A stretch of 55,294 bases of DNA from Singulisphaera sp. GP187 (GTDB lineage Bacteria > Planctomycetota > Planctomycetia > Gemmatales > Gemmataceae), in NCBI GenBank assembly GCA_945861245.1, contig CAMAUE010000016.1, positions 1 through 55,294 of the forward strand, read 5' to 3'. Under the pieces are notes generated by a model, which saw nothing but the letters and a program-made list of their open reading frames with translations, was not told the origin of the DNA and ran no database searches. The position numbers and the translations under genes were made by a program. The number at the start of each line of letters is the position of its first letter. Positions within the stretch are counted from its first letter, which is position 1. Positions 1 to 55,294 of this stretch are shown in pieces.

Positions 1-69
1 ATGCAGCACCTTCAGTCGATCACGTTCTTGCTGGCTCATCTCGATCCGGTCCTTTTGTTGCACGCTCAT
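1..69 (-). CDS. Transposase, N-terminal fragment (ISNCY-like)
   Basis: Reading leftwards from an ATG at 69, the first 23 codons give a charged N-terminus with the core MSQQERDRLKVLH, which runs off the window edge. This opening is typical of helix-turn-helix transposases of the ISNCY type that are common in planctomycetes. An AGGACAGC stretch just upstream could be the ribosome site. Everything beyond residue 23 lies outside the window, so catalytic residues cannot be checked. The neighbouring short direct repeats at 99-135 look like the end of the same element. Confidence 0.55.
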   Translation of the reverse strand, partial: MSVQQKDRIEMSQQERDRLKVLH

Positions 70-98
70 AGCTGTCCTCCTTGCCCAAGGGCGAAAGA

Positions 99-135
99 GG
101 ACATTTCTATTGCGTTATGACCGGACATTTCTATT
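99..135. mobile_element. Probable insertion sequence terminus
   Basis: The 13-mer GGACATTTCTATT occurs at 99-111 and again at 123-135, 24 bp apart, directly upstream of the partial transposase. Repeated short motifs at the tip are characteristic of transposase-binding ends. The element boundary must lie between about 135 and 157, so the insertion stops at most about 20 bp beyond the stop codon of the topoisomerase gene. The outer target duplication cannot be seen. Confidence 0.5.
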
Positions 136-156
136 TTAGTTCAACAGGCCCATCGC

Positions 157-2520
157 TCACTCAAACAGGTTCCCTTGGCCCGCCTTGCCGGTCTTCTCCG
201 GCGCCTTGCCTTCGACTTCATCCCAGTTGACGAGTTCGATGGCCGGCGGGACGACCCGCGTGAGGGAGGTACGTTTGACGGATTCAAAACCTTTGCTGCC
301 TCGCGAAACCGTGTCATGGCGTCCGGTGAATTCGAGCGTCTTGCCGCCGGAGGTTTCGACTTGCAGCATTTGGCTTTTGCGAGTGATGAGCGCCCCGCCG
401 ATGCAGGTATCGCCGTCGTCGAGTTTGATACCGATGACGCCCTTGCCGACGCCCGCGAGGACGTTGATCTCGTCGATGCGGAAGTGCAGGATGCGGCCCT
501 CGGATGACGCGAGAAAGATGCTCTCCTCGTCACCGATCAGGATGGTCGCCATGACGACCTTATCGCCCTCATTAAGCTTAACAAAGCGCCTGCCGACTTT
601 GGTCGAAGCCGTGCGATACGAAGCAAACGGAATGCGCAACGTCAGGCCCTGACGTGTGACGACGAGCAGGTACGGCCCTGCCGGGTCAGCCTTGCTCGCC
701 GGCTTGATTTCGGCGGGGATGAAGCGTTCGTCGGTCGTGTCGGCGGCGATGACTTTGACCTGATCGTCGAGCTTGAAGAATTTCGTGATCGGCTCGCCAT
801 ACCCGGAACTTGCGGGAACCTCGTTGACGCGCATGGTGTAGGCCGTTCCATCGTCCGCGAAGAACACGACGTAATCGAGCGTGCTGGCGGGAACGACCGC
901 GATGACAGAATCGCCCTCACGCACGCGCGTGCCCTCGACCGACGCTAGCCGCCCGACGCGCTTGATCCAGCCGTCTGCCGTGAGGACGACGTTGGTGTTC
1001 TCTTTGACGATGAACGCTTCCTCGTTAAACTCGAGTTCGTCCTCGGATGAGCCGAGCTTGGTCTTTCGTCGTCCGCCGAGTTTCTCGCCGATCTCGGTCA
1101 GCTCGTTTTTTACGATCGTCCAGAGCCGGCGTGTCGAACTCAGGATCGCTTCGATCTCCTCGGCTTGCTTCTTCTTCTCGCGAAGCTCGTCGAGGATTTT
1201 CTTGATTTCCATCTGGGCGATTTTGTAAAGCTGCGAGTCGAGGATCGCGTCGGTCTGGATCTGATCCAACTCAAACTTCGCCATGAGCTTCTCAGCCGCG
1301 TCGGCTCGGCCCTGGCTTTGGCGGATGATCCGAATCGCCTCATCGAGCGCGTCGAAGATGATCTTGAAACCGGTGAGGATGTGGATGCGTTTGCGCAGCA
1401 CTTCCAGTTCGTACTCAAACCGCTTGCGCACCGTCTCCAGGCGAAAGTCGATGAAGTACCGCAACATCTCCTTCAGGCCGAGCCGTTGCGGTTGCATGAC
1501 ACCTTGAGCATCGGGCACAAGGCTGGTCATGTTGACAGGAAAATTATCTTGCAATGGCGTGTGCTTGTAGAGGTACGCCATCACGAGATCAGGGTTCGCA
1601 TCGGGCTTGAGATCAAGCGTCACGCGCAGGCCGACCTTCTCGTTCGATTCGTTTGTCAGGTCGGTCAACGGCAGCTTGCGATCCGCGATCAAGCCGCCGA
1701 TCTGGTTTTCGAGCGCGGACTTGTTGACGCCATACGGGATTGAGGTGATGACGATTTGGCGTTTCTTGCCATTATCCTCGACCGCCCACTCGCCCTGAAC
1801 TTTGATGCTGCCGTGGCCTTCTTCATAGATTTTTCGCAATGTTGCGCGATCGGTGACGATCTTGCCGCCGAGCGGAAAGTCGGGGCCTTTGACTTTGTCG
1901 AGCAATTGCGCAGTCGTGGCGTCTTTGTCCTCGATAAGATGCACGCACGCCCGGCAAAGGTCGCCAAGATTGTGCGGCGGGATGTTCGTCGCCATACCGA
2001 CGGCGATACCGGAGGAGCCGTTGACGAGAAGATTCGGGTACTGCGCGGGCAGCACGATTGGTTCAAATAGTTGGCCGTCGTAGTTGGGCCGCATCGGCAC
2101 GGTTTGCTGTTTGAGTTCCGCGAGAAGCGAGTCGGCAGCGGCAGTGAGGCGTGCTTCGGTATAGCGGTACGACGCCGGCGGGTCGCCATCGACCGAGCCG
2201 AAGTTACCATGCCCGTCCACGAGCGGAATACGCAGAACGAACGATTGAGCCATGCGCACCAGCGCGTCATAGATGGAGGCATCGGCGTGCGGATGATACT
2301 TGCCCATCACTTCGCCAGTGATACGCGCACACTTCACCGGCTTGCGGTCGGCATAGACCTGGAGTTCGTGGTGCATCGTAAAAAGGATGCGCCGCTGCAC
2401 GGGCTTTAGGCCGTCGCGAACATCCGGAAGCGCACGCGAAGTGATGACGGAGACAGCGTAAGTGAGATAGCGTCGGCGGGTTTCTTCAACGATGGATGCC
2501 GGTAGAATCTGCTCTGCCAT
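157..2520 (-). CDS. DNA gyrase/topoisomerase IV subunit A
   Basis: Breakage-reunion subunit of a type IIA topoisomerase (787 residues), acting on the chromosome with a GyrB/ParE partner not in this window. The N-terminal winged-helix domain carries PDVRDGLKPVQRRIL and the catalytic tyrosine Y120 in SYRYTEARL. A long coiled tower region follows (about 330-490), then a C-terminal beta-pinwheel (about 505-770). No canonical GyrA box (QRRGGKG) is seen at blade 1, where the sequence is GRLASVEGTRVREGD, so the C-terminus is ParC-like and supercoiling activity is uncertain. In the quinolone pocket, the E. coli Gly81 and Ser83 positions are both alanine (A79, A81), while Asp87 is kept (D85). ATG start with AGGA 10 bp upstream. 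The insertion sequence ends just 3' of the stop codon. Confidence 0.93.
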   Translation of the reverse strand: MAEQILPASIVEETRRRYLTYAVSVITSRALPDVRDGLKPVQRRILFTMHHELQVYADRKPVKCARITGEVMGKYHPHADASIYDALVRMAQSFVLRIPLVDGHGNFGSVDGDPPASYRYTEARLTAAADSLLAELKQQTVPMRPNYDGQLFEPIVLPAQYPNLLVNGSSGIAVGMATNIPPHNLGDLCRACVHLIEDKDATTAQLLDKVKGPDFPLGGKIVTDRATLRKIYEEGHGSIKVQGEWAVEDNGKKRQIVITSIPYGVNKSALENQIGGLIADRKLPLTDLTNESNEKVGLRVTLDLKPDANPDLVMAYLYKHTPLQDNFPVNMTSLVPDAQGVMQPQRLGLKEMLRYFIDFRLETVRKRFEYELEVLRKRIHILTGFKIIFDALDEAIRIIRQSQGRADAAEKLMAKFELDQIQTDAILDSQLYKIAQMEIKKILDELREKKKQAEEIEAILSSTRRLWTIVKNELTEIGEKLGGRRKTKLGSSEDELEFNEEAFIVKENTNVVLTADGWIKRVGRLASVEGTRVREGDSVIAVVPASTLDYVVFFADDGTAYTMRVNEVPASSGYGEPITKFFKLDDQVKVIAADTTDERFIPAEIKPASKADPAGPYLLVVTRQGLTLRIPFASYRTASTKVGRRFVKLNEGDKVVMATILIGDEESIFLASSEGRILHFRIDEINVLAGVGKGVIGIKLDDGDTCIGGALITRKSQMLQVETSGGKTLEFTGRHDTVSRGSKGFESVKRTSLTRVVPPAIELVNWDEVEGKAPEKTGKAGQGNLFE

Positions 2521-2589
2521 TGCGTTTCGTTCCTGAAACGAGGGTGGTCCTGAGTTTTCCTGACAGACGGTATGGATATGGTTTTTGCC

Positions 2590-2639
2590 GTTTGCGGCTT
2601 AGCGCTCGCGTGTTTTGCCCTGAGCGCTAAGCCGCAAGC
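2590..2639. repeat. Intergenic inverted repeat, family A
   Basis: Arms 2590-2607 and 2622-2639 match over 17 of 18 bases. The consensus family A arm is GCTTGCGGCTTAGCGCTC and its complement. The 14-bp loop is unrelated to the loops of other copies. It lies 15 bp 3' of the DUF1801 stop codon and 70 bp upstream of the topoisomerase start. Confidence 0.85.
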
Positions 2640-2653
2640 GGCGATGAGGCGAG

Positions 2654-3121
2654 TCATTTCTTTTTCTTGGGTGTTGATTTTTTGACGAGTTTGGTCTCCG
2701 TCGGCGTGGTCGGATATTGGGCCATTTCGGCGTAGGCGGCCTCGATCATTGCGGTCAGCACCTTGACGTCAACATCCGCGAGTTTCTTGATGTAAAGGCA
2801 TCCTACGCCCATTTTGTGCTTGCCGAGTTTCGCGAGGTATTCCTTAAATCTGCCCACGCCGGGCATGAAGTAAAGCGACATCTGCCCTTTGCGCGGCGAA
2901 AAGCCGATGCGGCAGGCATCGCCCTCGTGGCCTGACGCGTACTTGTAATGATACTGCCCGAACCCGATGATACTCGGCCCCCACATGACGGGCGGTTCGC
3001 CCGTGATTTTCCGCATGATGTCGATAATGACGCGCGAATCGGCGCGCTGTGTGTCGTCTTCGACCTTGGCGAGGAAATCGTCCACGCTGACTTGCGTCGG
3101 TTTCGTTTTCTGTTCGGCCAT
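2654..3121 (-). CDS. DUF1801 domain-containing protein
   Basis: 155-residue soluble protein. The stretch IMRKITGEPPVMWGPSIIGFG followed by YHYKYASG, then GFSPRKGQMSLYFMPG, is the signature of the DUF1801 (YdhG-like) fold, whose molecular role is unknown. The C-terminus is a lysine-rich tail (KKSTPKKKK) that could bind nucleic acid; that is inference. The start at 3121 gives the usual N-terminus of the family. It lies between two family A inverted repeats, so it may be a separate transcript from its minus-strand neighbours. No signal peptide or membrane segment. Confidence 0.85.
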   Translation of the reverse strand: MAEQKTKPTQVSVDDFLAKVEDDTQRADSRVIIDIMRKITGEPPVMWGPSIIGFGQYHYKYASGHEGDACRIGFSPRKGQMSLYFMPGVGRFKEYLAKLGKHKMGVGCLYIKKLADVDVKVLTAMIEAAYAEMAQYPTTPTETKLVKKSTPKKKK

Positions 3122-3140
3122 CGTTTGCTCCGTGTTCTCG

Positions 3141-3186
3141 CCGCTTAGCGCTCGCGCGGGACGTTCCGAGCGCTAAGCCGCAAGCG
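3141..3186. repeat. Intergenic inverted repeat, family A
   Basis: Arms around CCGCTTAGCGCTCG (3141-3154) and its complement (3167-3180), with a short loop, lie 19 bp beyond the WD40 gene stop codon and 20 bp upstream of the DUF1801 start. The outer part of the left arm is worn compared with perfect copies elsewhere. Confidence 0.75.
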
Positions 3187-3204
3187 GAAATCGAATCAAA
3201 TCGA

Positions 3205-4257
3205 TCACTTCTTCTTTGCCGCCTCTGCCAAGTCCCAAATTCGCACGGTTTGGTCGGCACTGACGGTCGCCAATTTGGTTCCCTGTTCGAGAAAGCGAAT
3301 TCCTTCGATCCACGCGCCATGCCCATCGAGGCTTTTCAGCGGCGCCGGGGCGGCGGGGTTCCAAAGCTTCACGGTACGGTCTTTGCTCGCCGTCGCGATG
3401 AGCGTGCCCGACGGATGGAACAGCATACCTGTGATCGGCCCGGCATGGCCAACATGCGTGCGAACGATCTTGCCATCGGGAATCGTGATGACATGGATCG
3501 GCCCCTCGGCTGTGCCAAGCAGAACCGATTTGCCATCGGGCGCATAAGCGATATTCGTGACGGGCACGGGATCGGGTAGAACTTTCGGAGCGGGGTTTGG
3601 CGTCGGCATAAACTGGCTGGTCTTCTTGGCACCAGCAACGTCCCAGATGCGAACATTGCCGATCCAATCGCCGGATAGCAGCTGTTTGCCGTCGGCACTG
3701 AAGGCGACGGAGAGCGTCCAGTCCATTTTGTCGGTTAGCTTGGCAGTCGGTTTGCCGCTGGCGACATCCCAGAGCTGAATCGTGTCGCTCTCGCCGGCGG
3801 TTGCGAGTGTCTTGCCATCGCTGGTCAAAGCGACAGCGAGGACGCGGAAATCAGCCGCCGCACTCGATGTGACTTTGCCGTCGGGGACCTTCCAAAAATT
3901 GACCTTTTTATCGGTGCCGACTGAGACAAGCGTTGGCCCGCCGTGCCAGGCGATGTGGCGTACGGGACCATCGTGACCTTTCCAGACATCCGGTTTACCG
4001 ACTTCGGATTTGAAGGCGGCGATGGCGTCTTTTTTGTAAGCGAGCAGCGTGCCTTTCTCGCAAGCCGTGACGATCAGGTCGCCATCGCCACCGACGGCGA
4101 GCGCAAAGCCGGGGCCGTCCAGGCCAGTGACGGTAATGTCGAGCTTCGCCGTCACTGGATTGATGGGCGGAAATATCGGCCCCTTGGGCGGGGGTTGTTG
4201 AGCGCCGGCATATGTCAGTGCGAACCACGAAAAAACGATCATTGAGCAATATCGCAT
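3205..4257 (-). CDS. Secreted WD40 repeat protein
   Basis: About 350 residues. The start at 4257 is chosen because GGAG lies 7 bp upstream and a signal peptide follows directly (MRYCSMIVFSWFALTYAGA); a GTG further upstream lies inside a repeat arm and is unlikely. The mature part is a beta-propeller of about seven WD40 blades with recurring GH..V..LAF and K.WD-type endings, for example TIQLWDVASGK, NVRIWDVAGAK, TVKLWNPAAPA and TVRIWDLAEAA. Such propellers are protein-docking scaffolds; no enzyme domain is present. The export signal suggests a periplasmic or surface location. It sits upstream of two cyclophilin genes on the same strand, separated by inverted repeats, and no partner is evident. 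Confidence 0.85.
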   Translation of the reverse strand: MRYCSMIVFSWFALTYAGAQQPPPKGPIFPPINPVTAKLDITVTGLDGPGFALAVGGDGDLIVTACEKGTLLAYKKDAIAAFKSEVGKPDVWKGHDGPVRHIAWHGGPTLVSVGTDKKVNFWKVPDGKVTSSAAADFRVLAVALTSDGKTLATAGESDTIQLWDVASGKPTAKLTDKMDWTLSVAFSADGKQLLSGDWIGNVRIWDVAGAKKTSQFMPTPNPAPKVLPDPVPVTNIAYAPDGKSVLLGTAEGPIHVITIPDGKIVRTHVGHAGPITGMLFHPSGTLIATASKDRTVKLWNPAAPAPLKSLDGHGAWIEGIRFLEQGTKLATVSADQTVRIWDLAEAAKKK

Positions 4258-4280
4258 CGGTTTCTCCATAAGCGATTCTT

Positions 4281-4370
4281 GTTTAGCCACTCGCTTTCGG
4301 CGAGCGCGGGTACGGAATATTTCAACAGTGATGACACAAAGCCACGCTCGCCAAAGGCGAACGGCTAAAC
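4281..4370. repeat. Intergenic inverted repeat, family B
   Basis: The left arm 4281-4308 (beginning GTTTAGCC) and right arm 4344-4370 (ending GGCTAAAC) are complementary with a few mismatches around a 35-bp loop. Each arm also contains a small internal hairpin (CTCGCtttcGGCGAG). The right edge is 3 bp from the stop codon of the lipoprotein cyclophilin. Confidence 0.8.
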
Positions 4371-4372
4371 GA

Positions 4373-4981
4373 CTACAGGGCCGCTCGGCGGATTGATTTG
4401 ATGATTACGTCGTCGACCGGCACATCCTCATGCTGGCCTGCTTCCGCCGTTTTCACCACGCGAATGGCATCCACGACCTCCATGCCGCCGATGACTTTTC
4501 CGAATACCGCATATCCGACCCGCCCCCCCGCACGATCGAGAGCTCCATTATTTTTCACGTTGATGAAGAATTGATCGGTTGCGCTGTCCGGCGCGTTGGT
4601 CCGGGCCATCGCCAGAGTGCCGCGGAAGTTCTCCAGGCCGTTGGCTGATTCGTTTTTAATTGGAGGGTACTTCGAGCCTTTTTCCCGCAACCCTGGCACG
4701 AACCCGCCGCCCTGGATCATGAAATCGGGAATGACACGATGAAAGATCGTGCCGTCATAGTGCTTGTCGTCCACGTACTCCAGAAAATTCTGGACTGTGA
4801 TCGGCGCCTTGTCGTCGTAGAGTTCGATCTTCACCGTCCCCTTAGATGTCTCCATGATGACAATCGTCGTCTTCTCGGGACCGTCGTCAGCTGATTTCTT
4901 CTCCATTTTTTTGGGGCTGTTATCGCAAGCAGTCAACAGGCAGACCAACGGCAACATGGCGAATACACGAAATCCAAACAT
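4373..4981 (-). CDS. Peptidyl-prolyl cis-trans isomerase, cyclophilin-type lipoprotein
   Basis: 202 residues. The N-terminus is a lipoprotein signal with lipobox LTAC (cysteine 19), so the mature protein should be anchored to a membrane. The cyclophilin domain begins near residue 40 and contains the active-site block FHRVIPDFMIQGG, with catalytic arginine and glutamine, then ARTNAPDSATDQFFINV and YAVFGKVIGGMEVV. It should isomerise prolyl bonds in exported proteins during folding. A close paralogue lies next door at 5095, suggesting a local duplication. The start has AAGGAT about 9 bp upstream. Confidence 0.92.
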   Translation of the reverse strand: MFGFRVFAMLPLVCLLTACDNSPKKMEKKSADDGPEKTTIVIMETSKGTVKIELYDDKAPITVQNFLEYVDDKHYDGTIFHRVIPDFMIQGGGFVPGLREKGSKYPPIKNESANGLENFRGTLAMARTNAPDSATDQFFINVKNNGALDRAGGRVGYAVFGKVIGGMEVVDAIRVVKTAEAGQHEDVPVDDVIIKSIRRAAL

Positions 4982-5022
4982 CTCAATATCCTTCCGTCGA
5001 ATAATACTTGTCAGTTAATGGT

Positions 5023-5079
5023 TGCCGCTTACGGCTAAGCGCTCGGAATATCCGATGTGAGGGCTAAGCCGCAAGTGGC
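5023..5079. repeat. Intergenic inverted repeat, degenerate family A
   Basis: The left arm (GCCGCTTACGGCTAAGCGCTCG) and right arm (GAGGGCTAAGCCGCAAGTGGC) pair with several mismatches around a 13-bp loop. It lies 16 bp beyond the stop codon of the second cyclophilin gene. Confidence 0.65.
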
Positions 5080-5094
5080 GAATCAGTAAAGGTT

Positions 5095-5661
5095 CTACTG
5101 CGCCCGTCGCGCCGACTTGATGACGACGTCCTCGATCGGCACATTCTCGTGGCCGCCGCGTTCGCCGGTACGAACGGCGCGAATCTTGTCGACGGCATCC
5201 ATTCCTCCTACGACACGGCCAAACACCGCATAACCTGCGCTGGCAGCAGAGCGGTCGAGGAACTTATTGTTGACTGTGTTGACGAAGAACTGCGCCGTCG
5301 CGCTATCGACGACGTTGGTGCGGGCCATGGCGAGCGTGCCGCGTTCGTTGGATAGGCCGTTCGCCGATTCGTTCTTGATCGGATCACGGGTCTTTGTTTC
5401 CTTCATGCCCGGCGTAAATCCGCCGCCCTGGATCATGAAGTCGGCGATGACGCGGTGAAAGATTGTGCCATCGTAGTGCTTGTCGTCAACGTATTGGAGA
5501 AAATTCTTCACCGTAATCGGCGCCTTGTCGGCATACAATTCGATCACGATTTTGCCGACATTCGTATCAAGGACAACTCGCGGATTCTTGGCGTCTTGAG
5601 CCGTTCCAGTATTGAGCAGGGACAACAAAAAGACCGAGGCGAGCACGAGAAAGCGTTTCAC
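5095..5661 (-). CDS. Secreted peptidyl-prolyl cis-trans isomerase (cyclophilin)
   Basis: 188 residues from a GTG at 5661. GGAG seven bases upstream and an immediate signal peptide (VKRFLVLASVFLLSLLN) decide this start over an ATG 60 bp further out. Cyclophilin motifs FHRVIADFMIQGG, ARTNVVDSATAQFFVNT and YAVFGRVVGGMDAV are all present. It is the paralogue of the lipoprotein cyclophilin immediately downstream but has no lipobox, so it is probably soluble in the periplasm. It likely assists folding of exported proteins. The stop codon is followed by a worn family A inverted repeat. Confidence 0.92.
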   Translation of the reverse strand: MKRFLVLASVFLLSLLNTGTAQDAKNPRVVLDTNVGKIVIELYADKAPITVKNFLQYVDDKHYDGTIFHRVIADFMIQGGGFTPGMKETKTRDPIKNESANGLSNERGTLAMARTNVVDSATAQFFVNTVNNKFLDRSAASAGYAVFGRVVGGMDAVDKIRAVRTGERGGHENVPIEDVVIKSARRAQ

Positions 5662-5962
5662 GTTGAGTCTCCATTCTTGGTGGTTTGCGAAAAACGTGCT
5701 GATGTTGTAGCGTTTTGCCAAGCAAAGCCCAGAGATCCGCTAGGTCTTGCACGAGCTAACTGAAACTGTTCCGCGTTCGCCGCTGGCGGTTTACGCCAAT
5801 TCTTCATCACAACGAAATCCGAGCAATGAGGGATTGTCTGGCGCAGGAATCCGAAAGGGCCGACAACAGGCATGACTCACTTAAACCGCCGCGCTGCGAC
5901 TTGGCTCTACTCGGCGGTTCAAATTCCTGACCTTGGCTCGGTGCGGACACAATCGTTGTTTC
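5662..5962. other. Intergenic stretch, no gene seen
   Basis: About 300 bp between the start of the second cyclophilin gene and the stop codon of the lipoate ligase-like gene. No RNA gene, long palindrome or convincing short reading frame is visible. It probably contains the promoter of the cyclophilin gene on the minus strand, but no clear -35/-10 pair stands out. Confidence 0.4.
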
Positions 5963-6703
5963 TTACCTTCGCTCGTTCCATTCTTTCGACAGATACTTCG
6001 TCGTCGCCAAATCGCTTATTGTACCACGCTCTTGTTCATCCCAGGATGCTTGTTCGACGGTCCATTCCGTGTCGCGAACAAATTCGCGCAAGACGGCCTC
6101 GCGCATCGCCGTCATCGTCAACTCCACGCCAGTCAACTCGCGAATACCCGGCAGGGTTGGCGTATACTCGCTCTGCGCCAGCAGTACGGAGCCGTGTTGC
6201 ATCAATGCGCGGTGGTGCTTCCGTTGAGCGCTGCCCACGACCTTTCGCCCAGCGCAAAGCAGGTCGCCCGGCGTGAATTGTTGGAAGCAGAGGACATCTC
6301 CATGCCGCACGGTAGCCTCGCCGCTGAGTGCCAGGTTTTGCGTCACGCCGAGCGAGGCTAATGCCGCGATGACGATGCGGTGCATGCGGGCCATCCACGG
6401 TTCCGCCGAATGCCAGGTCGGGACTGGTGGAAGTGCGAGAGCGTAGGTCAACTCGTGATGATGAACGAGTGTGGCGCCGCCCGAGGAACGACGCACGAAC
6501 GGAAGGGCTGTGAGATGCGCATCCGCCAATCGCGCATCGGCCGCTTGAAAATAGCCGAGGCTGACGGTCGCCTCCGCCCAACCGTAGAATCGCAGGGAAG
6601 CGATCCCCGATTCCGCCGCGCCGCGCACCATTACTTCGTCCGCAGCCATGTTCGTCGCGCCGTCAGCGATGGCGTAGGGCAGGAGTCTGATCACGCCTTC
6701 CAC
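5963..6703 (-). CDS. Lipoate-protein ligase / octanoyltransferase family protein
   Basis: 246 residues of the BPL/LplA/LipB fold. The acyl-binding motif RRSSGGATLVHHHELTYA (about 70-87) and the catalytic lysine segment GRKVVGSAQRKH are present. The family attaches lipoyl or octanoyl groups to lysines of carrier proteins such as GcvH and the E2 subunits of 2-oxo acid dehydrogenases. The ATG overlaps the end of gcvPB by 13 bp on the same strand, implying translational coupling and a role in lipoylating the H protein of the glycine cleavage system. Whether it uses free lipoate (LplA) or moves octanoyl groups (LipM-like) cannot be decided here. Confidence 0.85.
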   Translation of the reverse strand: MEGVIRLLPYAIADGATNMAADEVMVRGAAESGIASLRFYGWAEATVSLGYFQAADARLADAHLTALPFVRRSSGGATLVHHHELTYALALPPVPTWHSAEPWMARMHRIVIAALASLGVTQNLALSGEATVRHGDVLCFQQFTPGDLLCAGRKVVGSAQRKHHRALMQHGSVLLAQSEYTPTLPGIRELTGVELTMTAMREAVLREFVRDTEWTVEQASWDEQERGTISDLATTKYLSKEWNERR

Positions 6704-8145
6704 CTTAGCACCGGTTCCTTAAACGCCTTCGCGTCATTCGGTCGGCTGATCGACAGCGTGTGCGGCGCCTTTTGCAGGAACTCCGCGTCCTCGGCGACGA
6801 TCTTGAGCAACGTGGCCGCGAAGGCGTCGAGCGTCTCCTTCGATTCGGTCTCGGTCGGTTCGATCATCAGCGCCTCGGGCACGACGAGCGGGAAGTACAC
6901 CGTCGGCGCGTGGTAGCCGAAATCGAGCAGGCGTTTCGCGATTTCCATCGCGCTGATTCGTTTTGCTCGCTTCAGCTTCGACGCGCTGGCAACAAACTCG
7001 TGCATGCAGCGATCACCATGCGGGACGTCGAGCGTGTCTTTCACCAGCGCGAGCAGGTAGTTCGCGTTCAGCACGGCATTCTCCGTCATCGAGCGCAAAC
7101 CCTTCGGTCCGAGCGTGCGGATGTAGCAGTAGCCTCGCAGAAGGATGCCGACGTTGCCAAAGAAGCTCCTCACTCGGCCAATCGTTTTCGGCTGGTTGTA
7201 GTCGAGCCGATACGTCTCGCCGTCCTTGACGACATTCGGGGTCGGCAGATACGGTGCAAGCATTCCGCGCACGGCAATCGGCCCCGAGCCTGGCCCGCCG
7301 GCTCCGTGCGGTCCGGTGAAGGTTTTGTGGACGTTGTAATGCATCATGTCGGCACCGAAATCGCCGGGCCTGGTCACGCCGACGATGGCGTTCATGTTCG
7401 CGCCGTCGAGATAGACGAGACCGCCGGCGTCGTGGATCATCTTGGTGATTTCGCCGATCTGCGACTCGAACAGGCCGATGGTGTTAGGGTTGGTAATCAT
7501 GAACACAGCCGTGCGGTCGTCGATCTTGGATTTGAGGTCCGCAAGATCGACGAGCCCATTGGTGCCGCTCTTGATCGACACGGTATCGAAGCCGGCAATC
7601 GCCGCCGAGGCGGGGTTTGTGCCATGAGCGCTATCGGGGATAAGCACACGCTTGCGAGCATGTTCCTTGCGGTCGCGGAAGTAGGCCTCGGCAACCAGCA
7701 GCGCCGCGAGTTCGCCATGGGCGCCGGCGGCGGGTTGGAGCGAGACCGCCTCAAGGCCGGCGATTTCGCCGAGGATATTCTGCATCGACCACAGCATCGC
7801 CAGCATGCCCTGGCACGATTCATCGCTTTGCAGTGGATGCAGGTTTGCCATTCCGGGCAGGTTGGACAACCGTTCGTGCCGTTTCGGATTGTACTTCATC
7901 GTACACGACCCGAGCGGGTAGAAGTTCGTGTCGATCGACATGTTCCGCTTGGAGAGGTTCATGTAATGGCGAATCAAATCGATCTCGCCGATCTCCGGCA
8001 ATGCTGGCGGAGCGTCGGCGACGGCGTCGGCCGGCAGCAGCGATTTCGCCTCACGCATCGGCACGTCGCACGCCGGCGTAAGGTGGCAGCGCCGCCCGGA
8101 GTGGCTCATCTCGAACAGGAGGTCGGTCGATTGGTTGCTGATCAT
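6691..8145 (-). CDS. gcvPB: Glycine dehydrogenase (decarboxylating) subunit 2
   Basis: 484 residues from the ATG at 8145. A longer open frame reaches into the upstream inverted repeat and is rejected. This is the C-terminal half of the split P protein of the glycine cleavage system. It carries the PLP lysine motif HYNVHKTFTGPHGAGGPGSG and the glycine-rich PLP contacts HGTNPASA and YLDGANMNA. With subunit 1 (gcvPA, directly upstream) it decarboxylates glycine and passes the aminomethyl group to lipoyl-GcvH. gcvT and gcvH are not in the window. A ligase that could lipoylate GcvH follows with a 13-bp overlap. Confidence 0.95.
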   Translation of the reverse strand: MISNQSTDLLFEMSHSGRRCHLTPACDVPMREAKSLLPADAVADAPPALPEIGEIDLIRHYMNLSKRNMSIDTNFYPLGSCTMKYNPKRHERLSNLPGMANLHPLQSDESCQGMLAMLWSMQNILGEIAGLEAVSLQPAAGAHGELAALLVAEAYFRDRKEHARKRVLIPDSAHGTNPASAAIAGFDTVSIKSGTNGLVDLADLKSKIDDRTAVFMITNPNTIGLFESQIGEITKMIHDAGGLVYLDGANMNAIVGVTRPGDFGADMMHYNVHKTFTGPHGAGGPGSGPIAVRGMLAPYLPTPNVVKDGETYRLDYNQPKTIGRVRSFFGNVGILLRGYCYIRTLGPKGLRSMTENAVLNANYLLALVKDTLDVPHGDRCMHEFVASASKLKRAKRISAMEIAKRLLDFGYHAPTVYFPLVVPEALMIEPTETESKETLDAFAATLLKIVAEDAEFLQKAPHTLSISRPNDAKAFKEPVLRWKA

Positions 8146-8160
8146 GAATATCCCGATTCT

Positions 8161-8263
8161 GTTTAGCCGCTCGCCTTCGGCGAGCGCGGGCACAATCCCA
8201 TCAGTCGATAATAAATATTCCGTGAACCACCCGCTCGCGCTCGCCAAAGGCGAGCGGCTAAAC
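8161..8263. repeat. Inverted repeat family B overlapping the gcvPA stop codon
   Basis: The left arm from 8161 (GTTTAGCCGCTCGCC...) and right arm 8236-8263 (...GCGAGCGGCTAAAC) are near-perfect complements around a 45-bp loop. The right arm contains the gcvPA stop: GTT TAG read on the minus strand is the last codon plus stop. The repeat fills nearly the whole gcvPA-gcvPB spacer. Confidence 0.85.
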
Positions 8264-9601
8264 GGATGCCCTGAACGCCGCCACAAACCCATCCAGCTCC
8301 GCCCGCGTGCGTTTCTCCGTCACCGCGATCGTCACACAATTGCCGAGCGTCGCATACCAACGCCCCAGGGCCAAACCGCCGTGGTAGCCCGCTTTCAGCA
8401 GTTTAGCCAACAGCGCCGGCGCATCGCCTGGCACTTGCACCGTGAACTCTTTGAAGAACGGTTGCTTGAACTTGAGCGACACGCCCGGAATCTTGCACAA
8501 CTCGTCCGCGAGATAATGCGCCTTCTGCAAACACAGGTTTGCCGTCTCGCGCAATCCTTGCGGCCCAAGCGCCGCCAGATACACAGACGCTCGCAGCGCA
8601 AACAAGCCCTGATTCGTACAGATGTTGCTCGTCGCCTTCTCACGGCGAATATGTTGCTCGCGCGTTTGCAGCGTCAGCACCCAGCAGCGTTTGCCGTTGC
8701 GATCCGTCGTCTGCCCGACGATTCGGCCCGGAATCTTGCGGACAAACTCATCGCGGCACGCCATCAGGCCGAGGTACGGCCCGCCGAATTGCATCGCCGT
8801 TCCGAGGCATTGCCCCTCGCCGACGGCGATGTCCGCACCATATTGGCCGGGCCGTTTCAGGATGCCCAGGCTGATCGCGTCGATACTGGAAACGAACAGA
8901 GCGCCTTTCGCCTTGCACAGCGACGAGACGGCATCGACGGCTTCGAGGTTGCCGAAAAAGTTCGGATGCTGCACGATTACGCACAGCGTCTGATCGTCAA
9001 CGACCTTCGCCAGTTCAGCCGGGTCGATCGCGCCGCCCGGCGTGGGCACGGTCACGATCTGCTTGTTGAGATTCGCGAGATACGTGGACAGCGTGAGCCG
9101 ATATTCCGGATGCACGCTCTCGGCAATAACGACTTTGGACCGATCGAGGTTGATGCTGATCGCCATGAGCACGCTCTCGGCCACCGCGCTGCCGCCTTCG
9201 TAAAGGCTGGCGTTGGACACGTCCAGGCCAGTGATCTGAGCGATGAGCGTTTGATACTCAAAAAACGCTTGCAACGATCCCTGACTCGCCTCCGCCTGGT
9301 AGGGAGTATACGCGGTGTAAAACTCGCTGCGTGAGGCAACGACATCGACGACGGACGGGATGAAGTGGTCGTAGCTGCCGCCGCCCAGGAAGCAGACCGC
9401 ATCGTCGGCGGATGCATTTCGCCGGGCGAGTTCGATGATGTGCTGTTGGAGTTCCATCTCGCATAATGATTCGGGAACGTTCAGTGCTCGATTCAGCTGA
9501 AACGGCTGCGGGATGGTCGTGAACAGTTCGCTCACCGACGCGGCGCCGATCTTCTCGAGCATCGCCTTGCGGTCGGCTTCGGTGTTAAGAATGTAAGGCA
9601 A
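8258..9601 (-). CDS. gcvPA: Glycine dehydrogenase (decarboxylating) subunit 1
   Basis: 447 residues, the N-terminal half of the split P protein. Recognised by the opening NTEADRKAMLEKIGAASVSELF, the segment FLGGGSYDHFIPSVVD, YTPYQAEASQGSLQAFFEYQ and GEGQCLG near the middle. It forms the heterotetramer with GcvPB, encoded 112 bp downstream on the same strand. The gene ends inside a family B inverted repeat, so the final valine codon and stop belong to the repeat arm. No glycine riboswitch could be recognised in the short 65-bp leader. Confidence 0.95.
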   Translation of the reverse strand: MPYILNTEADRKAMLEKIGAASVSELFTTIPQPFQLNRALNVPESLCEMELQQHIIELARRNASADDAVCFLGGGSYDHFIPSVVDVVASRSEFYTAYTPYQAEASQGSLQAFFEYQTLIAQITGLDVSNASLYEGGSAVAESVLMAISINLDRSKVVIAESVHPEYRLTLSTYLANLNKQIVTVPTPGGAIDPAELAKVVDDQTLCVIVQHPNFFGNLEAVDAVSSLCKAKGALFVSSIDAISLGILKRPGQYGADIAVGEGQCLGTAMQFGGPYLGLMACRDEFVRKIPGRIVGQTTDRNGKRCWVLTLQTREQHIRREKATSNICTNQGLFALRASVYLAALGPQGLRETANLCLQKAHYLADELCKIPGVSLKFKQPFFKEFTVQVPGDAPALLAKLLKAGYHGGLALGRWYATLGNCVTIAVTEKRTRAELDGFVAAFRASV

Positions 9602-9666
9602 GGCAGGACACCTTTCCAGTCACGTGAAAAGCAACAAGCCGGATCATCCGGCCTGGGTTAAGGGGA

Positions 9667-10014
9667 TTATATGAAGTGGCGAAAGGCGTAGTCCGTAGTC
9701 CGTCGCAACAACAGATTGTTGATACCGCCTAATCGTAGCCCAATCACGAGGACTTCGTTGACGTCATAGAGTCCCAAGTTGTCGGGATTATCCATGTATT
9801 CCTGAGACTCGAGGCCTGCCATGAATACCCAGCCGCTATCCGAGTCATGGTGTGGCTTTTCGCGGTACATGTAGCCTACTTTTAAGCCATCGACGACAAT
9901 CATGTCGGTCGCGAAACAAGCGCCATGACCGTTCGCCATCGGCTTGATCTGCTCGGCAGGTAGGAAGAATCGCTTCGGCATCGAGTCACCAGAATTGTCG
10001 GGTGCGTGTGTCAT
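9667..10014 (-). CDS. DUF2185 domain protein with altered C-terminus
   Basis: 115 residues. The body matches DUF2185: KVGYMYREKPHHDSDSGWVFMAG and EYMDNPDNLGLYDVN. This family occurs alone and among immunity-like proteins; its function is unknown. In the family the domain normally closes with a motif like IANYDP..IP.LD; here the frame instead continues VLVIGLRLGGINNL and then reads through a GTCCGTAGTCCGT-type intergenic repeat (about 9690-9705). The alternative frame contains GYD and AV around in-frame stops, consistent with an old frameshift. Its ATG overlaps the stop of the dehydrogenase upstream (ATGA), so the two are co-translated. Confidence 0.75.
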   Translation of the reverse strand: MTHAPDNSGDSMPKRFFLPAEQIKPMANGHGACFATDMIVVDGLKVGYMYREKPHHDSDSGWVFMAGLESQEYMDNPDNLGLYDVNEVLVIGLRLGGINNLLLRRTTDYAFRHFI

Positions 10015-11117
10015 TGCAGTGGCCGCATCGCTTCCGTGACATGCGCCGGTGCATTGCCGAACAGGCGTTCGTACTCCGCACGGGTCGGCTCCAGGCGGAC
10101 GCGGACTTTGTCGGCGTGGCCTTTGGCGATGTCGGCGAGCTTGTGGTTCGTGAACGGGTTGCGGAAGCGATCGTACGTCTCATCCGCGAACGCTGCGACC
10201 TGGTCCAAACGATACGCTAGCGTCGGCACGATTTCGCCGAACAAGAGGTCGCGAATCCATCTCGCGGCGACTTTGTTGGCGAGCAGGTTTTGCACGGTGT
10301 CGAATTGGCCGTGAAACTTGCCGACCATCGCCGTGTGCGTGCCATTGAGCATGCGAACCTTGCGGAGAAAGTACGGCGCGATGTCGTCGGCGAGGCGAAT
10401 CGCGGGATGATCGAATAGCGTCACGGATTTGTTCTTCGGCTTTTCAATCGCCCACAAATAATACGGCTCGGCACAGATCAGCAGGGGCTCCTTGTCAGCC
10501 AACGCGGGTTCCGGCATCGTCACGATGCAGTCCACGAGGCTGTTCAGCCAAACGCAATCGTTTCGCACCCAGTCGCGAAATTTACTCGGCAGATTCCACG
10601 TCTCGCTCTGCGTGCAGATCAGATCGGTTAGCTTGTCCGCATTGCGTTCGATTAGTTCGCAGGGCAGCATTACCGGCGCGGCGGCCTTCGCCTGGAAGCG
10701 TGCCCACAGCACCTGTGTCAGCTTCGCGGGCAGCGTCTCCGGCGGCGCAGTGAGCTTGTCCTCCGGCGCGAGCACGTAGCCCGACTCCGTGGCGTTGGTG
10801 ACGATGAAGCGCAAGTCGGTCGACTTCGCGAATGCCAGCACATCGCTCCATTGCTTGTCCGAAGAGACGACTCGGCTGATGCTTTTGACCGGCTCATAGC
10901 GTTCGACGAGTCCGCCGTCCTGGTAGCCACGAACGAGCACACGATAGCCGGCGGGGTTGTTGTGCAGCCCTGCGGAGCGATGGTCGGCAGAGCGCTGCAC
11001 GACGACAATGCGTCCGACGGCCTGGCCGGCATCGTTGGCGTGATGCACGAAGCGATCGACAAATGCACGCAGAAATCGGCCCGTGCCGAACTGAAGAATT
11101 GTTTCGGGAAGGGTCAT
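10011..11117 (-). CDS. Tagaturonate reductase / mannitol dehydrogenase family protein (UxaB-like)
   Basis: 368 residues from the ATG at 11117 (MTLPETILQFGTGRFLRAF). The N-terminal Rossmann region FGTGRFLRAFVDRFV and the later motif KVRMLNGTHT, together with DCIVTMPEP and ADKEPLLICAEPYYLWAIE, are those of long-chain mannitol dehydrogenase relatives, closest to tagaturonate reductase. It would reduce tagaturonate to altronate with NADH in galacturonate breakdown. No uxaA, uxaC or kdg genes are nearby, so the substrate is inferred from family resemblance only. It overlaps the DUF2185 gene by 4 bp. Confidence 0.8.
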   Translation of the reverse strand: MTLPETILQFGTGRFLRAFVDRFVHHANDAGQAVGRIVVVQRSADHRSAGLHNNPAGYRVLVRGYQDGGLVERYEPVKSISRVVSSDKQWSDVLAFAKSTDLRFIVTNATESGYVLAPEDKLTAPPETLPAKLTQVLWARFQAKAAAPVMLPCELIERNADKLTDLICTQSETWNLPSKFRDWVRNDCVWLNSLVDCIVTMPEPALADKEPLLICAEPYYLWAIEKPKNKSVTLFDHPAIRLADDIAPYFLRKVRMLNGTHTAMVGKFHGQFDTVQNLLANKVAARWIRDLLFGEIVPTLAYRLDQVAAFADETYDRFRNPFTNHKLADIAKGHADKVRVRLEPTRAEYERLFGNAPAHVTEAMRPLQ

Positions 11118-11160
11118 GAATTTGTCACGCTTTCTTGAATATTGGGAATGGACTAAGACG

Positions 11161-11213
11161 GGCATGCCACGAAGCTACTTTTCCCCGTCAAGCGTTCGTG
11201 GCATGTTCGTGCT
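11161..11213. repeat. Intergenic inverted repeat around GCATGCCACGAA
   Basis: GCATGCCACGAAGC (11162-11175) faces GCGTTCGTGGCATG (11199-11212), with one internal difference and a 23-bp loop. It lies between divergently transcribed genes rather than 3' of a gene, unlike most other copies in the window. Confidence 0.6.
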
Positions 11214-11336
11214 CTCACGTTGGTATTTGCAGGATCGATGGAATCAATATATATGCGGAATAGCGATGTGCGATTCGACCTGCGATCGATGTTCGCGATG
11301 AGGGAAAGGCTCACGATAGAATTTTCCAGAAGCATT

Positions 11337-11364
11337 TTGCGGACGGATAAAAAACAGTTATAAT
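11337..11364 (+). promoter_or_regulatory. Sigma70-type promoter upstream of the GroES-like gene
   Basis: TTGCGG at 11337-11342 and a perfect TATAAT at 11359-11364 are separated by 16 bp. The spacer is AT-rich and the expected start site near 11371 leaves a leader of about 36 nt before the ATG at 11407. No CIRCE or other operator was found nearby. Confidence 0.6.
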
Positions 11365-11406
11365 GGCGAGTGGAATGCCTTGGTTGCTCAAATTGGCGGA
11401 ACGAAC

Positions 11407-11883
11407 ATGAAAGCTATATTGCCGCTTAATAATAACATCGTCGTGCGACGGCTTGAGATTAAGCCAATTGCAAGGGCAAGCGCTGGCGTGGGAAAAGAAC
11501 CTCCAACACAGGGCACTGTTGTAAGCGTTGGTACTAACAGTGTATTGGCATCTGAAAGCCGTGTGTTACCCTTACTCAAAGCGGGCGATCGCGTCTGTTT
11601 CAAATCGGCTGCGGGCGACGAAGTAACAGTCGATGGTCAATTGCTGCTGATACTCGCGGAGGCGGACATACTTGCCGTGCTTGATGCTATCGAAACGGAT
11701 CCGTTGGAAGAAGATTCGGCGGCAAAATCGTCGCAGGTTTCTATTTCATCGGGTTCTTCGCTGTCGGAGCGTTTCCTCCTCGGCATCGGTTCCGTTTTGG
11801 AGTTTTTTCCATCGCCGGAACGATTCGATTCGTGGCGACTTGCGCAGGACATGCCATTCGGTGTTTGGCCGATCGATGTTTGA
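11407..11883 (+). CDS. GroES-like (Cpn10 fold) protein with C-terminal extension
   Basis: 158 residues from the ATG at 11407. Residues 1-93 follow the Cpn10 pattern: LPLNNNIVVRRLE, QGTVVSVG, LLKAGDRVCFK, DEVTVDGQLLLILAEADILAVLD. The mobile loop that should contain a GGIVLP-type hydrophobic tripeptide for docking onto GroEL is instead IKPIARASAGVGKEPP and lacks it. About 65 extra residues follow: an acidic/serine-rich linker and an aromatic tail (GIGSVLEFFPSPERFDSW...FGVWPIDV), absent from normal GroES (about 95 residues). No groEL is adjacent. It is probably a divergent Cpn10-fold protein, not a standard co-chaperonin. A good promoter lies just upstream. Confidence 0.7.
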   Translation: MKAILPLNNNIVVRRLEIKPIARASAGVGKEPPTQGTVVSVGTNSVLASESRVLPLLKAGDRVCFKSAAGDEVTVDGQLLLILAEADILAVLDAIETDPLEEDSAAKSSQVSISSGSSLSERFLLGIGSVLEFFPSPERFDSWRLAQDMPFGVWPIDV

Positions 11884-11933
11884 AATAAATTCGCCGCTCT
11901 GCAGAGCGAACTTGGCAAATCTGAGGAGTCGAC

Positions 11934-12267
11934 ATGAGTGCCCCGCAAAAGCCCATCGAACTGAAGACGCTCGTCGACAAGATCGAGAAAATAGCTTCGA
12001 CATCGCCCGATTCGGCAAGAACCCTCGTCCCGGAGTTCCAGGCTTACTCCGAGCACCTCCGTGATATGGATCGAGAGATCGCTTCAGGGTCAGATCATCG
12101 TCACCTATCTCGGTCAGGTCTTCGGCTTTCTCATCGGCATGACGGCGATCATCAGCGGCGTGCTGACAGCTTACAACGGCTCGCAATGGGCCGGCGGATT
12201 CATCGGAGGCGGCGGCGTGATCGGCCTAGTCTCCGTGTTCGTGCTTGGACTCAAGAAAGCCTCGTAA
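11934..12267 (+). pseudogene. DUF2335-like membrane protein, frameshifted
   Basis: The first frame starts MSAPQKPIELKTLVDKIEK and runs to HLRDMDRE. The conserved remainder (SLQGQIIVTYLGQVFGF, then SGVLTAYNG, then GGFIGGGGVIGLVSVFVLG) lies in the next frame. Dropping one base in the GAGAGA tract at about 12073-12078 restores a continuous 110-residue protein of DUF2335 type with two membrane helices near the C-terminus. As written, the first frame runs into unrelated sequence. Either the gene is decayed, the base is an assembly error, or expression needs frameshifting on the GAGAGA run. Function of the family is unknown. The Xaa-Pro peptidase gene starts 37 bp downstream. Confidence 0.75.
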
Positions 12268-12304
12268 TCCCCATTCTATGTAAACCATCCCGGAGCCATT
12301 TTCC

Positions 12305-13426
12305 ATGTCGATCTTCGCCATTCGCTGCGAACGCTTGCAAAAAATCATCTGCGACGAAGGCGTCGATCTCGCGCTCATCACCAATCCAATTAACGTCACT
12401 TATCTCACCGGCTTCAGCGGCGATGCGAGTAACCTGATTGTCACGCCGACGAAGACTTTGCTCGTCAGCGATGGCCGATTCAAAGTGCAGATCGAGGAGG
12501 AATGTCCGGGGCTTGAGGCGTTTATTCGTGGCCCGGCCCGGTTGACGGTCGATGTTACTATTGAGCAAATGAAATCGTTCTCTCCTCGCAGCATTGGGAT
12601 CGAGAGCGGCCACCTGACCATGGCCGATTTTGACACGTTCAAGGAGGGTATTAAGACTGCGGACTGGAAGCTGGCAAGCGACCGCGTCGAGAAATTGCGC
12701 ATGATAAAAGACGACACCGAGGTCGCGCAGATACGCTCCGCCATCCGCATCGCCGAACGAGCATTCGCGATGTTTCGGGCGTGCCTGAAGCCGAGCGACA
12801 CGGAAGTGGACATGGGCCACGCGATGGAGTCGTTCATCCGGCAAGCGGGAGGCAGCGAATCGGCGTTTCCGGTCATCGCGGCGGTCGGTCCACGGTCGGC
12901 GCTGCCGCATGCGCCACCAAGTTTGAGTGCGATGCAGGAGCATCGGTTGTTGCTCGTCGATTGGGGCGCGAGCGGACCGTTTTACAAAAGTGACTTGACA
13001 CGAATACTATGGACGTATAACAATTTACAGTTCCCCAATGGTTGTGCGATTCCGGATAAGGTCCGTAATGTACACGCGGTCGTCAAGGAAGCCCAGCGCC
13101 GGGCGATCGCCGCGATGAGGCCCGGCGCATCGACCAAGGAGATCGACACGATCGCGCGCGGCTATATCGCGGATCAGGGTTTCGGCGAACTGTTCAATCA
13201 CGGTTTGGGGCATGGATTCGGGCTGCAGATTCACGAGCCGCCGTTCTTCCGCCCGAGTGTGGACGTGACGCTAGCCGCCGGGATGGTGGTGACATGCGAA
13301 CCGGGCATTTATCTGCAAGGTGAATTCGGCATACGGATTGAGGACGACATCTTGATTACGCCGGATGGTGCGGAGATATTAACTCACTGCCCGCGCGAGC
13401 TTGATGCGAGTATTGTCGAGTTTTAA
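12305..13426 (+). CDS. Xaa-Pro peptidase (M24 family)
   Basis: 373 residues. The N-terminal creatinase-like domain (about 1-130) starts RCERLQKIICDEGVDLALITNP..VTYLTGF. The C-terminal pita-bread domain carries the five metal ligands: Asp in LLVDWGAS, Asp in YKSDLTR, His in NHGLGHGFG, Glu in VVTCEPG and Glu in IRIEDD. It should remove N-terminal residues ahead of proline, using two divalent metals, in the cytoplasm. It precedes accB and accC on the same strand. In many bacteria an elongation factor P gene sits between such a peptidase and accB; here that place is only a repeat-bearing 121-bp spacer. Confidence 0.9.
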   Translation: MSIFAIRCERLQKIICDEGVDLALITNPINVTYLTGFSGDASNLIVTPTKTLLVSDGRFKVQIEEECPGLEAFIRGPARLTVDVTIEQMKSFSPRSIGIESGHLTMADFDTFKEGIKTADWKLASDRVEKLRMIKDDTEVAQIRSAIRIAERAFAMFRACLKPSDTEVDMGHAMESFIRQAGGSESAFPVIAAVGPRSALPHAPPSLSAMQEHRLLLVDWGASGPFYKSDLTRILWTYNNLQFPNGCAIPDKVRNVHAVVKEAQRRAIAAMRPGASTKEIDTIARGYIADQGFGELFNHGLGHGFGLQIHEPPFFRPSVDVTLAAGMVVTCEPGIYLQGEFGIRIEDDILITPDGAEILTHCPRELDASIVEF

Positions 13427-13430
13427 TTCG

Positions 13431-13488
13431 TTCCGCTTGCGAAAATAATCGTGCATGGGATCGGTTGAGCGCTAAGCCACAAGCGGAA
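13431..13488. repeat. Degenerate family A inverted repeat
   Basis: The right arm GAGCGCTAAGCCACAAGCGG (13467-13486) is nearly intact, while the left side keeps only TTCCGCTTGCG (13431-13441). It begins 4 bp after the stop codon of the peptidase gene. Confidence 0.55.
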
Positions 13489-13547
13489 GACAGAGACCGA
13501 TAACTTAGCTCCGCTTTTCACGCGGAAAACCATAAACGAGGTGATCA

Positions 13548-14036
13548 TTGTCCACCAACGCCAACAAACCATCGCCGTTTGACGTTAAAACGGTCGAATC
13601 GCTGATCGCTTTGATGTCGGCAAATGACATGAGCGAAATCTACTTGCGTGACGGCACCCAGCATATGCGACTCCGCCGAGGCATGCAAGCGGGGCCAGTC
13701 GTTGCGACACCCATGCACTTCCCCTCGGCTTCGATCGCTGCGCATGTCGCCGTCGCGTCGCCATCCACACCGGTAGCAGCGCCGCCACGGAATCATCTGA
13801 TCGAGATCAAAAGCGAAACTGTCGGCACGTTCTACGCTCAGCCCAAGCCCGGCGATCCGCCGTTCGTCAAAGCCGGCGATCGCGTCACGCCCAACACACC
13901 AGTCGGCATAATCATCGTCATGAAAACCAACAACGAAGTCCTCGCCAACTGCACCGGCGTTATCGCCGAAGTTCTGGTGAAAAACGACCAGTTCGTTGAT
14001 TTTGGCCAGGTGCTGTTTCGAGTTGAACCAACTTAG
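13548..14036 (+). CDS. accB: Acetyl-CoA carboxylase biotin carboxyl carrier protein
   Basis: 162 residues from a TTG start supported by GAGG 6-7 bp upstream; no ATG or GTG lies suitably in frame. The N-terminal part (FDVKTVESLIALMSANDMSEI), a flexible Ala/Pro linker (50-82) and a biotinyl domain (about 84-162) match BCCP. The acceptor lysine is K126 in VMKTNNEV. The family consensus EAMK is altered (Glu and Ala become Ile and Val), though Met-Lys is kept. Biotinylated BCCP carries CO2 between AccC, encoded next, and the carboxyltransferase (not in the window) for fatty acid synthesis. The TAG stop lies within a CTTAGTCCTTGG repeat. Confidence 0.9.
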   Translation: MSTNANKPSPFDVKTVESLIALMSANDMSEIYLRDGTQHMRLRRGMQAGPVVATPMHFPSASIAAHVAVASPSTPVAAPPRNHLIEIKSETVGTFYAQPKPGDPPFVKAGDRVTPNTPVGIIIVMKTNNEVLANCTGVIAEVLVKNDQFVDFGQVLFRVEPT

Positions 14037-14125
14037 TCCTTGGTCCTTGGTACTTCGTCCTTAGAACTTAGTAAGCGAACGTCGAATATCAATCACCGTG
14101 GTCGACCTAAGTACAAAGCACCAAG
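14033..14125. repeat. Inverted repeat of the CTTAGTCCTTGG type overlapping the accB stop codon
   Basis: The left half has tandem TCCTTGG/TCCTTAG words from 14033; the right half at about 14106-14125 reads CCTAAGTACAAAGCACCAAG, an imperfect complement. It fills the accB-accC spacer. The stop codon of accB (14034-14036) is part of the repeat. Confidence 0.6.
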
Positions 14126-14154
14126 CTCTGCATTTTTTCCCTCGCGAACCAACT

Positions 14155-15501
14155 ATGTTCCAACGCATCCTAGTAGCAAATCGTGGCGAGATCGCACTGC
14201 GTGTGATTCGCGCTTGTAGAGACCTTGGTATTGAGGTCGTCGCTGTCTTCAGCGAAGCCGACCGCGGGGCGCCGTATCTCGAACTCGCGGATCAAGCGAT
14301 CTGCATCGGGCCGGCGAATTCGGCGGAGAGCTACCTGAAGATTCCGCGCATCATGAGTGCAGCCGAGGTCGGGAATGTGCAGGCGATCCATCCGGGCTTT
14401 GGGTTTCTCTCGGAGAATGCCCATTTCGCCGAGGTTTGTCGGGCGTGCAAAATCGAGTTCATCGGCCCATCCGAAGATGCGATGCGCCGCCTGGGCAACA
14501 AGAACGAAGCACGCAAACTAGCCGTCAAGGCGGGCGTGCCGGTCGTTCCCGGCAGCGAAGGCCTGATTACCAGCGAGAGCCAGGCGCTCGGCGTGGCAAA
14601 CGACATGGGCTATCCCGTCCTCGTCAAAGCGGCGGCGGGCGGCGGCGGGCGCGGCATGCGCGTCGCGCGCGACGAGGCCAGCCTCAAGACCGGACTCGTC
14701 GCCGCTCAACAGGAAGCCGAGGCCGCCTTCAAAGACGGCAGCGTCTACATCGAAAAATACATCGAACGGCCTCGCCATATCGAAATCCAACTGCTAGGCG
14801 ACAAGCACGGCAACTTCGTCCATCTCTTCGAACGCGATTGCTCGCTCCAGCGCCGCCACCAAAAACTCGTCGAGGAATCGGCAGCGACGAATCTACCCGC
14901 CGAAGTCCGCCAGCGCATCTGCGATGCCGCCGTGCGCCTTGCGAAAGAAGCCGGCTACTACAACGCCGGTACGTGCGAGTTCCTTCTCGACAAAGATAAC
15001 AACTTCTATTTCATCGAAGTCAACGCTCGCATTCAGGTTGAGCATCCCGTTACCGAATTGGTCACCGGCGTCGACTTGATCCGTCAGCAGATTCTCATCG
15101 CCGCCGGCGAGAAGTTGCCGTTCAAGCAGAAGGACCTGCACCACCGCGGGCACGCCATCGAATGCCGAATCAACGCCGAGGATCCCGCCAACAATTTCCG
15201 TGCAACACCGGGCCTGATCACACGCTGGCAGGCGCCGGGTGGCCTGGGCGTTCGGCTTGACACGCACGCATGCCAGGGCTACCGCGTGCCGCCCAACTAC
15301 GATTCGATGGTGGCCAAGCTGCTTGTGCATCAGCCGACTCGCCTGGAAGCGATCGCGTGCATGAAGCGAGCGCTCCGCGAGTTCGTCATCGAAGGAATCA
15401 AGACGACGATCCCAATCCATCTCGACATCATGTCGCACCCCGCTTTCATCTCAGGGAATGTTGATACGACGTTTATCGAACGGACATGGTCACGTCCTTA
15501 G
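14155..15501 (+). CDS. accC: Acetyl-CoA carboxylase, biotin carboxylase subunit
   Basis: 448 residues from the ATG at 14155 ([14 protein letters not shown]). An in-frame upstream start would read through the repeat and is rejected. ATP-grasp enzyme: N-terminal fold with [16 protein letters not shown], glycine-rich ATP loop [14 protein letters not shown], metal ligands in [16 protein letters not shown], and the catalytic region ECRINAEDP. It carboxylates biotin on AccB using ATP and bicarbonate. It is the distal gene of a likely pep-accB-accC unit. Its stop codon TAG lies in a CCTTAGTCCTTAG tract of the following repeat. Convergent glnE begins 69 bp beyond. Confidence 0.95.
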
Positions 15502-15579
15502 TCCTTAGTCCTTAGCATCGAGATAACTCGATTGCAAATTGGTTTTTGCTACTGACTACTGACCACGGACTACGGACCC
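15494..15579. repeat. Inverted repeat of the GTCCTTAG/GTCCGTAG type overlapping the accC stop codon
   Basis: GTCCTTAGTCCTTAGTCC words from 15494 face ACTGACCACGGACTACGGAC at about 15558-15577, which is an imperfect complement. The stop codons of accC and, at the other edge, convergent glnE lie within or next to it, so it may serve as a shared 3' end. Confidence 0.55.
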
Positions 15580-18500
15580 GTTTCACGCTGAAACAACTCA
15601 TTAAACAAATGCCGCGTCTGTGTTGTGTGCCATTCAAGCACATGCAGGAATATTTGGCCGGCGGAGTGTTCATCGGTCGGTTCGCAGCCCAGGCGTTTGG
15701 CGAGTTTTTCCAGGTCTTCCGTAGCTTCGGGCAATTCATCCAGCGAGCGGTTGTGAAATATTCTCAGCCGGCCTTCGACGGTGCGCATGAAATCGTAGCA
15801 CTCCCGCAGCGTGGCGTGTTCGTTCGCACTGATCAGGCCCTCGGCGTGAATCGCGTCCAGCGCCAGCCAGGTGTTGGGTTCGCGGATATTGGGATGGCGC
15901 AGGCCGTGCTTGATGCGAAACATTTGCGTCAGAAATTCGATATCGATGATGCCGCCGAACCCGCGCTTTAGATCGCGCTTGCTGCCGGACGCCTCCACGC
16001 GGCTGCGCATGGATTTGATTTCCTCGGCAATATCCGGCTTCCATTCCAATTCAAAGATTTGGTGATGGATGCTCTGCACGAGGCGTTCACCGAATTCGGC
16101 ATCGCCGAAGACGACACGAGCACGGGTCAGGGCCTGGCGTTCCCAAAGCTGAGCGTGGCCTTCGTTGTAGTAGCGTTCAAATTCGGATAACGGAATCACC
16201 AGGCTGCCGGACTTCCCGGTCGGGCGCAAGCGCATATCCACCTGGTACAATCGGCCACGCGGTCCCATATAGCTGGCGGCGCGGATGATCTGCCGGGCCA
16301 ACTCCGAGAAGAAGTGGAAGTTGTCGGTCAGTTCAAAGCGGTCCCAACGTGTCGAGTCAGGTGGCGGGATGGTTTGGCCATCGCCTTCGTAAATCAGAAT
16401 CAAGTCAAGGTCGCTGTGGTAGCTCATCTCTCGGCTGCCGAGTTTGCCCAGAGCGAGCAGTACGTAACGGCTTTCCTGATTGGCGCGAGGCCCTTCGGTA
16501 AGACACGGCATGCCAAGGCGACGCACGAGGGGCTTGTACTGTTGCGATGTCAGCTGGACGAGAATCGTTTCCGCGAGGTCGCTTAGAGAACGCGTTGTGT
16601 CGATGATCGTGTCCTTGCCAAGGATGTCGCGTACGCCGATGCGTAGGAGCTCATTGTCCTGAAAGCTATGTAGAATCGGATCGGTGTCGTCGGCGTTACG
16701 GCAGAGTTCGGAGAGTTCGGAGCGGAGTTCGTCGGCACTGCGGGGCGAGTTGAGCACCAGGCTGTCGAGCAGTTCGTCGATCATGCCCGGATTGTTGATC
16801 AGAATTTCCGAGAGGAATTGGCTCCACGCGCAAAGATCGACATAGAGCCGCAAGCTCGGTGTATTGAAGCTGAACAACTCCCACAGGACAGCCTTGCCGC
16901 CGAGCGAGGCGGAGACCTTTTCTAGGTTGACAAGCGCCATATCGGGGTCGGGAGTTTCGGCGATAACCTTGAGCAGCTGCGGTGCGATGCTGGCGAGAAA
17001 CTGGCGACACCGGCGTGAGGAGAGGAACGGAATCGTTTCGGTTGCCAGCAGGTTGAGGTTAAGGTAAGCGGCCTGCGGGTCTTTGAACGGATATTTCCCC
17101 AGCACTTGCTGAATGCGCTCCGGATCGGGTTGCGGATCTAACAACAAGTCCGATTCGGGTTCCTCCTGGCTGCTCGGAAACGACAGATGCAGAAGGTGAT
17201 TCAGAATCGTGCGATTGAGCGATGTCTTCTCGCGGTAGTCGGCCAAAAACGCTTCTAGGGCGTCCTGCATCTTACTCGGCTCCGGCCCGTCGATGCTTTC
17301 AGGTGCATTACGCGGCGTGGTGTAGCCCATGCGCAAGGCGAGTTTGCGAAGTTCATCGGGCTTATCGGGCAGGCGATGCGTTTGCTGATCAAACATCAGC
17401 TGCAGGCGATGTTCGACTTTGCGTAGAAAACGATAGGTATCGTCAAGCACGCGGTATTCGAGGTCGGTGAGGCAACCGACTTTGGTCAGGGCGAGGAGCG
17501 CTTTCAGTGTGTTGGCGAGACGGATGTCGGTGAGATCGCCGCCGTTAAGAAGTTGAAGGAACTGGATGGTGAACTCGACATCGCGAATACCGCCGTGCCC
17601 GGTTTTTACTTCGGTATCGCTCTCGCCGAACTGACCGGATTTGTGCTCGATCTTGCGCTTGAGCGCTTTGATTTCGTTGATCTCGGCGACGCTGAGATAC
17701 CGCCGATAAACGAACGGTTCGATGGCTCGTATGAATTCCTCGCCAAGCTTGGCGTCGCCGGCGACGGGGCGAACCTTGATCAACGCCTGGCGTTCCCAGG
17801 TTCGGCCCATCGTGTCGTAGTACGACAACGTGCTGGCGAGCGAACGCGCGAGCGGTCCGCGCTGGCCTTCGGGACGCAGCCGTAGGTCGACGCGGTACGC
17901 CTGGCCGCGATCGGAGTGCGTGCTGAGCAATCGGACAACCTCGGAGCAGACGCGGGCGTAATAGTCGTCGTTAGAGATGATGGTAACGCCTTTGCCCCGG
18001 CTGTGGCCTTCTTCGTCGTACAGGAAGATGAGATCGATATCGCTGGAGTAGTTGAGTTCCTTACCGCCGAGCTTGCCGAACCCGATAAACACACAGCGAG
18101 CTGGCACGTCCGCGTTGGTGTAGGGATCGCCAAAACGGCGGCTGACGTTGCGCAGGGCCACTTCAAGGGCGACTTCAAGCGACGTGTCCGCAACCCGTGA
18201 AATGTCGCGCGTGATCTCCTCCAGCGGGCGATCGCGGATGATGTCGTTCGTGCCGATGCGTAACATTTGCATTTGGCGGAAGCGGCGAAACGCACGCAAG
18301 ACAGCGGAGTCCTCATAGGCAGCCAGCACATCCTGCCGAAGGTGTTCGAGCATCTCAGTTCGGCTCGGACTACTGCGCAGCGGGATGCGCAGCATCTCAA
18401 GAAAATCGGGATTCGTGGTGAGCAGGTCGCTAAAGAACTGACTCGTGGAAAAAAGCTGAAGCAGCGTCTCCAGCGTGCGTGCCCGGCTTTCCATCAGCGT

Positions 18501-18752
18501 CGGCAGGATGTCTGCGCCCGCGGCGGCGAGGAAGTGATCCAGGTTGTTGAGGGCCATGTCGGGATCGGCGCACCGAGGCAGCAATCGACTCAACGGATGG
18601 CATAGCTCGCCCAGACTGTCCACGCCGAGCACGCCGGCGATGCCGACGAGGTTGCATCGTCCTCGCTCGAAATCTCGCAGTCCCCAGTCGAAGAGAAGCG
18701 TTGTGGCTGTCGGAGTAAATTCAAGGCAGCGGCGCAATTCGTCCGTTCGCAT
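15570..18752 (-). CDS. glnE: Glutamine synthetase adenylyltransferase/adenylyl-removing enzyme
   Basis: About 1060 residues from the ATG at 18752 (a further ATG 72 bp upstream is possible). Two nucleotidyltransferase domains are visible. The N-terminal one contains FGKLGGKELNYSSDIDLIFLYDEEG, the C-terminal one LGKLGSREMSYHSDLDLILIYEGDG; each has the D-x-D metal pair and is followed by an RLRPEG/RLRPTG motif. The C-terminal domain adenylylates glutamine synthetase and the N-terminal one removes AMP, controlled by PII and glutamine. Both active sites look intact. The glutamine synthetase and PII genes are not in the window. No signal or membrane segment. Confidence 0.93.
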   Translation of the reverse strand: MRTDELRRCLEFTPTATTLLFDWGLRDFERGRCNLVGIAGVLGVDSLGELCHPLSRLLPRCADPDMALNNLDHFLAAAGADILPTLMESRARTLETLLQLFSTSQFFSDLLTTNPDFLEMLRIPLRSSPSRTEMLEHLRQDVLAAYEDSAVLRAFRRFRQMQMLRIGTNDIIRDRPLEEITRDISRVADTSLEVALEVALRNVSRRFGDPYTNADVPARCVFIGFGKLGGKELNYSSDIDLIFLYDEEGHSRGKGVTIISNDDYYARVCSEVVRLLSTHSDRGQAYRVDLRLRPEGQRGPLARSLASTLSYYDTMGRTWERQALIKVRPVAGDAKLGEEFIRAIEPFVYRRYLSVAEINEIKALKRKIEHKSGQFGESDTEVKTGHGGIRDVEFTIQFLQLLNGGDLTDIRLANTLKALLALTKVGCLTDLEYRVLDDTYRFLRKVEHRLQLMFDQQTHRLPDKPDELRKLALRMGYTTPRNAPESIDGPEPSKMQDALEAFLADYREKTSLNRTILNHLLHLSFPSSQEEPESDLLLDPQPDPERIQQVLGKYPFKDPQAAYLNLNLLATETIPFLSSRRCRQFLASIAPQLLKVIAETPDPDMALVNLEKVSASLGGKAVLWELFSFNTPSLRLYVDLCAWSQFLSEILINNPGMIDELLDSLVLNSPRSADELRSELSELCRNADDTDPILHSFQDNELLRIGVRDILGKDTIIDTTRSLSDLAETILVQLTSQQYKPLVRRLGMPCLTEGPRANQESRYVLLALGKLGSREMSYHSDLDLILIYEGDGQTIPPPDSTRWDRFELTDNFHFFSELARQIIRAASYMGPRGRLYQVDMRLRPTGKSGSLVIPLSEFERYYNEGHAQLWERQALTRARVVFGDAEFGERLVQSIHHQIFELEWKPDIAEEIKSMRSRVEASGSKRDLKRGFGGIIDIEFLTQMFRIKHGLRHPNIREPNTWLALDAIHAEGLISANEHATLRECYDFMRTVEGRLRIFHNRSLDELPEATEDLEKLAKRLGCEPTDEHSAGQIFLHVLEWHTTQTRHLFNELFQRETGP

Positions 18753-18861
18753 GATGGCTCTTTCCCGGAGCCCGGATTTCCATGCGGGAGAGAAGAGCAT
18801 GCCGGGCGGAACCGATGATTGCAATTATCTTATGCCGGTTCGAGGAAAAGTGACCAATTCG

Positions 18862-18944
18862 TCCGTAGTCCGTAGTCCGTGGTCTTTAGTAAGACGACAT
18901 GTGACCACTTTGTTTTGAAGCAACGGACTACGGACCACGGACCA
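18862..18944. repeat. Inverted repeat of the TCCGTAGTCCGT type
   Basis: TCCGTAGTCCGTAGTCCGTGGTC (18862-18884) faces ACGGACTACGGACCACGGACC near 18923-18943. The left arm has an internal tandem duplication of the GTCCGTA word. The repeat ends 5 bp beyond the stop codon of the pseudokinase gene. Confidence 0.7.
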
Positions 18945-18948
18945 ATGA

Positions 18949-20382
18949 CTAATTGAAGAGATTGAAGGCGAAGTAGCCGATACCGCAGGCGACGATGGCG
19001 GTAACCATGACGCCCACGGGGCCCATGCTGGTTTCCCAGTAGGAATTCTGATCGGGATCTTGTGCCGAACCGCCAGGAATGGTGTTCGTCCCTGGCGGCG
19101 TATTGTGTTGGGGCTGCGGAATCGATTCCGGAGCCAGCGCGGGCTTTGGTGCGGACATCGTCTGATTCCGAACCGAGTTTCGTGTCGGCAGGGCAACCAT
19201 CGTGGTTGGGCGCGGCGTCGGAGAAGGCGGACCTGGCTGCTTGATCGACGCTGATCCGGCAAGCAATGGCATGAGGCTCGGTTTCGCACCGGGCATCGGA
19301 GCTGCGGGGCGACCGTTCGCTGCGGGTTGCGTCTTGACGTTGGGCGTTTGTCGGCGTCCGAACCCATGCAGTTCCTGCACGATCTCGCCGACCGTTCCGT
19401 AGCGATTTTCCGGTTTCTTCTGCATCAGGCGTTCGACGGTTTCGATGATCTCCACCGGCGTATCCGGGGCGAGCGATGCCAGCGACTCCGGTTGCTTGAA
19501 TTGGTGGGCCATCATCTTCTCAGCTGCGCCGCCGTCCGGGAATGGGTATTGGCCTGAGAGCATGTAGTACATGACGCAACCGAGGCTATATTGATCGCCG
19601 GTCGGTGTGAGGTTGCTAGGGTCCATGATGCTTTCCGGGCTGGCGCAGTCGAGACCGCTCGCCACGGAGTTCGCGGTGGACATCGTGTCGACGAGCGATT
19701 CGCCTTCGGTCTCGGCAAGCAAGCATCCGATGCCGAAATCGAGGATGTAGACCTGGTTCTCCGGCCCAACCATCAGGTTCGACGGTTTGAACAGGCCATG
19801 GAACAAGCCTTGATGATGGCAGATTTCCAAGCCCTCGGCGATTTGGGTGGCGAAAGCGGCGACAAGGTCGGCGGGCAGCTTGCCTACTCGCTGCACGAAC
19901 TTGTCCAGCGTTTCACCTTCGACGTGCGGCCAAGCAAGGTAATGCATACCGCCAGCGGTGCCCACGTCAACGAACGGCACAACCGCGGGGTGCTTGCATT
20001 GCTCAAACGAGCGCACCTTGCGGCGAGCGATGCGGACGTTCCACATGCTGCGGCGTGGCAGTACTTTGACGGCATACCACCCGTTGTCGGTTTTGTTGCG
20101 TGCTTTATAGACCGTGCCCATGCTACCCGAGCCGAGCGCGTCCATCAGCGTGAACGGGCCAAGCACGAAGCCTTGCGTCTTGCCTTGAAGCAAACGCTCA
20201 GCCTGGAATGGCGTGAGAATCGATTCGGCAATGAGAAAGTCGGAAAGTACGGAGGGTTCCGCCCGTGGGTTCCTGTTGAGGAACTCGCCGACGACTTGGT
20301 CGAGTTGCCCGCGGTCGATTAGGTTGCTGCGGCGCAGATCCCAAACAAACCATTCACATGCGCCCAGTTCTGGGGTGACCAT
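18949..20382 (-). CDS. Membrane-anchored Ser/Thr protein pseudokinase
   Basis: 477 residues from the ATG at 20382, with AGGA 8 bp upstream. Residues 1-70 form a helical N-terminal domain (CEWFVWDLRRSNLI...LTPFQAERLLQGK) common in planctomycete kinases. The kinase domain (about 76-340) keeps the glycine loop LGSGSMGTVYKA (84-95), the ATP lysine K106 in YAVKVL and DFG at 215-217. The catalytic loop is HGLFKPSN (195-202) instead of HRDLKPSN, so the catalytic aspartate is leucine. A proline-rich linker of about 100 residues leads to a single C-terminal helix (VGVMVTAIVACGIGYFAF). It probably binds ATP and acts as a scaffold or switch; phosphotransfer is doubtful. Confidence 0.88.
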   Translation of the reverse strand: MVTPELGACEWFVWDLRRSNLIDRGQLDQVVGEFLNRNPRAEPSVLSDFLIAESILTPFQAERLLQGKTQGFVLGPFTLMDALGSGSMGTVYKARNKTDNGWYAVKVLPRRSMWNVRIARRKVRSFEQCKHPAVVPFVDVGTAGGMHYLAWPHVEGETLDKFVQRVGKLPADLVAAFATQIAEGLEICHHQGLFHGLFKPSNLMVGPENQVYILDFGIGCLLAETEGESLVDTMSTANSVASGLDCASPESIMDPSNLTPTGDQYSLGCVMYYMLSGQYPFPDGGAAEKMMAHQFKQPESLASLAPDTPVEIIETVERLMQKKPENRYGTVGEIVQELHGFGRRQTPNVKTQPAANGRPAAPMPGAKPSLMPLLAGSASIKQPGPPSPTPRPTTMVALPTRNSVRNQTMSAPKPALAPESIPQPQHNTPPGTNTIPGGSAQDPDQNSYWETSMGPVGVMVTAIVACGIGYFAFNLFN

Positions 20383-20646
20383 TGCTGTTTCCTTTTTCAA
20401 ACCAGAGGGTAACTTCGGGGAACAAGTTGCCCTTGCATGCAAGCAAGGCAACCGGCCAGGATACGGTGAACGGACCGGACATGCCGGCGCTACCGCTCCT
20501 TGTCCTAAACATGGGACAAAAAACCAGCGCTGTCAAATTGTAACAAAGATAGTGCGTGTAACGAGGAAAACGATTGGGCGACAACATGAACGGGCGTGCA
20601 TTCAATTTGCCGCTTTCCGCAATGCCGGCGACAAAAAGTCCGTTTC

Positions 20647-20703
20647 CGAGGCTGAAGCGTAAGCGACGGATTTCTCCAGTCCGTCGCTTACGCTTCAGCC
20701 TCG
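20647..20703. repeat. Perfect inverted repeat, family D
   Basis: Arms 20647-20670 and 20680-20703 are perfect complements over 24 bp (core AGCGTAAGCGACGG) with a 9-bp loop. The same arm core recurs at 33041-33094. Confidence 0.9.
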
Positions 20704-20801
20704 TAAAGCGACTTTTGTCGGTGGCGTCAACTCTGTTTCGCTTCGTGGATTGCATGCGAAACAAAGTATCGGGAAACAGAGTTTCGGAACGGATCAAAAC
20801 A

Positions 20802-20886
20802 TTTCCGAGCCGCGACCGTAAGGGAGCGGCCGACATTATCCGTACGGAAACTTGTCGGCCGCTCCCTTACGATCGCGGCTCGGAAA
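20802..20886. repeat. Long inverted repeat, family C
   Basis: Arms 20802-20834 and 20854-20886 match at 32 of 33 positions (core CCGAGCCGCGACCGTAAGGG and on through GAGCGGCCGAC), around a 19-bp loop. Copies recur at 28551-28634 and 32709-32792. Confidence 0.9.
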
Positions 20887-20964
20887 AGCGTCAAACTCAC
20901 CCGTCAAAGGTATACAATAAAGATATTCTGCGAAAACAATGAACTATGGGTTGGATACATTCCG

Positions 20965-23640
20965 TTGTTGAACAAACTTGAATTACCGCTGATTGTTGAG
21001 CCAAAAGCCGCGCCCACCTGGGAAGGGCTGGCGGCGTTTGGCCAGCTGCCGGCGTTGCTGGACACCGATTCGCCGCTGCCGTTCGATCCGCAGGGTGCCT
21101 ATAACGCGGCGCGGCCCGAGATGCCGTTGAGCGTGCCGTTGATCGCTGCGGAGGCTCCGACAGGCCCCGCAGAACTGCTCGCCCCGGCGGGCGGGCTTGA
21201 CGCAGGTTTCGCGGCGTTTCACTTCGGCGCCGATGCGATCTACCTCGGCCTGAAGAAATTCTCCGCTCGTGCCGAAGCCGAGAATTTCACGCTCGAAGAA
21301 CTCGACGAAATCACCGCCTACGCGCATTCGCTCACGCCCAAACGACGCGTCTTTGTCACCATCAACACGCTCATTCTCCAGGACGAAATCCCCGAACTGA
21401 TCGATGCGCTCACGTCGCTTGTCGAGATCGGCGTCGATGCTGTCATCGTGCAGGATCTTGGCGTTTATCGCGCGATTCGGCAATGGTTCCCGCAACTTGA
21501 ATTGCACGGCAGCACGCAAATGGCGGTGCACAACCGTGCCGGGGCCGAGACGCTACGACGCCTGGGTTTCAGCCGCGTTGTGCTGGCGCGTGAACTGACG
21601 TTTGAGGAAGTGGGCGAAATCACCGCGACCGCCGGAGTCGAGACGGAAGTCTTCATTCACGGCGCGCTCTGTTACGCCTACAGCGGACTCTGTCTGTTTT
21701 CGTCGCAAACCCTCGGTCGCAGTGGCAACCGGGGCAAGTGTGCCTACAGTTGTCGGGATTCATACGAAGTCGCCGACGCACCGATGACATTGCGCGACGG
21801 CACGGAAGTCAAACGCGATCCGCGCCAGGGCTTCCCGTTTTCGATGAAGGACCTCGCGCTGCCCGATCATCTGCCGGCTCTGCGTGCGAGCGGCGTGTCG
21901 TGCTTCAAAATCGAAGGCCGTAAGAAAAGCCCGCTCTATGTCGCCACGACCACCGACTACTATCGTCGCCTGCTCGATGGCACGCTCGATCCGGACGCGA
22001 GGCCGGACATCGAGGCCGACCTGCAGACCGTCTTCAGTCGACCCTGGACACGCTTGTTCATGCAGTCGCATAAAGACAAGGAAGTGGCCGACCGCGATAC
22101 CGTTGGCCATCGCGGCACGTTGATCGGAGAGGTTGAGGCGGTCATCGGTCGTCGCCTGCGATTCCGCACCGACCGCGATCTCGAACGGCACGATGGGTTG
22201 CAGGTGGACCTGCCGATCCTGGGAAAGCCGTTTGGTTTCGCCGTGGATCGTTTATTCATAGCGGGAACGCATCGAGAGCAGGCACGTGAGGTGATCGAGG
22301 CTCCCGCCGGCGCGGTTGTTGAGGTCGAGCTTCCCTACGAGGCACCGGAGATTCCGCGTGGAGCGCCGGTATATTGCTCGTCGTCGCAAGCGGTGAAGCA
22401 GCGTTATCGTTTTGCGAAACCGAAGCCAGGCCTTTGGCATGGCCGTCGGCCGTTGCGCGTCGAACTGACGCTGACACGCGATCGCCTGATTGCCGTGGCC
22501 ACCAGTGGCGAGACGCGCGTCGAGAAGTCGTTGCCCGGTCCCTTCGCCGCCGTACAAGACCCCGCTGGCATGGAACGCGCCGCCTATACCTGCTTCGCCA
22601 GGCTCGGCCAAAGTCAATTTGCGCTCGACGCCTTCGATTGGCATAATGCCGACGGGCTGTTCGTGCCCGTGTCGCAATTGAATCAGTTTCGCCGCGATGT
22701 CGTTGACGCAATGGAAGTCGCACTGAAGCGATTACGAGTGGAGACGCTTAGCGCGACCACTAAGCAGGCGTCGCAACCCGGTGAACGGGTCAGGCAGGCA
22801 CCCAAGCTCTGCTGGTCGATCAAGGTCGATCGTGTCAGCTTCCTCGACGACTTCGCCAGTGAAGATTGGCAGGACATCGACGAAATCGTGATCGACATTG
22901 CTCGCGATCATCCGTCGATTCTGCGTGAAAAACTTTCGCGTATAGCTGACCATGTGGGCCACGAAAAAATCCGCCTTGCCTTGCCGGCGCTGACGCGATC
23001 GTGGGAGGACAAGGGCATCCGTCAGAAAATCGATGCATTACAAGCCGCGGGTTGGCGCAAGTGGGAAGCGGCCAATCTTTCGGCGTGGCATTACCTCGGC
23101 GTCGATCCGCTCAAGCCGGCTGGCGTTCTCGATCTCGCCACCGATTGGTCCGTCTATGTCATGAATCGCTTGGCCGCTCTTCAGCTTTTCGACATGGGCG
23201 CGACCCGATTCGCGCTGTCGCCGGAGGATGGCATCGATAACGCCCGCATGCTTTGCAGCGAGTTCGGCTCCCGCGCGGTGCTCATCGTCTACCAGGATAC
23301 GCCGCAGTTCTTGGCTGAGTCGTGTGCCTATGCCAACCTCATCGGCGGCTGTCCAGGCAAGGCCAACTGCAATTTTGAAAGCATGGAAATGGTCTCCAGC
23401 CATGGCGAACGAGTGACGGCGCTGGACTACCATTGCCGAACGATCGTCTTGAACCAGGAGCCGTTCTGCTTGTCGTCTCGCTTGGGCGAGTTGAAGAAAG
23501 CGGGCGTGTCTGCGGTGCGTGCCGACTTCATTTATCGCGCGTATTCGGCAAACGTCGTGCGCGAGCGCTGGCGACTATTGCGGCAGGGCAGAGCGATTCG
23601 TGGCACGCAAGCGGCGAAATTTGAGACGGGGGTTCTGTAA
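20965..23640 (+). CDS. U32 family peptidase / RNA-modification-type protein
   Basis: Up to 891 residues. Two TTG codons begin the frame and an ATG at 21121 is an alternative start shortly before the domain. The U32 core starts PAELLAPAGGLDAGFAAFHFGADAIYLGL and contains the conserved cysteine cluster LCYAYSGLCLFSS..GNRGKCAYSCR and FKIEGRKKSPLYVA. A long C-terminal half with GGCPGKANCNF follows, resembling collagenase-like DUF3656 regions. Relatives include collagenase-like proteins and the tRNA/rRNA hydroxylation factors TrhP and RlhA, so RNA hydroxylation is a reasonable alternative to proteolysis. No signal peptide is seen, so it is likely cytoplasmic. Confidence 0.85.
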   Translation: MLNKLELPLIVEPKAAPTWEGLAAFGQLPALLDTDSPLPFDPQGAYNAARPEMPLSVPLIAAEAPTGPAELLAPAGGLDAGFAAFHFGADAIYLGLKKFSARAEAENFTLEELDEITAYAHSLTPKRRVFVTINTLILQDEIPELIDALTSLVEIGVDAVIVQDLGVYRAIRQWFPQLELHGSTQMAVHNRAGAETLRRLGFSRVVLARELTFEEVGEITATAGVETEVFIHGALCYAYSGLCLFSSQTLGRSGNRGKCAYSCRDSYEVADAPMTLRDGTEVKRDPRQGFPFSMKDLALPDHLPALRASGVSCFKIEGRKKSPLYVATTTDYYRRLLDGTLDPDARPDIEADLQTVFSRPWTRLFMQSHKDKEVADRDTVGHRGTLIGEVEAVIGRRLRFRTDRDLERHDGLQVDLPILGKPFGFAVDRLFIAGTHREQAREVIEAPAGAVVEVELPYEAPEIPRGAPVYCSSSQAVKQRYRFAKPKPGLWHGRRPLRVELTLTRDRLIAVATSGETRVEKSLPGPFAAVQDPAGMERAAYTCFARLGQSQFALDAFDWHNADGLFVPVSQLNQFRRDVVDAMEVALKRLRVETLSATTKQASQPGERVRQAPKLCWSIKVDRVSFLDDFASEDWQDIDEIVIDIARDHPSILREKLSRIADHVGHEKIRLALPALTRSWEDKGIRQKIDALQAAGWRKWEAANLSAWHYLGVDPLKPAGVLDLATDWSVYVMNRLAALQLFDMGATRFALSPEDGIDNARMLCSEFGSRAVLIVYQDTPQFLAESCAYANLIGGCPGKANCNFESMEMVSSHGERVTALDYHCRTIVLNQEPFCLSSRLGELKKAGVSAVRADFIYRAYSANVVRERWRLLRQGRAIRGTQAAKFETGVL

Positions 23641-23661
23641 GACGATGGTTCGATAGAATTT

Positions 23662-23729
23662 CCCCATATAGCCCGCCATTTATGGCGGGTTCAGACTCAA
23701 ACCCGCCATAAATGGCGGGCTATATGGGG
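23662..23729. repeat. Perfect inverted repeat, family F
   Basis: Arms 23662-23691 and 23700-23729 are perfect complements over 30 bp with an 8-bp loop. Each arm is itself a palindrome (CCCGCCATTTATGGCGGG), so either a long hairpin or two short ones can form. It lies 21 bp after the U32 gene and just upstream of the dehydrogenase gene. Confidence 0.9.
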
Positions 23730-23745
23730 TAAGGGGACGAAACCT

Positions 23746-24663
23746 ATGAAGCATCGCATCGGTATCATTGGCACCGGCTGGGTCGGATCGAGCGTGGCCA
23801 TTGCGACGTTGCATACAGGCGTCGCACAGGAGCTTTTGCTCAGCGATGCGCGGGCGAGCGTTGCCGAGGGCGAAGCGATGGACCTCGCGCATGGCGCGTC
23901 GTTTTATCCGACGGCGAACGTACGAACCGCGAGCATCGAAGAGATGGTTGACGCCGATGCCGTCGTCGTTACTGCGGGGCGTGGCGGCAAGCCGAACGAG
24001 TCGCGGCTCGACTTGCTTCGAGATAACGCACGGATCATTCAAGACATTGGCAAACGGCTGGCGAAGTGTCGCGGCATCATCGTCATGGTGACCAATCCGG
24101 TCGATGTGCTCACGGGCGTCATGACCGCCGCCTCCGGCCTACCGCCAGCGCGCGTCATCGGCACGGGCACGATGCTTGACACGGCTCGCCTGCGCCAGGT
24201 GTTGGGCCGCACTTTGCACGTCGATCCGCATTCGGTGCATGGGCAGGTCATCGGCGAGCATGGTGATTCCGAGGTCGTGCTGTGGTCGGAAGCACGCATC
24301 GGCGGGGTGGCACTGCGCAATTGGCCAAGCTGGGATCGCGCCAGGGAGCCGGTGATTGTCGAGGAAGTTCGCACTGCTGCGTACGAGATCATCAAACGCA
24401 AAGGCGCGACGAACCACGCGATTGGCCTCGTCACCGGCGACTTGCTTCGCTGCATGTTGCGAGGCGAACGGCGTGTACTCACGGTTTCGCGCATGCAGGA
24501 AGGCGAGTTCGGGCTGCGTGATGTCGCCCTGTCGCTGCCGACGGTCGTCGGCGCCGAGGGCGCGGTGCAAGTGCTTGAGCCGGAAATGGACGCCGACGAA
24601 CGCGCGAGATTGCTGCACTCCGCCGATGTCTTACGCAAGGCTGCCTCGGCGCTGGCGGGATAA
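23746..24663 (+). CDS. Lactate/malate dehydrogenase family protein
   Basis: 305 residues. The NAD-binding loop GIIGTGWVGSSVA is at 5-17. The catalytic pair is kept: Asp in MLDTARLR and His in GEHGDSE. The substrate-binding arginines in NESRLDLL and LDTARLR are also kept, and VTNPVDVLT and RKGATNHAIG match the family. The specificity position (Gln102 in lactate, Arg in malate dehydrogenases) falls in GRGGKP and is glycine, so neither assignment is secure; a larger or different 2-oxo acid is possible. The start has a GGGG stretch about 8-12 bp upstream. It is flanked on both sides by perfect inverted repeats. Confidence 0.85.
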   Translation: MKHRIGIIGTGWVGSSVAIATLHTGVAQELLLSDARASVAEGEAMDLAHGASFYPTANVRTASIEEMVDADAVVVTAGRGGKPNESRLDLLRDNARIIQDIGKRLAKCRGIIVMVTNPVDVLTGVMTAASGLPPARVIGTGTMLDTARLRQVLGRTLHVDPHSVHGQVIGEHGDSEVVLWSEARIGGVALRNWPSWDRAREPVIVEEVRTAAYEIIKRKGATNHAIGLVTGDLLRCMLRGERRVLTVSRMQEGEFGLRDVALSLPTVVGAEGAVQVLEPEMDADERARLLHSADVLRKAASALAG

Positions 24664-24678
24664 AGATTTTGCAGTCAT

Positions 24679-24758
24679 GTCAGAGCCGCGCACGAAGTAA
24701 GCGGTTGAATCTCATGGGAAGCGCACGATCAACCGCTTACTTCGTGCGCGGCTCTGAC
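24679..24758. repeat. Perfect inverted repeat, family E
   Basis: Arms 24679-24708 and 24729-24758 are perfect complements over 30 bp (core CAGAGCCGCGCACGAAGTAA) around a 20-bp loop, 15 bp after the dehydrogenase stop codon. A variant of the same arm recurs at 29268-29441. Confidence 0.9.
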
Positions 24759-24776
24759 AACGCAGTGGAGGATCGC

Positions 24777-26015
24777 ATGAGCTACCGATTCTTGATTCTA
24801 GCATGCATGCTCGGTATCACCTTCGCGTTGACCGTGCGCGCTCAGGACGACGAGCCGCGAACCTATGTGCCGATCCCGTTTGATCCCAACTTCGAGGCGA
24901 AGTTCAAAGATCGGCTGAAATTCGAGAAGCAGCTGGGGCCGTTAAAGGTTCTCGTACGCCAGATCATTGCGGACCCGAACAAGTTACCCATCGATCCCAA
25001 GCAACTCAAAGATTTCAAACTCGATGACCCGCAATTCAAGAAGGCCCTGCAAGACTGGGCGGCGAATGATCCCCAGCTCAAACAAGCGTTGCAGGATTGG
25101 ATCAGCAAAAATCCAGTCGGCAAACAGCCGGACGATGTGAAGCAGATGCACGACAATTTGAAGACGCTGCTCGATCAGTCCAAACCGCCAATGGCCGATC
25201 CGAAGACACTACCCGAGTTTCCAAAGGAACTGCCGAAAATATCGCAACCGCCGCGTCCGGATAATGCGATTCCGCGCGCAGTCGAAAGGGCGATGCAACA
25301 AGCAGAGAACAGCAACCTGGGTGAATGGCTACGCGATTCGCCGGCCTGGCGTCGAGCGTTCAGCGATCTGAAAACGTCGCTCGACAATCCGAACAACAAG
25401 CGTTGGGGCATGCGGGATATCGAGAATAAACTGAAGTGGTTTGAGGGGAAGAACTGGAAACCGGCTGAGAACGCCCTGGATCGGCTGCGCGAGATGCCTC
25501 GCCCGAACTGGGAGCGATTCCGCTGGGATCGACCGGTGCCCGGGTTGGGCCGGGTTCGAGCGCCGAATCTGCCGGGCGGGCTGCCGGATTTTTCCGCTCC
25601 GTCACTACCGACGATCGGTGTCGGCGTTAGTTGGTTGCTGTTCCTGGCCGTGTTAGCGTTGCTCGTTTGGCTGTTGCTTCGCTGGGCGAAGAAGCAGCAA
25701 GGCGAAGCGACCAAATCCGACGCAGTCACGCTCGGTCCCTGGCCGGTGCGGGCCGACGCCGTCACTACGCGCGCCGACCTCGTGCTGGCATTCGACCATT
25801 TGGCGAGGTTGACGCTTGGCGCTGCCGCGGAATACTGGAACCACCGCATCATTGCCTCGCAATGGTCGGCCAAGACGCCCGCATGCACTCCGGTCGCCAA
25901 CGGCCTCGCGCAACTCTACGAAATGTCTCGCTATTCGCAGGGTGACGCTGCGCTTTCGGAGACCGAGCGCACACAGGCCCGCTTGGCCATTGCTCAGATC
26001 GCGGAGGCGGCATGA
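24777..26015 (+). CDS. DUF4129-type membrane protein of a MoxR operon
   Basis: 412 residues from the ATG at 24777, preceded by GGAGG at 5-6 bp. There is an N-terminal signal peptide (MSYRFLILACMLGITFALTVRAQ), a long extracytoplasmic helical/proline-rich part, one membrane helix (VSWLLFLAVLALLVWLLLRW, about 285-305), and a cytoplasmic C-terminal part (RADLVLAFDHLARLTLG...YWNHR..) like DUF4129. It overlaps the next gene by 4 bp (ATGA). Such proteins accompany MoxR ATPases and are thought to form a membrane complex handling substrate folding or maturation; the substrate here is unknown. Confidence 0.75.
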   Translation: MSYRFLILACMLGITFALTVRAQDDEPRTYVPIPFDPNFEAKFKDRLKFEKQLGPLKVLVRQIIADPNKLPIDPKQLKDFKLDDPQFKKALQDWAANDPQLKQALQDWISKNPVGKQPDDVKQMHDNLKTLLDQSKPPMADPKTLPEFPKELPKISQPPRPDNAIPRAVERAMQQAENSNLGEWLRDSPAWRRAFSDLKTSLDNPNNKRWGMRDIENKLKWFEGKNWKPAENALDRLREMPRPNWERFRWDRPVPGLGRVRAPNLPGGLPDFSAPSLPTIGVGVSWLLFLAVLALLVWLLLRWAKKQQGEATKSDAVTLGPWPVRADAVTTRADLVLAFDHLARLTLGAAAEYWNHRIIASQWSAKTPACTPVANGLAQLYEMSRYSQGDAALSETERTQARLAIAQIAEAA

Positions 26016-27412
26016 ATCGCATCATCATCGGATTGACGCTGATCTTGCAGGCGAACTTTGCGCTTGGCCAGGACCAGGACGAGGTCCGCACCATCCCGTT
26101 CGATGGGCCTGAGATTTTCTGCCATGTGTTGCATAACGAAGGTGCGAGGCCATTGCGCTCGATTCGCGATGCCGTCGATGATCCGCGGAGCAGTTTGATT
26201 ATCGTTCTGGGCAACCCGAAGGGAATTGACGATATTCAACGCGACGCCGACGGTATCCAGCAATTCCTGCGTCAAGGCGGCAGCTTCCTATTCGCGACGG
26301 ATTACCCGTTCCTCGCGTTCTCGCTCGGTATCGATATCCCAGGCAACCGCGTCACGCAGGCCAAGCAAGTGGCGTATCACGGCCATCCGGAATGCCCGTT
26401 CCTGACTTTTCCCAAGAACGATGACGCCGGCGTATTCGATCGCAGTCATCCGATCTTTCAATTTCTTAGCAAGGGCCTGGCGACCAACTGCCCCAGCCAT
26501 GTATCCCTGATTCGCAACGGAATAGACCTCGAGGTGCTGCTCGAATTCCCGCCCGCCGGCCGCCGTCAGTCCAGAACCTACATCCTCGGTTCGCCGAAAG
26601 GCTCGGCTCCAAGCGGGCGATCGCTAACCATCGCAGGGCATGGCATCTTCATGAACGGCATGATGCTGCAACCGGACAACGACAACTTCAACTTCGCGAT
26701 GAACGTTGTCCGCTGGCTGCGCGACGGCCCGGACGGCGTGGCCAGGCCGAACGTGTTGCTCATGGTGGATGGCACGATCATCACCGACTTCGACATGAAC
26801 CTGACGCCGCCCCTGCCGCCGATCCCGATTCCGACGGTGCCGATGCTCAATCAATTGATGCGCGGGATGGAGAAGGAACGCTTTCTGCAACGCAAATTCA
26901 GCGAATTGCTCGGCGAGCAGCGTGGCCGGTTCATCGGCATCGTAATGGCGATACTCACGCTCGCGCTACTCATCTATGGCACGCGGACGATGATTGCCAG
27001 CCGAGAGTCCATCGATCTTGGCAAAAGCCCGACCGTCACCCCGACGACGGCGAGCGTCGATGGTGTGCCGCTCGACAAGCAGCGCCGTCAGGCTGTGCTA
27101 CGCGGCTGGGATTTCGCCGGCGAGGCCAAGCTGCTGGCGACGGAATGGTTTCGCGAAATCTATGGCGTCACGCCGGACACCTGGCACGACGGCGTGCAGG
27201 CCGAGCTGAAGGTCACCGCCGGTTTCTGGTCGCATCGCCAAATGCAACACAACGCCGAATGGGTCTTGCGTCTCGCCTGCGCCAGGAAGCCGACGCCCAT
27301 GAAACGAGCCGATTTCCAGCGACTAATACAAGCATTGCGCAACCTGTCGATTGCCGATCGCGATGGCCGAGTCGTGTTGCTGGTGGACGGAAAAAATGTA
27401 AGACAGACGTGA
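26012..27412 (+). CDS. DUF4350 domain-containing protein
   Basis: 466 residues with a signal peptide (MNRIIIGLTLILQANFALG). The N-terminal half has an alpha/beta glutaminase-like fold with LIIVLGNPKGIDD, IQQFLRQGGSFLFATDYP and LTIAGHGIFMNGMM, typical of DUF4350. One membrane helix (GIVMAILTLALLIYG, about 312-326) separates it from a cytoplasmic helical C-terminus (LLATEWFREIYGV...). It is the middle gene of the DUF4129-DUF4350-MoxR operon, coupled to the first gene by ATGA. It may bind a ligand or peptide on the outer side; no catalytic triad is evident. Confidence 0.8.
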   Translation: MNRIIIGLTLILQANFALGQDQDEVRTIPFDGPEIFCHVLHNEGARPLRSIRDAVDDPRSSLIIVLGNPKGIDDIQRDADGIQQFLRQGGSFLFATDYPFLAFSLGIDIPGNRVTQAKQVAYHGHPECPFLTFPKNDDAGVFDRSHPIFQFLSKGLATNCPSHVSLIRNGIDLEVLLEFPPAGRRQSRTYILGSPKGSAPSGRSLTIAGHGIFMNGMMLQPDNDNFNFAMNVVRWLRDGPDGVARPNVLLMVDGTIITDFDMNLTPPLPPIPIPTVPMLNQLMRGMEKERFLQRKFSELLGEQRGRFIGIVMAILTLALLIYGTRTMIASRESIDLGKSPTVTPTTASVDGVPLDKQRRQAVLRGWDFAGEAKLLATEWFREIYGVTPDTWHDGVQAELKVTAGFWSHRQMQHNAEWVLRLACARKPTPMKRADFQRLIQALRNLSIADRDGRVVLLVDGKNVRQT

Positions 27413-27467
27413 TGCCTCGCGCCCAATGTAGCGAAGATCGCTCGAATTTCATGGCCGGAATCAACGC

Positions 27468-28451
27468 ATGCTTGAGGTAGAAACTATTACGCCGACGACC
27501 GATCTCGCGACCTGGGCGGCGCGTGCCCGCGAGCTTCGCGAGCAAACGCTGCGCGAGGTGGCACGTGTTGTCGTGGGTATGGACCGCGTCGCCAGCCGAT
27601 TCCTTATCGCGCTGTGTGCCGGCGGGCACGTGCTGCTCGAAGGCGTGCCCGGCGTTGCCAAGACCACGCTTTCCAAGACGCTCGCGCAAATCCTTGGCAT
27701 TCAGTATCATCGCATCCAGTTCACGCCGGACCTCCTGCCTTCGGATGTCACCGGAACCTATATCTTCGACCGCAGGACCAACGAATTCACATTGCGCAAA
27801 GGGCCGATCTTCTGCCAGATTTTACTCGCCGACGAAATCAATCGCGCCCCGGCGAAAACTCAGTCAGCGCTGCTGGAGGCGATGCAGGAATACCAGGTGA
27901 CGATCGAAGGCACGACGCTGCCGTTGCCGCGACCGTTCATGGTGCTGGCGACGCAAAACCCCGTCGAGCAGGAAGGCGTCTATCGCCTGCCCGAAGCTCA
28001 ACTCGACCGCTTTCTCCTGCGTATCGAAATGGGCTATCCGGGTCCCGATCACGAAAAGGCGATGCTCAAGCTTCACAGTCAACCGATTGTGATCGCACCG
28101 CAATTGTTCACCTCGGAATTGATCCTCACACTGCAGGCCCAGGTGAATCGCGTTTACTGCAAGGAAGAACTTTACACCTACATCATCGATCTGGCCGAGG
28201 CAAGCCGACGCCATCCCGATGTCGCACTCGGCGCCAGTCCGCGGGCGTCGTTGACGCTTTTGCGCTGTGCGCGATCGCGAGCACTGCTCGATGGCCGAAC
28301 CTTTTTCACGCATGAGGATGTGCAAACGATCGCCCTCGGCGTGCTCGGCCATAGGCTCATCATCCGCCCAGAGGCTGAGGTTGAAGGCAAATCGGCGAAG
28401 CAGATCGTCCGTGAGATCATCGAAAGCGTGCCCGTGCTCGTCGCGAACTGA
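27468..28451 (+). CDS. MoxR family AAA+ ATPase
   Basis: 327 residues. Walker A is GVPGVAKTT, Walker B ILLADEINRAPAKTQSALLEAMQE, sensor 1 VLATQNPVEQEGVYRLPEAQLDRF, and an arginine-bearing C-terminal lid follows (ASPRASLTLLRCARSRA). MoxR ATPases act as chaperones for maturation of secreted or metal-dependent protein complexes, usually with a DUF58/VWA partner. Here the two upstream membrane genes are present, but no DUF58 gene follows: the next gene is a universal stress protein beyond a 289-bp repeat-bearing gap. Confidence 0.92.
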   Translation: MLEVETITPTTDLATWAARARELREQTLREVARVVVGMDRVASRFLIALCAGGHVLLEGVPGVAKTTLSKTLAQILGIQYHRIQFTPDLLPSDVTGTYIFDRRTNEFTLRKGPIFCQILLADEINRAPAKTQSALLEAMQEYQVTIEGTTLPLPRPFMVLATQNPVEQEGVYRLPEAQLDRFLLRIEMGYPGPDHEKAMLKLHSQPIVIAPQLFTSELILTLQAQVNRVYCKEELYTYIIDLAEASRRHPDVALGASPRASLTLLRCARSRALLDGRTFFTHEDVQTIALGVLGHRLIIRPEAEVEGKSAKQIVREIIESVPVLVAN

Positions 28452-28550
28452 TCTCGCACATCGTTTGCAACATTTCCGCACACTTTGCGATGTTAGCTGT
28501 GAAATTTCGTCCGGAATTGAAATCACGGACAACGCGGATGAATCGAGTCC

Positions 28551-28634
28551 ATTCCGAACCGCGACCGTAAGGGAGCGGCCGACATCGCGTGAACCGGCAC
28601 GTCGGCCGCTCCCTCACGGTCGCGGCTCGGAAAT
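28551..28634. repeat. Inverted repeat, family C
   Basis: Arms 28551-28583 and 28601-28634 share the CGACCGTAAGGGAGCGGCC core with the copies at 20802 and 32709, with a few mismatches, around a 17-bp loop. It is about 100 bp 3' of the MoxR gene and upstream of the stress protein gene. Confidence 0.85.
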
Positions 28635-28740
28635 GTTTCGTTTCACATGCCGCCAATTGCTCATTGGCATCACGTTTGCTCCGCTATGGAGTGGACAGAT
28701 CACGAAACGAAATTCGCCCACACACTTGGAGGATTTAGCC

Positions 28741-29241
28741 ATGTTGCCATTCAAAACCATTTTGTTCGCCACTGATTTCTCATCCGCATCGAAGGTTGCC
28801 TTTGAAGTAGCATCCGCATTGGCGCGCGATTATCGGGCACGGGTCATCGCCGTGCACGTCGTCGAGCCGCAGACCATTGGCTTCTCCGAATTCGGGAGCT
28901 ACGTCGGCCCCGAGGAAGAACTCGGCGAGGCGATGCGACTGTTGCGTTTGCTGAAGGCCCCGTCGTCCGCCGTCACGATGGAGTATCGCCTGCTCGAAGG
29001 GAATCCCGCCTCCGTGATCGTTGAGACCGCTGCGGAGACTAATGCCGACGTCGTCGTCATGGGCACGCATGGCCGTTCGGGCCTCACGCGGCTTATCATG
29101 GGCAGCGTTGCGGAAGAAGTGCTACGCCGTTCGCCAAGCCCGGTGCTGACCATGCGTGCGGATATCACGGTCCGCGATGAGCACGAGGAGGAAGTGGAAC
29201 TGCCGGAGACGATGGCGACTTGGTTCTCGCATTCCGCTTAG
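28741..29241 (+). CDS. Universal stress protein (UspA family)
   Basis: 166 residues from the ATG at 28741 with GGAGG 9 bp upstream. A much longer upstream open frame only reads through the MoxR gene in another frame and the family C repeat. Starts FKTILFATDFSSASKVAFEVA. The ATP-binding signature GTHGRSGLTRLIMGSVAEEVLRRSPSPVL places it in the ATP-binding Usp class. An acidic C-terminal tail (DEHEEEVELPET) follows the fold. Its stop codon TAG lies within a family A arm (GCTTAGCGCTC). The last dozen codons are duplicated just downstream together with the repeat. Confidence 0.92.
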   Translation: MLPFKTILFATDFSSASKVAFEVASALARDYRARVIAVHVVEPQTIGFSEFGSYVGPEEELGEAMRLLRLLKAPSSAVTMEYRLLEGNPASVIVETAAETNADVVVMGTHGRSGLTRLIMGSVAEEVLRRSPSPVLTMRADITVRDEHEEEVELPETMATWFSHSA

Positions 29242-29398
29242 CGCTCGAAGTATCGCTTTGCAATCGTGTCAGAGCCACGCACGAAGTAAGTGGTTTACGC
29301 CTAAGACGATGGTGATCTGATTCTCGCATTCCGCGTGCGGCTTAGCGCTCGAGGTATCGCTTTGCAATCGTGTCAGAGCCACGCACGAAGTAAGTGGT
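29207..29398. repeat. Tandem duplication of the usp 3' end plus repeat arms
   Basis: 29207-29294 and 29304-29398 are near-identical direct copies starting AGACGATGG and covering the end of the stress protein gene, a family A arm and a family E arm. The second copy keeps the GTGCGG of a full family A arm that the first copy lacks, so the copies have diverged since duplication. Confidence 0.8.
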
Positions 29399-29441
29399 CG
29401 GAACGAGTAATTAATCCACTTACTTCGTGCGTGGCTCTGAC
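29372..29441. repeat. Perfect inverted repeat, family E variant
   Basis: Arms 29372-29397 and 29416-29441 are perfect complements over 26 bp (core CAGAGCCACGCACGAAGTAA). A further left arm is present at 29268-29293 through the tandem duplication. It lies between convergent genes, 5 bp from the lutA stop codon. Confidence 0.9.
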
Positions 29442-29445
29442 GCAA

Positions 29446-30162
29446 TCACGTCGCCGCCAGCAACTCCGCGAGATGTAGGATGCGCGTCTTCTTCGCCTGG
29501 CGGTTGAGGCAGCCACCGATGTTCATCAGGCAGCCGGCGTCGGTGGCGATGACAGCATCAACATTTGCTTTTTCGATGAAGCCAGCTTTGTCACGCACCA
29601 TCGCGCCCGAAATCTCCGGATAACGTACCGCGAACGAGCCGCCGAAGCCGCAGCATTCGTCGAAGCGTTCCATCGGCACGAACGTTAGGCCTTGCACCTT
29701 TTGAATGAGCCGAATCGGCTCCATTATCAACCCCATGCCGCGAAGGTGGCAGGCCATGTGGTAGGTGGCGGAGCCGTTGAACCGCGCGCCGACATCTTCG
29801 ACCTTCAACACATTGACGAGATAGTCCGAAAGCTCAAACGTGCGTTTGGCGAGATCGACGGCCCGCGCATGCCAACGCTCGTCGCCGTGAAACAATTCGG
29901 GATATTCGAGCTTGACCATTGCCGCACATGAGCCGGACGGCGTCACAATCGTCGGCGCGTCGGCAAAGGCGGTGATCGTGTGCTTGGCGAGTTCGCGGGC
30001 GTCGTCGTGATAGCCACTGTTAAAGTGCGGCTGTCCACAACAAGTCTGCGCCTGCGGAAAATCGACCGTCGCGCCGAGTCGCCTCAGCAGCTTCACGCTG
30101 GCGACGCCGACGTCGGGGAAGAACGTATCGCCGAGGCAGGTAATCATGAGTGAGATGCGCAA
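29446..30162 (-). CDS. lutA: LutA/YkgE-type (Fe-S) oxidoreductase subunit
   Basis: 238 residues with two CCG (DUF224) domains. The first has CLGDTFFPDVG and TCCGQPHFNSGY, the second TYHMACHLRGMG and DECCGFGGSFAVRYPEIS. The C-terminus VDAVIATDAGCLMNIGGCL matches LutA. In the Lut system this subunit works with LutB and LutC to oxidise L-lactate to pyruvate. No lutB or lutC is in the window, so the partner must be elsewhere or the protein serves another flavin/Fe-S dehydrogenase. The pyruvate carboxylase and LDH-like genes in the same window make a lactate/pyruvate link plausible but unproven. Confidence 0.85.
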   Translation of the reverse strand: MRISLMITCLGDTFFPDVGVASVKLLRRLGATVDFPQAQTCCGQPHFNSGYHDDARELAKHTITAFADAPTIVTPSGSCAAMVKLEYPELFHGDERWHARAVDLAKRTFELSDYLVNVLKVEDVGARFNGSATYHMACHLRGMGLIMEPIRLIQKVQGLTFVPMERFDECCGFGGSFAVRYPEISGAMVRDKAGFIEKANVDAVIATDAGCLMNIGGCLNRQAKKTRILHLAELLAAT

Positions 30163-30191
30163 ACTTGAACCTCCCTTGGTGAGTTGTCAGC

Positions 30192-30286
30192 GCCGTAGGG
30201 TGCGTCAAGCGTACTCGCGCCGACGCACCGCTCCCTTGACGAACGTGTGGTGCGTCGGCGCGAGTACGCTTGACGCACCCTACGGC
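30192..30286. repeat. Perfect 38-bp-arm inverted repeat, family G
   Basis: Arms 30192-30229 and 30249-30286 are perfect complements over 38 bp (core GTAGGGTGCGTCAAGCG) around a 19-bp loop, the longest perfect pair in the window. A further GTTGTCAG/CTGACAAC pair brackets it. It lies 19 bp from the DUF1549/1553 gene stop codon. Related copies are at 33980 and 52447. Confidence 0.92.
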
Positions 30287-30305
30287 AAACTGACTGACAA
30301 CAACT

Positions 30306-32528
30306 CTACTTTCGAAGCAAAAATCCCTTGCTATTCAACAACGCCGCGAGCAGGTCTTCGAGTGCCGCACGCCGATTGGGCGCTGCCTCGATGCGCGAGA
30401 GGATGGCTGAACGCTCGCGATCGTTCGGCGATCGGCAGAGGGCGGCGACGAACAGATCGTCCATAATCTCGGCGTTGGTTTTACTCGCCTTCAAAAGCTT
30501 GCCGATGCGGTTGTCGGGTTCCGTCAGTGCATGCTGAACGAGCGGGCCGGTCATGAGCTGAAGGGCTTGCGCGAGCGTCGTGTTGTCGTTGCGTTCGCAG
30601 GAGCAGGCGAGCAGGCGTTCGGGTTTACCGAACTGACGTAAGAATTTGACGCCGTTGTCGGGCGTTTCCCGTCGGCTTGGGCTCGGCAAGCACGGTATCT
30701 GAGCAGCGCGCGTGCCGATGGGGTAGCCGTCGAAGCTCGTAGGCACATTGGTGACTTGGCTAATCGCGTCGAGCAATGCCTCGGCAGGCAGCGAACGGAT
30801 GATCGTGTGCGAGTAGTTGACTTCATCGTCCGCGTTGGTCGCATTGGGAATCGACGATGCCTGATAGGTGCGCGAGTTCATGATCGTGCGGACTAGGTGC
30901 TTCAGGTCGAAGCGATGCCCGGCGAAGTCCTTCGTCAACGCATCAAGCAACGGCCCATTCACCGGCGGGTTTGATTCGCGGAAGTCGTCGTCGGGATCGA
31001 CGAGGCCGCGGCCCATGACCCAGTACCAGATGCGATTGGCCTGGGTGCGAGCGAAGTAGGGATTTTGCTTATCCGCAACCCAGTTGGCCAGCGGGACCAG
31101 GCGATCGTCTTTGGCGTCGGCCTTGAACACCGCGCCGCCGAGGAAGCGAGGTTTCAGCACGTCACCGGAGACGGGATGCTTGACTTCGCCAGTGTCGTTC
31201 ATGAAGACGAGTTGCTCGCCGACGAACTCGTGCTTGTCGAGTTTGTCCTTACGCTTGTTGTCGAGAACCTTGTAATCGACGCGCGGAAAGAACGCCGCCA
31301 GCTGGTGATAATCGTTCTGCGTCAATTGATTGAACGGATGATTATGGCACTTCGCACACTGCATGCGAATGCCGAGGAAAACCTGAGCGAACGCCTCCGA
31401 GCGAATCTGGGGCTCACGCAGGGCGCGGTAATAATTGGCGGCGGGATCCTTGTAGGTGCTGCCTCGGCTGGCGATCAATTCCCGCGCAAATTCGTTGAGC
31501 GGTTTGTTGTCAACGATGCTCTTGCGAATCCAGGCGTGGAAGACTTTTACGCCGGTCTTGTCGAGTTGTTTCTCCTCGACTTTGAGCAAGTCGGCCCACT
31601 TGATCGCCCAGGTGTCGGCAAACTCGGGGCGTTCCAAAAGCAAGTCGATGAGCTTGGCGCGTTTGCCTGAATGTGTATCAGCAAGAAATGCACGCGTCTC
31701 GTTTGGCGTCGGTAGCAGGCCGATCAGGTCGAGATACACTCGGCGAACGAAGTCGGCGTCGCCGGCGAGTTCCGATGGATTCATCCGCAGCTTTTCGAGC
31801 CGAGCGTCGATGTTCGTATCAATGTAGTTGTGCGGCGCCGGCTTCTTGAACACGAAATCGGGCCGAGCGGGCACGAACGCCAGCAATGATGTTGCCTGGC
31901 GATCGAGGTAGCGGACGACGATTGTCGTTTCACCCGGTTCCGTTGAACGCACGTGGCCGTCGCGGGAGACGTCGATCTTCGGATTCGTCGATTCAAAGAC
32001 GGCAAGCGATGACACATCCTTCGTGCTGCCATCTGAGAACGTCGCGCGAACTTGCACGGTGATCTCGTTCTTCGGATGAACGATGTATTGCTCGGTTGGC
32101 GTAACCGTCAAACCTTGCAAATGTGGAACCTTGAGCGAATCGAACTTGGCGCCTTGCGCAATCCAGTTGCGGAGGATGCGGTATTCGTCACTGCCGACGG
32201 CGAAGCGCACGCCGCCTTCGTGTGCGACTTGACCGGTGGCTTTTTGCAGCACGAGGCTGGCATCGGGTTGCTGCACGTTGGCGCGGCGGCCGAGCAAGCC
32301 GCGCAACATGGCGTCATGATCGAACGGCAGATTCTCGCCGCGAAGCGAGAGTTTGAACCCGCCGCGCCCGTTGAGGTTGCCATGACAGATGCCCTGATTG
32401 CAGCCAGCACGCGATAGGACGGCCATCACTTCATTCCGATAGCTGACCGGTTCCTGCGCGAACGCGGCGGAACCGGTCAAGGTCATGCAAATCAACGCGA
32501 GGTATCGGACGGTGTGTGTGTTATTCAT
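30306..32528 (-). CDS. Secreted DUF1549/DUF1553 protein with Ig-like domain
   Basis: 740 residues from the ATG at 32528, with signal peptide (VRYLALICMTLTGSAAFA). Order: a cytochrome c-like module with a CNQGICHG motif and KLSLRGENLPFDHDA; a bacterial Ig (BIG2-type) domain (VQVRATFSDGSTKDV..STNPKIDV..GETTIVVRY); DUF1549 (FVRRVYLDLIGLLPTPNETRAFL); DUF1553 with MQCAKCHNHPF, ANRIWYWVMGRGLVDPDDDF and HTIIRSLPAEALLDAI. This architecture is a planctomycete/verrucomicrobial hallmark. Function is unproven, though it is often found near sulfatases and DUF1501 proteins. No DUF1501 partner is adjacent here. Confidence 0.9.
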   Translation of the reverse strand: MNNTHTVRYLALICMTLTGSAAFAQEPVSYRNEVMAVLSRAGCNQGICHGNLNGRGGFKLSLRGENLPFDHDAMLRGLLGRRANVQQPDASLVLQKATGQVAHEGGVRFAVGSDEYRILRNWIAQGAKFDSLKVPHLQGLTVTPTEQYIVHPKNEITVQVRATFSDGSTKDVSSLAVFESTNPKIDVSRDGHVRSTEPGETTIVVRYLDRQATSLLAFVPARPDFVFKKPAPHNYIDTNIDARLEKLRMNPSELAGDADFVRRVYLDLIGLLPTPNETRAFLADTHSGKRAKLIDLLLERPEFADTWAIKWADLLKVEEKQLDKTGVKVFHAWIRKSIVDNKPLNEFARELIASRGSTYKDPAANYYRALREPQIRSEAFAQVFLGIRMQCAKCHNHPFNQLTQNDYHQLAAFFPRVDYKVLDNKRKDKLDKHEFVGEQLVFMNDTGEVKHPVSGDVLKPRFLGGAVFKADAKDDRLVPLANWVADKQNPYFARTQANRIWYWVMGRGLVDPDDDFRESNPPVNGPLLDALTKDFAGHRFDLKHLVRTIMNSRTYQASSIPNATNADDEVNYSHTIIRSLPAEALLDAISQVTNVPTSFDGYPIGTRAAQIPCLPSPSRRETPDNGVKFLRQFGKPERLLACSCERNDNTTLAQALQLMTGPLVQHALTEPDNRIGKLLKASKTNAEIMDDLFVAALCRSPNDRERSAILSRIEAAPNRRAALEDLLAALLNSKGFLLRK

Positions 32529-32708
32529 AGTCGATACGGAGCAGGGTGGGAGGTTTCCCTTTAGGATACCCGAATTGGCACGGAATGACAGGTGCAAAAC
32601 GCGATTCCTATCCGTGCAAACACCCCTGGCAAATCAACCCGCAATTCATAATCTGCTGGATATAATTCACGCGGGTGGGATTGCCGCGTTTTTAGATGAA
32701 TCGAACCA

Positions 32709-32792
32709 TTTCCGAGCCGTGACCGTCAGGGAGCGGCCGACCAGCGACCAAGGCACCGTGTTGGCCGCTCTCTGACGGTCGCGGCTCGGAAA
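32709..32792. repeat. Inverted repeat, family C
   Basis: Arms 32709-32738 and 32763-32792 share the family C core with a few mismatches around a 24-bp loop. It lies in a 290-bp divergent spacer, 28 bp upstream of the small membrane protein start. Confidence 0.85.
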
Positions 32793-32819
32793 AACGACAA
32801 TCGACGGAGCATGCATCCG

Positions 32820-33017
32820 ATGAAATTGTTTTCTCTAGGTCGCACGGCAATGTTGGCGTTGCCTTTCGGTTTCGGTTTGTGCATCGCCGGTTTTTGCGTG
32901 AATAACGGGAACGCCCGCATTGCGCTTCAGGTTCTCGGCGTCGGCGTTCTGGTTCTCGCCATCCTGCTGGGGCAGCAGTTCGTACGCGGGTTGCAGAAGT
33001 CGCTTGACGACGCGTAA
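32820..33017 (+). CDS. Small two-helix membrane protein
   Basis: 65 residues from the ATG at 32820 (GGAG about 10 bp upstream); an ATG three codons earlier is possible. Two hydrophobic helices (AMLALPFGFGLCIAGFCV and ALQVLGVGVLVLAILLG) are joined by NNGNARI, with a charged C-terminus. No family is recognised. It precedes another multi-pass membrane protein on the same strand, from which it is separated by a perfect inverted repeat. Confidence 0.6.
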   Translation: MKLFSLGRTAMLALPFGFGLCIAGFCVNNGNARIALQVLGVGVLVLAILLGQQFVRGLQKSLDDA

Positions 33018-33040
33018 ACTTGAAGGCACGCGAATACCTA

Positions 33041-33094
33041 CGAGCGGGAAGCGTAAGCGACGGTGAATTGTCCGTCGCTTACGCTTCCCGCTCG
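33041..33094. repeat. Perfect inverted repeat, family D
   Basis: Arms 33041-33063 and 33072-33094 are perfect complements over 23 bp (core GGGAAGCGTAAGCGACGG) with an 8-bp loop, 23 bp after the small membrane protein gene. Confidence 0.9.
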
Positions 33095-33149
33095 GGGGTA
33101 TCGTAATTGTGAAATGACAGACGTTACCTTTTCGATTTGAGGATGAATC

Positions 33150-33965
33150 GTGGCTGAGCATACCGGATCGGCAAACGAACGCATCGACATGGGCCATCGC
33201 CTGTTCTTGACGGGCTTTTTCCTGCCGCTCGCGCTTGGCGCTGCCCTGGCGACCGTCGGCTTCGGCATGACACGCAGCGGCTGGGTTGCGCTCTTGGGCC
33301 TGGCCAATGTCATTGGCTTAGTCCTCGCGGCCAACTTCCTTTACACGGGCAAAAAGGGCGGCGCGAAGATTATCATGGCGATCGCCGGCGTCTGTTTGGT
33401 TGCCTCGATCGGCGTGCTTGCCGGCGGCCAGGGCTGGCCGATTGCTGGGCACGTCTCGGTTCAGCTGCTGATGCCGGTCGTGTTCGCAGGTTTTCTAGTC
33501 TCGCCCTCTGTCACCATCTACCTGGCATCGCGACGTGGCGAAATTATCGCGGAGCCTGAACATGAAGACGGCCCGCCGGATTTGCTGCTTGCACTGGCCG
33601 CTGATGGCAAAAACGCCACGCTCCGCGACGAAACACGCAGTCATATCGGCACCTTTGCCAAGGTTCTGCTCGGCGTCTGTGGCTTGTTGACGTTGTGCGG
33701 CATCGGCGGCATTGCGTTGGGCGTGCTGTCGCTGATGAACACCGGCACGGGCGTGATGCTGCTACTTGCCAGCCTGACGGCATTACCGGCGATTCCTGTC
33801 GTAAAACTTGTGGCCGATAATTACGGTTTCCTTCTGTCAACCAAGGGCCGCGAGAAAGCTCATCTCGAAAATATTATCGATGAAACCGAGACGATCTTCA
33901 ACGTCGTCAGCGTTTCAGCATTTGTTCTCGTGGTCCTCGTCGTCATCGACTTGATGGTGCGGTAA
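33150..33965 (+). CDS. Multi-pass membrane protein of unknown function
   Basis: 271 residues from a GTG at 33150 with GAGGA 7 bp upstream; an ATG ten codons on is an alternative. About seven hydrophobic helices, including LFLTGFFLPLALGAALATVGF, WVALLGLANVIGLVLAANF, IIMAIAGVCLVASIGVLAG and VVSVSAFVLVVLVVIDLMV. A hydrophilic cytoplasmic loop (RRGEIIAEPEHEDGPPDLLLALAADG) sits in the middle. No transporter or enzyme motif could be recognised. It is likely in the cytoplasmic membrane. Confidence 0.75.
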   Translation: MAEHTGSANERIDMGHRLFLTGFFLPLALGAALATVGFGMTRSGWVALLGLANVIGLVLAANFLYTGKKGGAKIIMAIAGVCLVASIGVLAGGQGWPIAGHVSVQLLMPVVFAGFLVSPSVTIYLASRRGEIIAEPEHEDGPPDLLLALAADGKNATLRDETRSHIGTFAKVLLGVCGLLTLCGIGGIALGVLSLMNTGTGVMLLLASLTALPAIPVVKLVADNYGFLLSTKGREKAHLENIIDETETIFNVVSVSAFVLVVLVVIDLMVR

Positions 33966-33979
33966 AAGGGGATAGCGAC

Positions 33980-34067
33980 TTGTAGGGTGTGCCAAGCATC
34001 AGTGCGGACACACCCATACTCGCCGCGGCTTTGTGCGTCGGCGCTGACGCTTGACACACCTTACAAG
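33980..34067. repeat. Degenerate inverted repeat, family G
   Basis: Arms 33980-34014 and 34033-34067 (CTTGTAGGGTGTGCCAAG... facing ...CTTGACACACCTTACAAG) pair with about six mismatches in 35. It lies 14 bp 3' of the membrane protein gene and 28 bp upstream of the aldo/keto reductase start. Confidence 0.75.
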
Positions 34068-34095
34068 CCGATCGGTCGCAGTCGGGGATCACTTC

Positions 34096-35118
34096 ATGCG
34101 CACACGCATTCTCGGCAGAACGGGCATCGAAGTCAGCGAACTCGCGTTTGGCAGTCTTTTCACCTCATCTCTCGGACTCGGTTACGACGATAGCAAACGA
34201 GCCGTTCACAAGGCTATCGATCTCGGTATCAATTACTTCGACACCGCTCCGGCGTATGCCAACAGCGAAGAGATTCTCGGCCAAATCCTTGCCGACATTC
34301 GCACGCCGCTTGTCCTGTCCACGAAGCTGGGCGGCAGACCGAAGCCGTTCGATCCGCACAACAAACAGCAACTGATCGGCTCGGTCGAGGAAAGTCTGCG
34401 CCTGCTTCATCGCGAGGTGATTGACGTGCTCTTCGTCCACGAGCCCGATCGCCCGCTTCAATACGATTGGTGGAGCGATCCCGCCACGGCGTTCGGCCCC
34501 GTTGTCGAGGCGATGGACGAGTTGAAGCGACGCGGCCTGATTCGCTTCACAGGGTTGGGCGGCACCACCGTGACCGAAATGGCGCAGCTCGTGCGTTCGA
34601 GTCGATTTGATGTCGTCCTCACCGCATTCAATTACAGCGCATTATTCCGCGAAGCGACGCACGAAGTGATCCCGGAAGCGAAATCTCGCAATATGGGCAT
34701 CGTGCTCGGTTCGGTGCTACAGCAAGGTGGCTTGGGCCGGCGATTTGATGACGTGGTCCGCGCCAAGCCAGCGTGGCTGTCGATCGCTCGGCAACGGCAG
34801 TTCCTGGCGTTCTACAAACTGCTGGATGATTCGGGTTTGTCGATTGTCGAACTCGGCTTGCGCTTCGGCATCGGCTGCGCGGATGCGAGCACGATCTTGA
34901 TTGGCCCGAAGACCGCGCTGCAAGTCGAAGAGTCGGTCCGTGCGATCGCCAAAGGCCCGCTGCCCACGGACGTGACGCACAGACTCGACGAAATTGCGGC
35001 GATAGTTCCGTATCGCCCGTTCGAGGAGCCGATGATCTTGCCGTTCAACAAGCCGAATGATTATTGGGGTCCCGGCATGGCGAACATCGGTGCCGGGGCG
35101 AAGGTGGGGAAGTTGTAA
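34096..35118 (+). CDS. Aldo/keto reductase
   Basis: 340 residues from the ATG at 34096 (GGGGA 7 bp upstream; MRTRILGRTGIEVSELAFG). The catalytic tetrad is visible as Asp in NYFDTAPAY, Tyr in the same motif, Lys in LSTKLGG and His in VLFVHEPDRP. The TIM-barrel NADPH site near the C-terminus has GIGCADASTILIGPKT. The family reduces aldehydes and sugars or oxidises aldoses such as L-fucose; this one resembles sugar/pyridoxal dehydrogenase-type members, but the substrate is not decidable. Soluble, stand-alone gene, convergent with the next. Confidence 0.88.
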   Translation: MRTRILGRTGIEVSELAFGSLFTSSLGLGYDDSKRAVHKAIDLGINYFDTAPAYANSEEILGQILADIRTPLVLSTKLGGRPKPFDPHNKQQLIGSVEESLRLLHREVIDVLFVHEPDRPLQYDWWSDPATAFGPVVEAMDELKRRGLIRFTGLGGTTVTEMAQLVRSSRFDVVLTAFNYSALFREATHEVIPEAKSRNMGIVLGSVLQQGGLGRRFDDVVRAKPAWLSIARQRQFLAFYKLLDDSGLSIVELGLRFGIGCADASTILIGPKTALQVEESVRAIAKGPLPTDVTHRLDEIAAIVPYRPFEEPMILPFNKPNDYWGPGMANIGAGAKVGKL

Positions 35119-35128
35119 GAATCGTGTA

Positions 35129-35185
35129 GCTGCTTGCGGCTTAGCGGTCGCATGGCATTACTCTGAGCGCTAAGCCGCAAGCGGA
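35129..35185. repeat. Inverted repeat, family A
   Basis: Arms 35129-35150 and 35164-35185, family A, with one or two differences and a 13-bp loop. It sits between the convergent aldo/keto reductase and membrane protein genes, about 10-18 bp from each stop codon. Confidence 0.85.
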
Positions 35186-35202
35186 GAACCCAAATAGGGC
35201 TG

Positions 35203-36360
35203 CTACCGCTTCTCGCCCACCGTCACGGTGAACGGGAAGTTCTCGTACGGCAGGTGGATGTCGGTGACGCTGTAGGTCCACTCGCCGGGAATGGCGCCGG
35301 GCACTTCGACAATCGCCGTCGATTCCAGGTCGGCCGTGAATTGTTTGCCGTCCGGTGAGACGATGCGAAACCGCAGCTCCGCGCCTTCGTTGCGAAAACC
35401 GAGCACGAAGCGTAGATCGCATTGCGACTTGTTCGTGTATTTTTTCTCGATCGTGTTGCCACGTTTCGGTGTGCTGAGCAGGTTCGACTTCTGCGGCGCG
35501 AAACCGCCTTTCTCAAGCTTGTCGCTGACGTCGGCATCGACGCCCGCGGTGACGAGCGAGAAGACGATGTACTTCAGTAGTTTCGTTTCAACAGCGCTGT
35601 TCTGCTTTTCGTTGTGGAACGAGGTGAAGATCACCGTCCCCTTGCCCATACTGAAACGAACCATCAGCGGGGCTTCAACGATTTCGCTCTCGGCATTGAA
35701 TTTCTTGAAGCGGCCCTGGATCAACGGCTTGACACGCGGGCCAGCGAATGCGGCTGACTTCCATTCGCCGATGTCGAATTTGAGGTGGATTTTGTCACTT
35801 TCGAGCACTTCGCACAAGGCCGGGTCAACGATGTCGGCGTTCAGTTCCTGCTTGGCGCCATTGGCGACATATTTTTGCGAGACCATGTCGGGAAACGCCG
35901 CCGCGATGGCGTCATAGCGCCAATCCGACGCATAGAGAATGCCACCGTTGGAAACGTATTCGACAAGTGCGTTCTTGAGCTCCAGCCCGCCGCTGGCGCA
36001 GGTGAAGAACACGACATCGTAGTCGTTCAATTTCTTGGGATTCAGGAAGATGTCCTGGATAGGCAAAATCTCGAACTTGTAGCCGTCGCCCATTTCGGTG
36101 AGTAGTTTGCCCATGTCGTCCCACTTCGGCCCCGGCTTTTTGGTGAACGGGTCTGGCGGGAAGCTGGCTGAGGGTGTGACCGCGAGCCGTAGCTTCTTCG
36201 GATCGCGGAACTTGGTCTTGATGACGTTGGCCTGCAGCGTGTTCACGCCCGGCCCGGAGACGCCCAGGAAGAAATAATCGACGGCGAGAACGCAGAGCAG
36301 TGCGAACGCCAGCGCGATTGCGGCAGCGGCATCAATCAATGGTCGAAGAAAATCGGGCAT
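35203..36360 (-). CDS. Membrane-anchored protein with glutaminase/ThuA-like fold
   Basis: 385 residues. An N-terminal membrane anchor (ALAFALLCVLAVDYFFLGV, about 15-34) is followed by an alpha/beta domain with DYDVVFFTCASGGLELKNAL, YVSNGGILYASDWRYDAI and MGKGTVIFTSFHNEKQN. This is the pattern of class I glutaminase-like/ThuA-like folds that lack the catalytic cysteine. A C-terminal beta domain (about 290-385, ending ENFPFTVTVGEKR) resembles Ig or pre-peptidase folds. Function unknown. It is the first of three large envelope-protein genes in this minus-strand cluster read from the right-hand side. Confidence 0.65.
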   Translation of the reverse strand: MPDFLRPLIDAAAAIALAFALLCVLAVDYFFLGVSGPGVNTLQANVIKTKFRDPKKLRLAVTPSASFPPDPFTKKPGPKWDDMGKLLTEMGDGYKFEILPIQDIFLNPKKLNDYDVVFFTCASGGLELKNALVEYVSNGGILYASDWRYDAIAAAFPDMVSQKYVANGAKQELNADIVDPALCEVLESDKIHLKFDIGEWKSAAFAGPRVKPLIQGRFKKFNAESEIVEAPLMVRFSMGKGTVIFTSFHNEKQNSAVETKLLKYIVFSLVTAGVDADVSDKLEKGGFAPQKSNLLSTPKRGNTIEKKYTNKSQCDLRFVLGFRNEGAELRFRIVSPDGKQFTADLESTAIVEVPGAIPGEWTYSVTDIHLPYENFPFTVTVGEKR

Positions 36361-36396
36361 GAGGGATGGTTCCTTAATATTGGTATGCGTTCGTTT

Positions 36397-36450
36397 TCCG
36401 CTTGCGGCTTAGCGCTCACATACTGCTATCCGAGCGCTAATCGCTAAACG
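36397..36450. repeat. Inverted repeat, family A with one decayed arm
   Basis: The left arm TCCGCTTGCGGCTTAGCGCTC (36397-36417) is intact; the right arm GAGCGCTAATCGCTAAACG has lost the second half of the family A sequence. It ends 15 bp from the FHA gene stop codon. Confidence 0.7.
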
Positions 36451-36464
36451 AAAGGTGAGCGCAA

Positions 36465-37580
36465 TCAAAACGTCGTGAAGCATTTACTACAGCGCCGCTC
36501 GCCGGGGATGCCGGTGACGCGCCGATGGCAGATCGGACAACCGCCTTCCGATGGCACGGCCGCCTCGGGCGGCTTTGTCGCAGCTTTCGGCGGCGCGGCG
36601 GGTTTCGGCCCGGGCGGCGTTGCCGTAATCCCGGTACTAGGCGCTGGCTTCGGTGCCTCTTTGACTTGAGCGGGAGGCAGCGTCGTTGGGCCGTCGCCAT
36701 GCTTGACGCGCTCGTTGAACCGCACGACGTTCACTCCGAACTGGATCGCATCGCCATCCTTGAGCAGCGCTGGTTGCCCGATCCGTTCGCCGTTGAGCAG
36801 CGTGCCGCCGCGAGATTGATTGTCCTCGAGCAAAAATCGGCCATCGGGCTGCTTGATGATTTTGAGGTGTGTCGGTTCGACTCCCTTGGCACCGAAAGCG
36901 ATGAAGATGATGCTCGATTTCTCCGACGTGCCCATCGTGACAACATCCGAGCCAAGGATCATCTGTCGGCCAGGCCGAAAGCCGCCTTCGACCGTGAGCC
37001 AGGCTTCTTTCAGCACGACCTGCACGAGTCCGACAAAGAAGCCGATGCACAAACCGAGCAAGACGAAGGCGGTCGCGCGACTCGTTACGGAACTGGCAAG
37101 CAAGGCGATGATGCCGAACATTAGACCGCCGAGGAACCCGCCGACGATGCCGCCGAGCAACCCATTGCGGAGCTTATTGTAGGACCGATCTACGAAACCC
37201 TCGCTCAGGCCGATGCCCGCGCCGATGCCGATGCCGAGCATGGCAAAGCCGAGGATGCGGCCGACGAAGGTAAGAAACGGGATGTAGCCGATGACAGAAA
37301 AGATGCATGAGCCCAGCATGCTGCCGAGCAACCCGCCGACGAAACCCGCGGCCAGGCCGAGGCCGAGCCGTTTGAGCAAGTTGAGGATTTGCGGATTGGT
37401 TAATCCGGTTGCCGCGCAGATGCCGCCGCCAATCGGCACGGAGACGAGCGTGGCCATGAGGATTGCGATGTACCAGTGATGGATCCACCGATGCAGAGCG
37501 ACTTCGGTGAACAGCCAGCCGAAGAACGCCGACCACCCGCCGATCAGGCTGCTCCAAACGATCAAACGAATCAGCGACAT
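36465..37580 (-). CDS. Multi-pass membrane protein with degenerate FHA domain and zinc ribbon
   Basis: 371 residues. About six glycine-rich membrane helices occupy 5-190 (for example LIVWSSLIGGWSAFFGWLF, FVGRILGFAMLGIGIGAGIG). An FHA-like domain at about 205-285 contains GVEPTHLKIIKQPDGRFLLEDNQSRGGTLLNGERI and LKDGDAIQFG. A Pro/Ala linker and a C-terminal zinc ribbon (CPICHRR...RRCSKC) follow. In normal FHA domains the loop reads G-R...S-x-x-H; here the arginine and serine that hold phosphothreonine are missing (VEPTH), so phosphopeptide binding is doubtful. It is probably a membrane scaffold working with the flanking cluster genes. Confidence 0.8.
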   Translation of the reverse strand: MSLIRLIVWSSLIGGWSAFFGWLFTEVALHRWIHHWYIAILMATLVSVPIGGGICAATGLTNPQILNLLKRLGLGLAAGFVGGLLGSMLGSCIFSVIGYIPFLTFVGRILGFAMLGIGIGAGIGLSEGFVDRSYNKLRNGLLGGIVGGFLGGLMFGIIALLASSVTSRATAFVLLGLCIGFFVGLVQVVLKEAWLTVEGGFRPGRQMILGSDVVTMGTSEKSSIIFIAFGAKGVEPTHLKIIKQPDGRFLLEDNQSRGGTLLNGERIGQPALLKDGDAIQFGVNVVRFNERVKHGDGPTTLPPAQVKEAPKPAPSTGITATPPGPKPAAPPKAATKPPEAAVPSEGGCPICHRRVTGIPGERRCSKCFTTF

Positions 37581-37647
37581 ATGCGACGACCCCTGAGTGC
37601 TTTTGGGTCAATCTATGGCAACGGCGAGGTGGTTACAAGCGGCTCCC

Positions 37648-37728
37648 GTTTAGCCGCTCGCCTTTGGCGAGCGCGTGCGTGTCGTTATCCGCGTGTCGTC
37701 CGCGCTCGCCAAAGGCAAGCGGCTAAAC
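37648..37728. repeat. Inverted repeat family B supplying a stop codon
   Basis: Arms 37648-37675 and 37701-37728 match at 27 of 28 positions around a 25-bp loop. The right arm supplies the last codon and TAG stop (37723-37725) of the following minus-strand gene, exactly as at gcvPA. Confidence 0.9.
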
Positions 37729-39765
37729 CGACGGCGTCCAGTAATCCGCGAAACGCCCCAGGCCCACCAGACCCAGCGATCCCGCGATCAGGCCCTGGAT
37801 CGGGTTGATCACCACTCGGCGTAACGGCGTGAACCACGGCACGACGATGCCCAGCACAACGCCGACGCCCAGCCAGCACAGCACCGCGAGCACCGACCAC
37901 AGCAGCAACAACCCGAACCCGCCGCGCTGGCCAAGCGTCAAATGCCAAAGCGTGTGCGGAATCATTTCGACGATCAGAAAGATTGCGGCCAGCGTGGCAG
38001 CGATTGCGAATCCCGCCCCGGCGCCGGCGATGACGCCCCACGGCGCATCGAGCATCCCGCCGCCGCGACGTAGCACGAGCAGCACGCCAAACACTGCGCC
38101 GACCCACCACAGCCGAAGCACAAACCAGCGGATAAAATAACTCGCGAAGTAATGGCGAAACTCGCTCATGCTCAGCTCAGCATTGTTGCCCTTCTGAAAC
38201 GTGTTCGCCGACAGTTTGTCATCGACACCCGCGAGGATCGGCAGCCAGGGCAGGTTCAGCCAACCGCCGATCTCGCCGAATGGGCTGTCAACCGTCGGCT
38301 GGACGCCGAGCTTCATGATCGCCGCGATCGTCACCGTGCCGCGTCCGTACCAATCGACGATCGGGACCAGAGCCATGCGCACCATGAAGCAGAGCAATAC
38401 CATCGTCAGAAACGCTGGCATGAATCGAGCACGATCGGCGGGAACGTGAGCTACCGTCGGCGCGATCATCGGCGGCGGTTCGCCGGCTTTGAGCGCCGAA
38501 GACGGCGCCGGCTTCGACGCTATCGTCGGCGCGCTCATGATGGTCGACGGCGTCGCCTTTTCCGCCGGCGCGCCGATTACCTCCACCGTCACCTTCACTG
38601 TGAACTTCTGCCCGCCGTTTGCGGTTAGCGTCAAGCGCCCTTCACCGATCGGGCCACCGGTCCATTGCGTCGTGTCGATTTCGATCGGCACCACGGCCTG
38701 CTGTGCCCCGCTGACCTGTGGCATCGGCGACTTCAACCACGGGCTGTCACTCTTGATGTCCGCGTACACCCACTTCTTCACATCCGTTGACAGCGTCACC
38801 TGTCCCCGCACTGTGTCCTGGTGCTTGCACGTGAAGCGAAATTCTTTCTGCGAGAGCTGCACGACCGGCGGCTTCGATAGCCCCATGCCCTCGAAAAACT
38901 GCTGCACACCGCCCACGCCTTTGACCTGCTTGTCGCTCACGGGATAGGTCCACCCGTTCAGCTCGAACCAGCGTTGCGCCTCGCCCGATTCCAGGATCGG
39001 CACGGCGGCCTTCGGCTGCAATCGCATCTTTTCCGCGAAGTCGCGCTGCGTTCGCACATCCTGAAACGGAGGCTTGACAAACGGTTGGGCGGCCAGGTCC
39101 ATCCGCAACGGCACCTCCACGATGCCGCCGTTCGTCACCACCGTCAGCTTGGCGCCATATGCCTGCCCCGCGGCGATGCCCTTGGTCTTGATCGTGAGCC
39201 GTACCGTCTGCTCGCGCATCGTCGAGACTTCGGCTTCGTGCACCGGTTTCGTATCGCTTAGGCTGAGCCAATCCTGGCCCTCGGCTACGGTGATCGTGCC
39301 TTGCAACATCCCCGGGCCCTGGTTGATGACCGTCAACGGAACCGTCTTCGACTCGCCGACGAGCAAGCTGCCGAGCAAGATGCGGCGCGGCGTGAGATCA
39401 AGCTTCGGTGAATGCGTGCGGGTGCCGGGCAGCGAGATAAGAAATGTCGTCAGGGCGATGTCGGGATTGCCCTGCGCCTTGGCGTCGTCGGCCGCGCGAA
39501 CGAGGTCGGCTCGATTGCCCGCGCGGAAATATTGGGTGAACATGCCGCGCATCAGCAGATCGCGGGCGGCGGCCCACTCCTCCTGACAACCTTGTGCAAA
39601 CTCGTCAAACGTCTTGCAGCGTCGGCCTGAAGGGAAGACAAACTCATTGGGCAGACGATGAGCAGCAGCATCCTGATGGGCTTGCAGCACAACCCCATCG
39701 AAATGGCAGTAATTCGCAAATTGCGGATTGACGTGCTTACAGCGAGGACAAATCGTGACCGGCAT
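37723..39765 (-). CDS. Zinc-ribbon, Ig-like, multi-pass membrane protein
   Basis: 680 residues. N-terminal zinc ribbon CPRCKHVNPQFANYCHFDG (6-24), then a helical stretch (FDEFAQGCQEEWAAARDLLMRG). Two or three Ig-like beta domains follow: LGSLLVGESKTVPLTVINQGPGMLQGTITV at about 150, QLSQKEFRFTCKHQDTVRGQVTL at about 320, and GRLTLTANGGQKFTVKVTVEV. A proline-rich linker leads to about six membrane helices from residue 450 (FLTMVLLCFMVRMALVPIVDW onward). No catalytic motif. The zinc ribbon points to a cytoplasmic N-terminus. Same strand as the FHA-like gene. The stop codon is part of a family B repeat. Confidence 0.75.
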   Translation of the reverse strand: MPVTICPRCKHVNPQFANYCHFDGVVLQAHQDAAAHRLPNEFVFPSGRRCKTFDEFAQGCQEEWAAARDLLMRGMFTQYFRAGNRADLVRAADDAKAQGNPDIALTTFLISLPGTRTHSPKLDLTPRRILLGSLLVGESKTVPLTVINQGPGMLQGTITVAEGQDWLSLSDTKPVHEAEVSTMREQTVRLTIKTKGIAAGQAYGAKLTVVTNGGIVEVPLRMDLAAQPFVKPPFQDVRTQRDFAEKMRLQPKAAVPILESGEAQRWFELNGWTYPVSDKQVKGVGGVQQFFEGMGLSKPPVVQLSQKEFRFTCKHQDTVRGQVTLSTDVKKWVYADIKSDSPWLKSPMPQVSGAQQAVVPIEIDTTQWTGGPIGEGRLTLTANGGQKFTVKVTVEVIGAPAEKATPSTIMSAPTIASKPAPSSALKAGEPPPMIAPTVAHVPADRARFMPAFLTMVLLCFMVRMALVPIVDWYGRGTVTIAAIMKLGVQPTVDSPFGEIGGWLNLPWLPILAGVDDKLSANTFQKGNNAELSMSEFRHYFASYFIRWFVLRLWWVGAVFGVLLVLRRGGGMLDAPWGVIAGAGAGFAIAATLAAIFLIVEMIPHTLWHLTLGQRGGFGLLLLWSVLAVLCWLGVGVVLGIVVPWFTPLRRVVINPIQGLIAGSLGLVGLGRFADYWTPSV

Positions 39766-39780
39766 ACGTTTTCCGCTATC

Positions 39781-39836
39781 GCCGCTTGCGGCTAAGCGCT
39801 CGCGTGGGATGCACCGAGCGCTGAGCTGCTTGCGGA
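39781..39836. repeat. Degenerate inverted repeat, family A
   Basis: The left arm GCCGCTTGCGGCTAAGCGCTCG is close to consensus and the right arm CGAGCGCTGAGCTGCTTGCGGA has several changes. It lies just upstream of the zinc-ribbon gene start, 58 bp 3' of the small secreted protein gene. Confidence 0.65.
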
Positions 39837-39893
39837 ATCAAGAAGTTTCATTCGTAACTTCCCTTAGTGTACCGATTCGCCAGCGTTTTCCCA

Positions 39894-40220
39894 TCAATCC
39901 CGAGCATACGGCATGATTGCCGTCGAGCGATTCTGAATCCATGGGTACGGCGCCAAATCACGCGAGTACATCGCACCATAAGGTGTCACAATCACCTTCG
40001 GCACAAACCGTCCCAGCGGACTCACTCCATAGTGTTGCCAAACATCGCGCGACCCCGTCCGCGGCAGGTACGGCACAATCTCATAGTTCGGCACGATCTG
40101 CACCTTCGGCGCCGGCAGCTTTTCCGGCTGCGCAACCTGCTCCCGTTCCTGAGCACGCCCAACAACCGAGAAAAACACCGGCGAACAAACAATTGAAATA
40201 ACCAGCAATACACGCATCAT
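39894..40220 (-). CDS. Small secreted hypothetical protein
   Basis: 108 residues from the ATG at 40220 (GGAG 7 bp upstream). Signal peptide MMRVLLVISIVCSPVFFSVVGRAQ, then a short proline/tyrosine-rich mature part (PNYEIVPYLPRTG, SPLGRFVPKVIVTPYGAMY). No family recognised. It has no cysteines after the signal, so no disulfides. Most likely periplasmic or exported. Confidence 0.65.
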   Translation of the reverse strand: MMRVLLVISIVCSPVFFSVVGRAQEREQVAQPEKLPAPKVQIVPNYEIVPYLPRTGSRDVWQHYGVSPLGRFVPKVIVTPYGAMYSRDLAPYPWIQNRSTAIMPYARD

Positions 40221-40721
40221 GGTAAGACTCCACGAAATTGGCAAAGACGATCCAGCCTTCCCAACCTTACGTCGAGCGAGGCGGCAAGGTTGCCGATGAC
40301 ACTATAAATTGCGACGATCGTTTGCGGAGCAGCCGATGCGATCGCTACAATCGGCACAGGCGACAACAATGGTCTCGTCGTTCGCACGCTCCCGGAGATA
40401 GCTGAAAAAGTCTGCTCTCAGTGTGGCCTGAACGTTTCTGAATCGTTTCATTTTTTTTGGCTCTCTACCACTGGTGGGGGAGAGCCAAATATAGAGAATT
40501 CAATTTCCTGCTCCTGCGTTTTTCCGTGTACTTCCGTGTGTTTCCGTGGCTAGCATCTTCTGACCAGTGGTTGCGGCTTGGCCGCGCTTGGCTTTCCGTG
40601 GCAGTATTTGCTCCATGACTTGAATCGTCGTGCACACCATCGCGGCGAAGCGTGTTTGCAAATCGCCAGCGCATGAATAAAAAAACTAATCGTGAAACAA
40701 TGCAGAAAGAGGATAGCACAG
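40221..40721. other. Intergenic region with repeat remnants
   Basis: 500 bp between divergent genes. It holds CCGTGTACTTCCGTGTGTTTCC (about 40527-40548), a worn copy of a common CACGGAAA-type repeat, and a 32-bp imperfect palindrome at 40457-40488 (TTGGCTCTC facing GAGAGCCAA). The T-run next to it is on the wrong side for a terminator on the plus strand. No gene or clear promoter seen. Confidence 0.45.
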
Positions 40722-43700
40722 ATGTCGGCTCTGAACGTATCGAAACCCATTCGCAAGCTGTTGGTCGCCAATCGCAGCGAAATCGCTATTCGCGTATTTC
40801 GCTCGGCACACGAACTCGGCATCCGCACTGTCGCGATCTACGCCCACGAAGATCGCTTCGCGCTGCACCGCTTCAAAGCCGACGAAGCCTATCGCGTCGG
40901 TCAGCCTGGCGAACCGTTGCGCTCTTACTTGGACATCGCCGGCATCATCGCGCTGGCGCGCGAACGCGAGGTCGATGCGATCCATCCGGGCTACGGGTTT
41001 CTCTCGGAAAATCCGAACTTTGCCAAAGCCTGCAACGACGCGGGCATCATCTTCGTCGGGCCGCGTGTGCAGGTCCTCGAACAACTCGGCGACAAACTGG
41101 CAGCACGCCGACTCGCACAACGCGCCAACGTCCCGATTCTCTCCGGCGGCGATAAGCCGCTCAGCGACAAGGTCTCCGCTCGCGCCTTGGCCGAGAAGCT
41201 CGGCTATCCCGTCATCGTCAAAGCGTCGATGGGCGGCGGCGGACGCGGTATGCGTGTTGCGCTTCAGGCCGATCAACTCGACGATGCCGTTGAGCAAGCC
41301 CAACGGGAAGCAGGCACCGCGTTCGGCGTGCCCGACGTCTTTCTCGAAAAATTCATCCCGCGGGCCCGCCACATTGAGGTACAACTCCTCGGTGACAAGC
41401 ACGGCGGACTTGTGCATCTCTTCGAACGCGATTGCTCGCTGCAACGTCGCCATCAGAAAGTCGTCGAAATCGCGCCGGCCCCGAACCTCGACGACGGCAT
41501 CCGCCACGCGATGTGGGACGCCGCCCTGGCGATTGGTCGAGAAGCGGGGTTGGACAACGCGGGCACGGTCGAGTTCCTGTATGATGTCGAGGCCAAGAAG
41601 TTTTACTTCATCGAAGTCAACCCGCGCATCCAGGTTGAGCATACCGTCACCGAGGAGATTACCGGGTACGATCTGATCCAGTCACAGCTTCTCATCGCGC
41701 AAGGCAGGCCGTTGTCCGATCCGGAGATCGGGCTGGGTGAACAGTCGAAAATCGTCCAGCACGGCTTCGCCATCCAGTGCCGGGTGACGACCGAAGACCC
41801 GACGAACAAGTTCGTGCCGAACCACGGTCGGCTCAGCCACTATCGTTCGACGGGCGGTCCGGGCATTCGCCTCGACGCGGGCACGGCATTCACCGGCGCG
41901 GTCATTACGCCGTTCTACGATTCGATGCTCGTCAAGGTCACCGCGCGTGGAAATCGCTTCGTCGATGCGGCCCGACGCATGGAACGCGGGTTGCAGGAAT
42001 TTCGCATTCGGGGCGTGAAGACGAATATTCCGTTCCTCATCAATCTCGTCAAGCACGAAGCGTTCCTGGCAGGCAAATGCACAACGCGCTTCCTCGATGA
42101 GACCCCTGCCCTCTTTCAACTGCTCGAACGCAAGGACCGCGCCACCAAGCTGCTGACGTACATCGGTGAAGTCATCGTCAACGGCCATCACGAAGCGCCT
42201 GTGAAGAACCTGGCACCCGAACGCCGACAGAAGATCTCACGCGAACCAGCCCCGCTGCCGAAGGCTACTACGGAGAAAATTCCCGACGGCACCCGGCAGA
42301 TTCTGCTCAAGGACGGCCCGGCGGGATTGGCGAAATGGGTGAAGGCCCAGAAACGCTTGCTGCTCACCGACACCACGTTCCGCGACGCCCATCAATCGCT
42401 GCTGGCGACCCGCATGCGCACCCACGACATGCTGCAAGTCGCACCGCTTTATGCGCGGCGCCACGCCGATTTTTTCTCGCTCGAAATGTGGGGCGGCGCG
42501 ACCTTCGATACCTCCATGCGCTTCCTCAAGGAAGACCCCTGGCAACGCCTTGAGGAGATGCGCGAACTCGTCCCGAACCTGCTCTTCCAGATGCTGCTTC
42601 GCGCCAACAATGCCGTCGGGTATGCCAACTATCCCGACAACGTCGTCAAGCTTTTCGTGCGCGAGTCGGCCCAGGCAGGCGTTGACGTGTTCCGCATCTT
42701 CGACGCCCTGAACTGGATGCCGAACATGCAGCTCGCCATCGAGGCAGTCGTCGAGCAAGGCAAAGTCTGCGAGCCCGCGATCTGCTACACCGGAGACATC
42801 CTCAATCCGAAACGCGACAAGTATTCGCTGAAATATTACGTCGATCTCGCCAAGCAACTCGAAAAACTTGGCGCGACGATCCTTGGCATCAAAGACATGG
42901 CCGGCGTGTGCAAGCCCTATGCCGCCCAGAAATTGTTCCGCACGTTGAAGCAAGAGGTCGGGCTGCCGATCCACTTTCACACGCACGACTCAGCCGGCGG
43001 GCAGATCGCGTCGCTCATCGCGGCGGCGCAGGAAGGTGTCGATATCGTCGATGCGGCGATGAGTTCGCTGTCGGGAATGACGAGCCAGGCGAACCTGAAC
43101 ACGCTCGTGGAATGTCTGCGTTTCACGGAGCGCGACACCGGCATGGAGTTCGAGTCGCTGCATCAGACGTCGCAATATTGGGAAGCGGTGCGGCGCTATT
43201 ATCTGCCGTTTGAGACCGGCCAATACGCCGCCAGCTCTGAAGTCTATCGCCATGAAATGCCGGGCGGACAGTACACGAACCTGCTTCAGCAGGCACAAGC
43301 GCTCGGCATCGAATCGCGCTGGCCGGAATGCTGCCGGGTGTATGCCGAGGTGAACCAGATGTTCGGCGACATCGTCAAGGTCACACCGACATCGAAAGTC
43401 GTCGGCGACATGGCGCTGTTCATGGTCGCCAACAACCTGACGCCAAGCGATGTGATCGACGGGAAACGCGAGCTTTCGTTTCCCGAATCGGTCGTCGAGT
43501 TTTTCGAAGGCAAGCTCGGCCAACCGGTCGGCGGGTTCCCGGAGAAATTGCAAAAGCGCGTGCTCAAGCATCGCACCGCCATGACGACGCGCCCCGGTGC
43601 CAGCCTGCCGCCCGCGGACCTTGAAGTGCCGCGATCAACACTGGCCAAACAACTCGCCCGCCCGGCAACGGATCGCGAAGTCGTCACGCAGCTCTTATAC

Positions 43701-44198
43701 CCAAGAGTGCATGCCGACTTCCTTAACCATCTGGCGGAATATTCGGACGTCAGCGTGCTGCCGTCGCCGGTGTTTTTCTACGGCATGGAGAAGGGCGACG
43801 AGATCGGCGTCGATATCGAACCGGGCAAGACGCTCATTATCAAGTTTCTCTCCGTCGGCGATCCGATGCTCGATGGCCGACGACTGATCTTCTTCGAGTT
43901 GAACGGCCAACCGCGCGAGGTGTCCGTCCTTGACAAGCTGCTGGCGGGAGAAGTGCGTCGGCATCCAAAGGCCGAGGCGGGGAACACGAAACACGTCGGA
44001 GCACCGATGCCAGGCCTGATTGTGCGCGTCAACGTGACCGACGGCGAAGAAGTGACGGCGGGCCAAAAATTGGCAACGATGGAAGCGATGAAGATGGAGA
44101 CGACCGTCTACGCCGATCGCACCGGCAAAGTCGCCGAGGTGCTTGTGCGTGCCCAGATGCAAATCGAAGCGGGCGATTTGTTGTTGCGGTACGCATAG
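40722..44198 (+). CDS. pyc: Pyruvate carboxylase
   Basis: 1158 residues from the ATG at 40722 (GAGGA 9 bp upstream); a GTG ten codons earlier is less likely. Biotin carboxylase domain (1-460) with [27 protein letters not shown] and FIEVNPRIQVEH. Carboxyltransferase domain (about 530-830) with LLLTDTTFRDAHQSLLATRMRT, the metal-binding HFHTHDS and a lysine in LGIKDMAGV. Tetramerisation region, then the biotinyl domain ending with MEAMKMET, acceptor lysine K1124. It makes oxaloacetate from pyruvate, bicarbonate and ATP in the cytoplasm. Single-chain form of full length. Stand-alone gene followed at once by a perfect family A repeat. Confidence 0.97.
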   Translation: MSALNVSKPIRKLLVANRSEIAIRVFRSAHELGIRTVAIYAHEDRFALHRFKADEAYRVGQPGEPLRSYLDIAGIIALAREREVDAIHPGYGFLSENPNFAKACNDAGIIFVGPRVQVLEQLGDKLAARRLAQRANVPILSGGDKPLSDKVSARALAEKLGYPVIVKASMGGGGRGMRVALQADQLDDAVEQAQREAGTAFGVPDVFLEKFIPRARHIEVQLLGDKHGGLVHLFERDCSLQRRHQKVVEIAPAPNLDDGIRHAMWDAALAIGREAGLDNAGTVEFLYDVEAKKFYFIEVNPRIQVEHTVTEEITGYDLIQSQLLIAQGRPLSDPEIGLGEQSKIVQHGFAIQCRVTTEDPTNKFVPNHGRLSHYRSTGGPGIRLDAGTAFTGAVITPFYDSMLVKVTARGNRFVDAARRMERGLQEFRIRGVKTNIPFLINLVKHEAFLAGKCTTRFLDETPALFQLLERKDRATKLLTYIGEVIVNGHHEAPVKNLAPERRQKISREPAPLPKATTEKIPDGTRQILLKDGPAGLAKWVKAQKRLLLTDTTFRDAHQSLLATRMRTHDMLQVAPLYARRHADFFSLEMWGGATFDTSMRFLKEDPWQRLEEMRELVPNLLFQMLLRANNAVGYANYPDNVVKLFVRESAQAGVDVFRIFDALNWMPNMQLAIEAVVEQGKVCEPAICYTGDILNPKRDKYSLKYYVDLAKQLEKLGATILGIKDMAGVCKPYAAQKLFRTLKQEVGLPIHFHTHDSAGGQIASLIAAAQEGVDIVDAAMSSLSGMTSQANLNTLVECLRFTERDTGMEFESLHQTSQYWEAVRRYYLPFETGQYAASSEVYRHEMPGGQYTNLLQQAQALGIESRWPECCRVYAEVNQMFGDIVKVTPTSKVVGDMALFMVANNLTPSDVIDGKRELSFPESVVEFFEGKLGQPVGGFPEKLQKRVLKHRTAMTTRPGASLPPADLEVPRSTLAKQLARPATDREVVTQLLYPRVHADFLNHLAEYSDVSVLPSPVFFYGMEKGDEIGVDIEPGKTLIIKFLSVGDPMLDGRRLIFFELNGQPREVSVLDKLLAGEVRRHPKAEAGNTKHVGAPMPGLIVRVNVTDGEEVTAGQKLATMEAMKMETTVYADRTGKVAEVLVRAQMQIEAGDLLLRYA

Positions 44199-44199
44199 G

Positions 44200-44253
44200 C
44201 CGCTTGCGGCTTAGCGCTCGCAAGGCGCCAGGCGAGCGCTAAGCCGCAAGCGG
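44200..44253. repeat. Perfect inverted repeat, family A
   Basis: Arms 44200-44220 and 44233-44253 are perfect complements over 21 bp with a 12-bp loop, 1 bp after the pyc stop codon and 5 bp from the original stop codon of the convergent DUF1559 gene. Confidence 0.92.
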
Positions 44254-44258
44254 TAAGT

Positions 44259-45123
44259 TCATAAATCCGGCAGAAAGAGAATTTCGTTGCCGTTCGGCGT
44301 CAGGAAACCACTGAGATTTTGCGTGCCATACGGGAACATTCGCACGGCCCCGTCGCCCATCGCCATGAGGCCGCCTTGCGGGAATGGGCCCGCCCCAGCT
44401 GCCCAGCGTCGGAGCCTGGTTACTGTCACGCTGGATCGAGGCACCGCCCGGATTGGCTGCGCCGTTCTTGCCCGCGCGAATCGTGCCGGTTGTGCCGCCG
44501 GTCAGGATGGTCGAGCAGAAGGCGACGTTGGAGTCGGACTTGTAATCAGCTAGATCGATATTGCCATGCCCCACGAAGACGGTGTTGGATACTCCGTCGT
44601 TGAAGCCGACGAGGGAGCGTTTCGTATCGCCGTTATCGGGCGTCTCGGCTTTCACCGGATTGTTAATGTAATTGTTGAGGAAATAATCGGACCACGCTCC
44701 GCCGCCGCCTTTGCGAAATTCGATGGACGGCCTGCCTCGCCCGGGGCACATGTAAACCGGAACGCCGGCATCCGACGACGGCTTGTTGAAGAGCGGAGCT
44801 TGGTCGATAAATGTTAGAACCTGAAACCCCCAGCTGCCGCTGGTGACCTTCTCCGCCTGCGCATTTTTCGTGTACTTCACTTTGCCCACCATCGTATCGG
44901 AGCCGTTGAATGGGAGACGTTTGTAGACATCGTGGAAGCTGTGCATCGCCAGGCCGATTTGTTTGAGATTGTTGGTTGATTGCGTCCGCGTGGCCGCCTC
45001 GCGCACCTTCTGCACGGCGGGGATGAGTAGCGCCAGCAGTATCGCGATGATGGCGATGATGACGAGCAGTTCGACCAGTCCGAAACCGCGTCGTGGGGAA
45101 CCTGGGTTTGTCCGTGTTCGCAT
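44259..45123 (-). pseudogene. DUF1559 prepilin-like protein, frameshifted near the C-terminus
   Basis: Start ATG at 45123 with AGGAGG 7 bp upstream. Type IV prepilin-like N-terminus: [22 protein letters not shown] with the cleavage glycine and Glu5, then [26 protein letters not shown], then the DUF1559 domain. At about 44385 the frame changes. As written it ends in a spurious tail reading into the family A repeat. Removing one base in the GGGAATGGGCCC tract gives [20 protein letters not shown]..., the family's closing DG motif, and a 287-residue protein ending at 44259. Either assembly error or recent inactivation. These proteins are abundant, poorly understood planctomycete surface/pseudopilin proteins. 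Confidence 0.85.
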
Positions 45124-45204
45124 GTCGGGCCTCCTGAAGAAGGAATCGTGGAAATGTCTGACGACATCATACGATCACCATTGCAGGACGGCGAGTGCGG
45201 ATGT

Positions 45205-45264
45205 ATTCCGCTTGCGGCTTAGCGCTCTCGTCGGGTCTTCCGAGCGCTAAGCCGCAAGCGGAAT
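45205..45264. repeat. Perfect inverted repeat, family A
   Basis: Arms 45205-45227 and 45242-45264 are perfect complements over 23 bp with a 14-bp loop, ending 1 bp from the stop codon of the thioredoxin/NHL gene. Confidence 0.92.
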
Positions 45265-45265
45265 C

Positions 45266-46915
45266 CTATTTCTTTCCCGAAACCGCAGACCCGCGCCGCC
45301 CCGGATCGACTCCTTGCAGTTTCAGCGTGGTGACTTCGCGCGTTTTCATGTCGACGATCTGGATACGATGGCTGTTGGTGTCGGCGACGTACATCTTGCC
45401 AGCGGCGATGCTCAGGCCGGCGGGTTCGTCGAAGGTTTTCTGGGCGGGGTCGCCGACGAAGGTATCGCAGGAGCGCTTGCTCGGGTCGATGATTTTGATC
45501 TTGCTGTTGTAGGTGTCCGCGACGTAGAGCTTGCCGTCGAGGAAGGCGACGCCGAGCGCGTGCTGCAAGCGAACGTCCTTGCCGACGCCGTTTTTGTCCC
45601 CGAACTCGAACAGGCCTTCGCCGACGATCGTCGTGACGTTGCCTTTGACGCCGACGAGAGGCACGGAGCGGATGGCGCTGATTTCGCTGTCGGCGACGAA
45701 CAGCCGTTTGCCGTCGGTGGCGAGGCCTGAGGGCTGAGCGAACATGGCGGACTTGAGCGGGCCGTCCTTAAGCTCCTCCCATCCCGTGCCGGCGTAAGCG
45801 CTGACGTAGCTCTTGGCCGGGTCGAACGTCCAAATCTGATGATGCCCCGCCATGGCGATGTACACGAGCTTGTTGTGGATAAGCAGATCCCACGGACTGC
45901 ACAGAGCGACCTTCTTGGCTGAGCCAGCGGTGCCTAGTTTACCTAGCAGGTTTTTCACACCCGTGCCGGCGACGAGTTTGACGGTTTCCTTCTTGAGATC
46001 TAGTGCCCGGATCGCGTGGTTTTTGCGATCGGCGACATAGAGCGTCTCGCCGTCGAGGGCCATGCCTTGCGGGTCGCTAAACTCGGCCTCGGCAAACGTG
46101 CCGTCCTTCATGCCTTCTTTGCCGCTGCCCGCGATGGCGATCTTCTTGCCGTCGAGATCAGTGATGACGACGCGATGATTGGTGCTGTCGGCAATAAAAA
46201 GGCGTTTCGACTTCGCGTCGGCAAACACCTTGCCCGGAAACAGCAGCGGACTCGCGTTGTTCTCGGCAAGGAGTTTGAAGTTGATCGGGTCTTTCTTGAG
46301 CGTGCCCTTTTTCTCGAATTCTTGGATCAGCGATTTGATGCTGCGATCGACGAGTTCAAGGTTGCCTTCGCCGAAGGCCCCGCCGCGAAAGTTGCCGTCG
46401 GGATCGATCAACGCCAGCGTCGGCCATTGGTTGACGCCATAGGCCCGCCAGAGCTTTTTCTCGGCATCGTTGTAGACAGGATGCTTGATCTCGTAACGCA
46501 GGATCGCCTTCAGGACGCTCGCGGTTTTCTTTTCGTTGTCGAACTTCGGCGTATGAATACCAATGACGACAAGCACGCCGGGATAACGAGCCTCGAGCAC
46601 GGCGAGATCGGGCAGCGTGTGGATGCAGTTGATGCAGCAAAGCGTCCAGAAGTCGAGCAGGACGATTCGGCCCTTGAGGTCGGCCAAGGTGATCGGATTG
46701 TCCGTGTTCAGCCAATCGGTTCCGCCGACGAGATCGATCGCCGGAGCGTTGACCTTCACACCCTGCGCGGAAGCGGTGTTTTCGAGCGGCGACGTAGAAA
46801 CGCCACCCACGAGATAGAAGGCACTGGCCGCCAGCATCACGATCACGGCAGGAAGCAGCAGCGCCTTGAATACTCGACGAACCAGAGCGCCTATTCGTAT
46901 TAACTCATTGCGCAT
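45266..46915 (-). CDS. Membrane-anchored thioredoxin-like/NHL repeat protein (NHLRC2-like)
   Basis: 549 residues from the ATG at 46915 (GGAG 8 bp upstream); the open frame continues 198 bp further but without family resemblance. N-terminal anchor ALLLPAVIVMLAASAFYLVGG, a TlpA/AhpC-type thioredoxin domain (about 55-200) with the redox motif WTLCCINCIHTLPDL, then about six NHL propeller repeats (for example LFIADSTNHRVVITD, LYVADRKNHAIRALD, LYVADTYNSKIKIID, MYVADTNSHRIQIVD). The order matches the NHLRC2 family, whose CCINC site is conserved. Likely an extracytoplasmic thiol-redox protein with a protein-binding propeller; its substrate is unknown. Confidence 0.88.
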   Translation of the reverse strand: MRNELIRIGALVRRVFKALLLPAVIVMLAASAFYLVGGVSTSPLENTASAQGVKVNAPAIDLVGGTDWLNTDNPITLADLKGRIVLLDFWTLCCINCIHTLPDLAVLEARYPGVLVVIGIHTPKFDNEKKTASVLKAILRYEIKHPVYNDAEKKLWRAYGVNQWPTLALIDPDGNFRGGAFGEGNLELVDRSIKSLIQEFEKKGTLKKDPINFKLLAENNASPLLFPGKVFADAKSKRLFIADSTNHRVVITDLDGKKIAIAGSGKEGMKDGTFAEAEFSDPQGMALDGETLYVADRKNHAIRALDLKKETVKLVAGTGVKNLLGKLGTAGSAKKVALCSPWDLLIHNKLVYIAMAGHHQIWTFDPAKSYVSAYAGTGWEELKDGPLKSAMFAQPSGLATDGKRLFVADSEISAIRSVPLVGVKGNVTTIVGEGLFEFGDKNGVGKDVRLQHALGVAFLDGKLYVADTYNSKIKIIDPSKRSCDTFVGDPAQKTFDEPAGLSIAAGKMYVADTNSHRIQIVDMKTREVTTLKLQGVDPGRRGSAVSGKK

Positions 46916-47169
46916 GGAAAAAGCTCCCGCTACCGACCTCGAAAACGACAACCGCCCTTGGGGCCAAGCGCTGCTATTATACCACAGATTTCGCTCGTGG
47001 CCTACGGCGCGAATGGCCACGATAAACGGTATCCACGAACGCAGCTCGCCGACGAACTTGCGCATTTTTTTCGTTATCTTCTTGTGGAATCGCCAACGGC
47101 GCTTTATGATCACTCCAACAAATCATTGTGAGCCGCACATATAACCGGGTATCCTCCGCGGAGAGAGAA

Positions 47170-47403
47170 ATGGAAATATTGCCAATCGTCGGTGCGGCGT
47201 GTTGCTGCTTCGGGCTCATGGTTGTCCTTCTCGGTGGCGGCGACGACGGCTACTACTATTACTGGGGCCCCGGTTCTGCCGGGTACTACGGCGGGGATGA
47301 CAGCAAAGAAGGCGGAAAATACGGCGACAATTCCGATGATAAAAAAGACGACGGTGGCGGCGACGACGGCGGTGGCGGTGGTTGCGGCGGCGGTGGGGAT
47401 TGA
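47170..47403 (+). CDS. Small Gly/Asp/Cys-rich protein, candidate substrate peptide
   Basis: 77 residues from the ATG at 47170; a GGAGAGAGAA purine stretch lies directly upstream. A hydrophobic N-terminus with three adjacent cysteines (LPIVGAACCCFGLMVVLLGG) is followed by a YYYYWGPGSAGYYGG tract and a low-complexity tail of Gly, Asp and Lys ending DDGGGGGCGGGGD with one cysteine. No family match is claimed. It lies 180 bp upstream of a DUF692 (MNIO) gene on the same strand. MNIO enzymes modify cysteine- or asparagine-bearing peptides, and related actinobacterial neighbourhoods have Gly/Cys-rich membrane proteins, so this is a candidate substrate. Alternatively it is an unrelated small membrane protein; a repeat lies between the two genes. 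Confidence 0.6.
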   Translation: MEILPIVGAACCCFGLMVVLLGGGDDGYYYYWGPGSAGYYGGDDSKEGGKYGDNSDDKKDDGGGDDGGGGGCGGGGD

Positions 47404-47429
47404 TCGCTCTCCCATTGCGAAGAAATCCA

Positions 47430-47563
47430 ACCACAGAGGCACTGAGAACACAGAGAAATACAATAATAGGTAAAATACACTAAACGCCCTTTCCCCAGAT
47501 AATTCATTCGACGGGACACCTGATCCCTACGGTAGTTCTCTGTGTCCTCTGTGTCTCTGTGGT
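47430..47563. repeat. Inverted repeat of the CCACAGAG type
   Basis: ACCACAGAGGCACTGAGAAC and following bases (47430-47458) face the TTCTCTGTGTCCTCTGTGTC stretch (47536-47563); the arms are CA/GA-rich imperfect complements around a 77-bp loop. It lies 26 bp after the small gene and 19 bp before the DUF692 start. Confidence 0.75.
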
Positions 47564-47582
47564 GAATAATTTGGACTAAACC

Positions 47583-48455
47583 ATGACTCTCTCTCTCCCA
47601 AACCTCGGTCTCGGCATCGGCTGGCGGGCCCAACTCGCTCACGCCATTCTCAACCGACCCGACATCGGCTTCGTCGAAATCCTCGCCGAGGATTATTTCC
47701 TCAGTGAGACCATTCCCCCACCTTTGCAAGCACTACACGATCGCGGCGTGCATATCATCCCGCACGGCGTCGGCCTGAACCTCGGCGGCGCCGAACCGAT
47801 CGACCCCGCTCGCCTTGCCGCGCTCGGTGAACTCGCCCAGCGCATGCAAGCGCCGTTCGTCAGCGAGCATATCGCCTTCGTCCGTGCTGCAGGACTTGAG
47901 ACGGGACATCTCCTGCCGATCCCGCGCACGCATGCCATGCTCGACATCCTCGTCAAAAACATCCGCCAAGCCGAGGCCGCCCTGCCCGTGCCGTTGGTGC
48001 TGGAAAACATCGCGATCCTGTTCGATTGGCCCAACGCCGAGATGGACGAGGCGGCATTTCTCAACGCCATCTGCGAACGCACCGACGCCTTGCTCCTGCT
48101 CGATCTCGAAAACATCTACGCCAACGCCCGCAACCTCGGCGGCGATCCCGTCGCACTGCTCGATCGGCTGCCGCTCGAACGTGTCGCCTACGTCCATGTC
48201 GCCGGCGGTTACGAAGCCGACGGCGTCTTTCACGACACGCATGCCCATCCGTTGCATGAAGAGGTCGTCGCACTCGTCGAGGCGTTGTATGCGCGAATGG
48301 CAGTGCCTGGCGTCATGCTCGAGCGCGACGACCGCTTCCCGGACGACGCCGAGCTAGGCACCGAACTCGACGCCATCGCCGCCGCGATTGCGCGAGGCAA
48401 CATCGAAAGACACGAGCGCGGCTTCGCCCATCCCGTCCTAAGCGACGCGTCCTGA
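47583..48455 (+). CDS. DUF692 family multinuclear non-heme iron oxygenase (MNIO)
   Basis: 290 residues of the TIM-barrel family that includes MbnB, TglH and ChrH. Candidate iron ligands are in the usual places: E32 (FVEILAEDYF), H61 (IIPHGVGLNLGG), E95/H96 (SEHIAF), E141 (LVLENIA), D174 (LLDLENIY), H205 (YVHVAGG), D218 with H220/H222 (HDTHAHP) and E247 (MLERDD). The family uses two or three irons and O2 to modify residues, often cysteines, of ribosomally made peptides. Next is an SCO6045-like partner gene, as in other MNIO cassettes, and a Gly/Cys-rich small gene lies upstream. No Shine-Dalgarno is obvious. Confidence 0.9.
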   Translation: MTLSLPNLGLGIGWRAQLAHAILNRPDIGFVEILAEDYFLSETIPPPLQALHDRGVHIIPHGVGLNLGGAEPIDPARLAALGELAQRMQAPFVSEHIAFVRAAGLETGHLLPIPRTHAMLDILVKNIRQAEAALPVPLVLENIAILFDWPNAEMDEAAFLNAICERTDALLLLDLENIYANARNLGGDPVALLDRLPLERVAYVHVAGGYEADGVFHDTHAHPLHEEVVALVEALYARMAVPGVMLERDDRFPDDAELGTELDAIAAAIARGNIERHERGFAHPVLSDAS

Positions 48456-48459
48456 TTTG

Positions 48460-48479
48460 CCGCTTGCGGCTTAGCGCTC
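48460..48479. repeat. Single arm of family A repeat
   Basis: One intact arm (CCGCTTGCGGCTTAGCGCTC) 4 bp after the DUF692 stop codon; no matching right arm before the next gene, 54 bp on. Confidence 0.7.
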
Positions 48480-48533
48480 AGAGTATCCCACGCAATCGCA
48501 AGGCGCATTTCACAAACTGACACGGAGCCGATC

Positions 48534-49022
48534 ATGATGTCCGCATCACGCGAAGCGATCTCCGATACGCAGGCCGACCTCGTGCGTGCCCTCGTGCACG
48601 GCACGCCCGTGCCCGCCGGCTTCGACGAGCAGCGTGTGCAAGCCGTCGCGCGGTCGCTCGTCAACAAGCGACGGCAGGCGTTGGCACGCATTTGGCCAAG
48701 CCTCGTGAAGCGAGTCGGCGATAGCTTCATCGCCAAGTTCACCGAGTACGGCCAAACACATCCGCTGCCGACGAGCGCGAACGCCCTGGCCGACGGCCGC
48801 GCGTTTCTGGCCTGGCTCGCCGTCAAGGAACCGCCGACCGATGACTTGCGCATCGAAGCCCTGGCCTACGACCTGCGCTGGCGCGAAACGCCGCTTGGCC
48901 TGTGTCGCCGCGGCGGTTTCGGGATCAAGATAGCACGATTGGCGCAATCGGAAAAGTGGCTTCTGGGATTGCGCACACCCTGGCGCGGCGATCGCTGGTG
49001 GGGGATGCCAGCGAATGTGTAG
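48534..49022 (+). CDS. SCO6045-like MNIO partner protein
   Basis: 162 residues; two adjacent ATG codons (48534, 48537) with GGAG 6-9 bp upstream. The N-terminal helical region ISDTQADLVRALVHGTPVPAGFDEQRVQAVARSLVNKRRQALARIWP and the pattern FTEYGQTHPLP..NALADGRAFLAWL resemble the SCO6045/DUF2063-type partner proteins that sit next to DUF692 enzymes and are thought to deliver or bind the substrate peptide. The tail (WLLGLRTPWRGDRWWGMP) is tryptophan-rich. It starts 78 bp after the oxygenase gene, probably in the same transcript, and a family A arm lies in the gap. Confidence 0.75.
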   Translation: MMSASREAISDTQADLVRALVHGTPVPAGFDEQRVQAVARSLVNKRRQALARIWPSLVKRVGDSFIAKFTEYGQTHPLPTSANALADGRAFLAWLAVKEPPTDDLRIEALAYDLRWRETPLGLCRRGGFGIKIARLAQSEKWLLGLRTPWRGDRWWGMPANV

Positions 49023-49032
49023 GAATTTTTGC

Positions 49033-49056
49033 ATTCCGCTTGCGGCTTAGCGCTCG
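49033..49056. repeat. Single arm of family A repeat
   Basis: An intact arm ATTCCGCTTGCGGCTTAGCG with its CTCG end, 10 bp after the SCO6045-like gene; the right arm is absent, and a family I palindrome follows instead. Confidence 0.7.
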
Positions 49057-49088
49057 GTATAAACTCCACACGGCCAGGAAATGCAACT

Positions 49089-49162
49089 TTGGCGAGCCTA
49101 GCCGCGTAAGCGGCAGGTTTGCAGGCACGTCAACCTGCCGCTTACGCGGCTAGGCTCGCCAA
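49089..49162. repeat. Perfect 31-bp-arm inverted repeat, family I
   Basis: Arms 49089-49119 and 49132-49162 are perfect complements over 31 bp (core GCCTAGCCGCGTAAGCGGC) with a 12-bp loop. The broken toxin gene on the minus strand ends inside the right arm (TAG at 49150-49152). Confidence 0.92.
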
Positions 49163-49278
49163 TGACTATATGCCGCGGTTTTGACCAACTCCCATTCAAT
49201 CGTCGCCGGTGGTTTGCTTCTGATGTCTCTCGTGTTGATCCAGGCGATCAAAGCGTAGGTATCCATGAAAACGGTCAT
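49150..49278 (-). pseudogene. Truncated VapC-like PIN toxin fused to a guaA 3' fragment
   Basis: 42 codons. The first 18 (MTVFMDTYALIAWINTRD) are a typical PIN-domain opening with the first catalytic aspartate (D6). The next twelve, [12 protein letters not shown], are instead the end of GMP synthase ([11 protein letters not shown] in guaA at 50509). The frame then runs into the family I palindrome and stops. The rest of the PIN domain is missing, so the toxin must be inactive. Its ATG overlaps the antitoxin stop (ATGA), showing it once formed a normal toxin-antitoxin operon with the gene at 49275-49490. Confidence 0.8.
49188..49227. repeat. Direct duplicate of the guaA 3' end (att-like)
   Basis: These 40 bp match 50511-50550, the last 40 bp of guaA, at 38 of 40 positions and in the same orientation. 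Similarity stops abruptly on both sides. Integrases of several genomic islands use the guaA 3' end as attachment site, so this looks like a residual att copy. No integrase is present. Confidence 0.75.
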
Positions 49279-49490
49279 CGCTTTGGCTTCACCAGTCGAT
49301 AGTGCTCGTGCTGGGCAGCCAGGTCGGTCGGCAAATCGGGTGAATCGATGACCAGGTCGCCGAAGAGCTGACCAAACGTCATTTGTTTGCCAACCTTCAC
49401 CGGCTCGATGCGCACGCGCGTTCCCTCGGCTAACGCCGTCGTGTCGTCTGGCACGATGACACCATCATGAACCACGCCTTCGAGTTCCAT
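49275..49490 (-). CDS. VapB-like antitoxin (AF2212/DUF104 type)
   Basis: 71 residues: MELEGVVHDGVIVPDD...LAEGTRVRIEPV, the AbrB-like/DUF104 pattern of antitoxins that bind PIN toxins, then a helical C-terminus (FGQLFGDLVIDSPDLPTDLAAQHEHY) that would wrap the toxin. AGAGGTGTGTC lies directly upstream of the ATG as ribosome site. It is coupled by ATGA to the toxin gene, which is truncated after 18 codons, so the antitoxin is now an orphan. Confidence 0.75.
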   Translation of the reverse strand: MELEGVVHDGVIVPDDTTALAEGTRVRIEPVKVGKQMTFGQLFGDLVIDSPDLPTDLAAQHEHYRLVKPKR

Positions 49491-49700
49491 GACACACCTC
49501 TCTTACAATTGGAGTCCCGAAAGACTCGCGACGCCTTTTTCTTGGTCCTCGGCGAGTAGGTCCCTGAAAAGCTGTTTGGTCCCGCCACCGGCTGTAACCT
49601 CGAAGCAGTAACCACATGACGTGGAAGAGAGACCGAGTCAAACGATCCGAGGAAAAGCTGACACCTTTTTCATTATCGCAAAATCGGCAATGATTCAACG

Positions 49701-50045
49701 TCACGGTGAGTAGCCGCACTCATCGCAGACCAGACGGTCCTCAGTCCACATCAACCCGAGCAGTCCAAGCAGGCAAAGCGGGGAGAGAAAGAAGGTGACA
49801 CAGGTGAAGAAACCCATGATGAAGAAAAACAGGCCCATGAAAAGGGAGACACCCATGATCAACCACCCGCCAATATGCACTCGTTTCTTCAGGGATACAT
49901 CGGTGCTACCGCAATTCGCACATGGCCTCTTGCGACTGCGGCCACGTTCTGCGAAATCATCGTCATCGTTGTCGCGGTCCCTTGCTCGTGTCCGTCGGCG
50001 GCGGGGAGTATCTTCATCATCCTGCTCAATCTCTACATTCGGCAT
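49701..50045 (-). CDS. LITAF-like zinc-ribbon membrane protein
   Basis: 114 residues. A very charged N-terminus (EIEQDDEDTPRRRRTRARDRDNDDDD) is followed by a split zinc ribbon: CANC at about 42-45 and CDEC near the C-terminus, with a strongly hydrophobic segment between them (GWLIMGVSLFMGLFFFIMGFFTCVTFFLSPLCLLGLLG). This arrangement is like LITAF-type membrane-embedded zinc ribbons. Role unknown. It lies inside the 1.3-kb stretch bounded by the two guaA 3'-end copies. Confidence 0.65.
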   Translation of the reverse strand: MPNVEIEQDDEDTPRRRRTRARDRDNDDDDFAERGRSRKRPCANCGSTDVSLKKRVHIGGWLIMGVSLFMGLFFFIMGFFTCVTFFLSPLCLLGLLGLMWTEDRLVCDECGYSP

Positions 50046-50508
50046 GGCTTACTCCCGATGTCTTTGGAAACCGGCTTCCGTCAGTGCGTTGAGGAATAAG
50101 AACCGTCAGCACCCAGCACCGTTCCACCGCACCCTCCAAAGGGCCTAACATTAAAGATTTTATCCGTAGTGCTCCGCGTGCAAGCAATTCTCGCCGTGCA
50201 GTTGCCTCGTCGCGGAGCACTACGGATAAAATCTAGTTGAACTAAACCGCGGACCCGATTCGCAATGGCTCTGGAATCCACGAACATCTTTTTATCCCTT
50301 TGCATGCTCTCGCGTCAAGCAGATTCTGGGTCTCCTTGTTCCACGCCTTGCATCACCCCCAGGAATCGCTCCGCTCATCCTGGGGCTTGGGGATTTTGTA
50401 ATCGTAACGCGCGGGTTTGTCGGTTGTCAAAGTCGGTAGTGGAAACGGACGCGATCGCACGGCGTGATGCGAGCGCTAAACGAGGCAATTCAATCTGCAA
50501 TCTGCCAC
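50046..50508. other. Intergenic stretch beside the guaA 3' end
   Basis: 460 bp without a convincing gene. It contains the family H palindrome (listed), a smaller palindrome CCCCAGGAATCGCTCCGCTC facing ATCCTGGGG near 50355-50384, and a fragment of a family A arm (GCGAGCGCTAAACGAG) near 50470, about 30-40 bp from the guaA stop codon. Confidence 0.5.
50155..50234. repeat. Perfect inverted repeat, family H
   Basis: Arms 50155-50178 and 50211-50234 are perfect complements over 24 bp (core TTATCCGTAGTGCTCCGCG) around a 32-bp loop. Located upstream of the LITAF-like gene. Confidence 0.9.
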
Positions 50509-52062
50509 CTACTCCCATTCAATCGTCGCCGGCGGTTTGCTGCTGATGTCGTAGACCACGCGGTTGACGCCGCGGACTTCGTTGATGATGCGCGTTGACA
50601 TCTTCGCCAGCAGCTCGTAGGGCAGATGCGACCAGTCGGCGGTCATGAAGTCGTCGGTTTGCACGGCTCGGACGGCGACGGCGTTTTCGTACGTTCGGCC
50701 ATCGCCCATGACGCCGACCGATTGCACGGGCAGCAGCACCGCGAACGCCTGGGAGGTTTTGCGATACCAGCCCGATGCCTTGAGTTCCTCCAACACAATC
50801 GCATCGGCGTTGCGTAGCACTTCGAGCCGATCTTCACTGATCGTGCCGAGACAGCGCACCGCCAGACCGGGACCGGGGAACGGATGCCGCCAGACGATGT
50901 TTTCGGGCAGGCCGAGTTCCAGTCCCAGCCTGCGTACTTCGTCTTTGAAGAGATCCCGGAGCGGTTCGATCAGGTCGAAGCCAAGCTCCTTGGGCAGCCC
51001 GCCGACGTTGTGGTGCAGCTTGATGTTCGCAGCGGGGCCATCTGCTGCCGCACCGCTTTCGATGACATCGGGATAGAGCGTTCCTTGAGCGAGAAACTTG
51101 GCGTTGTCGATGGTGCGGGCTTCGTCTTTGAACACGTCGATGAACACATGGCCGATAATCCGGCGTTTCTCCTGCGGATCGGACACGCCTGCCAGCGCCG
51201 TGAGGAAGCGCTCTCGTGCATCGACACAGTGCAGGTCGGCCTTAAAGTGATCGCGGAAGGTTTGCCGCACGACCTCGGCTTCGTTCTTGCGCAGCAAGCC
51301 GTTATCGACGAAGATGCAGGCGATTTGGCTGCCCAGCGCCTTGATGAGCAGGGCGGCGGCGACCGACGAATCAACTCCGCCGGAAAGTCCGCAGATGACG
51401 CGATGTTGGCCAACGCGCTGCCTTAATTCCGTCACGTTCTGATCGATGAACGAACCGAGCTTCCACTGCCCGGTACAGCCACAGGCCTGATAGAGGAAGT
51501 TGCGCAGAATCTGGCTGCCGTGTGGCGTATGACTGACTTCCGGATGAAACTGCAAGCCGAAGATTGGCCGGGTGCGATGCTTGACCGCCGCCATTGGGCA
51601 GGTATCGGTCGAGGCGAGTGACACGAAGTCGGAGCCTTCGGCCTGCACCTGATCGCCGTGGCTCATCCAGACTTGCATTTCGCGGGGAACGCCCGCGAGC
51701 AAGCCGTGCGTGTCGGCGACGGTGCACTGGGCTCGCCCGAATTCGCGTTTGTTCGCCGGCAGCACCTTGCCGCCGAGTAAGTGAGCGGTCAGTTGCATGC
51801 CGTAGCAGATGCCGAGGATGGGAATGCCGAGGTCGAGGATTTTCGGATCGCACGTCGGCGCGCCGGGGGCGTAGACGCTGGCCGGGCCGCCGGAAAAGAT
51901 GATGCCCTTGGGGTTGAGTTCGCGCACGCGCTCCGCCGAGATCGTGTTACGAACGATTTGGCAAAACACATGCTGCTCGCGGACTCGCCGGGCGATTAGC
52001 TGGCCGTATTGGGAGCCGAAGTCGAAGATTAGGATGCGTTCGTGTTCTGGCAACGGATTCAT
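50509..52062 (-). CDS. guaA: GMP synthase (glutamine-hydrolysing)
   Basis: 517 residues. The glutaminase domain (about 8-195) has catalytic cysteine C86 in [15 protein letters not shown] and His/Glu in [10 protein letters not shown]. The ATP pyrophosphatase domain has the P-loop GLSGGVDSS, and the dimerisation domain has [15 protein letters not shown] and ends [11 protein letters not shown]. Converts XMP, glutamine and ATP to GMP in the cytoplasm. Full-length single-chain form. The final 40 bp are duplicated at 49188-49227, and the 3' end of guaA is a known integration hotspot for genomic islands. Confidence 0.97.
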
Positions 52063-52083
52063 CTCGCATTACCGCTTTTCAAG

Positions 52084-52410
52084 TTAAGAAACAATGGCGA
52101 ATACCTTATCAGCGTTAACAGCGGGGACCATGATCGTGAAAGCGGGCCATAGCCGCGTGCCTGTGAATTCCGCGTAGTAATTGATGCCGAGCGGGGCGAT
52201 CCGTTGATCGAACCGGTAGATACATTCCGACGGGGATCGCCGGGCGGTAGGGCGAAGCCGAATCGTGACCAAATCCTCCGATAACTGCGACGGTTGATCG
52301 ACGGCGTGGGTTGCCTGCTTGCGCCACAGGGCACGAATTTGCTTTCCCTTACCGCCGTCACGCCAAGGAACCCGGCGGCTACCTTTTCCTCGACTTCGCG
52401 GTGATAGCAT
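52084..52410 (-). CDS. Hypothetical protein
   Basis: 108 residues from the ATG at 52410; a longer frame reads through the family G repeat and is rejected. Basic N-terminus (MLSPRSRGKGSRRVPWRDGGKGK), then TIRLRPTARRSPSECIYRFDQRIAPLGINYYAEFTG and WPAFTIMVPAVNADKVFAIVS. No family recognised. This frame is preferred over an overlapping one because its composition looks protein-like. It ends 21 bp before the guaA start, so the two may be co-transcribed. Confidence 0.5.
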   Translation of the reverse strand: MLSPRSRGKGSRRVPWRDGGKGKQIRALWRKQATHAVDQPSQLSEDLVTIRLRPTARRSPSECIYRFDQRIAPLGINYYAEFTGTRLWPAFTIMVPAVNADKVFAIVS

Positions 52411-52446
52411 GGTGCACCTTGCATTCAGGAACGAGTCATCGCCGAG

Positions 52447-52536
52447 ATCGTAGGGTGTGTCAAGCGCCAGCGCCGACGCACCATGTACCCGCAAGTGTTT
52501 GGTGCGTCGGCGATGGCGTTTGACACACCCTACGAT
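52447..52536. repeat. Inverted repeat, family G
   Basis: Arms 52447-52482 and 52501-52536 match at 34 of 36 positions around an 18-bp loop; core GTAGGGTGTGTCAAGCG, as in the copies at 30192 and 33980. Confidence 0.9.
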
Positions 52537-52582
52537 GAACCAGGTTATACGTAATTATCCGTAGCGTTCGCGTGGGAGGACT

Positions 52583-52605
52583 CGAGCGCTAAGCCGCAAG
52601 CGGGA
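52583..52605. repeat. Single arm of family A repeat
   Basis: CGAGCGCTAAGCCGCAAGCG, an intact right arm 12 bp from the proC stop codon; only a worn TAGCGTTCGCG remains of the left arm. Confidence 0.7.
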
Positions 52606-52616
52606 GAATCGCCCCG

Positions 52617-53432
52617 TCACCCCTTCCCTAATTCTATCGCACGCAACGTCGCCGCCTCCACGGCATCCATGAGGGCGGCACGCAGGCCGCCGCGTTCGAG
52701 TTCGTGCAACCCGGCGATGGTCGTGCCGGCGGGGCTGGCGACCATGTCCTTGAGTTGGCCGGGGTGCATGCCGGTCTCCAGGATCATCTTGGCCGAGCCG
52801 AGCACGGTCTGGGCCGCGAGCACCTGGGCCAAATCGCGCGGCAAGCCCATGCGAACACCGCCGTCCGCCAGCGCCTCAATGATGACCGCCACAAACGCCG
52901 GCCCGCTGCCTGACAGCCCGGTGACGGCATCGAGCCATTTTTCCGGCACACGCACGGCTCGGCCCACGCTGTTCAGCAACCGTTCGACGCACTGCAAGTC
53001 CGCTTCCGTCGCGCCGCTGCCGCCTGCAAACGCCGACGCACTGGCGCCGACCAGGCATGGCGTGTTCGGCATGACCCGCACGATTCGGCGCTCGCGCCCA
53101 ATCGCCGCGCCGAACTGCTCCAGCGTGATGCCTGCGGCGATCGATACGATCAAATGCCGGGCCGTGATCTTGGACGCCATTTCGCTCAGGAGCGACGGCA
53201 TCATCTGCGGTTTGACGGCGAGGAAGACGATATCGCTCGAAGCGACGACCTGTTCGTTGGAGGGATGTGCCACCGCTCCAGTGGATTTCGCGAAAGCGTC
53301 ACGGGCGGCTTCGAGCGGATCGCTGGCGCAGAGTAGGTTCGGCGTCGTCAGCCCGGCATTCAGCCAGCCGCGCGCGAGTGCCGTCGCCATTTTACCCGCG
53401 CCAAGAAAACCGATGCGAAGGGACTCGCTCAT
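52617..53432 (-). CDS. proC: Pyrroline-5-carboxylate reductase
   Basis: 271 residues. NAD(P)-binding loop GFLGAGKMATALARG near the start, DIVFLAVKPQMM, RIVRVMPNTPCLVGASASAFAGG, and the C-terminal active-site block TGLSGSGPAFVAVIIEALADGGVRMGLPRDLA, followed by MVASPAGTTIAGLHELERGGLRAALMDAV. Catalyses the last step of proline synthesis in the cytoplasm. All conserved motifs intact; no other proline gene nearby. Confidence 0.96.
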   Translation of the reverse strand: MSESLRIGFLGAGKMATALARGWLNAGLTTPNLLCASDPLEAARDAFAKSTGAVAHPSNEQVVASSDIVFLAVKPQMMPSLLSEMASKITARHLIVSIAAGITLEQFGAAIGRERRIVRVMPNTPCLVGASASAFAGGSGATEADLQCVERLLNSVGRAVRVPEKWLDAVTGLSGSGPAFVAVIIEALADGGVRMGLPRDLAQVLAAQTVLGSAKMILETGMHPGQLKDMVASPAGTTIAGLHELERGGLRAALMDAVEAATLRAIELGKG

Positions 53433-53608
53433 GAAATCGGCACCCGCATGGGACGAGGGTGGATGAAAACCAAACCATTATGATACAAGAGAACGCCTGC
53501 GGGTGTAGGCCCGTAAACGAATCGGCGGCAATTGGGGATGAACGGCCTTGCCGCGAACATATCATGACTAAGTTGTGTCTGGTTGCATATGTAACAAGGA
53601 GGAATAGG

Positions 53609-53863
53609 ATGAATGCCCCCGATTGGCTTACAAAGCGCGGCGGCGCGTTGAAACTTAGCAGCGACGGCAAGACCTGGTTTGTCCTCTTCGCCGGCCAGCC
53701 GAATTACAGCCTCGTTGCCGTACCCGTCGCCAACCAGTTCGGCTGTGCGATTCGACAAACGAACAACGGCACGCGAATCGCCAGTGCGAGCACCGTAGGC
53801 AGCAAAGACGCCGCGGTCCAGGCGGGCCTCGCGGACCTGTGCAAATCACTGGGGTTGGAGTAG
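53609..53863 (+). CDS. Small conserved hypothetical protein
   Basis: 84 residues from the ATG at 53609, with AAGGAGG about 6 bp upstream, an unusually strong ribosome site for this window; upstream in-frame codons are ignored. Starts MNAPDWLTKRGGALKLSSDGKTWFVLF, beta-rich, ending in a helix (SKDAAVQAGLADLCKSLGL). No signal peptide or cysteine pair. Not assigned to a family. Confidence 0.7.
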   Translation: MNAPDWLTKRGGALKLSSDGKTWFVLFAGQPNYSLVAVPVANQFGCAIRQTNNGTRIASASTVGSKDAAVQAGLADLCKSLGLE

Positions 53864-53898
53864 TTGCTAAACTTCGCAATAAAAAATAGAACAGGGAC

Positions 53899-53928
53899 TT
53901 GGCAAACCCCAAACCGAGCCGATATGAT
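53899..53928 (+). promoter_or_regulatory. Promoter of tRNA-Leu
   Basis: TTGGCA (53899-53904) and TATGAT (53923-53928) with an 18-bp spacer, placing the start near 53935, about 26 bp before the mature tRNA 5' end. Confidence 0.55.
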
Positions 53929-53960
53929 ACATCGGGTAGTGGAGCCTTGACTCCACAATT

Positions 53961-54044
53961 GCCGAAGTGGCGGAACTGGCAGACGCGCCGGCTTCAGGAG
54001 CCGGTTCTCGCAAGGGAGTGGAGGTTCAAGTCCTCTCTTCGGCA
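53961..54044 (+). tRNA. tRNA-Leu (anticodon CAG)
   Basis: 84-nt class II tRNA. The acceptor stem GCCGAAG pairs with CTTCGGC plus discriminator A. The anticodon stem CCGGC/GCCGG closes the loop TTCAGGA with anticodon CAG. A long variable arm (TCTCGCAAGGGA) and a T loop TTCAAGT on a five-pair stem follow. CCA is not encoded. A family F palindrome lies 43 bp downstream. Confidence 0.95.
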
Positions 54045-54086
54045 TTGCATTTATGGCAGCGGTCGAGTCCGTTGCATCCCATTTCT

Positions 54087-54152
54087 CAAATATAGCCCGG
54101 CATTTATGGCGAATTTGCAACTCAACCCGCCATAAATGCCGGGCTATATTTG
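54087..54152. repeat. Perfect inverted repeat, family F
   Basis: Arms 54087-54111 and 54128-54152 are perfect complements over 25 bp (core ATAGCCCGGCATTTATGGCG) around a 16-bp loop. The related copy at 23662 has a CCCGCC core, so the two differ by coordinated changes in both arms. Confidence 0.9.
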
Positions 54153-54278
54153 GGAACCGCAATAGACCATTTCATCCCATGTGCGGGATCATGCTGTACT
54201 CCAGCGTCCTAGGCGATTGTGCTCTTTGGATTCGGTTAACTCGCTGCCAACAAAATCCCCATTGCGTGAGGTGCAGTC

Positions 54279-55294
54279 ATGTCGAATTGTCTCGAATCAG
54301 GCGTGCGGTGGTGTTTGTTCGCGTTCCTATTTCCGCTCCAGGCGGGCGCGGGGATGGTGGCTGCTCAGGGGCTGGAAAAGAACCTCGCACGCACCCCGAG
54401 GCAGGTTGCCGAGCAGCTTGCCGTGGTCTATGGAAAGAAGCTCGATCAGGTTGCGTATATTTCGGCGTTGCCGCTCGTCGCCAAATTGCGACTCGGCGGC
54501 AAATACGCAGAGGAGGTCAACACGCTGGTTGCCCCGTTCCTGCGTGGTGAGAAATCGCCGATCCCCAAGTCTGGCAGCGAACAAGCAGGTCATTTATTAT
54601 TTGTAGAACTGGCGACACAAGCAAAAGGGAAGGACCGCGAACGCTGGACACTCCTGTGTCGGAAGGCTGCAGACCAGATTTTCGGCAAGGACGGCAAGCC
54701 TCTACCAATCATGCCCTACCACAACGAGATGAGCGACGCAGTCTTCATGGCAGGGCCGATCATGGCGGCGACCGGAAAACTGACCGGCGAGAAGAAGTAC
54801 TTTGACGCCGCCGCCACGCACTTCGCCTCGATGCGCAAGCTGTGCCTGCGCCGCGACGGCATCTATCGGCATTCGCCGCTTTGTGAGGCGACTTGGGGGC
54901 GAGGCAACGGCTTCCCGGCGCTCGGTCTCGCGCTGGCGCTCAGCGATTGGCCCGAGGACCATCCCGCCCGGAAGGAACTCCTCACCGAATTCCACAAGCA
55001 CCTGTCCGCACTCAAGCCGCATCAGGACGCCAAGACCGGATGCTGGCACCAGGTGATCGATCATCCCGAAAGCTATGACGAATACTCTTGTACCTGCATG
55101 ATCGGCTTTGCCATGCAACGCGGAATCTCGCGCGGTTGGCTATCCAAAGACGAGTATCAGCCAAGCGTCGATCGAGCCTGGCGGGCCATCAAGGAACGCA
55201 CCAGCGCCGACGGTAAGTTGGTCAATGTCTGCACCGGAACCGGCAAACAGAAAACCCTGCGTGATTACTTCAATCGCCCTGCCATCAACGGCCG
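54279..55294 (+). CDS. GH88/GH105-type unsaturated uronyl hydrolase, 3' truncated by window edge
   Basis: 338 codons from the ATG at 54279 (GAGGT 6 bp upstream) to the window end with no stop. A likely signal peptide (VRWCLFAFLFPLQAGAG) leads into an alpha6/alpha6-barrel pattern: YHNEMSDAVFMAGPIMAATGKLTGEKKYFDAAATHF, GIYRHSPLCEATWGRGNGFPALGLALAL, KTGCWHQVIDHPESYDEYSCTCMIGFAMQRGI. These match the YteR/GH105 group, which removes unsaturated uronic acids from products of pectin or similar polysaccharide lyases. Export suggests periplasmic action. The UxaB-like enzyme elsewhere in the window would fit uronate use, but no physical linkage exists. Confidence 0.85.
   Translation, partial: MSNCLESGVRWCLFAFLFPLQAGAGMVAAQGLEKNLARTPRQVAEQLAVVYGKKLDQVAYISALPLVAKLRLGGKYAEEVNTLVAPFLRGEKSPIPKSGSEQAGHLLFVELATQAKGKDRERWTLLCRKAADQIFGKDGKPLPIMPYHNEMSDAVFMAGPIMAATGKLTGEKKYFDAAATHFASMRKLCLRRDGIYRHSPLCEATWGRGNGFPALGLALALSDWPEDHPARKELLTEFHKHLSALKPHQDAKTGCWHQVIDHPESYDEYSCTCMIGFAMQRGISRGWLSKDEYQPSVDRAWRAIKERTSADGKLVNVCTGTGKQKTLRDYFNRPAING

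Follow-up and report, generated by a model that had tools for sequence, protein, structure and literature searches.

Three open reading frames (ORFs) lie in tandem on the + strand of the window, by which we mean the whole 55,294-nucleotide stretch of DNA analysed: a 77-residue protein (47170-47403), which we regard as a candidate MNIO substrate; an MNIO enzyme of the DUF692 family (PF05114; 290 residues, 47583-48455); and a 162-residue partner protein (48534-49022). An earlier note made from the letters alone had reported this arrangement, and all three stand in the window ORF list exactly where it had placed them. An inverted repeat with two 32-nt arms (47430-47563, no strand assigned) separates the first gene from the second. 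Pfam shows nothing unusual in the flanks: a pyruvate-carboxylase-like gene (40692-44198) and a DUF1559 protein gene (44239-45123) lie upstream, a thioredoxin-like/NHL protein found by profile search (45266-46915) is 5′ of the small gene, and GMP synthase (50509-52062) lies downstream of the cassette.

The ATG of the small ORF is at 47170, preceded by GGAGAGAGAA. The encoded protein has one hydrophobic segment at residues about 3-21 (best 19-residue mean hydropathy 2.64), with CCC at residues 11-13, followed by a Tyr/Asp/Gly linker and the tail GGGGGCGGGGD; the conserved tail (GGGGCGGGGD, residues 68-77; 47371-47400, + strand) holds a single cysteine, Cys72, sixth from the end. Profile searches gave no Pfam or NCBIfam match for the small protein and none to TIGR04222 (cut-off 43 bits), nor did any other protein of the draft genome exceed the TIGR04222 cut-off. 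By eye we saw no signal peptide, and we rejected the N-terminal cysteines as a lipobox for want of a positive n-region and a lipobox consensus. The tail is distinctive: only 1 of 721 six-frame ORFs of at least 45 residues in the window passes our Gly/Ser/Cys-tail criterion; a search of the 6.04 Mb draft genome (94.66% complete) for the coding pattern of GCGGGGD-stop gave one hit, at this locus, against none for the reversed-pattern control; and across seven genomes of the genus CGGGGD-stop is found solely at this cassette, in three of the seven. Compared with its nearest relative, the small ORF gives a dN/dS of about 0.28 (74 codons, 18 synonymous and 21 nonsynonymous changes), a rough value that depends on aligning low-complexity sequence; on this measure the ORF shows apparent purifying selection. 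The MNIOs of the same pair are 93% identical, with a dN/dS of 0.09.

The MNIO and its partner

The MNIO matches PF05114 at E 2.2e-80 (270 bits against a gathering score of 25) and no other gene of the draft genome matches PF05114 at E≤0.001; the same search put no second MNIO over the cut-off. His61, His96, Glu141, Asp174, His205, Asp218, His220, and Glu247 are invariant across seven aligned MNIO sequences, bearing out the earlier observation that the key DUF692 positions are intact. Most of the conserved positions align with the MbnB and TglH sequences of solved structures, and we take the conserved His, Glu, and Asp positions to be the iron ligands. Among named models the enzyme scores best with BufB (202.8 bits, cut-off 310), followed by HvfB (171 bits, below its cut-off), ApyH (110, cut-off 400), ChrH (65, cut-off 600), and MbnB (38, cut-off 325), so that it reaches the cut-off of none; the TglH model is not among its named-model matches. 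Because the best scores are to the cysteine-modifying BufB and HvfB models, cysteine chemistry would be the likelier guess for this enzyme, and we offer it as a guess. BufB/HvfB-type enzymes are reported to convert cysteine to 5-thiooxazole, with copper binding (PMC13097082); Table 1 of PMC12452194 still gives the HvfA product as an oxazolone thioamide.

The partner scores 20.4 bits against DUF2063 (E 6.5e-4), below the cut-off of 27.2, and relatives were found by tblastn (1e-2) in 60 of 107 locus entries, a total that includes the window and six duplicates; in the rows listed they lie 3′ of the MNIO. A confident AlphaFold2 model (pLDDT 92.8) shows five helices followed by a small beta domain, the helical N-terminal part being DUF2063-like. 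The best PDB match to this model is a weak one to 7dz9_C, chain C of the MbnABC complex (E 0.07, prob 0.89, TM 0.43, 162 columns); the other 49 of the best 50 fold matches have query TM-scores of at most 0.19, and 3dee and 8hi7, which figure in the NGO1945/TglI fold comparison, are absent among the best 50 listed. A search of the PDB with the partner sequence gave two matches only (E 0.29 and 2), unrelated by name. With a gene 3′ of the MNIO and a DUF2063 likeness that stays below the cut-off, the predicted protein fits, without proof, the PME-type 2 kind of partner as described in PMC12452194. For SCO6045, to which the earlier note had likened the partner, a table of HbpS-SenS-SenR RNA-seq data lists a 3-fold change (PMC4991794); we set this single entry aside as too thin a basis for a function.

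Conservation of the cassette within the genus

Five of the seven genus genomes encode the MNIO, the same five encode the partner, and in all five the small tail protein is just upstream of the MNIO; the partner was not found in the two genus genomes lacking the MNIO (G064 and G065). The comparison of gene order that the earlier note had proposed thus comes out in favor of the small gene belonging with the DUF692/partner pair, and the outcome it had named as fatal, loss or replacement of the small gene, is not seen within the genus; outside the genus a larger tailed protein with a TIGR04222 domain takes its place. The five small proteins vary in length (77 residues in the window, 83 in L037, 78 in L039, 120 in L040, and 220 in L038), and all have a hydrophobic start with two or three cysteines in the first 25 residues. 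The earlier note had stressed both CCC and the GGGGGCGGGGD tail. Both are present in the window protein and the tail is kept in all five small proteins, but CCC is confined to the window and L037. The proteins of the window, L037, and L039 end in GCGGGGD and that of L040 in GCGGGD; the L038 protein has three inner copies of GCGGGGD and ends in GGGE, so that the C-terminal residue is Asp in four of the five and Glu in one. When L038, L039, and L040 were compared by blastn with 7 kb of the window, only the cassette and short repeats were held in common. The cassette is conserved while its flanks differ.

The inverted repeat is imperfect, its 32-nt arms being 88% complementary and 70 nt apart. 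Small gene and MNIO lie 179 bp apart in the window, 275 bp apart in L037, and only 4-9 bp apart in L038, L039, and L040. Since the gaps in these three relatives are so short, the repeat looks like a later insertion in the lineage of the window and L037; it is there as the earlier note had said, and the doubt that the note had drawn from it about linkage loses its force.

One genome of the genus, G066, encodes the small protein with its MNIO; it also has a TIGR04222 ORF where a contig ends (L203), and this ORF may stem from contamination or be a second member. At E≤1e-10 this genome has one PF05114 gene, and G064 and G065 have none.

Tail proteins beside related MNIOs

Elsewhere in the family, in other genera (L007, L008), the small protein gives way to a membrane protein of the TIGR04222 type that carries a Gly/Cys tail. 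We searched 397 genomes of the class, choosing loci by the MNIO alone, and found an MNIO at E≤1e-40 in 22; a Gly/Cys-tailed protein lies upstream on the strand of the MNIO in 21 of the 22 (L004 and L038 scored by eye), the exception being L034. Scanning named genomes with the MNIO alignment turned up 59 loci from Planctomycetota, Actinomycetota, Cyanobacteriota/Melainabacteria, Verrucomicrobiota, and others. A tail protein was found by script at 44 of these and by eye at three more: L089, L091, and L038, where the last cysteine is too far from the end for the script. None was found in the stretch examined at the other 12, including L060, where the contig begins; at three of the 12, all Streptomyces, a TIGR04222-like stretch is present and the frame ends without a tail. 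A search of 392 genomes of the phylum added 26 further MNIO loci, and here a tail protein is present in only seven. The tail gene is downstream of the MNIO in L053, L066, and L076. Across 101 loci, 71 of 5977 six-frame ORFs pass the tail criterion, 70 of them on the strand of the MNIO; these counts leave out six duplicates of named loci (L003-L008) and retain L096, which repeats the L047 tail, and a few near-identical genomes.

Of the 70 tails, 51 have their last cysteine at the third position from the C-terminus, 45 end in GGCGG, and just 11 end in Asp or Glu. For these reasons the cysteine is the constant feature of the tails, as read from an alignment of low-complexity sequence. The window protein has one cysteine in its last 40 residues, as do only 3 of the 70.

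TIGR04222 is matched at E≤0.01 by 62 of the 71 tail proteins. The remaining nine are the five small proteins of the genus, two proteins in L033, and one each in L106 and L115. Of the two in L033, one has N-terminal CxxC pairs and membrane segments and the other is cut by the end of the stretch; the L115 carrier resembles a remnant, with few membrane helices and a TIGR04222 E-value of 0.31. The L033 MNIO as query led to further zinc-ribbon-like carriers in L130 and L131, a label that reflects cysteine pairs and weak matches (best NCBIfam E 0.014, in L033; no Pfam match for L033 or L130).

In a tree of 71 MNIO rows, the five MNIOs that accompany small proteins form one clade (SH-aLRT 99), nested in a 49-row clade (99) whose other members accompany 37 TIGR04222-type carriers or, in seven cases, no tail protein by script; the MNIOs of L033, L106, and L115 form a separate clade (99). 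The tree was made by a quick method, unrooted and without bootstrap, with carrier labels from the tail script instead of the profile; it omitted L034, L060, L094, 13 thinned close relatives, and all but eight of the 22 loci L100-L121. Because the tail is kept with other carriers in two MNIO clades, the TIGR04222 domain, if present before, was lost or replaced on at least two occasions; as the tree is unrooted, the direction of change is set by parsimony.

Tails without an adjoining MNIO

To what extent the tail occurs apart from MNIOs can be judged from TIGR04222 itself, which a search of 394 class genomes found in 76 genomes at 81 places. These were examined as 82 loci (L160 and L203 being the same place, and 12 came from the earlier loci), of which 75 were classified; four (L193, L199, L201, and L202) were not placed by BLAST and three were incomplete. 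The unplaced L193 and L201 have a tail. Among the 75 classified planctomycete proteins, 15 have a tail and an adjoining MNIO, 56 have a tail and no adjoining MNIO in the 0.8-1.9 kb read downstream of the tail, and four have neither, so that the Cys tail is found in 15 of 15 proteins with an MNIO and in 56 of 60 without one. The 56 MNIO-free tails come from 55 genomes, of which 17 have a PF05114 gene (E≤1e-10) anywhere. The MNIO-free proteins are mostly longer (at least 450 residues in 52 of 56, whereas those with an adjoining MNIO have 309-425), and Asp is the last residue in 31 of the 56. Among the neighbors of the MNIO-free genes, inspected by eye in the 32 of 37 loci for which the gene was placed, none recurred across genera; L176 and L186, of one genus, share a neighboring ORF. 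PMC12452194 likewise counts 490 genomes without MNIO genes among 1372 that have TIGR04222 genes, and reports that the C-proximal cysteine is absent from over a quarter of TIGR04222 proteins.

Within the class, then, the MNIO branch is nearly always accompanied by a tail, and the tail does not imply an MNIO. We therefore rejected the tail as a general marker of MNIO substrates. Since the tail is common without an MNIO, its conservation alone is no proof of modification. The tail must have its own role or its own history, and where an MNIO is linked to it, modification may have come as an addition.

Proposed mechanism and alternatives

We think it probable, by a modest degree, that the three genes form a protein-modification cassette in which the small protein is the substrate and its tail cysteine is oxidised by the MNIO. 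The small protein would be a minimal substrate, consisting of a membrane-inserting segment and a flexible Gly/Asp tail with one cysteine near the end; the putative PME-type 2 partner would present the tail to the MNIO; the MNIO would oxidise the cysteine, most likely giving a thiooxazole-type heterocycle; and the modified tail would then lie at the membrane, perhaps as a site for a soft metal such as copper or as a redox site.

More tentatively, and with rather less confidence than in the cassette itself, we suggest that the tail is a portable modification site on which MNIO-partner pairs act whatever the membrane carrier, be it a full TIGR04222 protein, a zinc-ribbon-like membrane protein, a remnant with few helices, or a single hydrophobic segment. 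That carriers were replaced in two separate MNIO clades while the tail was retained suggests that the tail is the functional part. If the proposal is true, the process would be the post-translational modification of membrane-resident proteins instead of the production of a released peptide, and, among the proteins seen here, the 77-residue one would be this branch's smallest natural substrate.

The main alternative is that the tail works unmodified, as a thiol metal site, a disulphide, or an assembly tag, and that the MNIO-partner pair acts elsewhere or in some lineages only. This we consider unlikely. It would account for the 56 tailed TIGR04222 proteins without an adjoining MNIO and for the 38 of 55 genomes that hold such tails and no PF05114 gene at E≤1e-10; against it, the tail gene adjoins the MNIO in 21 of the 22 class genomes, the window genus keeps the tail beside the MNIO though the TIGR04222 domain is absent, and precursor genes adjoin MNIO genes as a rule (PMC12452194). 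The same source notes that sizeable proportions of bufferin precursors are unlinked to an MNIO.

Far less probable is that the MNIO targets the C-terminal Asp, as ApyH does on ApyA, and not the cysteine. Table 1 of PMC12452194 includes MNIOs acting on a C-terminal Asp, Asp is the last residue of the window tail, and the genus proteins end in Asp or Glu without exception; but beside MNIOs Asp/Glu ends are found in 11 of 70 tails and GGCGG in 45, Asp ends are commoner where no MNIO adjoins (31 of 56), and the window MNIO scores 110 bits with the ApyH model (cut-off 400) against 203 with BufB. Because it is commoner without an adjoining MNIO, the Asp end looks like a trait of planctomycete tails, and we rejected it as a general target. 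That the genes are chance neighbors, the small ORF being unrelated to the MNIO or no gene at all, might be suspected from the low complexity of the protein and from the repeat and 179 bp behind it, but is largely refuted, and so highly improbable, given the small gene in five of five genus members (with gaps of 4-9 bp in three), its dN/dS of about 0.28, and a tail pattern unique in the genome.

Comparison with known systems

How does the cassette compare with systems already described? Aminopyruvatide ApyAHI resembles it in the C-terminal Asp of the candidate substrate and in having a PME-type 2 partner (PMC12452194), and differs in that Asp or Glu ends few of the tails beside these MNIOs (11 of 70) and in the low ApyH score (110 of 400 bits). 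The bufferins and captophorins (BufABC, HvfABC, FonABC) are alike in that BufB and HvfB are the best-scoring MNIO models and in the placement of a Cys-bearing small substrate, here a candidate, upstream of an MNIO and a DUF2063-type partner; they are unlike in that the window protein has a single tail cysteine and lacks the EGKCG motif, a DUF2282 match, and, by eye, a Sec signal peptide, and in that the window partner and MNIO fall below the DUF2063 and the BufB/HvfB cut-offs, respectively. With methanobactin MbnABC the locus shares the MNIO fold family and its conserved positions, and chain 7dz9_C is the best, weak PDB match to the partner model; the MNIO, however, scores only 38 bits with MbnB (cut-off 325), and the small protein is presumably unlike the MbnA precursor.

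The closest likeness is to the clusters of TIGR04222 protein, MNIO, and PME-type 2 partner, in which the TIGR04222 proteins were proposed in silico as putative MNIO substrates (Antoine et al. 2025, PMC12452194). As described there, these share with the window the order tail protein, MNIO, partner, a Gly-rich Cys tail on a membrane carrier, and a DUF2063-like partner missed by the Pfam cut-off; actinomycete MNIOs of such clusters are about 49-57% identical to that of the window in their best segments. The claim of the earlier note that the small protein resembles no known precursor is not supported by this comparison: the C-terminus of the protein matches the Gly/Cys tails on the TIGR04222 proteins that adjoin related MNIOs, and these proteins are published as putative MNIO substrates (PMC12452194). 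The window protein differs in lacking a TIGR04222 match, in having one hydrophobic segment where those proteins have several and a single cysteine among its last 40 residues, and in the acid cap, GGGGD, that follows this cysteine. In the titles and abstract openings among the matches listed for literature searches on MNIOs in planctomycetes and on Gly-rich transmembrane precursors, tail-only carriers are not described; TIGR04222 as a term has one mention in a genome paper on ant-symbiont Pseudonocardia. What is known, therefore, is the TIGR04222 kind of cassette; what is new is the replacement of the large membrane domain by a single hydrophobic segment. Of the more than 1,000 Cys proteins that lack a signal peptide and whose genes precede MNIO genes, 40% are TIGR04222 proteins (PMC12452194), a large group of putative MNIO substrates that are themselves large and membrane-bound; the window offers a natural 77-residue version with one tail cysteine, small enough for expression and mass spectrometry, and the role of this MNIO branch is therefore directly testable.

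Sequence environment of the partner gene

Within the window, the partner gene (48534-49022, + strand) lies between two copies of a 20-nt direct repeat (48460-48479 and 49036-49055), the exact 20-mer of which occurs 5 times on the + strand and 6 times on the - strand of the whole window. Further downstream are a perfect 31-nt inverted repeat with arms 12 nt apart (49089-49162) and, near it, a 71-aa ORF on the - strand (49275-49490), which matched nothing in Pfam or NCBIfam and which we take, from its appearance, to resemble an antitoxin-type gene.

Carriers of the Gly/Cys tail

The first 25 residues of all five small tail proteins (window, 47170-47244, and congeneric loci L037-L040) include 2 or 3 cysteines, the spacing of which varies from protein to protein. 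The C-terminal Gly/Cys tail, here ...GGCGG(D), is found on membrane proteins encoded upstream of MNIOs at L033 (where two tail proteins are in tandem), L106/L132, L130, and L131; we call these zinc-ribbon-like for their CxxC pairs, profile matches being weak only.

Planctomycete loci from the class search (L138-L201; for example, L139, L140, and L150) encode TIGR04222 proteins with the same Gly/Cys tail and no adjoining MNIO. Most of these proteins (52/56) are a long form of at least 450 aa; no neighbor common to several genera was seen by eye at the 32 of 37 loci in which the gene could be placed, and a PF05114 gene is absent from 38 of the 55 genomes concerned. One genome assembly of the window's own genus also has a TIGR04222 ORF, at a contig end (L203, G066:C266), which may be contamination or a second member, with Gly/Cys repeats continuing up to the end of the contig; this genome, G066, carries the small-protein cassette as well. 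In Rhodococcus and Rhodococcoides genomes (L068, L084, and L085), tail-bearing genes of the TIGR04222 type, a membrane protein family published as putative MNIO substrates, are arranged in tandem upstream of a single MNIO.
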